Assembly (NCBI GenBank): GCA_003208885.1
Contig: QCUP01000009.1
Location: 1 to 32,492, forward strand
Length of the DNA stretch: 32,492 bases
Direction of reading: 5' to 3'
Origin: Prochlorococcus sp. AG-679-K21
GTDB taxonomy: Bacteria; Cyanobacteriota; Cyanobacteriia; PCC-6307; Cyanobiaceae
Numbering within the stretch: the stretch's first letter is position 1; each line of letters begins with the position of its first letter. Below the pieces are notes generated by a model. That model saw only the letters and a list, made by a program, of their open reading frames with translations. It ran no database searches and had not been told where the DNA came from. Of this stretch, positions 1 to 32,492 are shown piece by piece. The translations under genes and the position numbers were made by a program.

Positions 1-1583
1 GCATTGATATCCTTGCTGAGTCTGTAGCTGTAACGCTTGGACCAAAAGGAAGAAATGTTGTCTTAGAGAAAAAATTTGGGGCCCCTCAAATCATTAATGA
101 TGGGGTAACAATTGCAAAAGAAATTGAATTAGAGGACCATATTGAAAATACTGGTGTTGCTCTAATTAGACAAGCTGCTTCAAAGACAAATGATGCTGCC
201 GGTGATGGTACTACTACCGCTACTGTTTTAGCTCATGCAATGGTAAAGGCTGGCTTAAGAAATGTAGCGGCAGGTGCTAACGCAATTACTCTGAAGAAAG
301 GTATTGATAAAGCCACAGAATTCCTGGTTGGTAAAATAGAAGAGAATTCAAAGCCTATAAGTGATAGCACTGCTATAGCTCAATGTGGAACTATAGCTGC
401 AGGTAACGATGAGGAAGTTGGCGAAATGATTGCTAACGCAATGGACAAGGTTGGTAAAGAGGGTGTTATTTCTCTCGAAGAAGGAAAATCAATGACTACT
501 GAACTTGAAGTTACTGAAGGAATGCGATTTGATAAAGGTTACATTTCACCATATTTCGCGACAGATACTGAGCGTATGGAGGCAGTTTTAGACGAGCCTT
601 ATATTTTGCTTACAGATAAGAAAATTGCTCTAGTACAAGATTTAGTACCAGTTCTAGAGCAAATAGCTAAGACAGGAAAGCCACTTGTAATTATCGCCGA
701 AGATATTGAAAAAGAAGCTTTAGCAACTTTAGTAGTGAATAGATTGAGAGGTGTACTTAATGTTGCTGCAGTTAAGGCTCCAGGATTTGGGGATAGAAGA
801 AAAGCAATGCTTGAAGATATGGCTGTTTTAACTAATGGTCAGCTAATCACCGAAGATGCAGGCTTAAAATTAGAAAATGCTACTCTTGAAATGTTAGGCA
901 CCGGCAGAAGAATTACTATAAACAAAGAGACTACAACTATAGTCGCTGAGGGTAATGAAAAGGCTGTTACTGCAAGATGTGATCAGATTAAAAAGCAAAT
1001 GGATGAAACAGATTCTTCTTACGATAAAGAAAAACTTCAAGAACGCTTAGCAAAGTTAGCTGGAGGTGTTGCAGTTATAAAGGTTGGAGCTGCTACGGAA
1101 ACTGAAATGAAGGATAAAAAACTTCGTTTAGAGGATGCTATTAATGCAACAAAAGCTGCTGTTGAGGAGGGAATAGTTCCTGGAGGCGGTACAACCCTCG
1201 CTCACTTGGCTCCAATTCTCAAGGAATGGGCTGATAAAGCTTTATCTGGAGAGGAATTAATAGGTGCTAACATTGTTGAAGCTTCATTAACATCTCCTCT
1301 TATGAGAATTGCAGAAAATGCAGGTTCAAATGGAGCTGTAATTGCAGAAAATGTTAAATCAAAACCCTTTAATGATGGATTTAATGCAGCGACTGGGGAG
1401 TATGTAGATATGTCTGCTGCTGGAATAGTTGACCCTGCAAAAGTTACTCGTTCAGGATTACAGAATGCAGCCTCAATAGCAGGTATGGTACTTACTACAG
1501 AATGCATCGTTGCTGATTTGCCAGAGAAAAAAGATGCAGCACCTGCTGGAGCTCCAGGAATGGGAGGCGACTTCGACTACTAA
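1..1583 (+). CDS. groL: 60 kDa chaperonin GroEL, 5' end missing
   Basis: ATP-dependent cytosolic chaperonin subunit (14-mer) that folds proteins with GroES. The reading frame is open from base 3, so roughly the first 30 residues lie outside the window; an ATG at 240 is internal. The visible sequence carries the nucleotide-binding [11 protein letters not shown] segment (about 201-233), the [20 protein letters not shown] apical region and the GIVPGGG segment. The C-terminus is PGMGGDFDY, a cyanobacterial form without the GGM-repeat tail of enterobacterial GroEL. Prochlorococcus usually has two groL genes. The neighbours secG-gpmI-pyrR suggest the groES-linked copy, but groES is not in the window, so the copy assignment is inference. 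Confidence 0.97.
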
Positions 1584-1604
1584 ATAACTAAAAATTTTAG
1601 TTAT

Positions 1605-1636
1605 AAAGGGATTGTTTTAACAATCCCTTTTTTTAT
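1605..1636 (+). terminator. Intrinsic terminator of groL
   Basis: A 12-bp perfect stem (1605-1616 with 1619-1630, AAAGGGATTGTT and its complement) is followed by a T-rich run. It lies 21 bp after the groL stop and separates it from the convergent secG. Confidence 0.85.
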
Positions 1637-1666
1637 ATTTTTTTAATATAGATAAATTTAATATTG

Positions 1667-1891
1667 CTATATCCAACCTGCACTAAGAATAATTGCAAGA
1701 GATAAAAATATAATCAAAATAGTCCAAGTTATTTTGTTTAGTGATGCTTCTGCGCTACTGGCGCTAGTAAACATTGAGCTTCCACTAGCTGCTATTCCTC
1801 CCATTCCATCTCCTTTGGGACTATGAAGCAAAACTAAAAGTATTAGTATTATTCCAGAACTTACCCATATCCATGTAAATATTTGACTCAT
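1667..1891 (-). CDS. secG: Preprotein translocase subunit SecG
   Basis: Auxiliary subunit of the SecYEG protein-conducting channel; stimulates SecA-driven export at the plasma or thylakoid membrane. The 74 residues show two membrane helices (about 8-24 and 54-72) joined by the family's diagnostic Gly/Ser-rich loop, LLHSPKGDGMGG followed by SSMFTSASSAEASLNK. Length is normal for SecG. It lies downstream of gpmI on the same strand, with 24 bp between the two coding regions, so the two may be cotranscribed. Confidence 0.93.
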   Translation of the reverse strand: MSQIFTWIWVSSGIILILLVLLHSPKGDGMGGIAASGSSMFTSASSAEASLNKITWTILIIFLSLAIILSAGWI

Positions 1892-1915
1892 ATTTTAAAT
1901 TAGTTGTATTTATAT

Positions 1916-3538
1916 TTAAACATGTTGAACGACTTTATTAAATCCTTTTAATTCGATTTCTTTAATAAGTGATTTTCCTGTCATTTCTTTTGGAATAGGA
2001 AGATTTAATAATTGCAATAATGTTGGAGCAATATCAGCTAATCCAGCATTATCTCTCAAATAAATCTCATTCCCCATATTGGGAATTTTTCTCTTCTCAC
2101 CTTCAATAAAAATTAAGGGGACTTTATTAATAGTGTGTGCTGTCCAGGGTTCTCCATCAGGACCTTTCATTAGTTCAGCGTTTCCATGATCTGCAGTGAT
2201 AAGAATACTACCCCCCATTTCTCCTGTGGCATTGACTATCTTACCTACACATTTATCGACGGTTTCGATAGCCTTTATAGCTGCGGCCATATTACCTGTA
2301 TGTCCAACCATATCTGGGTTAGCAAAATTTATAACTACAAAAGAATACTTTCCAGTTTTTATAGCATTTGAGCAACTAATAGTTAATTCTTCAGCAGACA
2401 TTTCCGGAGCCATATCGTAAGTTGCAACTCTTGGTGATGGAATCAAATGTCTCTGTTCTCCAGGCGAGGGGACTTCTATTCCTCCATTGAAAAAATAAGT
2501 GACATGTGGATATTTTTCGGTCTCTGCTGTCCTGTACTGATTAAGTCCATGCTCTGAAACTATTTGGCCAATAAAGTTGTTGAGAGACTCAGGAGGGAAT
2601 GCCACTTTAACTGGTAAGTTTGCTTCATATTGAGTGAAAGTTAATATATCTATATTAGGGATACTTTTTCTTTTGAAGTTATCAAAATCTTTTGATGAAA
2701 GAGCCTTAATTATTTGTCTGGCCCTATCTGGACGGAAGTTAAAACAAATTAAACTATCTTCATCTTTTAAAAAGTTTTTAGATATTCTTATAGGCTCTAA
2801 GAATTCATCTGTAATATTTGCGCTATAGCTTTTATTTAAATAATCTTCAGGGGAAATTTCAGTTATTTTGCGATTTGGGTCAGTTAAATTTACAAAAGCT
2901 TTTTCTGTTCTTTCCCATAATAAATTTCTATCCATTATCCAATATCTTCCGCATATAGAGGCTATTTCTCCCACATTAAATTCTTTTATGCAATCTTCTA
3001 TTTGTCTTATGTATTTATAAGCACTTTTTGATGGAGTGTCTCTACCATCGGTTATAACGTGAATGGCTACTTTTTCTATATCTTCTTGTGAAGCCCATTT
3101 TATTAATCCTAATAAGTGATCAATGTGGCTGTGAACTCCTCCATCTGAACACAGACCAGTAATGTGTAAGGTGCCCTTTTTTTTCTTAATTGAGTTAGCT
3201 ATTTCTTTTAACTCAATTACTTCATTTAATTGGTTATTTTGAACAATATTTGTAATTCTCACAAGTTCTTGTTGAATGATTCTCCCTGATCCAATTGTGA
3301 GATGGCCAACTTCAGAATTACCCATTTGACCATTGGGCAAACCCACATCAGCTCCACTTGCATTAACAAGGGTATGAGGATAAGCATGCCATAAAGAATC
3401 CATTACAGGAGTATTGGCATTTTTTATAGCATTATCAAAAGTTTCTTCACGATGCCCCCATCCATCAAGAATTGCGAGAACTACTGGACTCTCTGGAACT
3501 TTTATTTTATTTATATTCTTGCTGCTATTTTTTGACAT
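1916..3538 (-). CDS. gpmI: 2,3-bisphosphoglycerate-independent phosphoglycerate mutase
   Basis: Interconverts 3- and 2-phosphoglycerate in glycolysis and Calvin-cycle outflow; manganese-dependent member of the alkaline-phosphatase superfamily. The 540 residues match family length. The metal ligand lies in LAILDGWG (D25), the phosphoryl-accepting serine in [14 protein letters not shown] (S75), and the second metal cluster in [11 protein letters not shown] near the C-terminus. [14 protein letters not shown] and [11 protein letters not shown] are further family blocks. First gene of a short minus-strand unit with secG, divergent from pyrR with 139 bp between them. Confidence 0.97.
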
Positions 3539-3677
3539 CTCTTAATTAAAAAGCAGGGTTTTAAAGAAGTAATCTTTAATTTAACCGTAAAAGTGGATCC
3601 GTACAATTTATATGTAATTTAGTTAGCTTTTGCTAATTTATTAAGGATATTGAATAAAGTTAATTTTTAGAGGAATC

Positions 3678-4220
3678 ATGTCCAATCCAGATAAAAGAAT
3701 AATAATACTTTCTGAAGATGAACTAAGAAAAACTTTCTCTCGCCTAACTTTTGAAATTATAGAAAAGATCTCAAATTTAGAAAATCTCCTATTGGTTGGT
3801 ATCCCTACGAGAGGAGTTTATCTCGCTGAAGTTTTGAGAAAAGAAATGTTTGATAAAACAGGAGTTAATGTAAAAAAAGGTATAATCGACCCAACTTTTT
3901 ATAGAGATGATCAAAATAGAGTTGGAACGCGTTTAATAGAGGCAACTGATTTTCCTACATCTGTAGAACAAAAAGACATTGTTTTAATTGATGATGTTAT
4001 TTATACAGGAAGAACAATTCGAGCTGCAATTGAGGCTATTCTTTTATGGGGAAGACCGAAAAGTATTATGTTATTAGTAATGATTGATAGGGGTCATAGA
4101 GAAGTACCAATTCAGCCTGATTTTTGTGGAAGGAAAGTTCCGACTAGCAAAAAGGAAACTGTTCATTTATGTCTAAAAGAAGTTGATGGTAAAGAAGGTA
4201 TCTTTTTGGATAAATTTTAA
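3678..4220 (+). CDS. pyrR: PyrR: pyrimidine operon regulator / uracil phosphoribosyltransferase
   Basis: A type I phosphoribosyltransferase-fold protein. In Gram-positive bacteria PyrR is a uridylate-responsive mRNA-binding attenuator with UPRT activity; its RNA-binding role in cyanobacteria is less clear. The 180 residues contain the PRPP-binding loop VLIDDVIYTGRTIRAA (about residues 102-117) and the VGIPTRGVYLA block near residue 40. The stop codon shares a TTAA tetranucleotide with the stop of the convergent Hsp70-like gene. Confidence 0.93.
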   Translation: MSNPDKRIIILSEDELRKTFSRLTFEIIEKISNLENLLLVGIPTRGVYLAEVLRKEMFDKTGVNVKKGIIDPTFYRDDQNRVGTRLIEATDFPTSVEQKDIVLIDDVIYTGRTIRAAIEAILLWGRPKSIMLLVMIDRGHREVPIQPDFCGRKVPTSKKETVHLCLKEVDGKEGIFLDKF

Positions 4221-5782
4221 AAGATATTTCCTAAATTAAATTCACCTAATTCTTTTTCATTAATATCTAGACATCTGAGATAAAGGGATGAATCTTTTTT
4301 AATACTAAAATATAGTTTTAAACTATCTTCTCCAATTTTACAATCATATTTCAAGTTTATTTGAAGAGGTTTTTTATTCCATTTAAAAACCTTTTCCTCA
4401 TGTTGAAATTCTGATAACGTTGGTAATCCATTCTTAAAAATTACATCATAATTTCTTTTTGTTTTAGTTTCTCCAATAATTATCTCGAAAATGTTCTGAC
4501 CATCTTTACTAGCTTGAAGAATTAACTCAAATGGTTTTTCTGTAGGCCATGTTTGGCCCTTATAAAAAATTGGATGCCAGAAATGCTTTTGTTCTCTTTT
4601 ATTAAATAATCTAATAGATATACCTTTGATTAAGATATCTTTAATCTTAACTCCAGGAGTCATCGCAAGAGCTCCTATTGCTATTGATTCAATAGGGGGC
4701 GGAGACTTGATTTGTATTCCTGAAATCTCATTACCGATCCACTCTTTTATTAATGGAATTTGTGTTCCTCCTCCAACCAAAATCACAGAATCTAAATTAT
4801 CTGTATTACAAAATTTCCCTCTAGCTTCATTCAATAAATCCTTAAGTAGGGAATTTAAGTGACTTAAAAGATTATTCTCCATCAAAATCTTTTCAAATAT
4901 TTCTTTACTCAAAAAAAATTCTTTTTCTTCATTCTCTGCTGCAAATAATGAGATGAGGTATCTGCTCTCAGATTTAATTTCTGGGCCACTAAGCTTACAT
5001 TTTAATTTTTCTGCGATTGTAAGATTTCTCTCATCTTGATTTGATGGTAAAAAATAATTAACAATCCATTGATCTATATCTTTACCTCCAAGTTTTGAAC
5101 CCGATTTGCTTATTATTTCAGCACATCTTAATTTTTGCTTTGATATTGCACTCACATCCTTTCCTTGAAATCTCAATAGTTCTGCAATAGGAGCAGATTC
5201 CCCTTCACCGCCTTGTGTTTTAATTATGCTCATATCGATTGTACTCCCTCCAATATCGATAGTCATAATAATTGAACCTAATGGAACATTCACACCTATT
5301 CCAGCTGCAGTAGGCTCATCAACTAGTGCTACCTCATTAATAGGTAAACTTTCACAAAGACTTATTAACCACTTTCTATAACCCTTATAAGTGTCAATTG
5401 GGGCAGTTAAAACAAGCCTTTTAATATCTAATTCTATTGGAATATTTTCCCAAAGAATTTTGAAAAATTTTTCACCTGATTCGATGGGACTTAATACTTT
5501 TTCTTTTTGACTTTCAATAGGATTGCCAATTAATCTTTTAAAATTTGAATGAAAATATTTTTCTGAATAAGATAAATTTTTCTTTTTCAATGCAGATAAT
5601 CCTATCTTTGCAATATTGTCTCCACCTTCGAACCAAACTGCTGATGGGATTATTCCAGGAGAAGATGTAATACCAGGTATTTCTATTAAAGTAAAATTGT
5701 TATCTTTCTCATCTTGAAAAGCTAATACGGTATTAGTATTTCCTAAATCAAGAGCAAGAGTTCCTGAACAATTATTTTTCAT
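4217..5782 (-). CDS. Hsp70/DnaK-like protein with shortened C-terminus
   Basis: An actin/Hsp70-fold ATPase. Phosphate-1 motif LALDLGNTNTVLAF lies at the N-terminus, the phosphate-2 region reads DEPTAAGIGVNVP then MTIDIGGSTIDMSII, and the adenosine motif is VILVGGGTQIPLIKEW. After about residue 380 a beta-rich tail replaces the usual substrate-binding domain, and no helical lid is visible. At 521 residues it is over 100 shorter than DnaK. It is a divergent Hsp70 relative rather than the housekeeping DnaK; the client is unknown. It overlaps the convergent pyrR by 4 bp and is divergent from rpoZ. Confidence 0.85.
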   Translation of the reverse strand: MKNNCSGTLALDLGNTNTVLAFQDEKDNNFTLIEIPGITSSPGIIPSAVWFEGGDNIAKIGLSALKKKNLSYSEKYFHSNFKRLIGNPIESQKEKVLSPIESGEKFFKILWENIPIELDIKRLVLTAPIDTYKGYRKWLISLCESLPINEVALVDEPTAAGIGVNVPLGSIIMTIDIGGSTIDMSIIKTQGGEGESAPIAELLRFQGKDVSAISKQKLRCAEIISKSGSKLGGKDIDQWIVNYFLPSNQDERNLTIAEKLKCKLSGPEIKSESRYLISLFAAENEEKEFFLSKEIFEKILMENNLLSHLNSLLKDLLNEARGKFCNTDNLDSVILVGGGTQIPLIKEWIGNEISGIQIKSPPPIESIAIGALAMTPGVKIKDILIKGISIRLFNKREQKHFWHPIFYKGQTWPTEKPFELILQASKDGQNIFEIIIGETKTKRNYDVIFKNGLPTLSEFQHEEKVFKWNKKPLQINLKYDCKIGEDSLKLYFSIKKDSSLYLRCLDINEKELGEFNLGNIF

Positions 5783-5884
5783 AATAAATTTCTTATTATT
5801 TTTTTAAGTTCGTTTGAAAATTTATAATTTTAATGATGTTGATATTAATGTAAACTATATTATATATTTAATAATAATTTTTTT

Positions 5885-6121
5885 ATGAACGTGTCAAATA
5901 ATTCTAGTCTTGATCACAATGATCTTGCAAAAAGAGGCGAAAGTTTAATAAGAAAATCCACTAATAGGTACTTAACTACTGTAAGAATTGCTTTTAGAGC
6001 TAAACAAAGAAGGTTTGATGATTTTGATGGATTATTAGAAGAATCAGCTATTAAACCTGTTCAAAGATCTATAATTGAATTAAGTGATGAACAAGATCAA
6101 CCAGATTTACTCCCAGGTTAG
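5885..6121 (+). CDS. rpoZ: RNA polymerase omega subunit
   Basis: Small core RNA polymerase subunit that assists assembly of beta-prime. The 78 residues match cyanobacterial RpoZ: the helix [17 protein letters not shown] (about 27-43) is the omega signature region, and the tail [20 protein letters not shown] is what I remember of picocyanobacterial forms. ATG start after an AT-rich divergent intergenic region. The next gene begins 2 bp after its stop, so the two are probably one transcript. Confidence 0.88.
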
Positions 6122-6123
6122 CC

Positions 6124-6495
6124 TTGTTAGTTGAAGAAAATAATTGGAGATTAAGTAAAGATATTAAAAAAGGTAAATTTTGTTTTTTGATTGGTGTAAA
6201 TAATTGGGCAATTGAGTTACAAAAACATGAATTCGAATTGTTATATAAATTACTTATAAAACTGAATAATCAATTGTTTGAAATAAAAGATGAATTAATG
6301 GAAGAAGAGTTTATTAATTTAGAAATAGAACAACTACCTTGGTATGCAGAATTGGAGGGTAAAAAATATGCATGGAACTTAAGATTAATATTTGAAAGCT
6401 CAGAACAAACTCGATCATTTGAAATGTATTGGCCTATACCAATAGCTGAAAATTTATTTTATGAAATAAAAAAAATGTGGGAATCAATGGATTGA
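6124..6495 (+). CDS. DUF1818 family cyanobacterial protein
   Basis: A 123-residue soluble protein recognised as the cyanobacteria-restricted DUF1818 family of unknown function. Tryptophan-rich blocks NNWRLSKD, LIGVNNWAIEL, QLPWYAELEG and MYWPIPIAENL are visible. No ATG lies in frame near the expected N-terminus, and the likely start is TTG at 6124, directly behind rpoZ, suggesting translational coupling to the upstream stop. Confidence 0.8.
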   Translation: MLVEENNWRLSKDIKKGKFCFLIGVNNWAIELQKHEFELLYKLLIKLNNQLFEIKDELMEEEFINLEIEQLPWYAELEGKKYAWNLRLIFESSEQTRSFEMYWPIPIAENLFYEIKKMWESMD

Positions 6496-6547
6496 AAAAT
6501 TAATTAAATTGGAAATTCTCAGAAAAATTTCCCCGATCTAAAATTAC

Positions 6548-6611
6548 TTTTTCACATCTTTTCCACAGCTTATTTCTAAAAAATATTTGTAGATCAACCT
6601 TATGTGGAAAA
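6548..6611. promoter_or_regulatory. Cluster of DnaA-box-like 9-mers in an intergenic region
   Basis: The 313-bp gap 6496-6808 holds TTTTTCACA (6548-6556), TTTTCCACA (6559-6567) and its inverse complement TGTGGAAAA (6603-6611). TTTTCCACA is the DnaA box described for cyanobacteria. Two exact boxes plus one with a single mismatch within 64 bp exceed expectation but do not prove DnaA binding. The rest of the gap, 6612-6808, holds a short TCTCA/TGAGA hairpin near 6698-6720 and no gene. Confidence 0.4.
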
Positions 6612-6808
6612 CTTGCAATGATAAGAAATTTTTATATTATTTATAATATTTATATAGTTTAGAAAAATTTATTGAGAAAGTACCTCTCTTAAAGGGTTCT
6701 CATCACTAATACGGCTGAGACATAGATAAATATCAAAAGTTGACTATTTACTATTTTTAGTGAAAACTGATCACAAGCCAATTGATCTTTCTACCCTTAT
6801 TTTGAATT

Positions 6809-7060
6809 ATGCAAGAATTAAACTGTGATGTTAATCAAAAATATATCAACAATAAAGAAGAAATAATTAGTTTTAAATGCGACCTTCATGAAAATCTTCA
6901 ACAAGCTATGAGCAAATTCGTTGAGGATCATCCTAATTGGGATCAATATAGAATTTTACAAGCAGCAATCGCTGGATTTTTGATGCAAAAAGGATTTCAA
7001 AATAGGGATCTAACAAGGCTATATATAGGCAAAATGTTTTCTATGGATTTTGATAACTAA
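6809..7060 (+). CDS. DUF2811 family cyanobacterial protein
   Basis: An 83-residue protein of unknown function recognised as DUF2811 from the block LQQAMSKFVEDHPNWDQYR followed by AAIAGFLMQKG and RLYIGKMF. The N-terminal 25 residues are less typical. ATG start; convergent with the EVE gene, with a 13-bp gap between stops. Confidence 0.82.
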   Translation: MQELNCDVNQKYINNKEEIISFKCDLHENLQQAMSKFVEDHPNWDQYRILQAAIAGFLMQKGFQNRDLTRLYIGKMFSMDFDN

Positions 7061-7073
7061 TCAAAAATTAAAT

Positions 7074-7535
7074 TTATTTAATTTTCTCCAAGATCAATTT
7101 GGCGATCTCTTTTTTTATTGGAATTATAGATAGTCTATTACCTTTCTTAACTAATAACAGTTCTTGCTCATTAAATAAGATTTTTAGTTCAGTTAAACTT
7201 AAAAATTTATTTGCCTTAAATAGATATTTAACTTTCACACAATCCCATCTTGGTTCCTCTTGACTTGATTTAGGGTCATAATATTTTGATTCTTTTTGGA
7301 ATTGACTTGGGTCAACAATATTTAGATCGACAACCTCCATAAATCCAACGATGCCAGGAGGTTTACAATTTGAATGGTAGAAAAAAACTTTATCTCCAAG
7401 AGCCATTCTTCTCATGAAATTGCGCGCCTGATAATTTCGGATTCCATCCCATAAAGTAACCCCATCTTTTTTTAGGGTATCAATACTGTAAGCATCCGGT
7501 TCGCTTTTCATTAGCCAAAAATTTTCTTCAGTCAT
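7074..7535 (-). CDS. EVE-domain protein; its 5' end is the island attachment target
   Basis: A 153-residue single-domain EVE (PUA-like) protein. EVE domains bind modified bases in DNA or RNA in characterised relatives; the bacterial role is not settled. Family blocks: NFWLMKSEPDAYSID (about 5-19), LWDGIRNYQARNFMRRMALGD and FYHSNCKPPGIVGFMEVV. The conserved W-L-M-K-S-E codons coincide with the core of a repeated site (7504-7539) copied elsewhere in the island. Its promoter and first codons therefore appear to have been supplied by the adjacent mobile cassette. The gene remains intact. Confidence 0.93.
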   Translation of the reverse strand: MTEENFWLMKSEPDAYSIDTLKKDGVTLWDGIRNYQARNFMRRMALGDKVFFYHSNCKPPGIVGFMEVVDLNIVDPSQFQKESKYYDPKSSQEEPRWDCVKVKYLFKANKFLSLTELKILFNEQELLLVKKGNRLSIIPIKKEIAKLILEKIK

Positions 7536-7583
7536 ATCAGGGGATTTGGAGGAAGTTGCAAATCGTGAACGAATCGTGAATGT
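7504..7583. other. Attachment-like site 1: EVE core plus right arm pair
   Basis: The core lies inside EVE codons (CATTAGCCA at 7509-7517). The right arm pair is AATCGTGAACG (7561-7571) and AATCGTGAATG (7572-7582), matching at 10 of 11. The other side of the core is the EVE coding region, so there is no left arm. This is the hybrid expected at the host end of an inserted element. Confidence 0.6.
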
Positions 7584-7621
7584 AATATCATACTATTCGC
7601 TTTTATATATTCATTATCCTG

Positions 7622-7660
7622 CAAAGTTCCTATTTAGGAAAGTGATGGGTGGTACGGGGT
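7622..7660. repeat. Palindromic island repeat, copy a
   Basis: TTCCTATTTAGGAA (6-bp arms, 2-bp loop) followed by AGTGATGGGTGGTACGGGGT. It lies 39 bp after the right arm pair of site 1. Related copies are at 17404, 20263, 21235 and 22588. Possibly the island repeat reported as PRE1; this identity is from memory. No gene lies between 7536 and 7812. Confidence 0.7.
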
Positions 7661-7812
7661 TAACTCCTTCGCCGTGCTTATCTGTAAACCCTGAGAGGAA
7701 TTTATAATATTTAGTTTGTATTTTTAATCACTTAAAACAGGATATCCTCTTAAATCACTAGTCATATTTTGAGAATCGTTGTAAATTATTTAAATTATTT
7801 TTAATCTTTTAA

Positions 7813-10800
7813 GTGAGTTCGGAATTAAAAGTTAAGGCTGAAAAATTAAGAGAAAGACTTCTTGACCTTTCGGGAAAAAATAGTTTTATAAGATATAACC
7901 ATACGACGGGAGGTAAAAATCCTAATAAACAAAAATATCTAAGAATCGTAAATGAAATACCAGAACTTTTAGTACAAAAATTAAGAAAAGGAACCAGATA
8001 TCAACTTCAATCGAAACCATCTGAAGCTAATTATGATTTTAACCTCCCTTTCATAACCCCTAAAACTGCAGCTCTATATAAAAAAAGTAGTAAATCAATA
8101 CAAGTATATGAGGGTGCAACTAAATTCGGATTATCATGCGCTGGTATTCGGCAAGACAGTAATAGTTATGAAAAAGATAAAGGAATAAACGTTTTATATG
8201 TCGCAATAGGTTTTCTTAAATATCCTCCCTTTAGAGGAGTAGTTCCGACATCAAAGCCAAAAGATCCAAATAAAAAACAAAAAAAAATTCCTACAGAATC
8301 ATTTGCACCTTTAATCCTCTATCCAGTTAAATTAACAAGAGAAAAAACCGCCTCAGGTTTTAATTATTTTTTAGAGACAAGTGAAGAAGAATTGATATTA
8401 AATAGGTCTTTAATTACAAAGCTGACTAAAGAAGAAGGCATTACATTACCTGAATTAAAATATGAAAAAGAAGATACTCCTCTTATTGAAAGATATTTTA
8501 AAGAAATAAATATTGCTCTTGCAGAAAAAAATGAAATTGAAGGATCTAATAAATGGGAATTAAAAAGATGGGCAACTCTGGGAATATTTAAATTTGGTAA
8601 ATTAGCAATTTTTGAAGACACTGATTTTTCTAAGTCTTGGTCAAAAAATCCATTACTAGATAAACAACTAGTTCAGGATTTTATTAATGGTGTTCCATCA
8701 AATTCAGTTGAAGATATTGGTGATATGGATATTTACCAAGATCAATTTGAAAATATTCAGATGCTTGGTCAAATACCTAAGTTAATTGCAGAAGCTGATA
8801 GTACTCAATATAAAGTAATCGTTAAAGCCCTTGAGGGCAAAAGCATGGCAATACAAGGTCCTCCAGGAACTGGAAAAAGCCAAACGATTACAAATATTAT
8901 TGGAGGGCTATTAGTAAGAAATAAAAAAGTTTTATTTGCAGCAGATAAATATACTGCTTTAGAAGTAGTTAAGCAAAGATTAACTCATAATAATTTGGGG
9001 CAATATATTCTTGAATTACACAATGCATCAAAGTCAAAGAAAGAGTTTCATGAAAATTTATCATCAAGATTAGCAAAGCCTAAAGTAAGATTTGTTAGTG
9101 ATTTTTACGAAGAAGACTTCCGTAAGTTAAAAAATCTTAGAAAAGAATTAAATGAACATGTTAATGCAATAAATCTAAAACTTAATTTGGATGGATCAAA
9201 TACGACTGTCTTTGATTTGATTTGGCGAGATGTCCTAAATAAAATTAATTTAGGAAAAAATAGTAGTTTTGATGTTATACAGGATTTTGAAGATAAGTTT
9301 TTAAATGATTTACTGAAAAATATCGAAAAAGAAAATATTTCAATCATTAAGTCTAATTTGGATATACTTTCAGAATTATCTGATTCAAGTAAGAATGATG
9401 AATTTTTAAAATTATCTCAATTAAAAGGGATACCAGAAACTGGGGATGATTTATCAAAATTAATAAGATTATCTAATAATCTTTTTTTAAGATTAGATGA
9501 TTTCAAAAAAAATATAAAAACAGAAAAGATAATATATTCTTCGTTATTAAATCTAAATAGAGAAAATTTAAAAAACGATATAGAAAGTTTTGAGGAACTT
9601 ATTTCTGAGAAATCAATTAATAAACAATTTACAATTAAAGAGGATATTAGTGAAAAGTTAGCCAATATATATAAACTAGTTGTAGAAAGAGAATCACAAG
9701 AAAACTACATTGAAAAATGGGCTAAACCTTTCTTAGAGAATGAAAATAAATTTGATCTCTTTGAGAATTGCCTAAAGGAAATTGAGAACATAGAGCCTAA
9801 AGATAAAAACTATAAGATTAAGGATCTACTAAATGATTTAACAGAACTTTATAAAACCATAAGAAGTTTTATTAGAGATATACCTATTGAAAAAAGAAGG
9901 TTAACTTCAAGATTAACTTTGAAAAATCTGATTGATGGAGTTGAATGTTTTAGAAAAATAAATCATGATTATTATGATTCATATGAAGATATTTTATTAC
10001 TTTTAAAAGGTACTAAAGATACTTCTAGCTTAGAAGACTTAATAAAAAAAATTAAGCAAATTCAAAAAAATAATAAAGATGGTGAAAAGATTCAAAAAGA
10101 TGGATTAGATCTAAATAAAATTAGAGACTTAGGTTCAGATAAGTTAAAAGATTTTTCTGAAGTAATTAGGAATTCTTCTTTCCTCGGGTGTTTGTTAGAT
10201 AAAGAAGTTAAATATGTTAAATCTTCTTGGAAAAAATATTCATTGCCTGGTTTTAAAAGACCTTCTTTAAAAGAAATGGCAAAAATATTTTTATTAGCAA
10301 GTAACTATTGTGAAAATATTGCTAATGAAGAACGATTTGGAGTGGATGGTTTTGATATTAATTACTTAAGGGAATTATCTTTAAAAATAAAATTTGATGG
10401 AAATTTAGAAAACATTTTATTCGATACAAAATCAAAGTTTTTAGAAATTGATTATTTTGAAGTGATCTATCAAGTTTTAAATCAAAATCAAAATTATAAT
10501 GATATCCAAATTCCTTACTTTGATAAATTATTAAATAAAAATATTCATGAAATACAGGAGCTTACAAATACTTATGCAACAAATATATTTAGTAAATTAA
10601 AATTATTAGGAGAAGATCCTAGTGCAAATATTTTAGATACAAGTTTTTCTACTATAAGTTTAATTTTAGATGATCTCAAATCATTAAAAAATATTATCAA
10701 AAATCTTGGCATAACAATTACTGAATCAGAAATATATTGTGAAAATAATCTAGAGTATTCAGTCTCTTCAAAAGATATAAATCGTCTTTTAGAGTTGTTT

Positions 10801-12828
10801 GGAAATATTGATATCTCTGAATATATAGAGGTTTCTTCTCAAAAAATAGAGGGTTTTTCTTTAATAAAATTACTTAATTTTCTGAAAATCCTAGATGATT
10901 TAACAAATGAACTATATGAGATATCTGCTAATTTTGAAGACGAAATTTTAAATTTTTATTTAGAAGAAAATTTTGAAGATGAAGACTATTTAAATGATTT
11001 AGAAAAATTAAGTCAAAGTTTAGATTATTTAATAAAGCTTGAAAGTAATTTAGAGGCTTTTATTGAATTTAATAGATTGAGAAAAAATATATCAAATCTT
11101 GGACTAAAAGGAGGTATTGACCAACTCCTCGATGTGGCTAATAAAACTAAAATTAAAGTATCTGATATCTTTGAATATCTTTATGTTAGAAATCAAATTA
11201 AGAGTATTAATCTAGATAAAAAACTTAATAAATTTTCTGGACAAGCCCTTATGGTTTGCAAAGACCAGTTTTGTGAATTGGATGTAAATTTTATAGAAAA
11301 TACCTCTAATTATGTTGATCAATATCTACATAAAAGCTCTTTAAAAAGAGAAGAACCTTTTGGTAATAGTAGAAGCCCAAAAAACTTAAGAGAGGGAGAT
11401 TTAATAGAACATGAAATTAATAAAAAAAGAAATCATCTTCCTTATCGAAAATTATTCGATCAGGCTCTTATTTCTCTTCAAAGAGTAAAGCCTTGTTTTA
11501 TGTTTTCACCTTCCTCAGCATCTCAATGTTTACCAAAGAAAATAGATATTTTTGATGTACTTATTATTGATGAAGCATCACAGATGAATCCTGAAGAAGC
11601 TATTGGTTTAATTGCAAGATGTAAACAAGTAATTATTGTTGGAGATGAAAAACAACTACCCCCAGATAATCGCTGGATGTCTAGAGATGATGATGATGAT
11701 GATGACGACTATGTTGAGACAGTTGAATTTGAAAGTAGCGAGTCAATTTTGGAGCTTGCAAATAAGGTATTAAGAAATAGTAGAGAATGTTCTCTGGGTT
11801 GGCATTACCGTTCTAGGCATCATTCTCTAATTAATTTCTCAAATAGATCATTTTATGACAATAGACTTACAGTTTTCCCTTCGAACAAAATAGGATCAGA
11901 AATTCATTTAGTTAAAGTAGAGGATCCTTATTACAACGAAAGTAAAAACTTACCAGAAGTTAAAACAGTTATGGAGACTTTAAAATCTCAAATTTTAGAT
12001 GATCCGACTAAAACTATATTGATAGCTTCTACTAATAGAGCTCAAGCAGGATTAATTCAGGATGAATTAGATCGTCTCAGAAATAAAGATAAAGTTATCA
12101 ATGATTATATAAGTTTGCATAAAGGAGAACTTGATAAATTGTTGGTTATGAATTTAGAAACTGTTCAAGGAGAGGAAAGAGATATAGTAATTATTTCAAC
12201 AGTATATGGACCTGATGCGAATGGAGTAGTCGCTAATAGATTCGGAGATTTAGTAAGGTCTGGAGGAGAAAGAAGATTAAATGTTCTACTAACTAGGGCT
12301 AAAGAAAAAGTCTATCTTGTGACTTCTTTAAATTCAGGAGATATTAGGGTTAGTCCTGGAGCAGTTAATGGAAAAAGATATCTTAAAGATTACTTATCTT
12401 TTGCTGAGACTGGAATAATTAGTGACACCTTAGTTAGGGAAAGTGGGGAGCCAGAGAATGATTTTGAAAGAGCTATTATGAATGCTATAAAACAAAGAGG
12501 TTATGAAGTTGATGCTCAAATTGGTTGCTTAAATTATCGGATTGATTTAGCGATAAAAGATCCAAGAGATACTTCGAGGTATCTATTAGCTGTTGAGTGT
12601 GATGGAGCTACATATCATTCTGGTTACTCAGCAAGAGTTCACGATAGATTAAGACAGCAAGTCTTGGAGGGATTAGGTTGGAATGTATTTCGTATCTGGT
12701 CTTCAGATTGGTGGAGAGCTCCTGAAGAAAAATTGGAATTATTAGATGAAACAATTCAAGGACTTCTTTCAAATACAGAAAAAGAAGAAAGTCTTGAAAT
12801 TAATCAAATTGATGATCTAGAAAATTGA
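7813..12828 (+). CDS. Large superfamily 1 helicase with C-terminal restriction-like nuclease
   Basis: A 1671-residue fusion. The N-terminus has a DUF4011-like start (LRERLLDLSGKNSFIRYNH). Walker A is GPPGTGKS (349-356). Walker B is LIIDEAS (D1253, E1254), motif III is GDEKQLPP (from 1277), then LGWHYRSRHHSLI, LETVQGEERDIVIIS and NVLLTRAKEKVYLV, all typical of Upf1-like SF1 helicases (AAA_11/AAA_12). About 900 charged residues, probably helical or coiled, separate motifs I and II. The end (from about 1550) is a Vsr/MTES_1575-like nuclease with RIDLAI (D1578) and VECDGATYH (E1595, D1597). This architecture is common in bacterial defence islands; an antiphage role is inference. An aspartate run sits near residues 1287-1296. 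GTG start. Confidence 0.9.
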   Translation: MSSELKVKAEKLRERLLDLSGKNSFIRYNHTTGGKNPNKQKYLRIVNEIPELLVQKLRKGTRYQLQSKPSEANYDFNLPFITPKTAALYKKSSKSIQVYEGATKFGLSCAGIRQDSNSYEKDKGINVLYVAIGFLKYPPFRGVVPTSKPKDPNKKQKKIPTESFAPLILYPVKLTREKTASGFNYFLETSEEELILNRSLITKLTKEEGITLPELKYEKEDTPLIERYFKEINIALAEKNEIEGSNKWELKRWATLGIFKFGKLAIFEDTDFSKSWSKNPLLDKQLVQDFINGVPSNSVEDIGDMDIYQDQFENIQMLGQIPKLIAEADSTQYKVIVKALEGKSMAIQGPPGTGKSQTITNIIGGLLVRNKKVLFAADKYTALEVVKQRLTHNNLGQYILELHNASKSKKEFHENLSSRLAKPKVRFVSDFYEEDFRKLKNLRKELNEHVNAINLKLNLDGSNTTVFDLIWRDVLNKINLGKNSSFDVIQDFEDKFLNDLLKNIEKENISIIKSNLDILSELSDSSKNDEFLKLSQLKGIPETGDDLSKLIRLSNNLFLRLDDFKKNIKTEKIIYSSLLNLNRENLKNDIESFEELISEKSINKQFTIKEDISEKLANIYKLVVERESQENYIEKWAKPFLENENKFDLFENCLKEIENIEPKDKNYKIKDLLNDLTELYKTIRSFIRDIPIEKRRLTSRLTLKNLIDGVECFRKINHDYYDSYEDILLLLKGTKDTSSLEDLIKKIKQIQKNNKDGEKIQKDGLDLNKIRDLGSDKLKDFSEVIRNSSFLGCLLDKEVKYVKSSWKKYSLPGFKRPSLKEMAKIFLLASNYCENIANEERFGVDGFDINYLRELSLKIKFDGNLENILFDTKSKFLEIDYFEVIYQVLNQNQNYNDIQIPYFDKLLNKNIHEIQELTNTYATNIFSKLKLLGEDPSANILDTSFSTISLILDDLKSLKNIIKNLGITITESEIYCENNLEYSVSSKDINRLLELFGNIDISEYIEVSSQKIEGFSLIKLLNFLKILDDLTNELYEISANFEDEILNFYLEENFEDEDYLNDLEKLSQSLDYLIKLESNLEAFIEFNRLRKNISNLGLKGGIDQLLDVANKTKIKVSDIFEYLYVRNQIKSINLDKKLNKFSGQALMVCKDQFCELDVNFIENTSNYVDQYLHKSSLKREEPFGNSRSPKNLREGDLIEHEINKKRNHLPYRKLFDQALISLQRVKPCFMFSPSSASQCLPKKIDIFDVLIIDEASQMNPEEAIGLIARCKQVIIVGDEKQLPPDNRWMSRDDDDDDDDYVETVEFESSESILELANKVLRNSRECSLGWHYRSRHHSLINFSNRSFYDNRLTVFPSNKIGSEIHLVKVEDPYYNESKNLPEVKTVMETLKSQILDDPTKTILIASTNRAQAGLIQDELDRLRNKDKVINDYISLHKGELDKLLVMNLETVQGEERDIVIISTVYGPDANGVVANRFGDLVRSGGERRLNVLLTRAKEKVYLVTSLNSGDIRVSPGAVNGKRYLKDYLSFAETGIISDTLVRESGEPENDFERAIMNAIKQRGYEVDAQIGCLNYRIDLAIKDPRDTSRYLLAVECDGATYHSGYSARVHDRLRQQVLEGLGWNVFRIWSSDWWRAPEEKLELLDETIQGLLSNTEKEESLEINQIDDLEN

Positions 12829-13900
12829 GCGCAAGATTTTCCGTCCCAAATACCTTTAAGGGGACAATAAATTTTGCTTTATCTTTCGCTTCAAAAATAC
12901 CAAAAATATAATATCGACCTAACCAACCTATTGACCCTCCGGAATGATATCCAATTCTAATTAAATAAGATTCTTGGCATCTTGATAATTGATTTGCTAT
13001 TTGATCACATTTGGATGAATCTACTTTTTTAAGTACTTCATAATGAGATTTATAGCGATCATGATTTTCTCTACCTTTTATATAACTTTTTTGATAGATA
13101 ATATTTTCTACTATAACTAGATCATTTTTTCTTTCTTTCTTTTTTGAAAAACCATTTTCTGAATTCCATTTAAAACATTCATCTAAATTAGTAGCAACAG
13201 AGTAAACATTATCTTTAGATATTTTTGACTTTATTTTATAACTCAATGGAATAGTTTTTCCGATATATTTTCCTGAACTATATTCAAATTCTCTTTTGTT
13301 TTTAATCCTAAATTCCTCTGTAAATAAATCTACTTTTGGTTTCTCAAAATATCCAAATGTAGGAAAACATGTTGGAGGGATAATTCCTTTATTTGTCTCC
13401 CAACCAATAACATTCTTATTATCGAATTTTTCTTGATTTACTCCGTTTATGGATTTAATAGTCCATTTACCATTTTCCATTCTGTCAAACCAGATTAGAC
13501 CCTGAGAAATCATGAATCCTCTCCATCCAATAGAATCACAATCTATTTCAGTATTTATAACTTTAGTAACCCATTCTTTAGGGAAGATTTGATCAAAACT
13601 TTTATTTTTGATGAATTCTCTTCTTGGACCATTTTGAAGTTCATCAATTAGAACATTTTTATAAATTCCTTGAATATCTTTTTTTGCTATGAGAGTTTGA
13701 ATCTTTCTCCCAAAATCATGAGCTTCCTGTCTGTCATAGTAATGATAATTCTTTTTCTTTTTTATTAATGAACAGTCTTTTCTCCCTGGTATTTGACTTT
13801 CAGAGTTTGCCGGAATCGGCACTGCGAAAACTATCAATAAAGCAAGTATTAAATTTTTTAAAGAGCTTTTAAAAATGATCTTATTTCTTACCTTTGCCAT
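12800..13900 (-). CDS. Exported protein of unknown function, last gene of a four-gene operon
   Basis: About 366 residues from the ATG at 13900; an ATG six codons upstream at 13918 is also possible, and both overlap the previous gene. The N-terminus is a signal peptide (basic MAKVRNK, then LILALLIVFAVPIPANS). The mature part has scattered cysteines and aromatic blocks such as GWRGFMISQGLIWFDRMENG and GYHSGGSIGWLGRYYIFGIF. I recognise no family. Its 3' end overlaps the convergent helicase gene by 29 bp. Confidence 0.75.
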   Translation of the reverse strand: MAKVRNKIIFKSSLKNLILALLIVFAVPIPANSESQIPGRKDCSLIKKKKNYHYYDRQEAHDFGRKIQTLIAKKDIQGIYKNVLIDELQNGPRREFIKNKSFDQIFPKEWVTKVINTEIDCDSIGWRGFMISQGLIWFDRMENGKWTIKSINGVNQEKFDNKNVIGWETNKGIIPPTCFPTFGYFEKPKVDLFTEEFRIKNKREFEYSSGKYIGKTIPLSYKIKSKISKDNVYSVATNLDECFKWNSENGFSKKKERKNDLVIVENIIYQKSYIKGRENHDRYKSHYEVLKKVDSSKCDQIANQLSRCQESYLIRIGYHSGGSIGWLGRYYIFGIFEAKDKAKFIVPLKVFGTENLALNFLDHQFD

Positions 13901-14381
13901 ATCTCCAACCATTTCCATTTACCCAACCACCTGATCTACATTTCCCAGGACGCTTGAAATCATTACTATCACACCAAAATGTATCGCCTGCAAATATGAC
14001 TTTACTATTTATTCTTCTGGTACCACTATAAATAGGCATAAAATGAATACCTTTTTTTGAATTTAATTCTTCGGAACAAAAGAAATCAGGTCCGCACATT
14101 GCATAAGCAACATCTTTTTCATTTACATAAAGTATTGCTGCTGTTCCAGAATTTCTCCAATAAGGTATTCCTGGTAATCCAATCTCTTTTGCTTTTTGAT
14201 GGTGACGAGTAACTCTTGTTTTGTTTGATTCAAAAACATATTTCCACTCAACCTTTGGAAGATTTACTATGAGAATTCCAAAAATAATTGGTCCATATAA
14301 AGCTGCTACCCAAGCCCAAATTCCATATCTTTTATTTTTTTTATTTTCTTTTTTATTCGTTGAAGAATTAATCTTTATCAT
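13881..14381 (-). CDS. Membrane-anchored protein of unknown function
   Basis: 166 residues: a Lys/Asn-rich cytoplasmic start, one membrane helix (about 22-41, WAWVAALYGPIIFGILIV), then an exported domain with four cysteines (AMCGPDFFC, FWCDSN, GKCRSGG) that could form disulfides, and a Gly/Trp-rich end GGWVNGNGWRYGKGKK. Starts 3 bp after the upstream gene stops and overlaps the downstream start, so the operon is translationally tight. No family recognised. Confidence 0.75.
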   Translation of the reverse strand: MIKINSSTNKKENKKNKRYGIWAWVAALYGPIIFGILIVNLPKVEWKYVFESNKTRVTRHHQKAKEIGLPGIPYWRNSGTAAILYVNEKDVAYAMCGPDFFCSEELNSKKGIHFMPIYSGTRRINSKVIFAGDTFWCDSNDFKRPGKCRSGGWVNGNGWRYGKGKK

Positions 14382-14384
14382 TTG

Positions 14385-14879
14385 TTATTTTTTACCCTTT
14401 TTATAAATAGTTTCTATTGTTGATATCCACCAATACCCAAAGCTATCAGTTAGTCTTTTTTGTATTTCTAGAGATGGCTCTTCCATACCTCGAGCCTTAA
14501 ATAGTTTAGGTACTGCTTTTTCCGTTGCTTCTTTGCAAAAAGCAGTTCTTTCTGCGACTTCATTTATAATAATTGGCTTTATGTTTTTTTCTTCAGTAAA
14601 CATAATTTTAGGTTGGATTTTATTACCTCTCATAATTCTTACAAATAATTCATCTGCAATACTCATAGCTTCATCAGGATGTTTGCCTTGATTAACAGCA
14701 AATACATAAGTGCAAGCAGCCATAGAAATAAATCTTGCGGCACAACTTTCTGCTCCATATTTCTGACACTCCAAACTAAATTCATTTTCTAATTTTTCAA
14801 ATTGCTCAGGTTTTGTTGGCACTGCAAATACTGATAAAGGGAATAACAGAAATAATGATGCTAGTAATAATTTATTCAT
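14385..14879 (-). CDS. Small secreted cysteine-containing protein
   Basis: 164 residues with a clear signal peptide (MNKLLLASLFLLFPLSVFA, cleavage probable after VFA). The mature domain is helical with four cysteines in the visible blocks SLECQKYGAESCAARF, MAACTYVF and AFCKEATEKA. Its ATG overlaps the previous stop as ATGA, a translational-coupling arrangement. Function unknown. Confidence 0.8.
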   Translation of the reverse strand: MNKLLLASLFLLFPLSVFAVPTKPEQFEKLENEFSLECQKYGAESCAARFISMAACTYVFAVNQGKHPDEAMSIADELFVRIMRGNKIQPKIMFTEEKNIKPIIINEVAERTAFCKEATEKAVPKLFKARGMEEPSLEIQKRLTDSFGYWWISTIETIYKKGKK

Positions 14880-15193
14880 TTATCCTTTTTTACTTCAGGG
14901 AAACAATCTGGGAAGACATCTAGAACTTTTCCAATAGAATTCATCATATCTTCTTCTATTGTTTGTTTATTTCCATGAGCACGTTCATGGAGGTTTAGTG
15001 CAAATCCCAACATGTCTATTTTTTGTTTCATCGTAATGTGATTTCTATCTACTGCATAACAAACAGAAAGCATTTGACCAAGCAAGATTTTATTAGCTTC
15101 AATATCACTAATTTCAGAAGAGACTTTCTGATTGGAATTAACAGCAACAGGTAGAACGATAGCAGCTAATAAAGGTATTAGTAACTTACGCAT
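14876..15193 (-). CDS. Small secreted protein, first gene of the exported-protein operon
   Basis: 105 residues from the ATG at 15193, preferred over an upstream start at 15232 because AGGAGG lies about 13 bases before it and the upstream extension would run through the promoter-like box at 15216-15232. Signal peptide MRKLLIPLLAAIVLPVAVN; the mature helical domain has two cysteines (LSVCYAV, FPDCFPEV). Unknown family. Stop overlaps the next gene's start as ATGA. Confidence 0.75.
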   Translation of the reverse strand: MRKLLIPLLAAIVLPVAVNSNQKVSSEISDIEANKILLGQMLSVCYAVDRNHITMKQKIDMLGFALNLHERAHGNKQTIEEDMMNSIGKVLDVFPDCFPEVKKDK

Positions 15194-15215
15194 AAATAGG
15201 GTATATCCTCCTAAT

Positions 15216-15232
15216 TTTAAATCGACTGTCAA
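15216..15232 (-). promoter_or_regulatory. Shared upstream box TTGACAGTCGATTTAAA
   Basis: Read on the minus strand, TTGACAGTCGATTTAAA lies 23 bp before the start of the exported-protein operon. A near-identical TTGACAGTCGATCTAAA precedes the minus-strand gene ending at 17130, and the 10-mer TTGACAGTCG recurs at 18298-18307. TTGACA could be a -35 element, but spacing to a -10 is unclear, so an operator is also possible. Confidence 0.45.
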
Positions 15233-15244
15233 GAAGATATTTTT

Positions 15245-15391
15245 TTATTGCTGCTGGTGATTTTGTTCTGAATAAATATTTTTTTGATAGTGATTATAAA
15301 GATCAATTTCTTCTTTATCTTCACTAGCTAAACCAAGATTGAGTCTTGCTAATAGCATTATCCTTTGCTTTCTATAGTGTGAAATTGCCAT
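15245..15391 (-). CDS. Small conserved-looking protein, 48 residues
   Basis: Basic N-terminus MAISHYRKQRIMLLARLNLG, an acidic centre ASEDKEEIDLYNHYQKN and a Gln-rich end. No membrane helix. ATG start, single complete frame. A decayed relative occurs at about 29405-29522, which supports this being a real, duplicated gene. Function unknown. Lies just left of attachment-like site 2. Confidence 0.6.
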   Translation of the reverse strand: MAISHYRKQRIMLLARLNLGLASEDKEEIDLYNHYQKNIYSEQNHQQQ

Positions 15392-15428
15392 TATTATCAA
15401 ATTTTTTCAATCGATTTTAGCTTAAAAA

Positions 15429-15575
15429 ATCGTGAACATATCGTGAACATTTTTTTAGGTGTTTTTGAAATCCATTGCTATGACTACTGGTACATGGTTC
15501 ATTAGCCAGTAGTTAATATCATTCATAGCAATCAGTTAGAAGATTATTATAAAGTGTGGACGGTGTGTGGACGGA
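15429..15575. other. Attachment-like site 2: complete (left pair, core, right pair)
   Basis: Left arm pair is two identical ATCGTGAACAT units (15429-15439, 15440-15450). The core CATTAGCCAGTAG starts at 15500. The right pair is GTGTGGACGGT (15554-15564) and GTGTGGACGGA (15565-15575). On the minus strand the core reads as an EVE-like start, M-N-D-I-N-Y-W-L-M. From 15576 to 15897 there is no gene; the stretch holds the hairpin and the repeat pair listed next. Confidence 0.65.
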
Positions 15576-15734
15576 GCTCCCTTTTTCATAAGAATTTGAA
15601 CCCTATTCCTTTGATCTAATTTACCGTAAATAAATTAAACCTAAAAGTATATAGTTACTGATCGCTTGAGAGATACTTTTTTATTTATTCTCATCATTTT
15701 AAATAACATCGAGCCCGACATCCTTTTAAATAAA

Positions 15735-15754
15735 AGGGGCTAAAACTAGCCCCT
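15735..15754 (-). terminator. Hairpin, terminator-like on the minus strand
   Basis: AGGGGCTA (15735-15742) pairs with TAGCCCCT (15747-15754), loop of four. On the minus strand it is followed by TTTTATTT; on the plus strand no T-run follows. No minus-strand gene reads into it, so it may serve an unannotated transcript. Confidence 0.4.
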
Positions 15755-15769
15755 CTTGGTGAAACTCTT

Positions 15770-15791
15770 CCAAAGAAACACCAAAGAAACT
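15770..15791. repeat. Isolated 11-bp direct repeat pair, minus orientation
   Basis: CCAAAGAAACA and CCAAAGAAACT are adjacent. Read on the minus strand they are GTTTCTTTGGT and GTTTCTTTGGA (frame shifted one base), which resemble the right arm pair of site 2 at the GT-start and the GGT/GGA end. No core is seen nearby. Confidence 0.4.
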
Positions 15792-15897
15792 ATACTTTAA
15801 AAAATTCAGATTTTTTTAATTGTTTTATTCAAAGAATTTTTAACTTCTACTTAATAAAACTGCTTTATAAATTAACTATGTATAACAACTTTTGATT

Positions 15898-16215
15898 ATG
15901 AAAAAACTTCTTTTAATAGTATTTTCTTTATCTTTTCTGTCCTCATGCAGTAATGATAAAGATTTTTTTCTTACCAAAGAAAATGCATTAATTAGTTGCG
16001 GTGGAAAATCTCGCATTATCGAAAATGAAAATGAAGAGATAATCAATACAGAAGTTAAGGACTTAATAGATGGAATAGGTAAGTATGTGGAATTTACAGT
16101 TGTAGAAACTGATAAGAAAGGCGGAAAATATAGAATTATTAATTGTTTTCCAAGTGAAGAACCACAAGATTCAATAATAAAAACTATAAAAACAAATTAT
16201 AAATTGAATAATTAA
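15898..16215 (+). CDS. Small lipoprotein of unknown function
   Basis: 105 residues from ATG 15898 (a TTG two codons earlier is less likely). Lipoprotein signal peptide MKKLLLIVFSLSFLSSC with lipobox LSSC. The mature part is acidic and Lys-rich, with two further cysteines (LISCGGKSR, IINCFPSEE). No family recognised. Lone plus-strand gene of cassette 2. Confidence 0.7.
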   Translation: MKKLLLIVFSLSFLSSCSNDKDFFLTKENALISCGGKSRIIENENEEIINTEVKDLIDGIGKYVEFTVVETDKKGGKYRIINCFPSEEPQDSIIKTIKTNYKLNN

Positions 16216-16271
16216 AAGATTTTTTGGAGTGAGGGACTTGCATTTAAAAAAATAAAGGGAATATAAAGAAA

Positions 16272-16481
16272 ATGATAATTCCAATGGAATCAATTAAAAC
16301 CCCAAAAAGAATTATTAAGAAACAGCTTAAAAATGTTAATAAAGCAATTATTGAAATTGCAGAAATGAAATTTGTAAATATTGAAGAAAAAGAAGAAAAA
16401 TTAGACGCTCTTGTTTTTTTTGAAGAATCAAATATTGAGGAAGGCGGAGAAGTTAGAAATAAAATAACTACATTATTGTAG
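16272..16481 (+). CDS. Hypothetical small basic protein
   Basis: 69 residues, no signal peptide or membrane helix: Lys-rich half IKTPKRIIKKQLKNVNK followed by a Glu-rich half. Weak upstream purine stretch (AAAGGGAAT). Composition is plausible for a gene in this AT-rich genome, but no homologue is recognised; could be spurious. Confidence 0.35.
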   Translation: MIIPMESIKTPKRIIKKQLKNVNKAIIEIAEMKFVNIEEKEEKLDALVFFEESNIEEGGEVRNKITTLL

Positions 16482-16495
16482 ATATTGAATCGTTA

Positions 16496-16738
16496 CTATT
16501 TTGTATCAGCTACATTCTTAAAGAAATCACAATAAGTCATCAATTCTGATTCAGTTTCAATTTTGAGATTTAAATCATTAATTGCTTTCTTGGTATCAAT
16601 TCTGTAGCCATACTAATCTAGACAAACTTCTCTCTGTCTTTGGGTGTCAGAAATCTCAGGGGTATCTAATTTATTCGATGTATTGGCACAACCCCACATA
16701 AAAGCCATAAAGGGGATAAATAAAATTAAGCGTTTTAT
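16496..16738 (-). pseudogene. Decayed lipoprotein gene (lost start, internal stop)
   Basis: The minus-strand frame reads KRLILFIPFMAFMWGC (lipobox-like end), continues for about 40 codons, meets an in-frame TAG at 16613-16615, and resumes as YGYRIDTKKAINDLN to a stop at 16496. The expected start codon position (16736-16738) is ATA, not ATG. It overlaps the previous gene's TAA as ATAA, as if a coupled ATGA junction had suffered one G-to-A change. Two defects make it very likely inactive. Confidence 0.65.
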
Positions 16739-17130
16739 TTTTTCCTTTTAACTAATCCATAAGTACATAATATAGGGTTCACTATTAAAACAACCCAAAA
16801 AGGAGGTGGAGGACCTCCATCAACAATTGTTCCAGCATTAAAAGTATTGAATAAGGCTACTGCTAATAAACAAGCCATTAAAGCTAATTCACCTGATAAA
16901 ACTTTTTTTAAAGATTTTTTATCTTTCATAGAGCTGCAAATAATCAATAAGAAACCTATCCCTAAATTACTAGCTGCTACAACATCTGCAGTCCCTCTTA
17001 CAAGAAGCATTGTTTCACTTGAAGCGTTGCCTGCAATAGTTTCCACAGAAAAAATTAGTAAGATAATAATTAAAAATCCCAATAGGATATGAAGACTCCC
17101 AGCAGTTTTTAAAATATTTTTTAACTTCAT
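16735..17130 (-). CDS. Four-helix membrane protein of unknown function
   Basis: 131 residues with about four membrane helices (around 14-32, 45-65, 80-97 and 108-125) and a proline stretch GGPPPPFW before the last. The short basic tail VKRKK suggests a cytoplasmic C-terminus. Family not recognised. Preceded by the TTGACAGTCGATCTAAA box and followed by the decayed lipoprotein gene in the same minus-strand unit. Confidence 0.7.
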   Translation of the reverse strand: MKLKNILKTAGSLHILLGFLIIILLIFSVETIAGNASSETMLLVRGTADVVAASNLGIGFLLIICSSMKDKKSLKKVLSGELALMACLLAVALFNTFNAGTIVDGGPPPPFWVVLIVNPILCTYGLVKRKK

Positions 17131-17158
17131 ACTAAAAAAGAAACTAATTGCCCCTTAG

Positions 17159-17175
17159 TTTAGATCGACTGTCAA
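17159..17175 (-). promoter_or_regulatory. Second copy of the TTGACAGTCG upstream box
   Basis: TTGACAGTCGATCTAAA on the minus strand, 28 bp before the start of the four-helix membrane protein. It matches the box before the exported-protein operon at 16 of 17 positions. Confidence 0.45.
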
Positions 17176-17226
17176 TCACAAATTATCCTAAATCTTTACC
17201 TCAATAAATGTCTTTATATTTATTAG

Positions 17227-17377
17227 TTTTGCTAGAATTTTGCTAGAATAGAATTTAAGAAAATTTAAAAAACCTAGTCATATCAAGCTGGTACATGGTT
17301 CATTAGCCAGTAGCTAGGTTCCTGTTGTGGCATGGGATCTCGGCGTAATTATAGGGTTTGAATAAAGTGTGAATAAC
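17227..17377. other. Attachment-like site 3: complete
   Basis: Left pair: two identical TTTTGCTAGAA units (17227-17237, 17238-17248). The core CATTAGCCAGTAG starts at 17301. The right pair is GTTTGAATAAA (17356-17366) and GTGTGAATAAC (17367-17377). On the minus strand the core reads P-S-Y-W-L-M. The region 17131-17725 has no protein gene and consists of sites 3 and 4 and a repeat copy. Confidence 0.65.
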
Positions 17378-17403
17378 TGTTTAGATATGAATTTATTATC
17401 CAT

Positions 17404-17442
17404 CAAAGTTCCTATTTAGGAAAGTGATGGGTGGTATGGGGT
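17404..17442. repeat. Palindromic island repeat, copy b
   Basis: TTCCTATTTAGGAA followed by AGTGATGGGTGGTATGGGGT, 26 bp after the right arm pair of site 3. Sequence similarity to copy c continues about 60 bp further (AAGAAGCTT region), showing a shared element end. Confidence 0.7.
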
Positions 17443-17529
17443 AAATAGTAATTAAGAATAAGTAATAAAGAAGCTTCAGAAACTAATGTCTAAATTTAAA
17501 TGATATCGCACTATATAAAATGCTAAAAA

Positions 17530-17613
17530 GTTTGAGTAAAGTTTGGGTAAAAAATTACGGTTCCTTGAGATCCAAGTAATTGCTTGTCGCGCTCACTTTT
17601 CATTAGCCAGTAG
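17530..17613. other. Attachment-like site 4: left arm pair and core only
   Basis: GTTTGAGTAAA (17530-17540) and GTTTGGGTAAA (17541-17551), then TCCTTGAGATCCA, then core CATTAGCCAGTAG at 17601-17613. The minus strand reads Y-W-L-M-K-S-E across the core. To the right the sequence is unrelated to other sites and leads into clpS. Confidence 0.6.
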
Positions 17614-17725
17614 TTTTATCGTCTAAACGGAAAACCGCAACATGGTCTGGTCTCCATAGACTTGAAATAAAACTAGAATTTAAAGAGTCGATAGTAGATC
17701 TAAAGCAAAAACAAAAGCAGTAAAG

Positions 17726-18022
17726 ATGGACTTTTCTACCACATCACCCACAACGGTCTTAGAACCAAAGACAAAAAAAGCAAAATATCCGGAAGCACGA
17801 GTAATAGTTTTAGATGACAATTTTAATACTTTTGAACATGTTGCTAATTGCCTGCTAGCAATTATTCCAGGAATGAGTGAAAAAAGATCATGGAATCTTG
17901 CCATTCAAGTAGATAAGTCAGGTTTGGCGGAAGTATGGAGAGGGAACCTTGAACAGGCAGAGTTATATCACGAGCAACTGGTTAGCAGGGGAATAACAAT
18001 GGCACCAATTGAAGCTGCTTAA
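17726..18022 (+). CDS. clpS: Clp protease adaptor ClpS-like
   Basis: 98 residues. ClpS docks on the ClpA/ClpC N-domain and delivers N-degron substrates. The core ARVIVLDDNFNTFEHVANCL (about 24-43) aligns with the substrate-pocket block VILVNDDYTPMEFV of E. coli ClpS; here the NDD is DDN, as may be expected of a second cyanobacterial type. QAELYHEQLVSRGITMAPIE is the conserved C-terminal block. It sits inside the cassette array just right of site 4, with a small membrane peptide gene downstream. Whether it is the only ClpS in the genome cannot be seen. Confidence 0.9.
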   Translation: MDFSTTSPTTVLEPKTKKAKYPEARVIVLDDNFNTFEHVANCLLAIIPGMSEKRSWNLAIQVDKSGLAEVWRGNLEQAELYHEQLVSRGITMAPIEAA

Positions 18023-18075
18023 AATCCACATAATAAAAGTCAATATTCCTATTATTTAAAAAATACAAAATCTCA

Positions 18076-18246
18076 ATGAAATCTCTACTCGCGAGCAAAA
18101 GATCAAAAGCAATATTAGGTATTGGTATTGTCGCTATAGGTATCGGTGCAATATCAAAAAAGGTCATTAGTTACCCAGCTGGAGGATGCATGAAGGGGGC
18201 TCAAGAAATGACTTTTAATAAAGAAAAAAATAATTACTTCATTTGA
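18076..18246 (+). CDS. Small single-helix membrane peptide, 56 residues
   Basis: Basic start MKSLLASKRSKA, then a Gly/Ile helix ILGIGIVAIGIGAI, then a short tail with one cysteine (PAGGCMKGAQEM). It lies 53 bp after clpS, same strand, and before a bidirectional terminator. Function unknown. Confidence 0.55.
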   Translation: MKSLLASKRSKAILGIGIVAIGIGAISKKVISYPAGGCMKGAQEMTFNKEKNNYFI

Positions 18247-18297
18247 GGAATAATCTTTTTTTTAGCTTAATGAGAGCTCTTGCTCATAATTTTATGG

Positions 18298-18307
18298 CGA
18301 CTGTCAA
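18298..18307 (-). promoter_or_regulatory. Third copy of the TTGACAGTCG 10-mer
   Basis: Minus-strand TTGACAGTCG followed by CCATAAAATT and a short ATG frame that stops within a few codons, so any gene it once served is gone. Confidence 0.3.
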
Positions 18308-18327
18308 TCTATAAAATTTAAGAAATA

Positions 18328-18353
18328 AAAAAGACCCCTTTAAGGGTCTTTTT
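18328..18353. terminator. Bidirectional intrinsic terminator
   Basis: AAAAAGACCC (18328-18337) pairs with GGGTCTTTTT (18344-18353), six-base loop; T-tract on one side, A-tract on the other. It closes the clpS transcript. Confidence 0.8.
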
Positions 18354-18711
18354 ATTAATGACGACAGAAGGAGATCTATTTGATAATCAGATTAAGAGTT
18401 TTCTTAAAACTAGTTTTGCTAGTAAAAGTGATTACTCACTTCTTCAGATTTTACTAACGACTTTTTTTAAGATAGTTCAGAATTAATCTCGAAATTTTAA
18501 TTTCTGATTGCTTAACTTTCCTTCCTGAAAGGTCAGAGAGTTAATTACCTTGGTATTACAGACCATGGATTAGTGAAGATCTAATGGTCAACCTTGGTCG
18601 ACTCGATCACCAAACCTGTCGTGTTATTAAATTAATCGGTCTCAAAAATTTTGCATGAATCCTTAAGATTGATTTAATCATGATTAATCAAATCTTTAAT
18701 CCTTGTTCAAG
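18354..18711. other. Mostly non-coding stretch with weak hairpins
   Basis: A 42-codon frame (18358-18486, MTTEGDLFDNQ start) lacks a ribosome site and follows a terminator, so it is doubtful. From 18510 to 18620 several short inverted repeats (ATTAG/CTAAT, GGT/ACC) suggest a structured transcript, but no known RNA family is recognised. Confidence 0.3.
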
Positions 18712-18723
18712 TAGAATAGGTCA

Positions 18724-18795
18724 ATCAGAAACTCCTCACACACTAATTTCTGATAATTAAACGCCCTGATTCGTAAGAATAAGGGTGTTTTTTTA
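18724..18795 (+). ncRNA. Yfr1-like small RNA
   Basis: Contains ACTCCTCACACAC (18731-18743), the ultraconserved motif of the cyanobacterial Yfr1 RNA, which represses outer-membrane porin mRNAs in MED4. A strong terminator follows: AACGCCCT (18760-18767) with AGGGTGTT (18782-18789) and seven T. A TAGAAT -10 lies at 18712-18717. Here the motif is bracketed by TCAGAAA/TTTCTGA, so it may fold as a loop rather than the open linker I recall for Yfr1. Yfr1 normally lies by guaB-trxA, so this may be an additional copy. Confidence 0.6.
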
Positions 18796-18903
18796 ATGAA
18801 ACTAAGTCCTAAAAGAGTTAATTGGTATATGTGTCGAATAAGTAACATTACTTATCCCCTTCCACCAAAAAAAATAATATGTAATAGATTTAATTTGTGT
18901 GTA

Positions 18904-18992
18904 GGAGAGGTTTTACTAAAACCGTGGAAACAAGGAAACACTTCATTTAGTAAAACCAGAAAAAGACCCCTAGTTATAGGGGCCTTTTTTTT
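18904..18992 (+). ncRNA. Yfr2-family small RNA
   Basis: A perfect 12-bp stem (GGTTTTACTAAA 18909-18920 with TTTAGTAAAACC 18946-18957) presents two GGAAACA motifs (18926-18932, 18934-18940) in its loop, the hallmark of the Yfr2-Yfr5 family. A CCCCTA/TAGGGG terminator and eight T end it at about 18992. The length near 90 nt fits. The 5' end is estimated. Confidence 0.8.
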
Positions 18993-19063
18993 ATCTAAAT
19001 TTTCTTTTTGTGGTTTATGTAGCTCTTTATTATTTTTATTTAGTAGTGAGGGTTGCTTACCTT

Positions 19064-19207
19064 TTACTTTTTATAAATGAATTTTTGTATATCTTCAAAA
19101 AGGGTTGATTTAGAGCGAAAAAAACCATTTGAATTTAAATAAGATTTACCTTTTTCTATATTTTCAATTCTTTTTTCATAAGAATTATCATCTAAATCTT
19201 TTTGCAT
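19064..19207 (-). CDS. Hypothetical small protein, 47 residues
   Basis: Starts at ATG 19207 (a GTG 13 codons upstream is possible). Charged and soluble: KDLDDNSYEKRIENIEKG then FFRSKSTLFEDIQKFI. No family recognised; moderate doubt that it is a gene. Confidence 0.4.
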   Translation of the reverse strand: MQKDLDDNSYEKRIENIEKGKSYLNSNGFFRSKSTLFEDIQKFIYKK

Positions 19208-19342
19208 AAAAAAAATAGTGGGAGTCTTATTCTGAATAATGCTCACAAAAAAGCGGTTACCTTAAATACAAAATTCAGATCTTTTTTGAATTGCTTCTCA
19301 TTCAAACTAAAGAACTAATAAAAAAGTTTCTTTCTTAAATAT

Positions 19343-19480
19343 CTAAGAATCTTTTGATATTTTGTTCTTCATGTCCTCAATATTATTAATTAATTTGTCT
19401 AACCATTCTGTATTGTCCTCTGGTTTTAGATATGTAATTTTTGGTTGATTAATTTCAAGAGTCTCGAAATCTCCACTCAT
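19343..19480 (-). CDS. Hypothetical small acidic protein, 45 residues
   Basis: ATG at 19480 is chosen because AAGGAGA lies 4 to 5 bases upstream; the longer frame to 19537 would include this ribosome site as coding. Sequence MSGDFETLEINQPKITYLKP then a helix EWLDKLINNIEDMKNKI. Unknown function. Confidence 0.6.
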   Translation of the reverse strand: MSGDFETLEINQPKITYLKPEDNTEWLDKLINNIEDMKNKISKDS

Positions 19481-19556
19481 AAATTCTCCTTCGTAAATTA
19501 TTCTAAACTTTATATATGGTCTAATTGATTTAAACAAAACACTGAGTATCTAATGT

Positions 19557-19589
19557 GTGCGGTTTGATGAACATATAGGTACGGAAATA
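19557..19589. repeat. Three 11-bp periodic units, copy 1
   Basis: GTGCGGTTTGA, TGAACATATAG, GTACGGAAATA in direct succession. Units 1 and 3 share GTRCGG at a 22-bp offset. A matching block occurs at 32050-32082. It lies between the 45-residue minus gene and the plus gene at 19709. Confidence 0.45.
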
Positions 19590-19708
19590 GGTATGTTTTT
19601 TTAGCCATTTAAATCTATGGCTGACTTAGATTAAAAACATGGTTGTCATGAGTCGGTTACGTTGCTAAAACTGAAATCAACCATAAACTTTAAATTGCAT
19701 TTAATAAA

Positions 19709-19891
19709 ATGACTTACTACAGTTGCTTTGATCAAAAAGGAAACATAATTGCTCGCTGTCAGACTAAAGAAGATATCGAAGTTTTAAAGAAAATGGGCAG
19801 AATAATAGTTGAGGTTAAAGAAATGAAAAATGAAGAATCTGTTGTCTGTTCTTTAACTGGTAGTCCGTCCGATTACAACGAAGATTATTAA
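19709..19891 (+). CDS. Hypothetical small protein, 60 residues
   Basis: MTYYSCFDQKGNIIARCQTK followed by EDIEVLKKMGRIIVEVKEM and an acidic tail. Three cysteines, no membrane helix. Probably a single compact fold. The next small gene starts 4 bp after its stop. No family recognised. Confidence 0.6.
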   Translation: MTYYSCFDQKGNIIARCQTKEDIEVLKKMGRIIVEVKEMKNEESVVCSLTGSPSDYNEDY

Positions 19892-19895
19892 GAAT

Positions 19896-20027
19896 ATGAC
19901 TCAAAGAACAATTCAATTAAATCAACATGGAAGATCAGGAGTTCTTTTGTTGGTTGCATTGAATAGCATTTATACTTTCTTTTCTACTTTTGAAAAAGCA
20001 TTAACGGATCGCGAAAGAGCGAGATAA
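19896..20027 (+). CDS. Small membrane-segment protein, 43 residues
   Basis: Polar start MTQRTIQLNQHGRSG, a hydrophobic segment VLLLVALNSIYTFFSTF and a charged tail EKALTDRERAR. Four bp after the preceding gene, probably cotranscribed. Confidence 0.5.
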   Translation: MTQRTIQLNQHGRSGVLLLVALNSIYTFFSTFEKALTDRERAR

Positions 20028-20069
20028 AAATATTTAGTTATTTGTGGATTTAATGTCAATCAATAAAAA

Positions 20070-20226
20070 GTTCGAATGAGGTTCGAATGGAATTTTTTGT
20101 AAAAAATAAAAAACTTGCTATGACTAGCAAAATGAATCTCGCGCACTTTTCATTAGCCAAAAATTTTCTTCAGTCATATCAAGGTATTAGAAGAATATTG
20201 CAAAGTGTGGATAGGGTGTGGACGGA
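20070..20226. other. Attachment-like site 5: complete, with exact EVE start core
   Basis: Left pair GTTCGAATGAG (20070-20080) and GTTCGAATGGA (20081-20091). The core region 20146-20181 is identical over 36 bases to 7504-7539, the first codons of the EVE gene and its leader. Right pair GTGTGGATAGG (20205-20215) and GTGTGGACGGA (20216-20226). This appears to be the EVE junction of an older insertion. Confidence 0.7.
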
Positions 20227-20262
20227 ATAGTTTCTACACCCCTTTATTAACCTATTATCCAT

Positions 20263-20301
20263 CAAAGTCTCTATTTAGGAAAGTGAAGAGTGGGATGGGG
20301 T
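20263..20301. repeat. Palindromic island repeat, copy c
   Basis: Diverged copy (CTCTATTTAGGA, then AAGTGAAGAGTGGGATGGGG), 36 bp after the right arm pair of site 5. Downstream similarity with copy b extends to about 20360. Confidence 0.6.
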
Positions 20302-20451
20302 AAATCTTAGTTAGGAATAATTGATAAAAGAAGCTTTAGAGATTATTGTCCAAAATACAATTCTGACTAACTTTATAGAAGGGGTTGGATGCGGGCTATT
20401 GACGCTGGACAGCAGATCCCTTGAATTTGCTTTCTTAGATAAAAATATTAT

Positions 20452-21210
20452 ATGAAAAAAAAATCGCGAGATTATTATCTAGAAATTTTAAATTTATCAG
20501 AAGATTTTAATATCTATGCGCTTAAGAAGGCGTATAGAAGAGAAGCTAAAAAGTGGCATCCTGATCTGAACAAAGAAATAATCCTTACTGAAGAGAGGAT
20601 TAAGTTAATAAATGAAGCATATGAATTTTTAAAAACTTCCAAAAGAAGAATAGCAACCAAGGGGAAGGAATCTACTTCAAATGCATATCAGAAGGAATCT
20701 ACTTCAAATGCATATCAGAAAGAATCAACGAAGAGGAAGGAATCTACTTCAAATGCATATCAGAAAAACGCGATCAGAGAAAAGAAATCAAGATTTTTCT
20801 CGCTAAAAGTTACCCCCTTAATAATGGGCGTTATCTTAATAACATTAATTCAAATTTTTCCCCGTATACTTTGGAAAGTCTATTCACCGCCGAAATATTA
20901 TACAGATTCAATAAAAGCTTCATTAGTGAATGGTATTAAAGAATGCTTTAACCGTTATTTAGAAAAAAAATCTACAAAATTCTCTGATTCACAATTTTTT
21001 TCATCAAACAATTACGAAGGTTACTACATGAGTACATTAGTATCGATCAATAATAGTAATACTTGTTTTCAGGCACAAGCATTCCCTGAATTAAGATTTA
21101 AAGACAAACTCACAAGGTTCGATATCGAGCTGAATCTTAGAACAGGAATAATATCTAAAACTTGTGATGACCCATCAAAATATGGATGCAATGAAGGAAA
21201 TACTTGGTAG
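20452..21210 (+). CDS. J-domain membrane protein with internal repeats and a possible pilin-like end
   Basis: 252 residues. An N-terminal J domain (1-65) carries the HPD motif (36-38) that stimulates Hsp70 ATPase. Then come three KESTSNAYQ repeats (72-80, 81-89, 96-104), near-identical at DNA level, and a membrane helix (about 119-137). The C-terminal domain begins SIKASLVNGIKECFNRYL and has four cysteines (165, 205, 238, 246); this start resembles the C-terminal domain of cyanobacterial type IV pilin-like proteins, which is inference. J domain on the cytoplasmic side, C-domain outside. A partner Hsp70 is unknown; the Hsp70-like gene at 4217 is a candidate only by chance of proximity. Confidence 0.85.
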   Translation: MKKKSRDYYLEILNLSEDFNIYALKKAYRREAKKWHPDLNKEIILTEERIKLINEAYEFLKTSKRRIATKGKESTSNAYQKESTSNAYQKESTKRKESTSNAYQKNAIREKKSRFFSLKVTPLIMGVILITLIQIFPRILWKVYSPPKYYTDSIKASLVNGIKECFNRYLEKKSTKFSDSQFFSSNNYEGYYMSTLVSINNSNTCFQAQAFPELRFKDKLTRFDIELNLRTGIISKTCDDPSKYGCNEGNTW

Positions 21211-21234
21211 ATATGCCAATGAATGAACCAATAC

Positions 21235-21266
21235 CAAAGTTCCTATTTAGGAAAGTGATGGGTGGT
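21235..21266. repeat. Palindromic island repeat, copy d
   Basis: TTCCTATTTAGGAA followed by AGTGATGGGTGGT, then divergence. Unlike other copies it sits left of a site (site 6), just after the J-domain gene. Confidence 0.65.
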
Positions 21267-21317
21267 TTTAGAAATATCTAATGTCTTATTAAATCAATAA
21301 ATTAGAGGAAATTGCAA

Positions 21318-21452
21318 ATCGTGAACATTTTTTTATAGGTTTTTGAAATCCATTGCTATGACTGCTGGCAAATGGTTCATTAACCAGTAGTTAGGTTCAG
21401 TCATATTAGTTATTTAGAAGAAAGTTACGATGTGGAACGGTGTGTGAATATA
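21318..21452. other. Attachment-like site 6: core with degenerate arms
   Basis: Only one ATCGTGAACAT (21318-21328) remains on the left, 49 bp before the core, the same spacing as the inner unit of site 2. The core CATTAACCAGTAG starts at 21378 and on the minus strand reads M-T-E-P-N-Y-W-L-M, an alternative EVE start. The right arm (about 21431-21450) is eroded. Confidence 0.5.
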
Positions 21453-21573
21453 TTGAGTATTTGCTACTCTCTGACAAAGTTCTATGCACCGATTTATTTA
21501 ATCTAATTTACCGTATAAAAAAATAAATTAAAAAATATAGAAACAGATCTCCAGAGATATAATTTTTTATAAT

Positions 21574-21792
21574 TTAACAACAAGAGCAACAGCTATCAGA
21601 TTCAGATTCGGGATGAATAGAAGTTAGTGCATCTGCAATATCTCTCAGCATATCTGCAACATATTCAGGAGGGCACCCAAATTTATTAACATAAGCAACA
21701 CTTTGTTTTGCCATATCTGTATAGGCAGGCAAAATCATGTTGTCTAGCTGGTCTTTAGTTGGTTGCCACTTTAACTCGCAATTATCTGACAT
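21574..21792 (-). CDS. Small protein with CCSCC tail
   Basis: 72 residues. A helical body (QPTKDQLDNMILPAYTDMAK, then YVNKFGCPPEYVADMLRDI) ends in SDSCCSCC, a candidate metal-binding tail. Divergent from the metallothionein-like gene at 22021, with the Fur/Zur-like box between them. Function unknown; a metal link is inferred from the cysteines and the neighbour. Confidence 0.65.
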   Translation of the reverse strand: MSDNCELKWQPTKDQLDNMILPAYTDMAKQSVAYVNKFGCPPEYVADMLRDIADALTSIHPESESDSCCSCC

Positions 21793-21914
21793 CTGTGAAA
21801 GTAATATTTAATTTTTAGTTTAATGACTAAAAAACAATTGACAATAAGTCTGTATACTTTTTACTATCTAAAGTTTTGAATTCTAATTAAGGGTTGTATA
21901 TTTATTTTTTAATA

Positions 21915-21929
21915 TGATTATCATTTTCA
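21915..21929. promoter_or_regulatory. Fur/Zur-like operator
   Basis: TGATTATCATTTTCA fits the 7-1-7 inverted repeat TGATAATnATTATCA at 12 of 14 defined positions. It lies in the 228-bp divergent gap between the CCSCC-tail gene and the metallothionein-like gene. Which Fur-family regulator would use it cannot be told. Confidence 0.5.
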
Positions 21930-22020
21930 TTATTTATTATCAATGAAAGCGTTATAGTCAGTGTTTGATTGCTTTTTAGTCTTGTATTCTTTATAATTAA
22001 ATTCGAATATTTAATTTATT

Positions 22021-22161
22021 ATGATTACTGCCTTATTAAATAATATTCTTATCAATAAGATATCTATTTCTAATAAAGAGGAAGTATGTCCTGGATGTGG
22101 ATGCACTTGTCCTTGTGAGTGTAAAGATTGCGCAGAATGCTCAACTTGTGGCGATCATTAA
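22021..22161 (+). CDS. Metallothionein-like cysteine-rich peptide
   Basis: 46 residues. After a hydrophobic start MITALLNNILINKISIS the sequence VCPGCGCTCPCECKDCAECS carries CxxC and CxC spacings and nine cysteines in total. This fits a small metal-binding (zinc, copper or cadmium) peptide. It is not the classic SmtA form, so the family call is tentative. Probably controlled by the box at 21915. Confidence 0.65.
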   Translation: MITALLNNILINKISISNKEEVCPGCGCTCPCECKDCAECSTCGDH

Positions 22162-22438
22162 AATTTATAAATTTTAAAAAACTTGTTATAGCTTCATTCT
22201 TAACCTTGCTGTTCAGACAGATTTGCTTATCTGTTCACACATGAGCATTTGATTGAGGCTATTGCTGTATTTTGTATTGTTTCTATAGAACTACGCACCA
22301 GACCCTTAAGCTGTTTTTGGAGCGAAAACCTTAATGTCTTTCCTCCATTATCTGCAGCCCTTAACTAAATGATCTCCTTGAGGAATAAGCCTCTAGTGAA
22401 AGGGACAGGTCAAGATAGTTACACATTGATCTGTCGTG
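22162..22438. other. Gene-free stretch, possibly an untranslated RNA
   Basis: No credible protein frame. Short inverted repeats occur (ACAGAT/ATCTGT near 22219-22235, GAGG/CCTC near 22380-22394). The segment is less AT-rich than its surroundings and ends in CTGTCGTGCTG just before site 7. No RNA family recognised. Confidence 0.25.
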
Positions 22439-22513
22439 CTGTAGCCAGTAGTTAGGTTCATTCATAGTCTATAATTTGCGAGAAATAGTACTGCTGGTAT
22501 TGTGCTGGTATGG
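22439..22513. other. Attachment-like site 7: partial core and right arm pair
   Basis: The core retains AGCCAGTAG (from 22443), reading M-N-E-P-N-Y-W-L on the minus strand. The right pair is TGCTGGTATTG (22492-22502) and TGCTGGTATGG (22503-22513), 10 of 11 identical. No left arm is visible. Confidence 0.55.
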
Positions 22514-22587
22514 CATTTTGTTAACTTTTTCGTAAGTCAGCCAAATTAAAAGCATTTTATTTAGTTTATCGAACAATATTAGTCGAA

Positions 22588-22626
22588 GAAAGTTCCCATA
22601 AAGGAAAGTGATGGGTGGTATGGGGT
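22588..22626. repeat. Palindromic island repeat, copy e
   Basis: Diverged palindrome (TTCCCATAAAGGAA) followed by AGTGATGGGTGGTATGGGGT. The loop has changed but the outer TTCC/GGAA pairing is kept. It lies 74 bp after the right arm pair of site 7. Confidence 0.65.
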
Positions 22627-22731
22627 CAATTATCCTTGCATGTACGTATATATTCGACCTCATAAATTTCTGTATAAACCCCGCCATTGATACTGAAAAA
22701 TAGGTTTATCGTATGAAATTTGTTTAATGTA

Positions 22732-22760
22732 GAACAGTTTTAAGAACAGTTTTTAGAACA
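22732..22760. repeat. Tandem 12-bp GAACAG repeats
   Basis: GAACAGTTTTAA (22732-22743), GAACAGTTTTTA (22744-22755), then GAACA. The period is 12 rather than 11, and no core lies nearby. Between 22627 and 22840 there is no gene. Confidence 0.4.
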
Positions 22761-22840
22761 AAATATAGGGTTATGAAATTTTTCGACTTATACAAATGTC
22801 TTAATAGGTTGACATAAGAGTTTTGTATATTGCTAATACA

Positions 22841-22970
22841 CTTCGAATAAGGTTATTTAGGTCAGTTACTAAATCCTCGTGGAAAAGACTTTAGTGAATT
22901 TCTTTTACTGGTTACTAATGAGATCAGCCGAATCTCATTACGGTGAATCTTTATTTCCAGTAAGAGTTCC
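22841..22970 (+). ncRNA. Structured leader or small RNA with nested hairpins
   Basis: Hairpin 1: ACTAAA (22868-22873) with TTTAGT (22890-22895). Closing stem TTACTGG (22905-22911) with CCAGTAA (22957-22963) encloses a 9-bp hairpin, TAATGAGAT (22916-22924) with ATCTCATTA (22932-22940). TTGACA near 22809 and TGCTAATAC suggest a promoter, though the spacer is long (19). It lies about 160 bp before the Nif11-like gene, so a regulatory leader is possible. No known riboswitch class recognised. Confidence 0.45.
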
Positions 22971-23129
22971 CTCCAATTCAATTAAGCCTTTTACAAAATA
23001 ATATATTTACATTGAAAAGAAAAAATTTATACCGAATTGAATAACCTTTGATTTATTTCAATCGACCCCACTAAAATTTTGAAGGATGCTTTTATTATGA
23101 GATAGATTATTCAATTCAATTTATTTTTA

Positions 23130-23363
23130 GTGTCAGAAGATCAAATAAAAAAATTTTTAGTGGAAATCCAAAAAAACAAAAATCTTCTTGATCAAGTTTT
23201 AAGCGTTGGGACTGCTGATGAGATTGCCAAAATAGCAAATGATTCAGGATTTAAATTTACAGGAAGTGAATTAAAAAATATTTCTAATGAAGTTGTTAAT
23301 GGAGTAAAAATAAAAAGTCAAGATACATCGCCATCTTATAACTTTGGAGAAGGTGGGAATTGA
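23130..23363 (+). CDS. Nif11-leader-like protein without a core peptide
   Basis: 77 residues, apparent GTG start without a clear ribosome site. The Nif11 domain covers MSEDQIKKFLVEIQKNKNLL through VGTADEIAKIANDSGF to about residue 54. In lanthipeptide and related precursors (prochlorosins) such leaders end in a double glycine followed by a modifiable core. Here FGEGGN is the very end, with no cysteine and only one residue after GG. It is either a truncated precursor or a Nif11 protein with another role. No modification enzyme lies in the window. Confidence 0.7.
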   Translation: MSEDQIKKFLVEIQKNKNLLDQVLSVGTADEIAKIANDSGFKFTGSELKNISNEVVNGVKIKSQDTSPSYNFGEGGN

Positions 23364-23386
23364 TATAATCTTCTTTAAAAGAATTG

Positions 23387-23809
23387 CTAAACTTTATTTA
23401 TCCTACCTCCATAGCACCCATTACCAATTTTAAAAAAACTAGAAGTAGCTTTTAGTAATTCTCTATCATTGCTAACCTTTGATAGCTTTAGGGATAAACC
23501 TGAAAATAGAACTTTATTCACTTCATGGGATTTGATTTCTGTTTGATAAGGATGCCATATTTTATTACCCTTTAGGAGTATCGCATCTCCACTTAATTTA
23601 ATATTTGTGTTTTCAAAGCTCCAGCTTGAAGGCTTTATTTGAGTTGGTTTGTGTGTGTAAAAAGTACCTCTAATATTTTTCTCATTTGAAATGGTTCCTT
23701 TGAGCGCATTAGATCTTCTTTCAGATAAAACTATAGAAATACTAGGGACGTCTTCTGAAACTAAAACACAATTTATAGGTTGTATTATGTCAACTAAAAG
23801 AAAATACAA
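23387..23809 (-). CDS. Hypothetical protein, possibly 5'-truncated
   Basis: 140 residues from a TTG start, with an in-frame stop directly upstream, so the true N-terminus may have been lost. Content looks like a beta-rich domain (SISIVLSERRSNALKGTI, then GTFYTHKPTQIKPSSWSF) with KIGNGCYGGRINKV at the end. Family not recognised. Confidence 0.45.
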   Translation of the reverse strand: MYFLLVDIIQPINCVLVSEDVPSISIVLSERRSNALKGTISNEKNIRGTFYTHKPTQIKPSSWSFENTNIKLSGDAILLKGNKIWHPYQTEIKSHEVNKVLFSGLSLKLSKVSNDRELLKATSSFFKIGNGCYGGRINKV

Positions 23810-23866
23810 TTACTTTAAAAAAATAAGTTAATTACTTATGAGTTTATACCAATCATCAATAATTTC

Positions 23867-23947
23867 TTAATGCCAAAGTAGCCAAAATAAAACACAACCA
23901 TAAATAACACCTGATAAAACTATTACTGGAAGCAGAAAGCTTTTCAT
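23867..23947 (-). CDS. Single-helix membrane peptide, 26 residues
   Basis: MKSFLLPVIVLSGVIYGC followed by VLFWLLWH: one transmembrane segment. Its ATG overlaps the upstream stop as ATGA, so translation is probably coupled. Comparable in size to low-mass photosystem subunits, but no specific match recognised. Confidence 0.5.
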   Translation of the reverse strand: MKSFLLPVIVLSGVIYGCVLFWLLWH

Positions 23948-24114
23948 TTAATTAAAAATTTATCTAAACCATTTTGTTGGACGTATATAAAAAACCAAAT
24001 AGAAACAGATAGATTTAATAGTACTGTCAGTGATATAGAAATTATTAAAAACTTCTTCCCAACCCCATTTTGGGAAGAAGTTTTAACTGAAGTTGAAATT
24101 GACTCAAGTTCCAT
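23944..24114 (-). CDS. Single-helix membrane protein, 56 residues
   Basis: Polar N-terminus MELESISTSVKTSSQNGVGK, then membrane segment FLIISISLTVLLNLSVSIWF and a short tail. It forms a two-gene unit with the 26-residue peptide. A perfect 15-bp inverted repeat lies within its codons (24048-24084). Confidence 0.6.
   Translation of the reverse strand: MELESISTSVKTSSQNGVGKKFLIISISLTVLLNLSVSIWFFIYVQQNGLDKFLIK
24048..24084. repeat. Perfect 15-bp inverted repeat inside a gene
   Basis: AAAACTTCTTCCCAA (24048-24062) with its exact complement (24070-24084), seven-base loop. On the minus strand it is followed by TTTTTAATAATTT, so it could act as an attenuator in the coding region. The gap 24115-24417 that follows is extremely AT-rich, with no gene; it should hold the promoters of both flanking units. 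Confidence 0.55.
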
Positions 24115-24417
24115 AAAAAAGAGTTAATTACTTATTAGTTTATACCAACTTTAAAAAATAGATTTTTAATTGAAATTCTTTATTAAAAAGAGATTTAAAA
24201 TCTTTCAAACACTATTATGTATTTAAAGTTACTTTAACAAATATTTTTAATCTATAAATTCGTTATAATTGTATTTAAATAATAATTAATGAATACATAT
24301 TAATCATTTAATTTTTATATTTAATATTATAATTTGTCCCTTTAGTTTATAAATTTTGAACTTGAATAAATAAATAATAATATCTATGTTTATATGAGTA
24401 TTTAAATTTTAAAAAAC

Positions 24418-24633
24418 ATGGTAGGAGTAACTAAAGATCCGACATTATTTTTACTTTTAGGGACTATTGGGCTTCTATTTTTTGGTTCAATAGGATATGG
24501 AATATATACAACAGTTGGACCATCATCATATAAATTAAGAGATACAATTAAAGAGCATGCAAGGTTACATGAATTAGGTATCGCACATGGACATAATAGT
24601 CAAAACCATAATGAAGCTGACCATATACATTAA
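24418..24633 (+). CDS. PsbN-like protein with His-rich tail
   Basis: 71 residues. The segment LFFGSIGYGIYTTVGPSSYK and the following LRDTIKEHARLHE resemble PsbN (membrane helix, then GYALYTAFG, PS, LRDPFEEH). PsbN is a photosystem II assembly factor in the thylakoid. The unusual extension HARLHELGIAHGHNSQNHNE ending DHIH carries seven histidines and could bind metal. It is probably a paralogue, not the housekeeping psbN. A beheaded second copy lies at 24880. Confidence 0.65.
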   Translation: MVGVTKDPTLFLLLGTIGLLFFGSIGYGIYTTVGPSSYKLRDTIKEHARLHELGIAHGHNSQNHNEADHIH

Positions 24634-24645
24634 AAAGATATTTTA

Positions 24646-24783
24646 ATGAATTTATTTTTTGTTGACTCTGATTTAACGACAGGATTTTTCTTTATTTCAA
24701 TTTTTTCTGGAGCGTTGTTATCGTTTTTTATTTTCCTTCTTTTTTGGTTAACTAATCAAAATGCAATGTTTAAAAAACAATAG
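24646..24783 (+). CDS. Single-helix membrane protein, 45 residues
   Basis: MNLFFVDSDLTTGFFFISIF begins it, with a hydrophobic stretch to LLFWLTNQNAMFKKQ. ATG lies 12 bp after the PsbN-like gene, same strand; probably one transcript. Function unknown. Confidence 0.55.
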   Translation: MNLFFVDSDLTTGFFFISIFSGALLSFFIFLLFWLTNQNAMFKKQ

Positions 24784-24797
24784 TTTGCTTATAAAAA

Positions 24798-24880
24798 GTT
24801 TGGGTAAATTTTGAGTAAAAATCACAAATCCTTGAGATCCATTCTGAAATCAGACTGACTCACTTTTCATTAGCCAGTAG
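24798..24880. other. Attachment-like site 8: left arm pair and core fused to a gene fragment
   Basis: GTTTGGGTAAA (24798-24808) and TTTTGAGTAAA (24809-24819), TCCTTGAGATCCA as in site 4, then core CATTAGCCAGTAG (24868-24880). Directly after it comes the G-P-S-S part of a second PsbN-like gene, so the recombination point is visible to within a few bases. It is the far end of the array. Confidence 0.6.
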
Positions 24881-24996
24881 GACCATCATCTTATAAGTTA
24901 AGAGATACAATTAAAGAGCAGGCAAGATTACATGAGCTAGGTATAGCTCATGGACACAATAGTCACAATCATAATGAATCAGATCATCTTCATTAA
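24880..24996 (+). pseudogene. Beheaded second copy of the PsbN-like gene
   Basis: 38 codons, GPSSYKLRDTIKEQARLHEL onward to DHLH, parallel the C-terminal half of the gene at 24418. The membrane half is missing and an in-frame TAG lies two codons upstream, within the attachment core. It cannot be translated as PsbN-like protein. Confidence 0.75.
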
Positions 24997-25064
24997 AAAA
25001 TAATTTAAAAAAGTTTATTGCACTTATTACTTTTAAAACAACTCAAAAACAAGGAGAAGCCAAT

Positions 25065-25133
25065 ATCAAAAGTATTTTTAGTCTTGCTTTAGTGATGACC
25101 TCATTGGTAGTTTGGATATGCGTATTTAAATAA
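25065..25133 (+). pseudogene. Small membrane peptide frame with ATC at the start position
   Basis: The frame KSIFSLALVMTSLVVWICVF ends at 25133. AAGGAG lies eight bases before the codon where ATG is expected, but that codon is ATC. It is either recently inactivated by one base change or uses a rare start. An internal ATG would give only 12 residues. Confidence 0.35.
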
Positions 25134-25139
25134 AAAATT

Positions 25140-25274
25140 ATGGCTAAAAAAGAAGGAAAGGAATTAGCGACAGTAAAGGTCTATCTCAATACTGGAATAA
25201 TTGCTGGATTAGTAGGTGTTGGGTTTATTTCCTCTACTTTAATTTTTGGTGTATTAGTTCTGGTTCTAAAATAA
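25140..25274 (+). CDS. Single-helix membrane protein, 44 residues
   Basis: Charged start MAKKEGKELATVKVYLNTG, then GIIAGLVGVGFISSTLIFGV and VLVLVLK. It follows the ATC frame by 6 bp. Low-mass photosynthetic-subunit size; identity not recognised. Confidence 0.55.
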   Translation: MAKKEGKELATVKVYLNTGIIAGLVGVGFISSTLIFGVLVLVLK

Positions 25275-25297
25275 AAAGAATTCAAAATTTATGATCT

Positions 25298-25453
25298 TTA
25301 TTTAATTTTTTTTGAATTTAATAGAGGCCTTATTTTGTTTTTTAATTTCTCAAGAGGCTTTTCAATAAAATCAGGTTTTTTTAAAACTGCAAGGACAACC
25401 CATCCTGCGCTAATTACAAGAACCATTCCTAAATAAGCAAAACCATAAATCAT
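25298..25453 (-). CDS. Single-helix membrane protein, 51 residues
   Basis: MIYGFAYLGMVLVISAGWVV is the membrane part, followed by a basic cytoplasmic tail LKKPDFIEKPLEKLKNKIRP. It lies 11 bp after the 62-residue gene on the same strand. Unknown. Confidence 0.55.
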   Translation of the reverse strand: MIYGFAYLGMVLVISAGWVVLAVLKKPDFIEKPLEKLKNKIRPLLNSKKIK

Positions 25454-25464
25454 TGATACTTTAA

Positions 25465-25653
25465 TTAAGTTGATTCTAATTCTACTTCTTTTTTGACTTC
25501 CTCTTCTTGTTTAAGTTCTATCTCATTTTTAACATCTTCTTTTTCTTTATCCTTAATTATTAATATTTTTTCTTTTCTTCCGAAATCATCTTTACCTGCA
25601 ATAAAGAATATTAGTGAAACTATAAAAAATAGTGCAAAAAGCAAAACTTCCAT
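25465..25653 (-). CDS. Membrane-anchored charged protein, 62 residues
   Basis: N-terminal helix EVLLFALFFIVSLIFFIAGK, then a Lys/Glu-rich, probably coiled tail KDKEKEDVKNEIELKQEEEV. ATG start. Probably cotranscribed with the 51-residue gene. Unknown. Confidence 0.6.
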   Translation of the reverse strand: MEVLLFALFFIVSLIFFIAGKDDFGRKEKILIIKDKEKEDVKNEIELKQEEEVKKEVELEST

Positions 25654-26013
25654 TAACCAAGAAATTAAATTATTAATCTCAAATTAATTTACAGATCTGT
25701 TTTTAATCAACATCAAATAATACAACTTGCTGTTAATTTAATTTCAATCAACTACCAATTGATCTCTTTTATTTTTTGTTTGATATTGTGATGCAGCTTT
25801 TAAATGTTGAAACTCTTTTTAAGTTTTCAATTCTTTTTTTCTAAATCTTCGTTACCAAGCATTTAAATATTTTGATAAAGTTTATGAAGATACTCATTTA
25901 GAGTAATCTGTGACATAATTGTTCCATTAAAGTGTAAATTAGTTCAAATGATACAAGTCTCTCTCGCATTCTATTTACAATTAGTAATATTTATATATTA
26001 GCTTTTTAATCAG
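25654..26013. other. Gene-free AT-rich stretch before hli genes
   Basis: No credible frame, hairpin or repeat seen. It should contain the promoters for the minus-strand pair ending at 25653 and for the hli pair, but no clear boxes stand out. Confidence 0.4.
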
Positions 26014-26130
26014 ATGAATTCAAACAAAGACATTCTTGACAGAGCCATAGGAAGACCAGCAATGATGGCTTTCATGATTTTAGTCGGAACATATGTAACA
26101 ACAGGTCAACTTATTCCAGGTGTTTTTTAA
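26014..26130 (+). CDS. Variant high-light-inducible protein, 38 residues
   Basis: Hli proteins are one-helix thylakoid relatives of the light-harvesting family that bind chlorophyll and carotenoid and protect under light stress. Here the C-terminal half LVGTYVTTGQLIPGVF is typical of the multicopy picocyanobacterial type, but the pigment motif ExxNGRxAM reads DRAIGRPAM, with the usual Glu and Asn changed. Its stop overlaps the next hli start by one base (TAATG). Confidence 0.8.
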   Translation: MNSNKDILDRAIGRPAMMAFMILVGTYVTTGQLIPGVF

Positions 26131-26273
26131 TGGAAAATAAAAATCAAAAAAGGAATATAGATCCTCAAAAAACAAGTGCAGAGAAATTAAATGGTAGATT
26201 TGCTCTTGTTGGTGTTATAGCTCTAGTAGGAGCATACATAACAACAGGACAAATTGTACCTGGGATTATTTGA
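26130..26273 (+). CDS. hli: High-light-inducible protein, 47 residues
   Basis: Contains the chlorophyll-binding motif as AEKLNGRFALVG, a single membrane helix and the tail TTGQIVPGII. This tail defines the island- and phage-borne Hli subgroup. Translationally coupled to the variant Hli upstream. Probably induced by high light; regulatory boxes not identified. Confidence 0.92.
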   Translation: MENKNQKRNIDPQKTSAEKLNGRFALVGVIALVGAYITTGQIVPGII

Positions 26274-26399
26274 AAATTCATTCAATCAAGTTCTTCATGA
26301 AAGTCCGCAAATTGTTTTACTAGCTGACTTTTCCTTTCGAAAGATTTCTCATATCTAAAAATACCTTCTATAGCTGAATAATACTAAAGAGACAGTTTT

Positions 26400-26813
26400 T
26401 TAATTAAAAGGGGAGGTGTTATTAGTAGGAGCTATTAATAGGATTTCAAAGATAATTCCAGTTAAAGCTATTGGTAATACCCAGATACCAATAAATCTAT
26501 GATCAAAAAATCTTAAATGATCATTACCTTTAAAAACATTTTTTAAAGAAGTGTATAGAGTTTCTGGTTGTTTATAAGAAGGGCCTGTTTTGGATGGTGA
26601 ATAAGGTTTTATAAAAGCAGATGATGCATAGAACTTTGAAATTTTCTTTATGAAAAAGATAGGCAAAACCCAAATGGCAACAAATCTACCTCCTAACCAC
26701 TGTCTTGCATTAGGAAGAGAATACTCTTTGATAGATTTATTTTCTGGCATTCCAGATTCTAAATCCTTATAAATATTTTCTAAACTCTTTTCTTTGCTTG
26801 AGTTACTTGTCAT
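26400..26813 (-). CDS. Membrane protein with a duplicated RFxxIWVLPI motif
   Basis: 137 residues. A charged N-terminus (MTSNSSKEKSLENIYKDLES) precedes two hydrophobic segments with the same signature, GGRFVAIWVLPIFFI (about 41-55) and DHRFIGIWVLPIALTGI (about 104-120). A 45-residue linker separates them. This suggests internal duplication of a one-helix unit. Family not recognised. Convergent to the hli pair. Confidence 0.65.
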   Translation of the reverse strand: MTSNSSKEKSLENIYKDLESGMPENKSIKEYSLPNARQWLGGRFVAIWVLPIFFIKKISKFYASSAFIKPYSPSKTGPSYKQPETLYTSLKNVFKGNDHLRFFDHRFIGIWVLPIALTGIIFEILLIAPTNNTSPFN

Positions 26814-26837
26814 TTAAAGTTCTAATTGGTGAATATT

Positions 26838-26924
26838 TTATGAATTTAAATCTTTAATAAAAATATTCCTAACTACTAAAATAACTAAAAAGCAGTTAAG
26901 AATATTTCCTTTGGCTAGGTTCAT
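26838..26924 (-). CDS. Possible small membrane peptide, 28 residues
   Basis: MNLAKGNILNCFLVILVVRN then IFIKDLNS. It lies 24 bp upstream of the duplicated-motif gene, same strand. No ribosome site, so uncertain. Confidence 0.3.
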   Translation of the reverse strand: MNLAKGNILNCFLVILVVRNIFIKDLNS

Positions 26925-27293
26925 AAAGACGGATTTTATACCGTTGCAGATTCGCCAAATATCTACATATCCTTTATAGATAAAAAACTATTTTTTTTAA
27001 AGTAAATAATATACAAACATGTGAATATTATTTAATTATCAAAGTAATTTTTTATTACATTTTTTTTATATAATTTTGTTCTTAAAAATATTTTAAAAAA
27101 ATTTAAACCTCATTTTCTAAGATTGCGAAAAAGAAAATGAGGTCAAAGAGAGGTTCTCATTACAAACCGAAGTTATCAAAGCTAACGGCTAGTAGATTTC
27201 TCTAATTTCTACTTTTATATTTATACATTGAGTTTCTAAATTTAGGAAGATTTATTTTATACATTTAGATGTTGTATTTATTTTAAATTAGTT
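26925..27293. other. Gene-free stretch with a strong inverted repeat
   Basis: ACCTCATTTTCT (27107-27118) pairs perfectly with 27132-27143 across a 13-base loop. GAGAGGTTCTCATTAC follows, similar to AAAGGGTTCTCATCAC near 6690. A small RNA is possible. No protein gene seen. Confidence 0.35.
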
Positions 27294-27392
27294 TCATTGA
27301 AAATTAATTAATATATTTACAAGACTCATCGAAAGATGAAAAAAAGCATAGAGAGAAACTGCTAAAAACAAAAATTGTTCTACAGGGATCAT
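27294..27392 (-). CDS. Small membrane peptide, 32 residues
   Basis: MIPVEQFLFLAVSLYAFFHL then SMSLVNILINFQ: one membrane segment. It lies 36 bp after the PsbY-like 61-residue gene, same strand, as a probable third gene of that unit. No ribosome site seen. Confidence 0.4.
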   Translation of the reverse strand: MIPVEQFLFLAVSLYAFFHLSMSLVNILINFQ

Positions 27393-27428
27393 AATAAATA
27401 ATAAATTATTTGAATTTTGTTTAGTAAA

Positions 27429-27614
27429 TTAGTTTTTTGTTAGGAAGATGTTTTCTATTATCAAATCTCGACCTGATTGTTCATTTTTCATAGTCATTTT
27501 TTTTGGGTGATTATCAATAGATGAATCAAAAGCTCCCCATCTTTTAAGCCAAAACAAAGTATAGAAAAATGCAATTATAAAAGGAGCTCCCACAATTAAG
27601 AATCTGATATCCAT
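27429..27614 (-). CDS. PsbY-like N-terminal paralogue, 61 residues
   Basis: MDIRFLIVGAPFIIAFFYTL then FWLKRWGAF parallels the start of the upstream gene ([27 protein letters not shown]), so the two are paralogous. Both recall PsbY (MDWRVLVVL start, one helix), a peripheral photosystem II subunit. The tail is unrelated. ATG at 27614 preferred over TTG one codon earlier; AAGG lies upstream. Confidence 0.6.
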   Translation of the reverse strand: MDIRFLIVGAPFIIAFFYTLFWLKRWGAFDSSIDNHPKKMTMKNEQSGRDLIIENIFLTKN

Positions 27615-27627
27615 CAAATTACCTTAA

Positions 27628-27921
27628 TTAATAAGATTTAAACTGCATTGCTAAAATCGCGCCAAGAAAGAAAACGGTTGGAATTCCTAAGGCATTTACA
27701 GCTGCAGTTCTTACGGTAAAAACAGGATAACCCTCCTCGGGTCTGTTGGTATTAATAATCGAAGAATCTTCCCATACTTGATAATTCTTAAAAGGAGCTA
27801 AACCATCTTTAGGCAGTCCAAAAGGTGTCAATCTAAATACATCCCATTTCCCTAACCAAAATACTGTAAAGATCCAGGCAAAAATTATTGGAGTAATAAC
27901 TAGTACAACTCTAAAGTCCAT
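27628..27921 (-). CDS. PsbY-like / PsbF-like fusion without the haem histidine
   Basis: 97 residues, two membrane helices. The C-terminal part, [20 protein letters not shown] followed by [10 protein letters not shown], aligns closely with PsbF, the beta subunit of cytochrome b559 in photosystem II (YPIFTVRWLAVHTLGVPT, FFLGA, AMQF). The haem-ligating His of PsbF (AVH) is Asn here (AVN), and the preceding Trp is Thr. The N-terminal 30 residues are PsbY-like, joined by a polar linker. It cannot ligate haem in the usual way. It lies 13 bp upstream of its paralogue in one operon. Confidence 0.75.
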
Positions 27922-28129
27922 TTGATAAATAAATAATTTGTTACTTATTTTGATCTTTTTAAATAAATAAAAAACTAAATCTTTAACTTATGTTTAAGTA
28001 AAAACACTTAATAACATCAATTTTGAACATTAGTAACCATAAGGAATGATTTATTGGTTTCGTTAAAGTATATTTTTAAAATTTTGATATTTAAATTTAA
28101 TGTAGATTTGAACTAATCTCAATAATATT

Positions 28130-28498
28130 ATGGAGACTTTTAGATTCCTACTTTTTGGTATTGCAGGTTTAAGTTTAATCTTTTGGGTTGCGGTAATAGC
28201 TTTATGGCATACATATATGTTTCCAACTTTCTTTAATGAAGATAAAGCTTTTAATTCTGTTAATTATCAGGAAAATTCTCTTACCTCAGAACCAATTCTT
28301 GGAAATTTAGTTAACAGTAGTAACTTCATAAGCAGACAAAAATATTCAATGAAAAATTTTGTAATAGCTGACTTTTCATCTATTCAAAATAATTTTAAAT
28401 TGAATAAGTTGTATACAACCGTAATGATCGGAGTATCATTCGCTACTTTTATATTTCTCACCTATGGATTAAGTAGTTCAATTACAACTGTTAGTTAA
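28130..28498 (+). CDS. Two-helix membrane protein, 122 residues
   Basis: N-terminal helix FLLFGIAGLSLIFWVAVIAL and C-terminal helix LYTTVMIGVSFATFIFLTYG, separated by about 60 polar residues. ATG start, divergent from the PsbY/PsbF-like unit with 208 bp between them. No family recognised. Confidence 0.65.
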   Translation: METFRFLLFGIAGLSLIFWVAVIALWHTYMFPTFFNEDKAFNSVNYQENSLTSEPILGNLVNSSNFISRQKYSMKNFVIADFSSIQNNFKLNKLYTTVMIGVSFATFIFLTYGLSSSITTVS

Positions 28499-28582
28499 AT
28501 GGAATCAATATATACTTTAGTTTTTTTAGCTTCTTTCGTTTATTTAATATTTAATTCACTTAAAGATTTAAATATTAAATAA
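28499..28582 (+). CDS. Single-helix membrane peptide, 27 residues
   Basis: MESIYTLVFLASFVYLIFNS then LKDLNIK. It begins at the base after the preceding stop (TAAATG), so probably translationally coupled. Size is like a low-mass photosystem subunit; identity unknown. Confidence 0.5.
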   Translation: MESIYTLVFLASFVYLIFNSLKDLNIK

Positions 28583-28598
28583 TAAATAAAAGTTTGTA

Positions 28599-28721
28599 TT
28601 ATTTTTTTGCGTCTGCCAAAAATTTTCTTCTTATAAAAAAGAATATTAATGTCGTTATTATCATTACCGGAGGGTGAAAAGAAATTGAATTTAAATAATC
28701 GTAGTAACTAAAGTTTTCCAT
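28599..28721 (-). CDS. Small membrane protein, 40 residues
   Basis: MENFSYYDYLNSISFHPPVM, helix IITTLIFFFI and a basic end RRKFLADAKK. Convergent with the 27-residue peptide. Unknown. Confidence 0.5.
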   Translation of the reverse strand: MENFSYYDYLNSISFHPPVMIITTLIFFFIRRKFLADAKK

Positions 28722-29003
28722 AAATTTTTTGCATAATAAACGAAACTATAAAACAGATTTAAATTATTAATTGATTATATAAATCACATGAAAGTATAAA
28801 TTGAGAGTTAAAAATGTAGCCACATCTTGCACAGTTTGTATTTTAAAATTTTTGTTAAAAGTTCGAATGCGGTTCTTTCCACTTAACTTCTAATCAATAT
28901 CTGTTGCCGAATAAACAGCTTTTTGAAGAGTTGTTGCGTTTGGGATTGCTTTAGTTCTTTACTTCTTAGCTCCATCTTCTATCACTGTAATTAAGAGTTA
29001 TTT
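28722..29003. other. Gap with possible gene remnant
   Basis: A plus-strand frame without a start, RVVAFGIALVLYFLAPSSIT (ending near 29028), looks like a truncated membrane peptide. GTTCGAATGCG followed by GTTC at 28860-28874 resembles half of a site-5 arm pair, but no core is present. Confidence 0.3.
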
Positions 29004-29234
29004 TTATGGAATATTCATGCATTTAAAATAATTATCATTGGCCATATCCATATTTAAACCCCATTCTTTATCAGATTTTCCATCACCTTTTTTAGTGTCT
29101 TTTTGAAATTTAGCTGTACATCTTTCTTCTATATTTTCTGGAGAATTATAATTCCTGAGGAAAATAAAAACTAAATAGGATAAAGATGAAATTGCACCTA
29201 TAAAAAAAGTAATTCTGGTGAATTTCTTTTCCAT
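29004..29234 (-). CDS. Membrane-anchored small protein, 76 residues
   Basis: Helix ITFFIGAISSLSYLVFIFL (about 8-26), then a charged exported or lumenal domain with two cysteines (EERCTAKF, YFKCMNIP) that could pair. ATG start. Unknown family. Confidence 0.6.
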   Translation of the reverse strand: MEKKFTRITFFIGAISSLSYLVFIFLRNYNSPENIEERCTAKFQKDTKKGDGKSDKEWGLNMDMANDNYFKCMNIP

Positions 29235-29404
29235 TTTTTTGCCTAGATATTCTATTTATAGTTATGTATTATTTTGACTACTGTAGTATTTAATCCTTTT
29301 TGGGAAACTTACATCCTAAAGCTTGCTTTTGAGGGCTAGATAAATTTCACTCAATTTATTCACTAATTTGAATATCAACATTGCTCAACAACTTGTTTTG
29401 AATT

Positions 29405-29522
29405 TATATTTTTTATGCAGTAATTATAAAGATTAATCTTCTCTTGATCTTCACAAAGCCAGCACAATATTTTGTCTTCCTAAAATCATTATTCTTTGCT
29501 CTCTTTAGTATGAAATTTACAT
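29405..29522 (-). pseudogene. Decayed paralogue of the 48-residue gene at 15245
   Basis: The minus strand from ATG 29522 reads M-stop-I-S-Y-stop-R-E-Q-R-I-M, matching MAISHYRKQRIM with two stops, then drifts out of frame. DNA similarity (ATTATAAAGAT..AAT region) supports a duplication now inactive. The rest of the gap 29235-29622 shows no gene. Confidence 0.55.
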
Positions 29523-29622
29523 TATTTTTGTTTACCTTACGAAATTATTAATATCGGCAAACTTAGTAATATTAATAATCAATTAAATAATAAAAAAGTA
29601 TTTAAGTACTTTTAATAAATCC

Positions 29623-30003
29623 TTATTCTGGTTCTCGTAATGCAGTAATAAGTAATCCACCTATTAGTCCTAGATTCATAAGTACTGCTCTTTGATGGAA
29701 AGGAAATACATGAAAAATAATTGTGGTTGGGATAAGAAATAATAATAAAAATGCTGAACCAATTTTTTGATTTCCTCCAAAGATAAAAAATCCGGAACCT
29801 AAGGTAAGGCATATTATTGCTCCAACTAAAAGGATAGATGCAATTGGATAAGGGATACCTTTTGAAGATACATATTCAACTGTTTTTTCAAAACCTGTAA
29901 TTTTGCCTGGTATAGCTGATATAAATATTGATGAGATTGCAACTCTTGCAAAAAAATCAAAAAAAGTTTTGATACCCTTATTTTTAAAAATAGATTTTTT
30001 CAT
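29623..30003 (-). CDS. DoxX family membrane protein
   Basis: About 126 residues from ATG 30003 (a further 19 upstream codons to 30060 would overlap the divergent gene). Four membrane helices. The FARVAISSIFISAIPGKITG start, YVSSKGIPYP and the FHVFPFHQRAVLMNLGLIGG end are typical of DoxX/SURF4-like proteins, whose role in bacteria is mostly unknown and has been linked to redox stress. Confidence 0.8.
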   Translation of the reverse strand: MKKSIFKNKGIKTFFDFFARVAISSIFISAIPGKITGFEKTVEYVSSKGIPYPIASILLVGAIICLTLGSGFFIFGGNQKIGSAFLLLFLIPTTIIFHVFPFHQRAVLMNLGLIGGLLITALREPE

Positions 30004-30035
30004 TCTTCTATTATAAAAAAAGTTTAATTTATTAG

Positions 30036-30374
30036 ATGAATACTTATTTAGTAACCGCAACTTTTAAAAATGTTGCTCTCATGGGTGCAGCTTATGACCT
30101 GTTTTTAAAGGTTATTGAAGACGGAACTTTGAATGATGAGTTTGAAGGATTTAAAGTTATGGGAAGATATCATGCCTCTTACTCAAATAATGTCTATATT
30201 ATTGTCCAAGCTTCAACAGGCATAAAAATGACAGAACATTTCGCTCCTTGGAAAGTCAAGTTTGATATAGATTTTGATATCAAGCCAGTTATGACTGACG
30301 ATGAAAAAGTAGCTGAGCATAAGTTAGTTGGTTCATTAATGGCAGCAGAACAGAAAATGGGATTTACCGGATAA
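30036..30374 (+). CDS. DUF3303-like protein
   Basis: 112 residues, soluble, ferredoxin-like fold expected. Blocks: RYHASYSNNVYIIVQASTGI, HFAPWKVKFDIDFDIKPVMT and an Ala-rich end. I assign it tentatively to DUF3303, found in marine picocyanobacteria; function unknown. Divergent from doxX with 32 bp between the starts. The 180-bp gap after it holds no gene. Confidence 0.6.
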   Translation: MNTYLVTATFKNVALMGAAYDLFLKVIEDGTLNDEFEGFKVMGRYHASYSNNVYIIVQASTGIKMTEHFAPWKVKFDIDFDIKPVMTDDEKVAEHKLVGSLMAAEQKMGFTG

Positions 30375-30554
30375 GGTAAATTCCTCATTTTGTTATTTAA
30401 ATAGACCTGCTTAAAAAGTAAAGTTTGAGTTTGATAAGCTGAGCTTATAGAGGGTATGAGAGTAAGTAATTATACTCACACTATCTATTCCTTGGCATTA
30501 GATTGATTTAAAGATTGCATAAGAAAGCATCTTAGCTAAATAACAAACAGTCAA

Positions 30555-30689
30555 ATGAAAGAAACAAAAACAGTAGAAAAAGAGAAGGTTGTAGCTGAGA
30601 AGCTCAATGGTAGATTTGCAATGATGGGCTTTATTGCTCTTGTTGGAGCTTATCTAACAACAGGTCAAATCATTCCAGGTATTGTGTAA
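30555..30689 (+). CDS. hli: High-light-inducible protein, 44 residues
   Basis: Polar N-terminus MKETKTVEKEKVV, then full motif AEKLNGRFAMMGF and tail YLTTGQIIPGIV. Canonical pigment-binding residues (Glu, Asn, Arg) are present. Followed after one base by a 35-residue membrane peptide gene and then a terminator, so these two form a complete operon. Confidence 0.94.
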   Translation: MKETKTVEKEKVVAEKLNGRFAMMGFIALVGAYLTTGQIIPGIV

Positions 30690-30690
30690 T

Positions 30691-30798
30691 ATGAATTTCA
30701 TTTCTAAAAGTCAGGGATACGTTCCTCTTAAATTAGTTCCTTACATATTCTTTTGTGCAGTAATTCTTAGTATCACAACAACAAATACATTCATTTAG
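30691..30798 (+). CDS. Membrane peptide linked to hli, 35 residues
   Basis: MNFISKSQGYVPLKLVPYIF then FCAVILSITTTNTFI: one membrane segment. It begins one base after the hli stop (TAATATG) and ends shortly before a terminator, so it is a partner in the hli transcript. Confidence 0.65.
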   Translation: MNFISKSQGYVPLKLVPYIFFCAVILSITTTNTFI

Positions 30799-30820
30799 TT
30801 GCTTAAACTAATATTGTTAT

Positions 30821-30855
30821 AAAAGTCAGCTAGTAGAGATATAAGCTGGCTTTTT
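30821..30855 (+). terminator. Intrinsic terminator of the hli operon
   Basis: AAAAGTCAGCT (30821-30831) pairs with AGCTGGCTTTT (30843-30853) with one G-T pair, then TT. Confidence 0.75.
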
Positions 30856-30895
30856 TAATGAAGTAAATTAATCTTGATTAGTTTTTTATATCAGA

Positions 30896-31408
30896 TTAAG
30901 TCTTGACTTTGTGTTTCAAAGGATTAAATCTGACTCTTTTAATTTGATCGTTTTCCCAAATCCAATAAACAGGTGCACTTCTTCTTGCTTTAATTAAAAT
31001 CTCTTTGTCTAATTTTTGCGGTATAAATTCTTTATAAGGATCAAAAAATTTATCTCTTGTTGGTTGATTTAAAACAATACTACCCTCTTTTCCAGAAATT
31101 GATCTGTGATAAGTTCCAATAGGAATTTCTAATGCCCCCATTTTTCTATTTAAATAAATTACATGATGTGGCTCTTCCCATGAAGGATTTATCAAAATAA
31201 ATTTTCTTTCGCCAGTAATAACTAAATTGTGATCAATTTGATGTTCGTGAACATAATATTGTTCATATTCAAAATCATCAGGAGGAGATATAGCTTCTTT
31301 AGAGTGAATTACCACATCGCAACCATTAGATGCTACCAAGCCCGCATCAAAGAATGTAACTTTTGGAGTTTCTCTAAAAATAGTTGTTGAGTAGAATTTT
31401 AATTCCAT
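30896..31408 (-). CDS. Cupin-like protein
   Basis: 170 residues. A beta-barrel pattern with HEHQIDHNLVITGERKFILI then EEPHHVIYLNRKMGALEIP and TYHRSISGKEGSIVLN fits an RmlC-like cupin. Several histidines (HEHQ, PHH, YH) could bind metal. Exact family and substrate not recognised. Monocistronic by appearance. Confidence 0.6.
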   Translation of the reverse strand: MELKFYSTTIFRETPKVTFFDAGLVASNGCDVVIHSKEAISPPDDFEYEQYYVHEHQIDHNLVITGERKFILINPSWEEPHHVIYLNRKMGALEIPIGTYHRSISGKEGSIVLNQPTRDKFFDPYKEFIPQKLDKEILIKARRSAPVYWIWENDQIKRVRFNPLKHKVKT

Positions 31409-31484
31409 AATTTAACCTCTAGTGTTAATAAATTTATGAATATTATTAAGACCTGTTATCAAGAATAAAATTAATAGTGGATAG

Positions 31485-31631
31485 TTAGTCGCAACAAACT
31501 AAACAATCTTCTTGAATTGGATAATCAATATATTTTTTCTCAAAAGTTTCTTCTAAATTCCCCATCTCCTTGACATAATCCAGATCTCTTAACTGTTTGT
31601 GTGGAACGGTGAATTGAGTTTGTAGTTTCAT
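31485..31631 (-). CDS. Small protein with CLVCCD tail, 48 residues
   Basis: MKLQTQFTVPHKQLRDLDYV then EDCLVCCD at the end. Strong ribosome site AGGAGG six bases before ATG. The cysteine cluster suggests metal or redox binding. It lies 13 bp after a small membrane peptide gene on the same strand. Confidence 0.65.
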   Translation of the reverse strand: MKLQTQFTVPHKQLRDLDYVKEMGNLEETFEKKYIDYPIQEDCLVCCD

Positions 31632-31644
31632 TTTTTCCTCCTAT

Positions 31645-31746
31645 TTAATATTGTTGTTTGAAGCCATGCCAAGTTTGAGAAAACCTTAATCCTAGATAAG
31701 AAATTAAAATTATCCAAAATAGAATTTCTATGCCTAAATTAATCAT
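31645..31746 (-). CDS. Single-helix membrane peptide, 33 residues
   Basis: MINLGIEILFWIILISYLGL then RFSQTWHGFKQQY. AGGAGG precedes the ATG. Probably cotranscribed with the CLVCCD gene. Unknown. Confidence 0.65.
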   Translation of the reverse strand: MINLGIEILFWIILISYLGLRFSQTWHGFKQQY

Positions 31747-31831
31747 TTGTTTTTCCTCCTTTTTATCTACTTATGATTTAGTACGGGTGATATATAAAAA
31801 TCAAGCGTAAGAATACTTAAAAGATTAAGTA

Positions 31832-31984
31832 TTAATCACAATAAACTTTGCAATGGTTATTAGTAGGATGCTCTTTGCATTCATTATTCCAATAAGCTTC
31901 GAGTTCTTTTGCCTTTATATCGTATGAAAGGTTTTTTTTATCCATATCCATCTCTTGGATAGTAAATGTGTCGTTTAGTGCCAT
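31832..31984 (-). CDS. CP12-like small protein, 50 residues
   Basis: CP12 is a disordered redox linker that ties GAPDH to phosphoribulokinase in darkness. The C-terminal part, AYWNNECKEHPTNNHCKVYC followed by D, matches the C-terminal cysteine pair region of CP12 (YCDENPEADECRIYDD). The N-terminal CP12 cysteine pair and AWD core are absent, so only the GAPDH-binding end is represented. Complete ATG frame. Confidence 0.65.
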   Translation of the reverse strand: MALNDTFTIQEMDMDKKNLSYDIKAKELEAYWNNECKEHPTNNHCKVYCD

Positions 31985-32049
31985 AAGACTTACCTATTGA
32001 CTACACTTAAGTTCTAATTCATTTGAATAGTTAATCTCAAGTTTTATGT

Positions 32050-32082
32050 GTGCGGTTAGAGGAACAAAATTGTACGGATTAA
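32050..32082. repeat. Three 11-bp periodic units, copy 2
   Basis: GTGCGGTTAGA, GGAACAAAATT, GTACGGATTAA. It matches the block at 19557-19589, including the flanking ATGT on the left. A plus-strand 18-codon frame runs through it here but is interrupted in the other copy, so it is probably not coding. Confidence 0.45.
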
Positions 32083-32170
32083 GGATCAAAAAAGACTCTT
32101 AAAATCAAAATGAGGACAATCAATATTTTTATATATTTCTTAGCTTATAAGTCTTTTTGTGACCTGTAAT

Positions 32171-32446
32171 TTATTTCGTTGTCGAAGTGAATTCTTTTAT
32201 TTGAAGCTTAGGTTCATAAACAGCTCCATTACATACTGCTACAGCAAGGCTCTCTTTTGCTTCTTTATCCCACCCTTTTAAATCTTTTTCTTTTTCATTA
32301 ATCCAACGTACTGTTTTATCAAGACATAGATTCCAGTAAGAAGCTTTTCTTGAAACAGGAATTAAAGAAATAGCTATCAGAACTATCGCTGCTGTAGATG
32401 TAATTACGCAGTATTTAATAATATTAGGACTTTTATGAGGGGACAT
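32171..32446 (-). CDS. Membrane-anchored protein of unknown function, 91 residues
   Basis: N-terminal helix CVITSTAAIVLIAISLIPV (about 13-31), then an exported helical domain with two cysteines (WNLCLDKT, VAVCNGAV) and a polar tail. ATG at 32446. Not recognised. Confidence 0.65.
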   Translation of the reverse strand: MSPHKSPNIIKYCVITSTAAIVLIAISLIPVSRKASYWNLCLDKTVRWINEKEKDLKGWDKEAKESLAVAVCNGAVYEPKLQIKEFTSTTK

Positions 32447-32492
32447 AATATAAATTGTTTAACCTTTCTAATATAGTTCAGCAATCAATCAT

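Follow-up and report, generated by a model that had tools for sequence, protein, structure and literature searches.

A scar at a cassette boundary joins an attachment core to the 3' part of a psbN-like gene in Prochlorococcus

Genes and attachment sequences around the junction

The DNA analyzed here (the window) is a stretch of 32,492 nucleotides from Prochlorococcus sp. AG-679-K21, contig QCUP01000009.1, and its features are listed in Table 1. Between positions 24792 and 24880 it carries the left arm and core of an attachment sequence, ending in CATTAGCCAGTAG, which continues unbroken into the 3'-terminal 38-39 codons of a PsbN-like gene, with GACCATCATC directly 3' of the core. The initial annotation had described this run from core into coding sequence, and also the beheading of the gene; both descriptions are confirmed. 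Because an in-frame TAG lies just upstream (CAT TAG CCA GTA GGA), the fragment has no start codon. The stretch CAGTnGGACC was likewise correctly recognized as common to the junction and to the intact gene.

Table 1. Features of the window, by position and strand
Feature	Position	Strand	Remarks
EVE-domain gene	7074..7535	-	Pfam EVE, E=7e-53; home attachment site at its 5' end (core, 7509)
Core with both arms	15500..15512	+	
Core with both arms	17301..17313	+	
Left arm and core	17601..17613	+	adjoins clpS upstream region
CATTAGCC core with left and right arms	20151..20158	+	
CATTAACCAGTAG core	21378..21390	+	left arm with single repeat copy, apparently collapsed
76-aa gene with several cysteines, 3' part	22309..22446	-	residues 31-76; cut at the 22439 core
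Second foreign junction, CTGTAGCCAGTAG	22439..22451	+	right arm (repeat GCTGGTAT) joined to truncated gene
psbN_A, intact PsbN-like gene	24418..24633	+	71 aa; cargo of cassette ending at 24868
orf45	24646..24783	+	45-aa ORF between psbN_A and left arm; conserved beside psbN_A
Left arm	24792..24867	+	paired direct repeat GTTTGGGTAAA/TTTTGAGTAAA, then CCTTGAGATCC...ACTGACTCACTTTT
Core CATTAGCCAGTAG	24868..24880	+	exchange region TTCATTAGCC; cassette boundary
Beheaded psbN_B	24877..24996	+	last ~39 codons and stop, no start; homology from CAGT (24875)
Rest of psbN_B cassette cargo	25020..26308	+	small ORFs, two high-light-inducible-like genes; 90% identical to G108

The intact relative that had been placed 400 bp upstream is indeed present (psbN_A), but the fragment belongs to another allele. 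The intact gene scores E=6.2e-5 and 23.2 bits against Pfam PsbN (PF02468), under the 25-bit cut-off, and is PsbN-like only, below the threshold for membership of the family. The fragment is 83% identical to it over 145 nt, and 92-93% identical to the alleles in the related genomes G164 and G108. To judge from these identities, the fragment is the 3' end of the other allele, psbN_B, and not a broken copy of psbN_A; its origin as a tandem duplicate of the gene 400 bp upstream was rejected, the two alleles being 83% alike and each having closer relatives elsewhere. The segment that carries psbN_A also includes a gene for a Nif11-domain peptide (23130-23363).

Inspection of related genomes, as the initial annotation had proposed, located psbN_B intact in G108, G164 and G107. 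The whole gene reads CAGTTGGACC at the position of the join in relatives, with CAGTTGGACCATCATCTTATAAG there in G164 and G108. Core-less relatives in which the fragment adjoins different upstream DNA would have told against the annotation; no case of that form was seen, and relatives carry the whole gene. The missing 5' half of psbN_B, sought elsewhere, is absent from the assembled 66% of the window's genome, in which the second psbN consists of residues 29-71 only and, of the two halves of the target, the 3' half alone was found. A histidine that is invariant in the other homologues is a glutamine in the window's fragment only; this would argue for decay, or for an older pseudogene, though it is a single residue.

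The junction is private to the window's genome. It was found in none of the other genomes among 266 of the genus, and two matches in GTDB r220 are both unrelated and due to chance. Left arms of the same type recur at more than 90 sites across the genus (266 genomes), where 24868 has the sole odd right flank and the remainder lead to a right arm or a clpS flank, bar one chance match. A search for left arms joined at TCATTA to non-core DNA gave background only among the matches listed, and at the loci that were fetched the one such join is that at 24868, degenerate right arms aside.

An array of core-bounded cassettes at the EVE gene

In reverse complement, the core reads as the 5' end of the EVE gene (..YWLMKSEPD). 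In the right arms there is an ATG that shares the EVE reading frame and, on reading of the sequence, these arms appear to supply the N-terminus of EVE. The window holds four exact core copies and one with a single mismatch, against 0.44 expected with up to two mismatches; these five are all the copies in the 1.07-Mb assembly, and a reversed-pattern control gave 0. Exact cores occur in 37 of the 61 genomes of the genus sampled, mostly at the EVE 5' end. Thirty core matches in viral contigs were set aside as chance, their flanks being unrelated to the arms.

Comparison of 134 distinct sites revealed that left and right arms combine freely and that the flanks switch at TTCATTAGCC, the right half normally switching straight after CATTAGCC. 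A script located paired direct repeats of 9-11 bp in left arms, some 40-90 nt upstream of the core, and the same repeat classes 40-75 nt downstream in right arms. A short core at which flanks switch and arm repeats on both sides are hallmarks of a tyrosine-recombinase attachment site and are both present; a cognate integrase at the element, a further hallmark, is absent. The clpS gene was considered as a universal outer flank of the EVE site and rejected, since it was found in the closest relatives only; one of the clpS-flank searches used an over-strict pattern that missed known sites. A conserved hairpin-like motif, AAAGTTCCTATTTAGGAAAGTgatgggtgg, follows most right arms (window starts at approximately 7622, 17414, 20268, 21238 and 22589); of 131 sites, 85 have it, for the most part 101-114 nt past the core.

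The window is best explained as an array of small mobile cassettes with the EVE 5' end as home target. Each cassette would begin with the core (CATTAGCC) and a right arm and would close with a left arm, after which the next core follows. The cassette bearing psbN_B and hli genes measures, core to core, 2,413 bp in G108 and 2,412 bp in G164. It is about 98% identical between these genomes, whereas their EVE-groEL chromosome is 85% identical, and its flanks are unrelated in the two (background identity 0.3-0.5), which indicates that the cores are genuine boundaries of a mobile unit. Within Prochlorococcus the cassette system moves photosynthesis and stress genes from species to species as core-bounded units (2.4 kb in the best case) without a recombinase of their own. 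It provides precise unit boundaries and concrete tests of gene exchange in small ocean genomes, and its boundaries also break neighbouring genes.

Origin of the junction at 24868

The scar at this cassette boundary is real, while its deletion history is something that we infer. With moderate confidence, we regard the join as the product of a deletion that removed about 0.82 kb, from the core to approximately codon 32 of psbN_B. The DNA before the fragment (23801-24818) is 96.7% identical to G107, and the fragment with the DNA beyond it (24875-26308) is 90% identical to the psbN_B cassette. The window is thus best read as the end of a psbN_A cassette, a core, and then a psbN_B cassette that would lack its first ~0.82 kb, the complete psbN_B cassette presumably having been present in this genome at an earlier time. 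In G108 and G164, the relatives with the complete unit, the join point lies 822 nt into the cassette from the core, and a local deletion starting at the core therefore suffices.

The ancestral order was probably psbN_A, orf45, left arm, core, right arm, about 0.65 kb of further DNA, psbN_B and the hli genes. A deletion of these 822 nt (as counted in the relatives' cassette), beginning at the right edge of the core, would have had CAGTnG(G) at both ends and would have left the core abutting the psbN_B 3' half. It may have occurred by microhomology, possibly begun by recombinase nicking at the core. That deletions do occur at the site ending psbN_A is evident from G107, in which psbN_A and orf45 end in a left arm matching the window's, the left arm has collapsed into the right arm through a direct repeat common to both, the core is deleted, and psbN_B follows intact downstream. 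In G131 the same psbN_A, orf45 and left arm lead into a normal core with its right arm. Weighing against a deletion, no relative shows the exact order proposed for the ancestor together with an intact core.

The break also lies beyond the normal point of exchange. The initial annotation had suggested CAGTnGGACC as the place of strand exchange; the core is a real exchange boundary, given the 134 sites and the core-to-core cassette, but the junction retains AGTAG, 3-5 nt past the normal exchange point. Because sites normally switch on their right side after CATTAGCC, and because psbN homologues have GTT at the join in 31 of 34 sequences (the fragment being counted among the 34), this AGTAG probably came from the attachment site and not from psbN, although the argument hangs on one nucleotide and GTA alleles also exist among the homologues.

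A somewhat unlikely alternative is that the recombinase took psbN_B (CAGTTGG) as a secondary target, so that either a psbN_A-ended element was inserted there or recombination took place between it and the core, with later loss of the other half. Five arm-to-foreign junctions speak for such an event (24868 and 22439 in the window, and one each in G106, G108 and G023), all with breaks at approximately -2 to +12 of the core, within a span of roughly 100 nt over which breaks were detectable. At 22439 the first 30 residues of the 76-aa protein are lost exactly at the core that a right arm follows, and target and core both read TAGC. The other three are right arms joined to DNA that is neither EVE nor left arm (G106 L127:12425, G108 L121:8267 and G023 L148:5128), with breaks in or beside CATTAGCC; the G106 target, GTTCATTA, agrees with the exchange region over 8 nt. 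In addition, TATACGACAGTTG and the core agree at 8 of 13 positions, which ranks with the best few matches in 1.4 kb.

About three other irregular arms appear instead to be broken at direct repeats. At least five of some eight breaks would be unlikely to fall in a zone of about 15 nt were breaks uniform over ~100 nt, an informal estimate with imperfect ascertainment. The four joins other than that at 24868, breaking in or beside the 8-nt core, thus make abortive recombinase action at the core a plausible cause; they point to a recombinase and away from random deletion. Against a secondary target, no reciprocal half of psbN_B, of the 76-aa gene or of the G106 gene occurs in the respective assemblies (61-66% complete), the odd right flank is one among more than 90 left-arm sites, and the 2.43-kb segment 22439-24880 is flanked by two different truncated genes, for which one simple insertion is inadequate. 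The junction had been put forward as direct evidence that these sites recombine with non-EVE targets. The junction is not direct evidence of this, since a local deletion suffices, the reciprocal half is lacking from the assembly, and the join is private to this genome and unique among over 90 left-arm sites; the claim is supported in part, a weaker form of it being sustained by the other four joins of right arms with foreign DNA. Recombination with a non-EVE target at 24868 is possible, and the junction is weak evidence for cassettes jumping into new targets.

A broader proposal, which we consider unlikely, holds that integron-like arrays of integrase-less cassettes at EVE are moved core to core by a recombinase encoded elsewhere, occasionally hitting non-EVE pseudo-cores and so beheading psbN_B and the 76-aa gene at 22439. 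In 20 genomes no PF00589 gene was found at the EVE locus, every match lying elsewhere. Most of the 20 encode a tyrosine recombinase of this family, about 390 aa long, which by elimination only is a candidate for the enzyme concerned. The one in the window's genome is at L183 3542-4711, between a cobO-like gene and ferrochelatase, neighbours named by reading their translations.

An artefact, either a template-switch chimera of whole-genome amplification or a misassembly, is a very improbable source of the join. Single-cell genomes are often incomplete, as this one is (66%, in 74 contigs), and the join occurs in one assembly only and has short homology. The fragment, however, has substitutions of its own, including the glutamine for the invariant histidine, the assembly holds no intact psbN_B that could have been its parent, and similar core-anchored joins exist in three other genomes. 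A mosaic made by gene conversion, or by homologous recombination of the psbN_A region with that of psbN_B, is scarcely credible and already disfavoured, for although the regions upstream of the two alleles are 80-82% alike and both alleles coexist in G107, homologous exchange would give a psbN-psbN join rather than an attachment core joined to codon ~32, and the junction sequence appears to contradict it.

Likeness to known mobile units

Lambda Int and Tn916 Int DR2 are tyrosine recombinases whose attachment sites have arm sites. Like those sites, the ones described here have a short exchanged core with paired ~11-bp direct repeats on both sides, and the element inserts in the end of a host gene and restores the reading of that gene. 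Unlike them, the cassettes have no recombinase gene inside or near, many interchangeable arm types occur on one core, and the units form arrays. Integron gene-cassette arrays are similar in consisting of tandem small units bounded by a recombination site and apparently moved by an enzyme encoded elsewhere, but the cores here sit between double-sided arms.

Tycheposons are reported, according to the summary in PMC10872708, to be bordered by tRNA genes and equipped with a tyrosine recombinase. They resemble the present cassettes as cargo-bearing elements of genomic islands in the same genus; the target here is instead a protein gene (the core lies in EVE), no tRNA gene is present in the window and no recombinase is encoded at the locus. 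Like the cassettes, the dusA- and trmE-targeting genomic islands are inserted at one end of a conserved protein gene; these islands are reported to have an integrase of their own (PMC4482086, PMC8409611).

A search of the 22-25 kb part of the window against Rfam gave no significant match; the small RNAs Yfr10 and Cyano-1 lie between attachment sites at 18724-18804 and 18895-18962. The first cassette after EVE (7813-12828) encodes a 1671-aa DUF4011 helicase/endonuclease, which strongly matches the PADLOC PDC-S37 and Hhe defence models.
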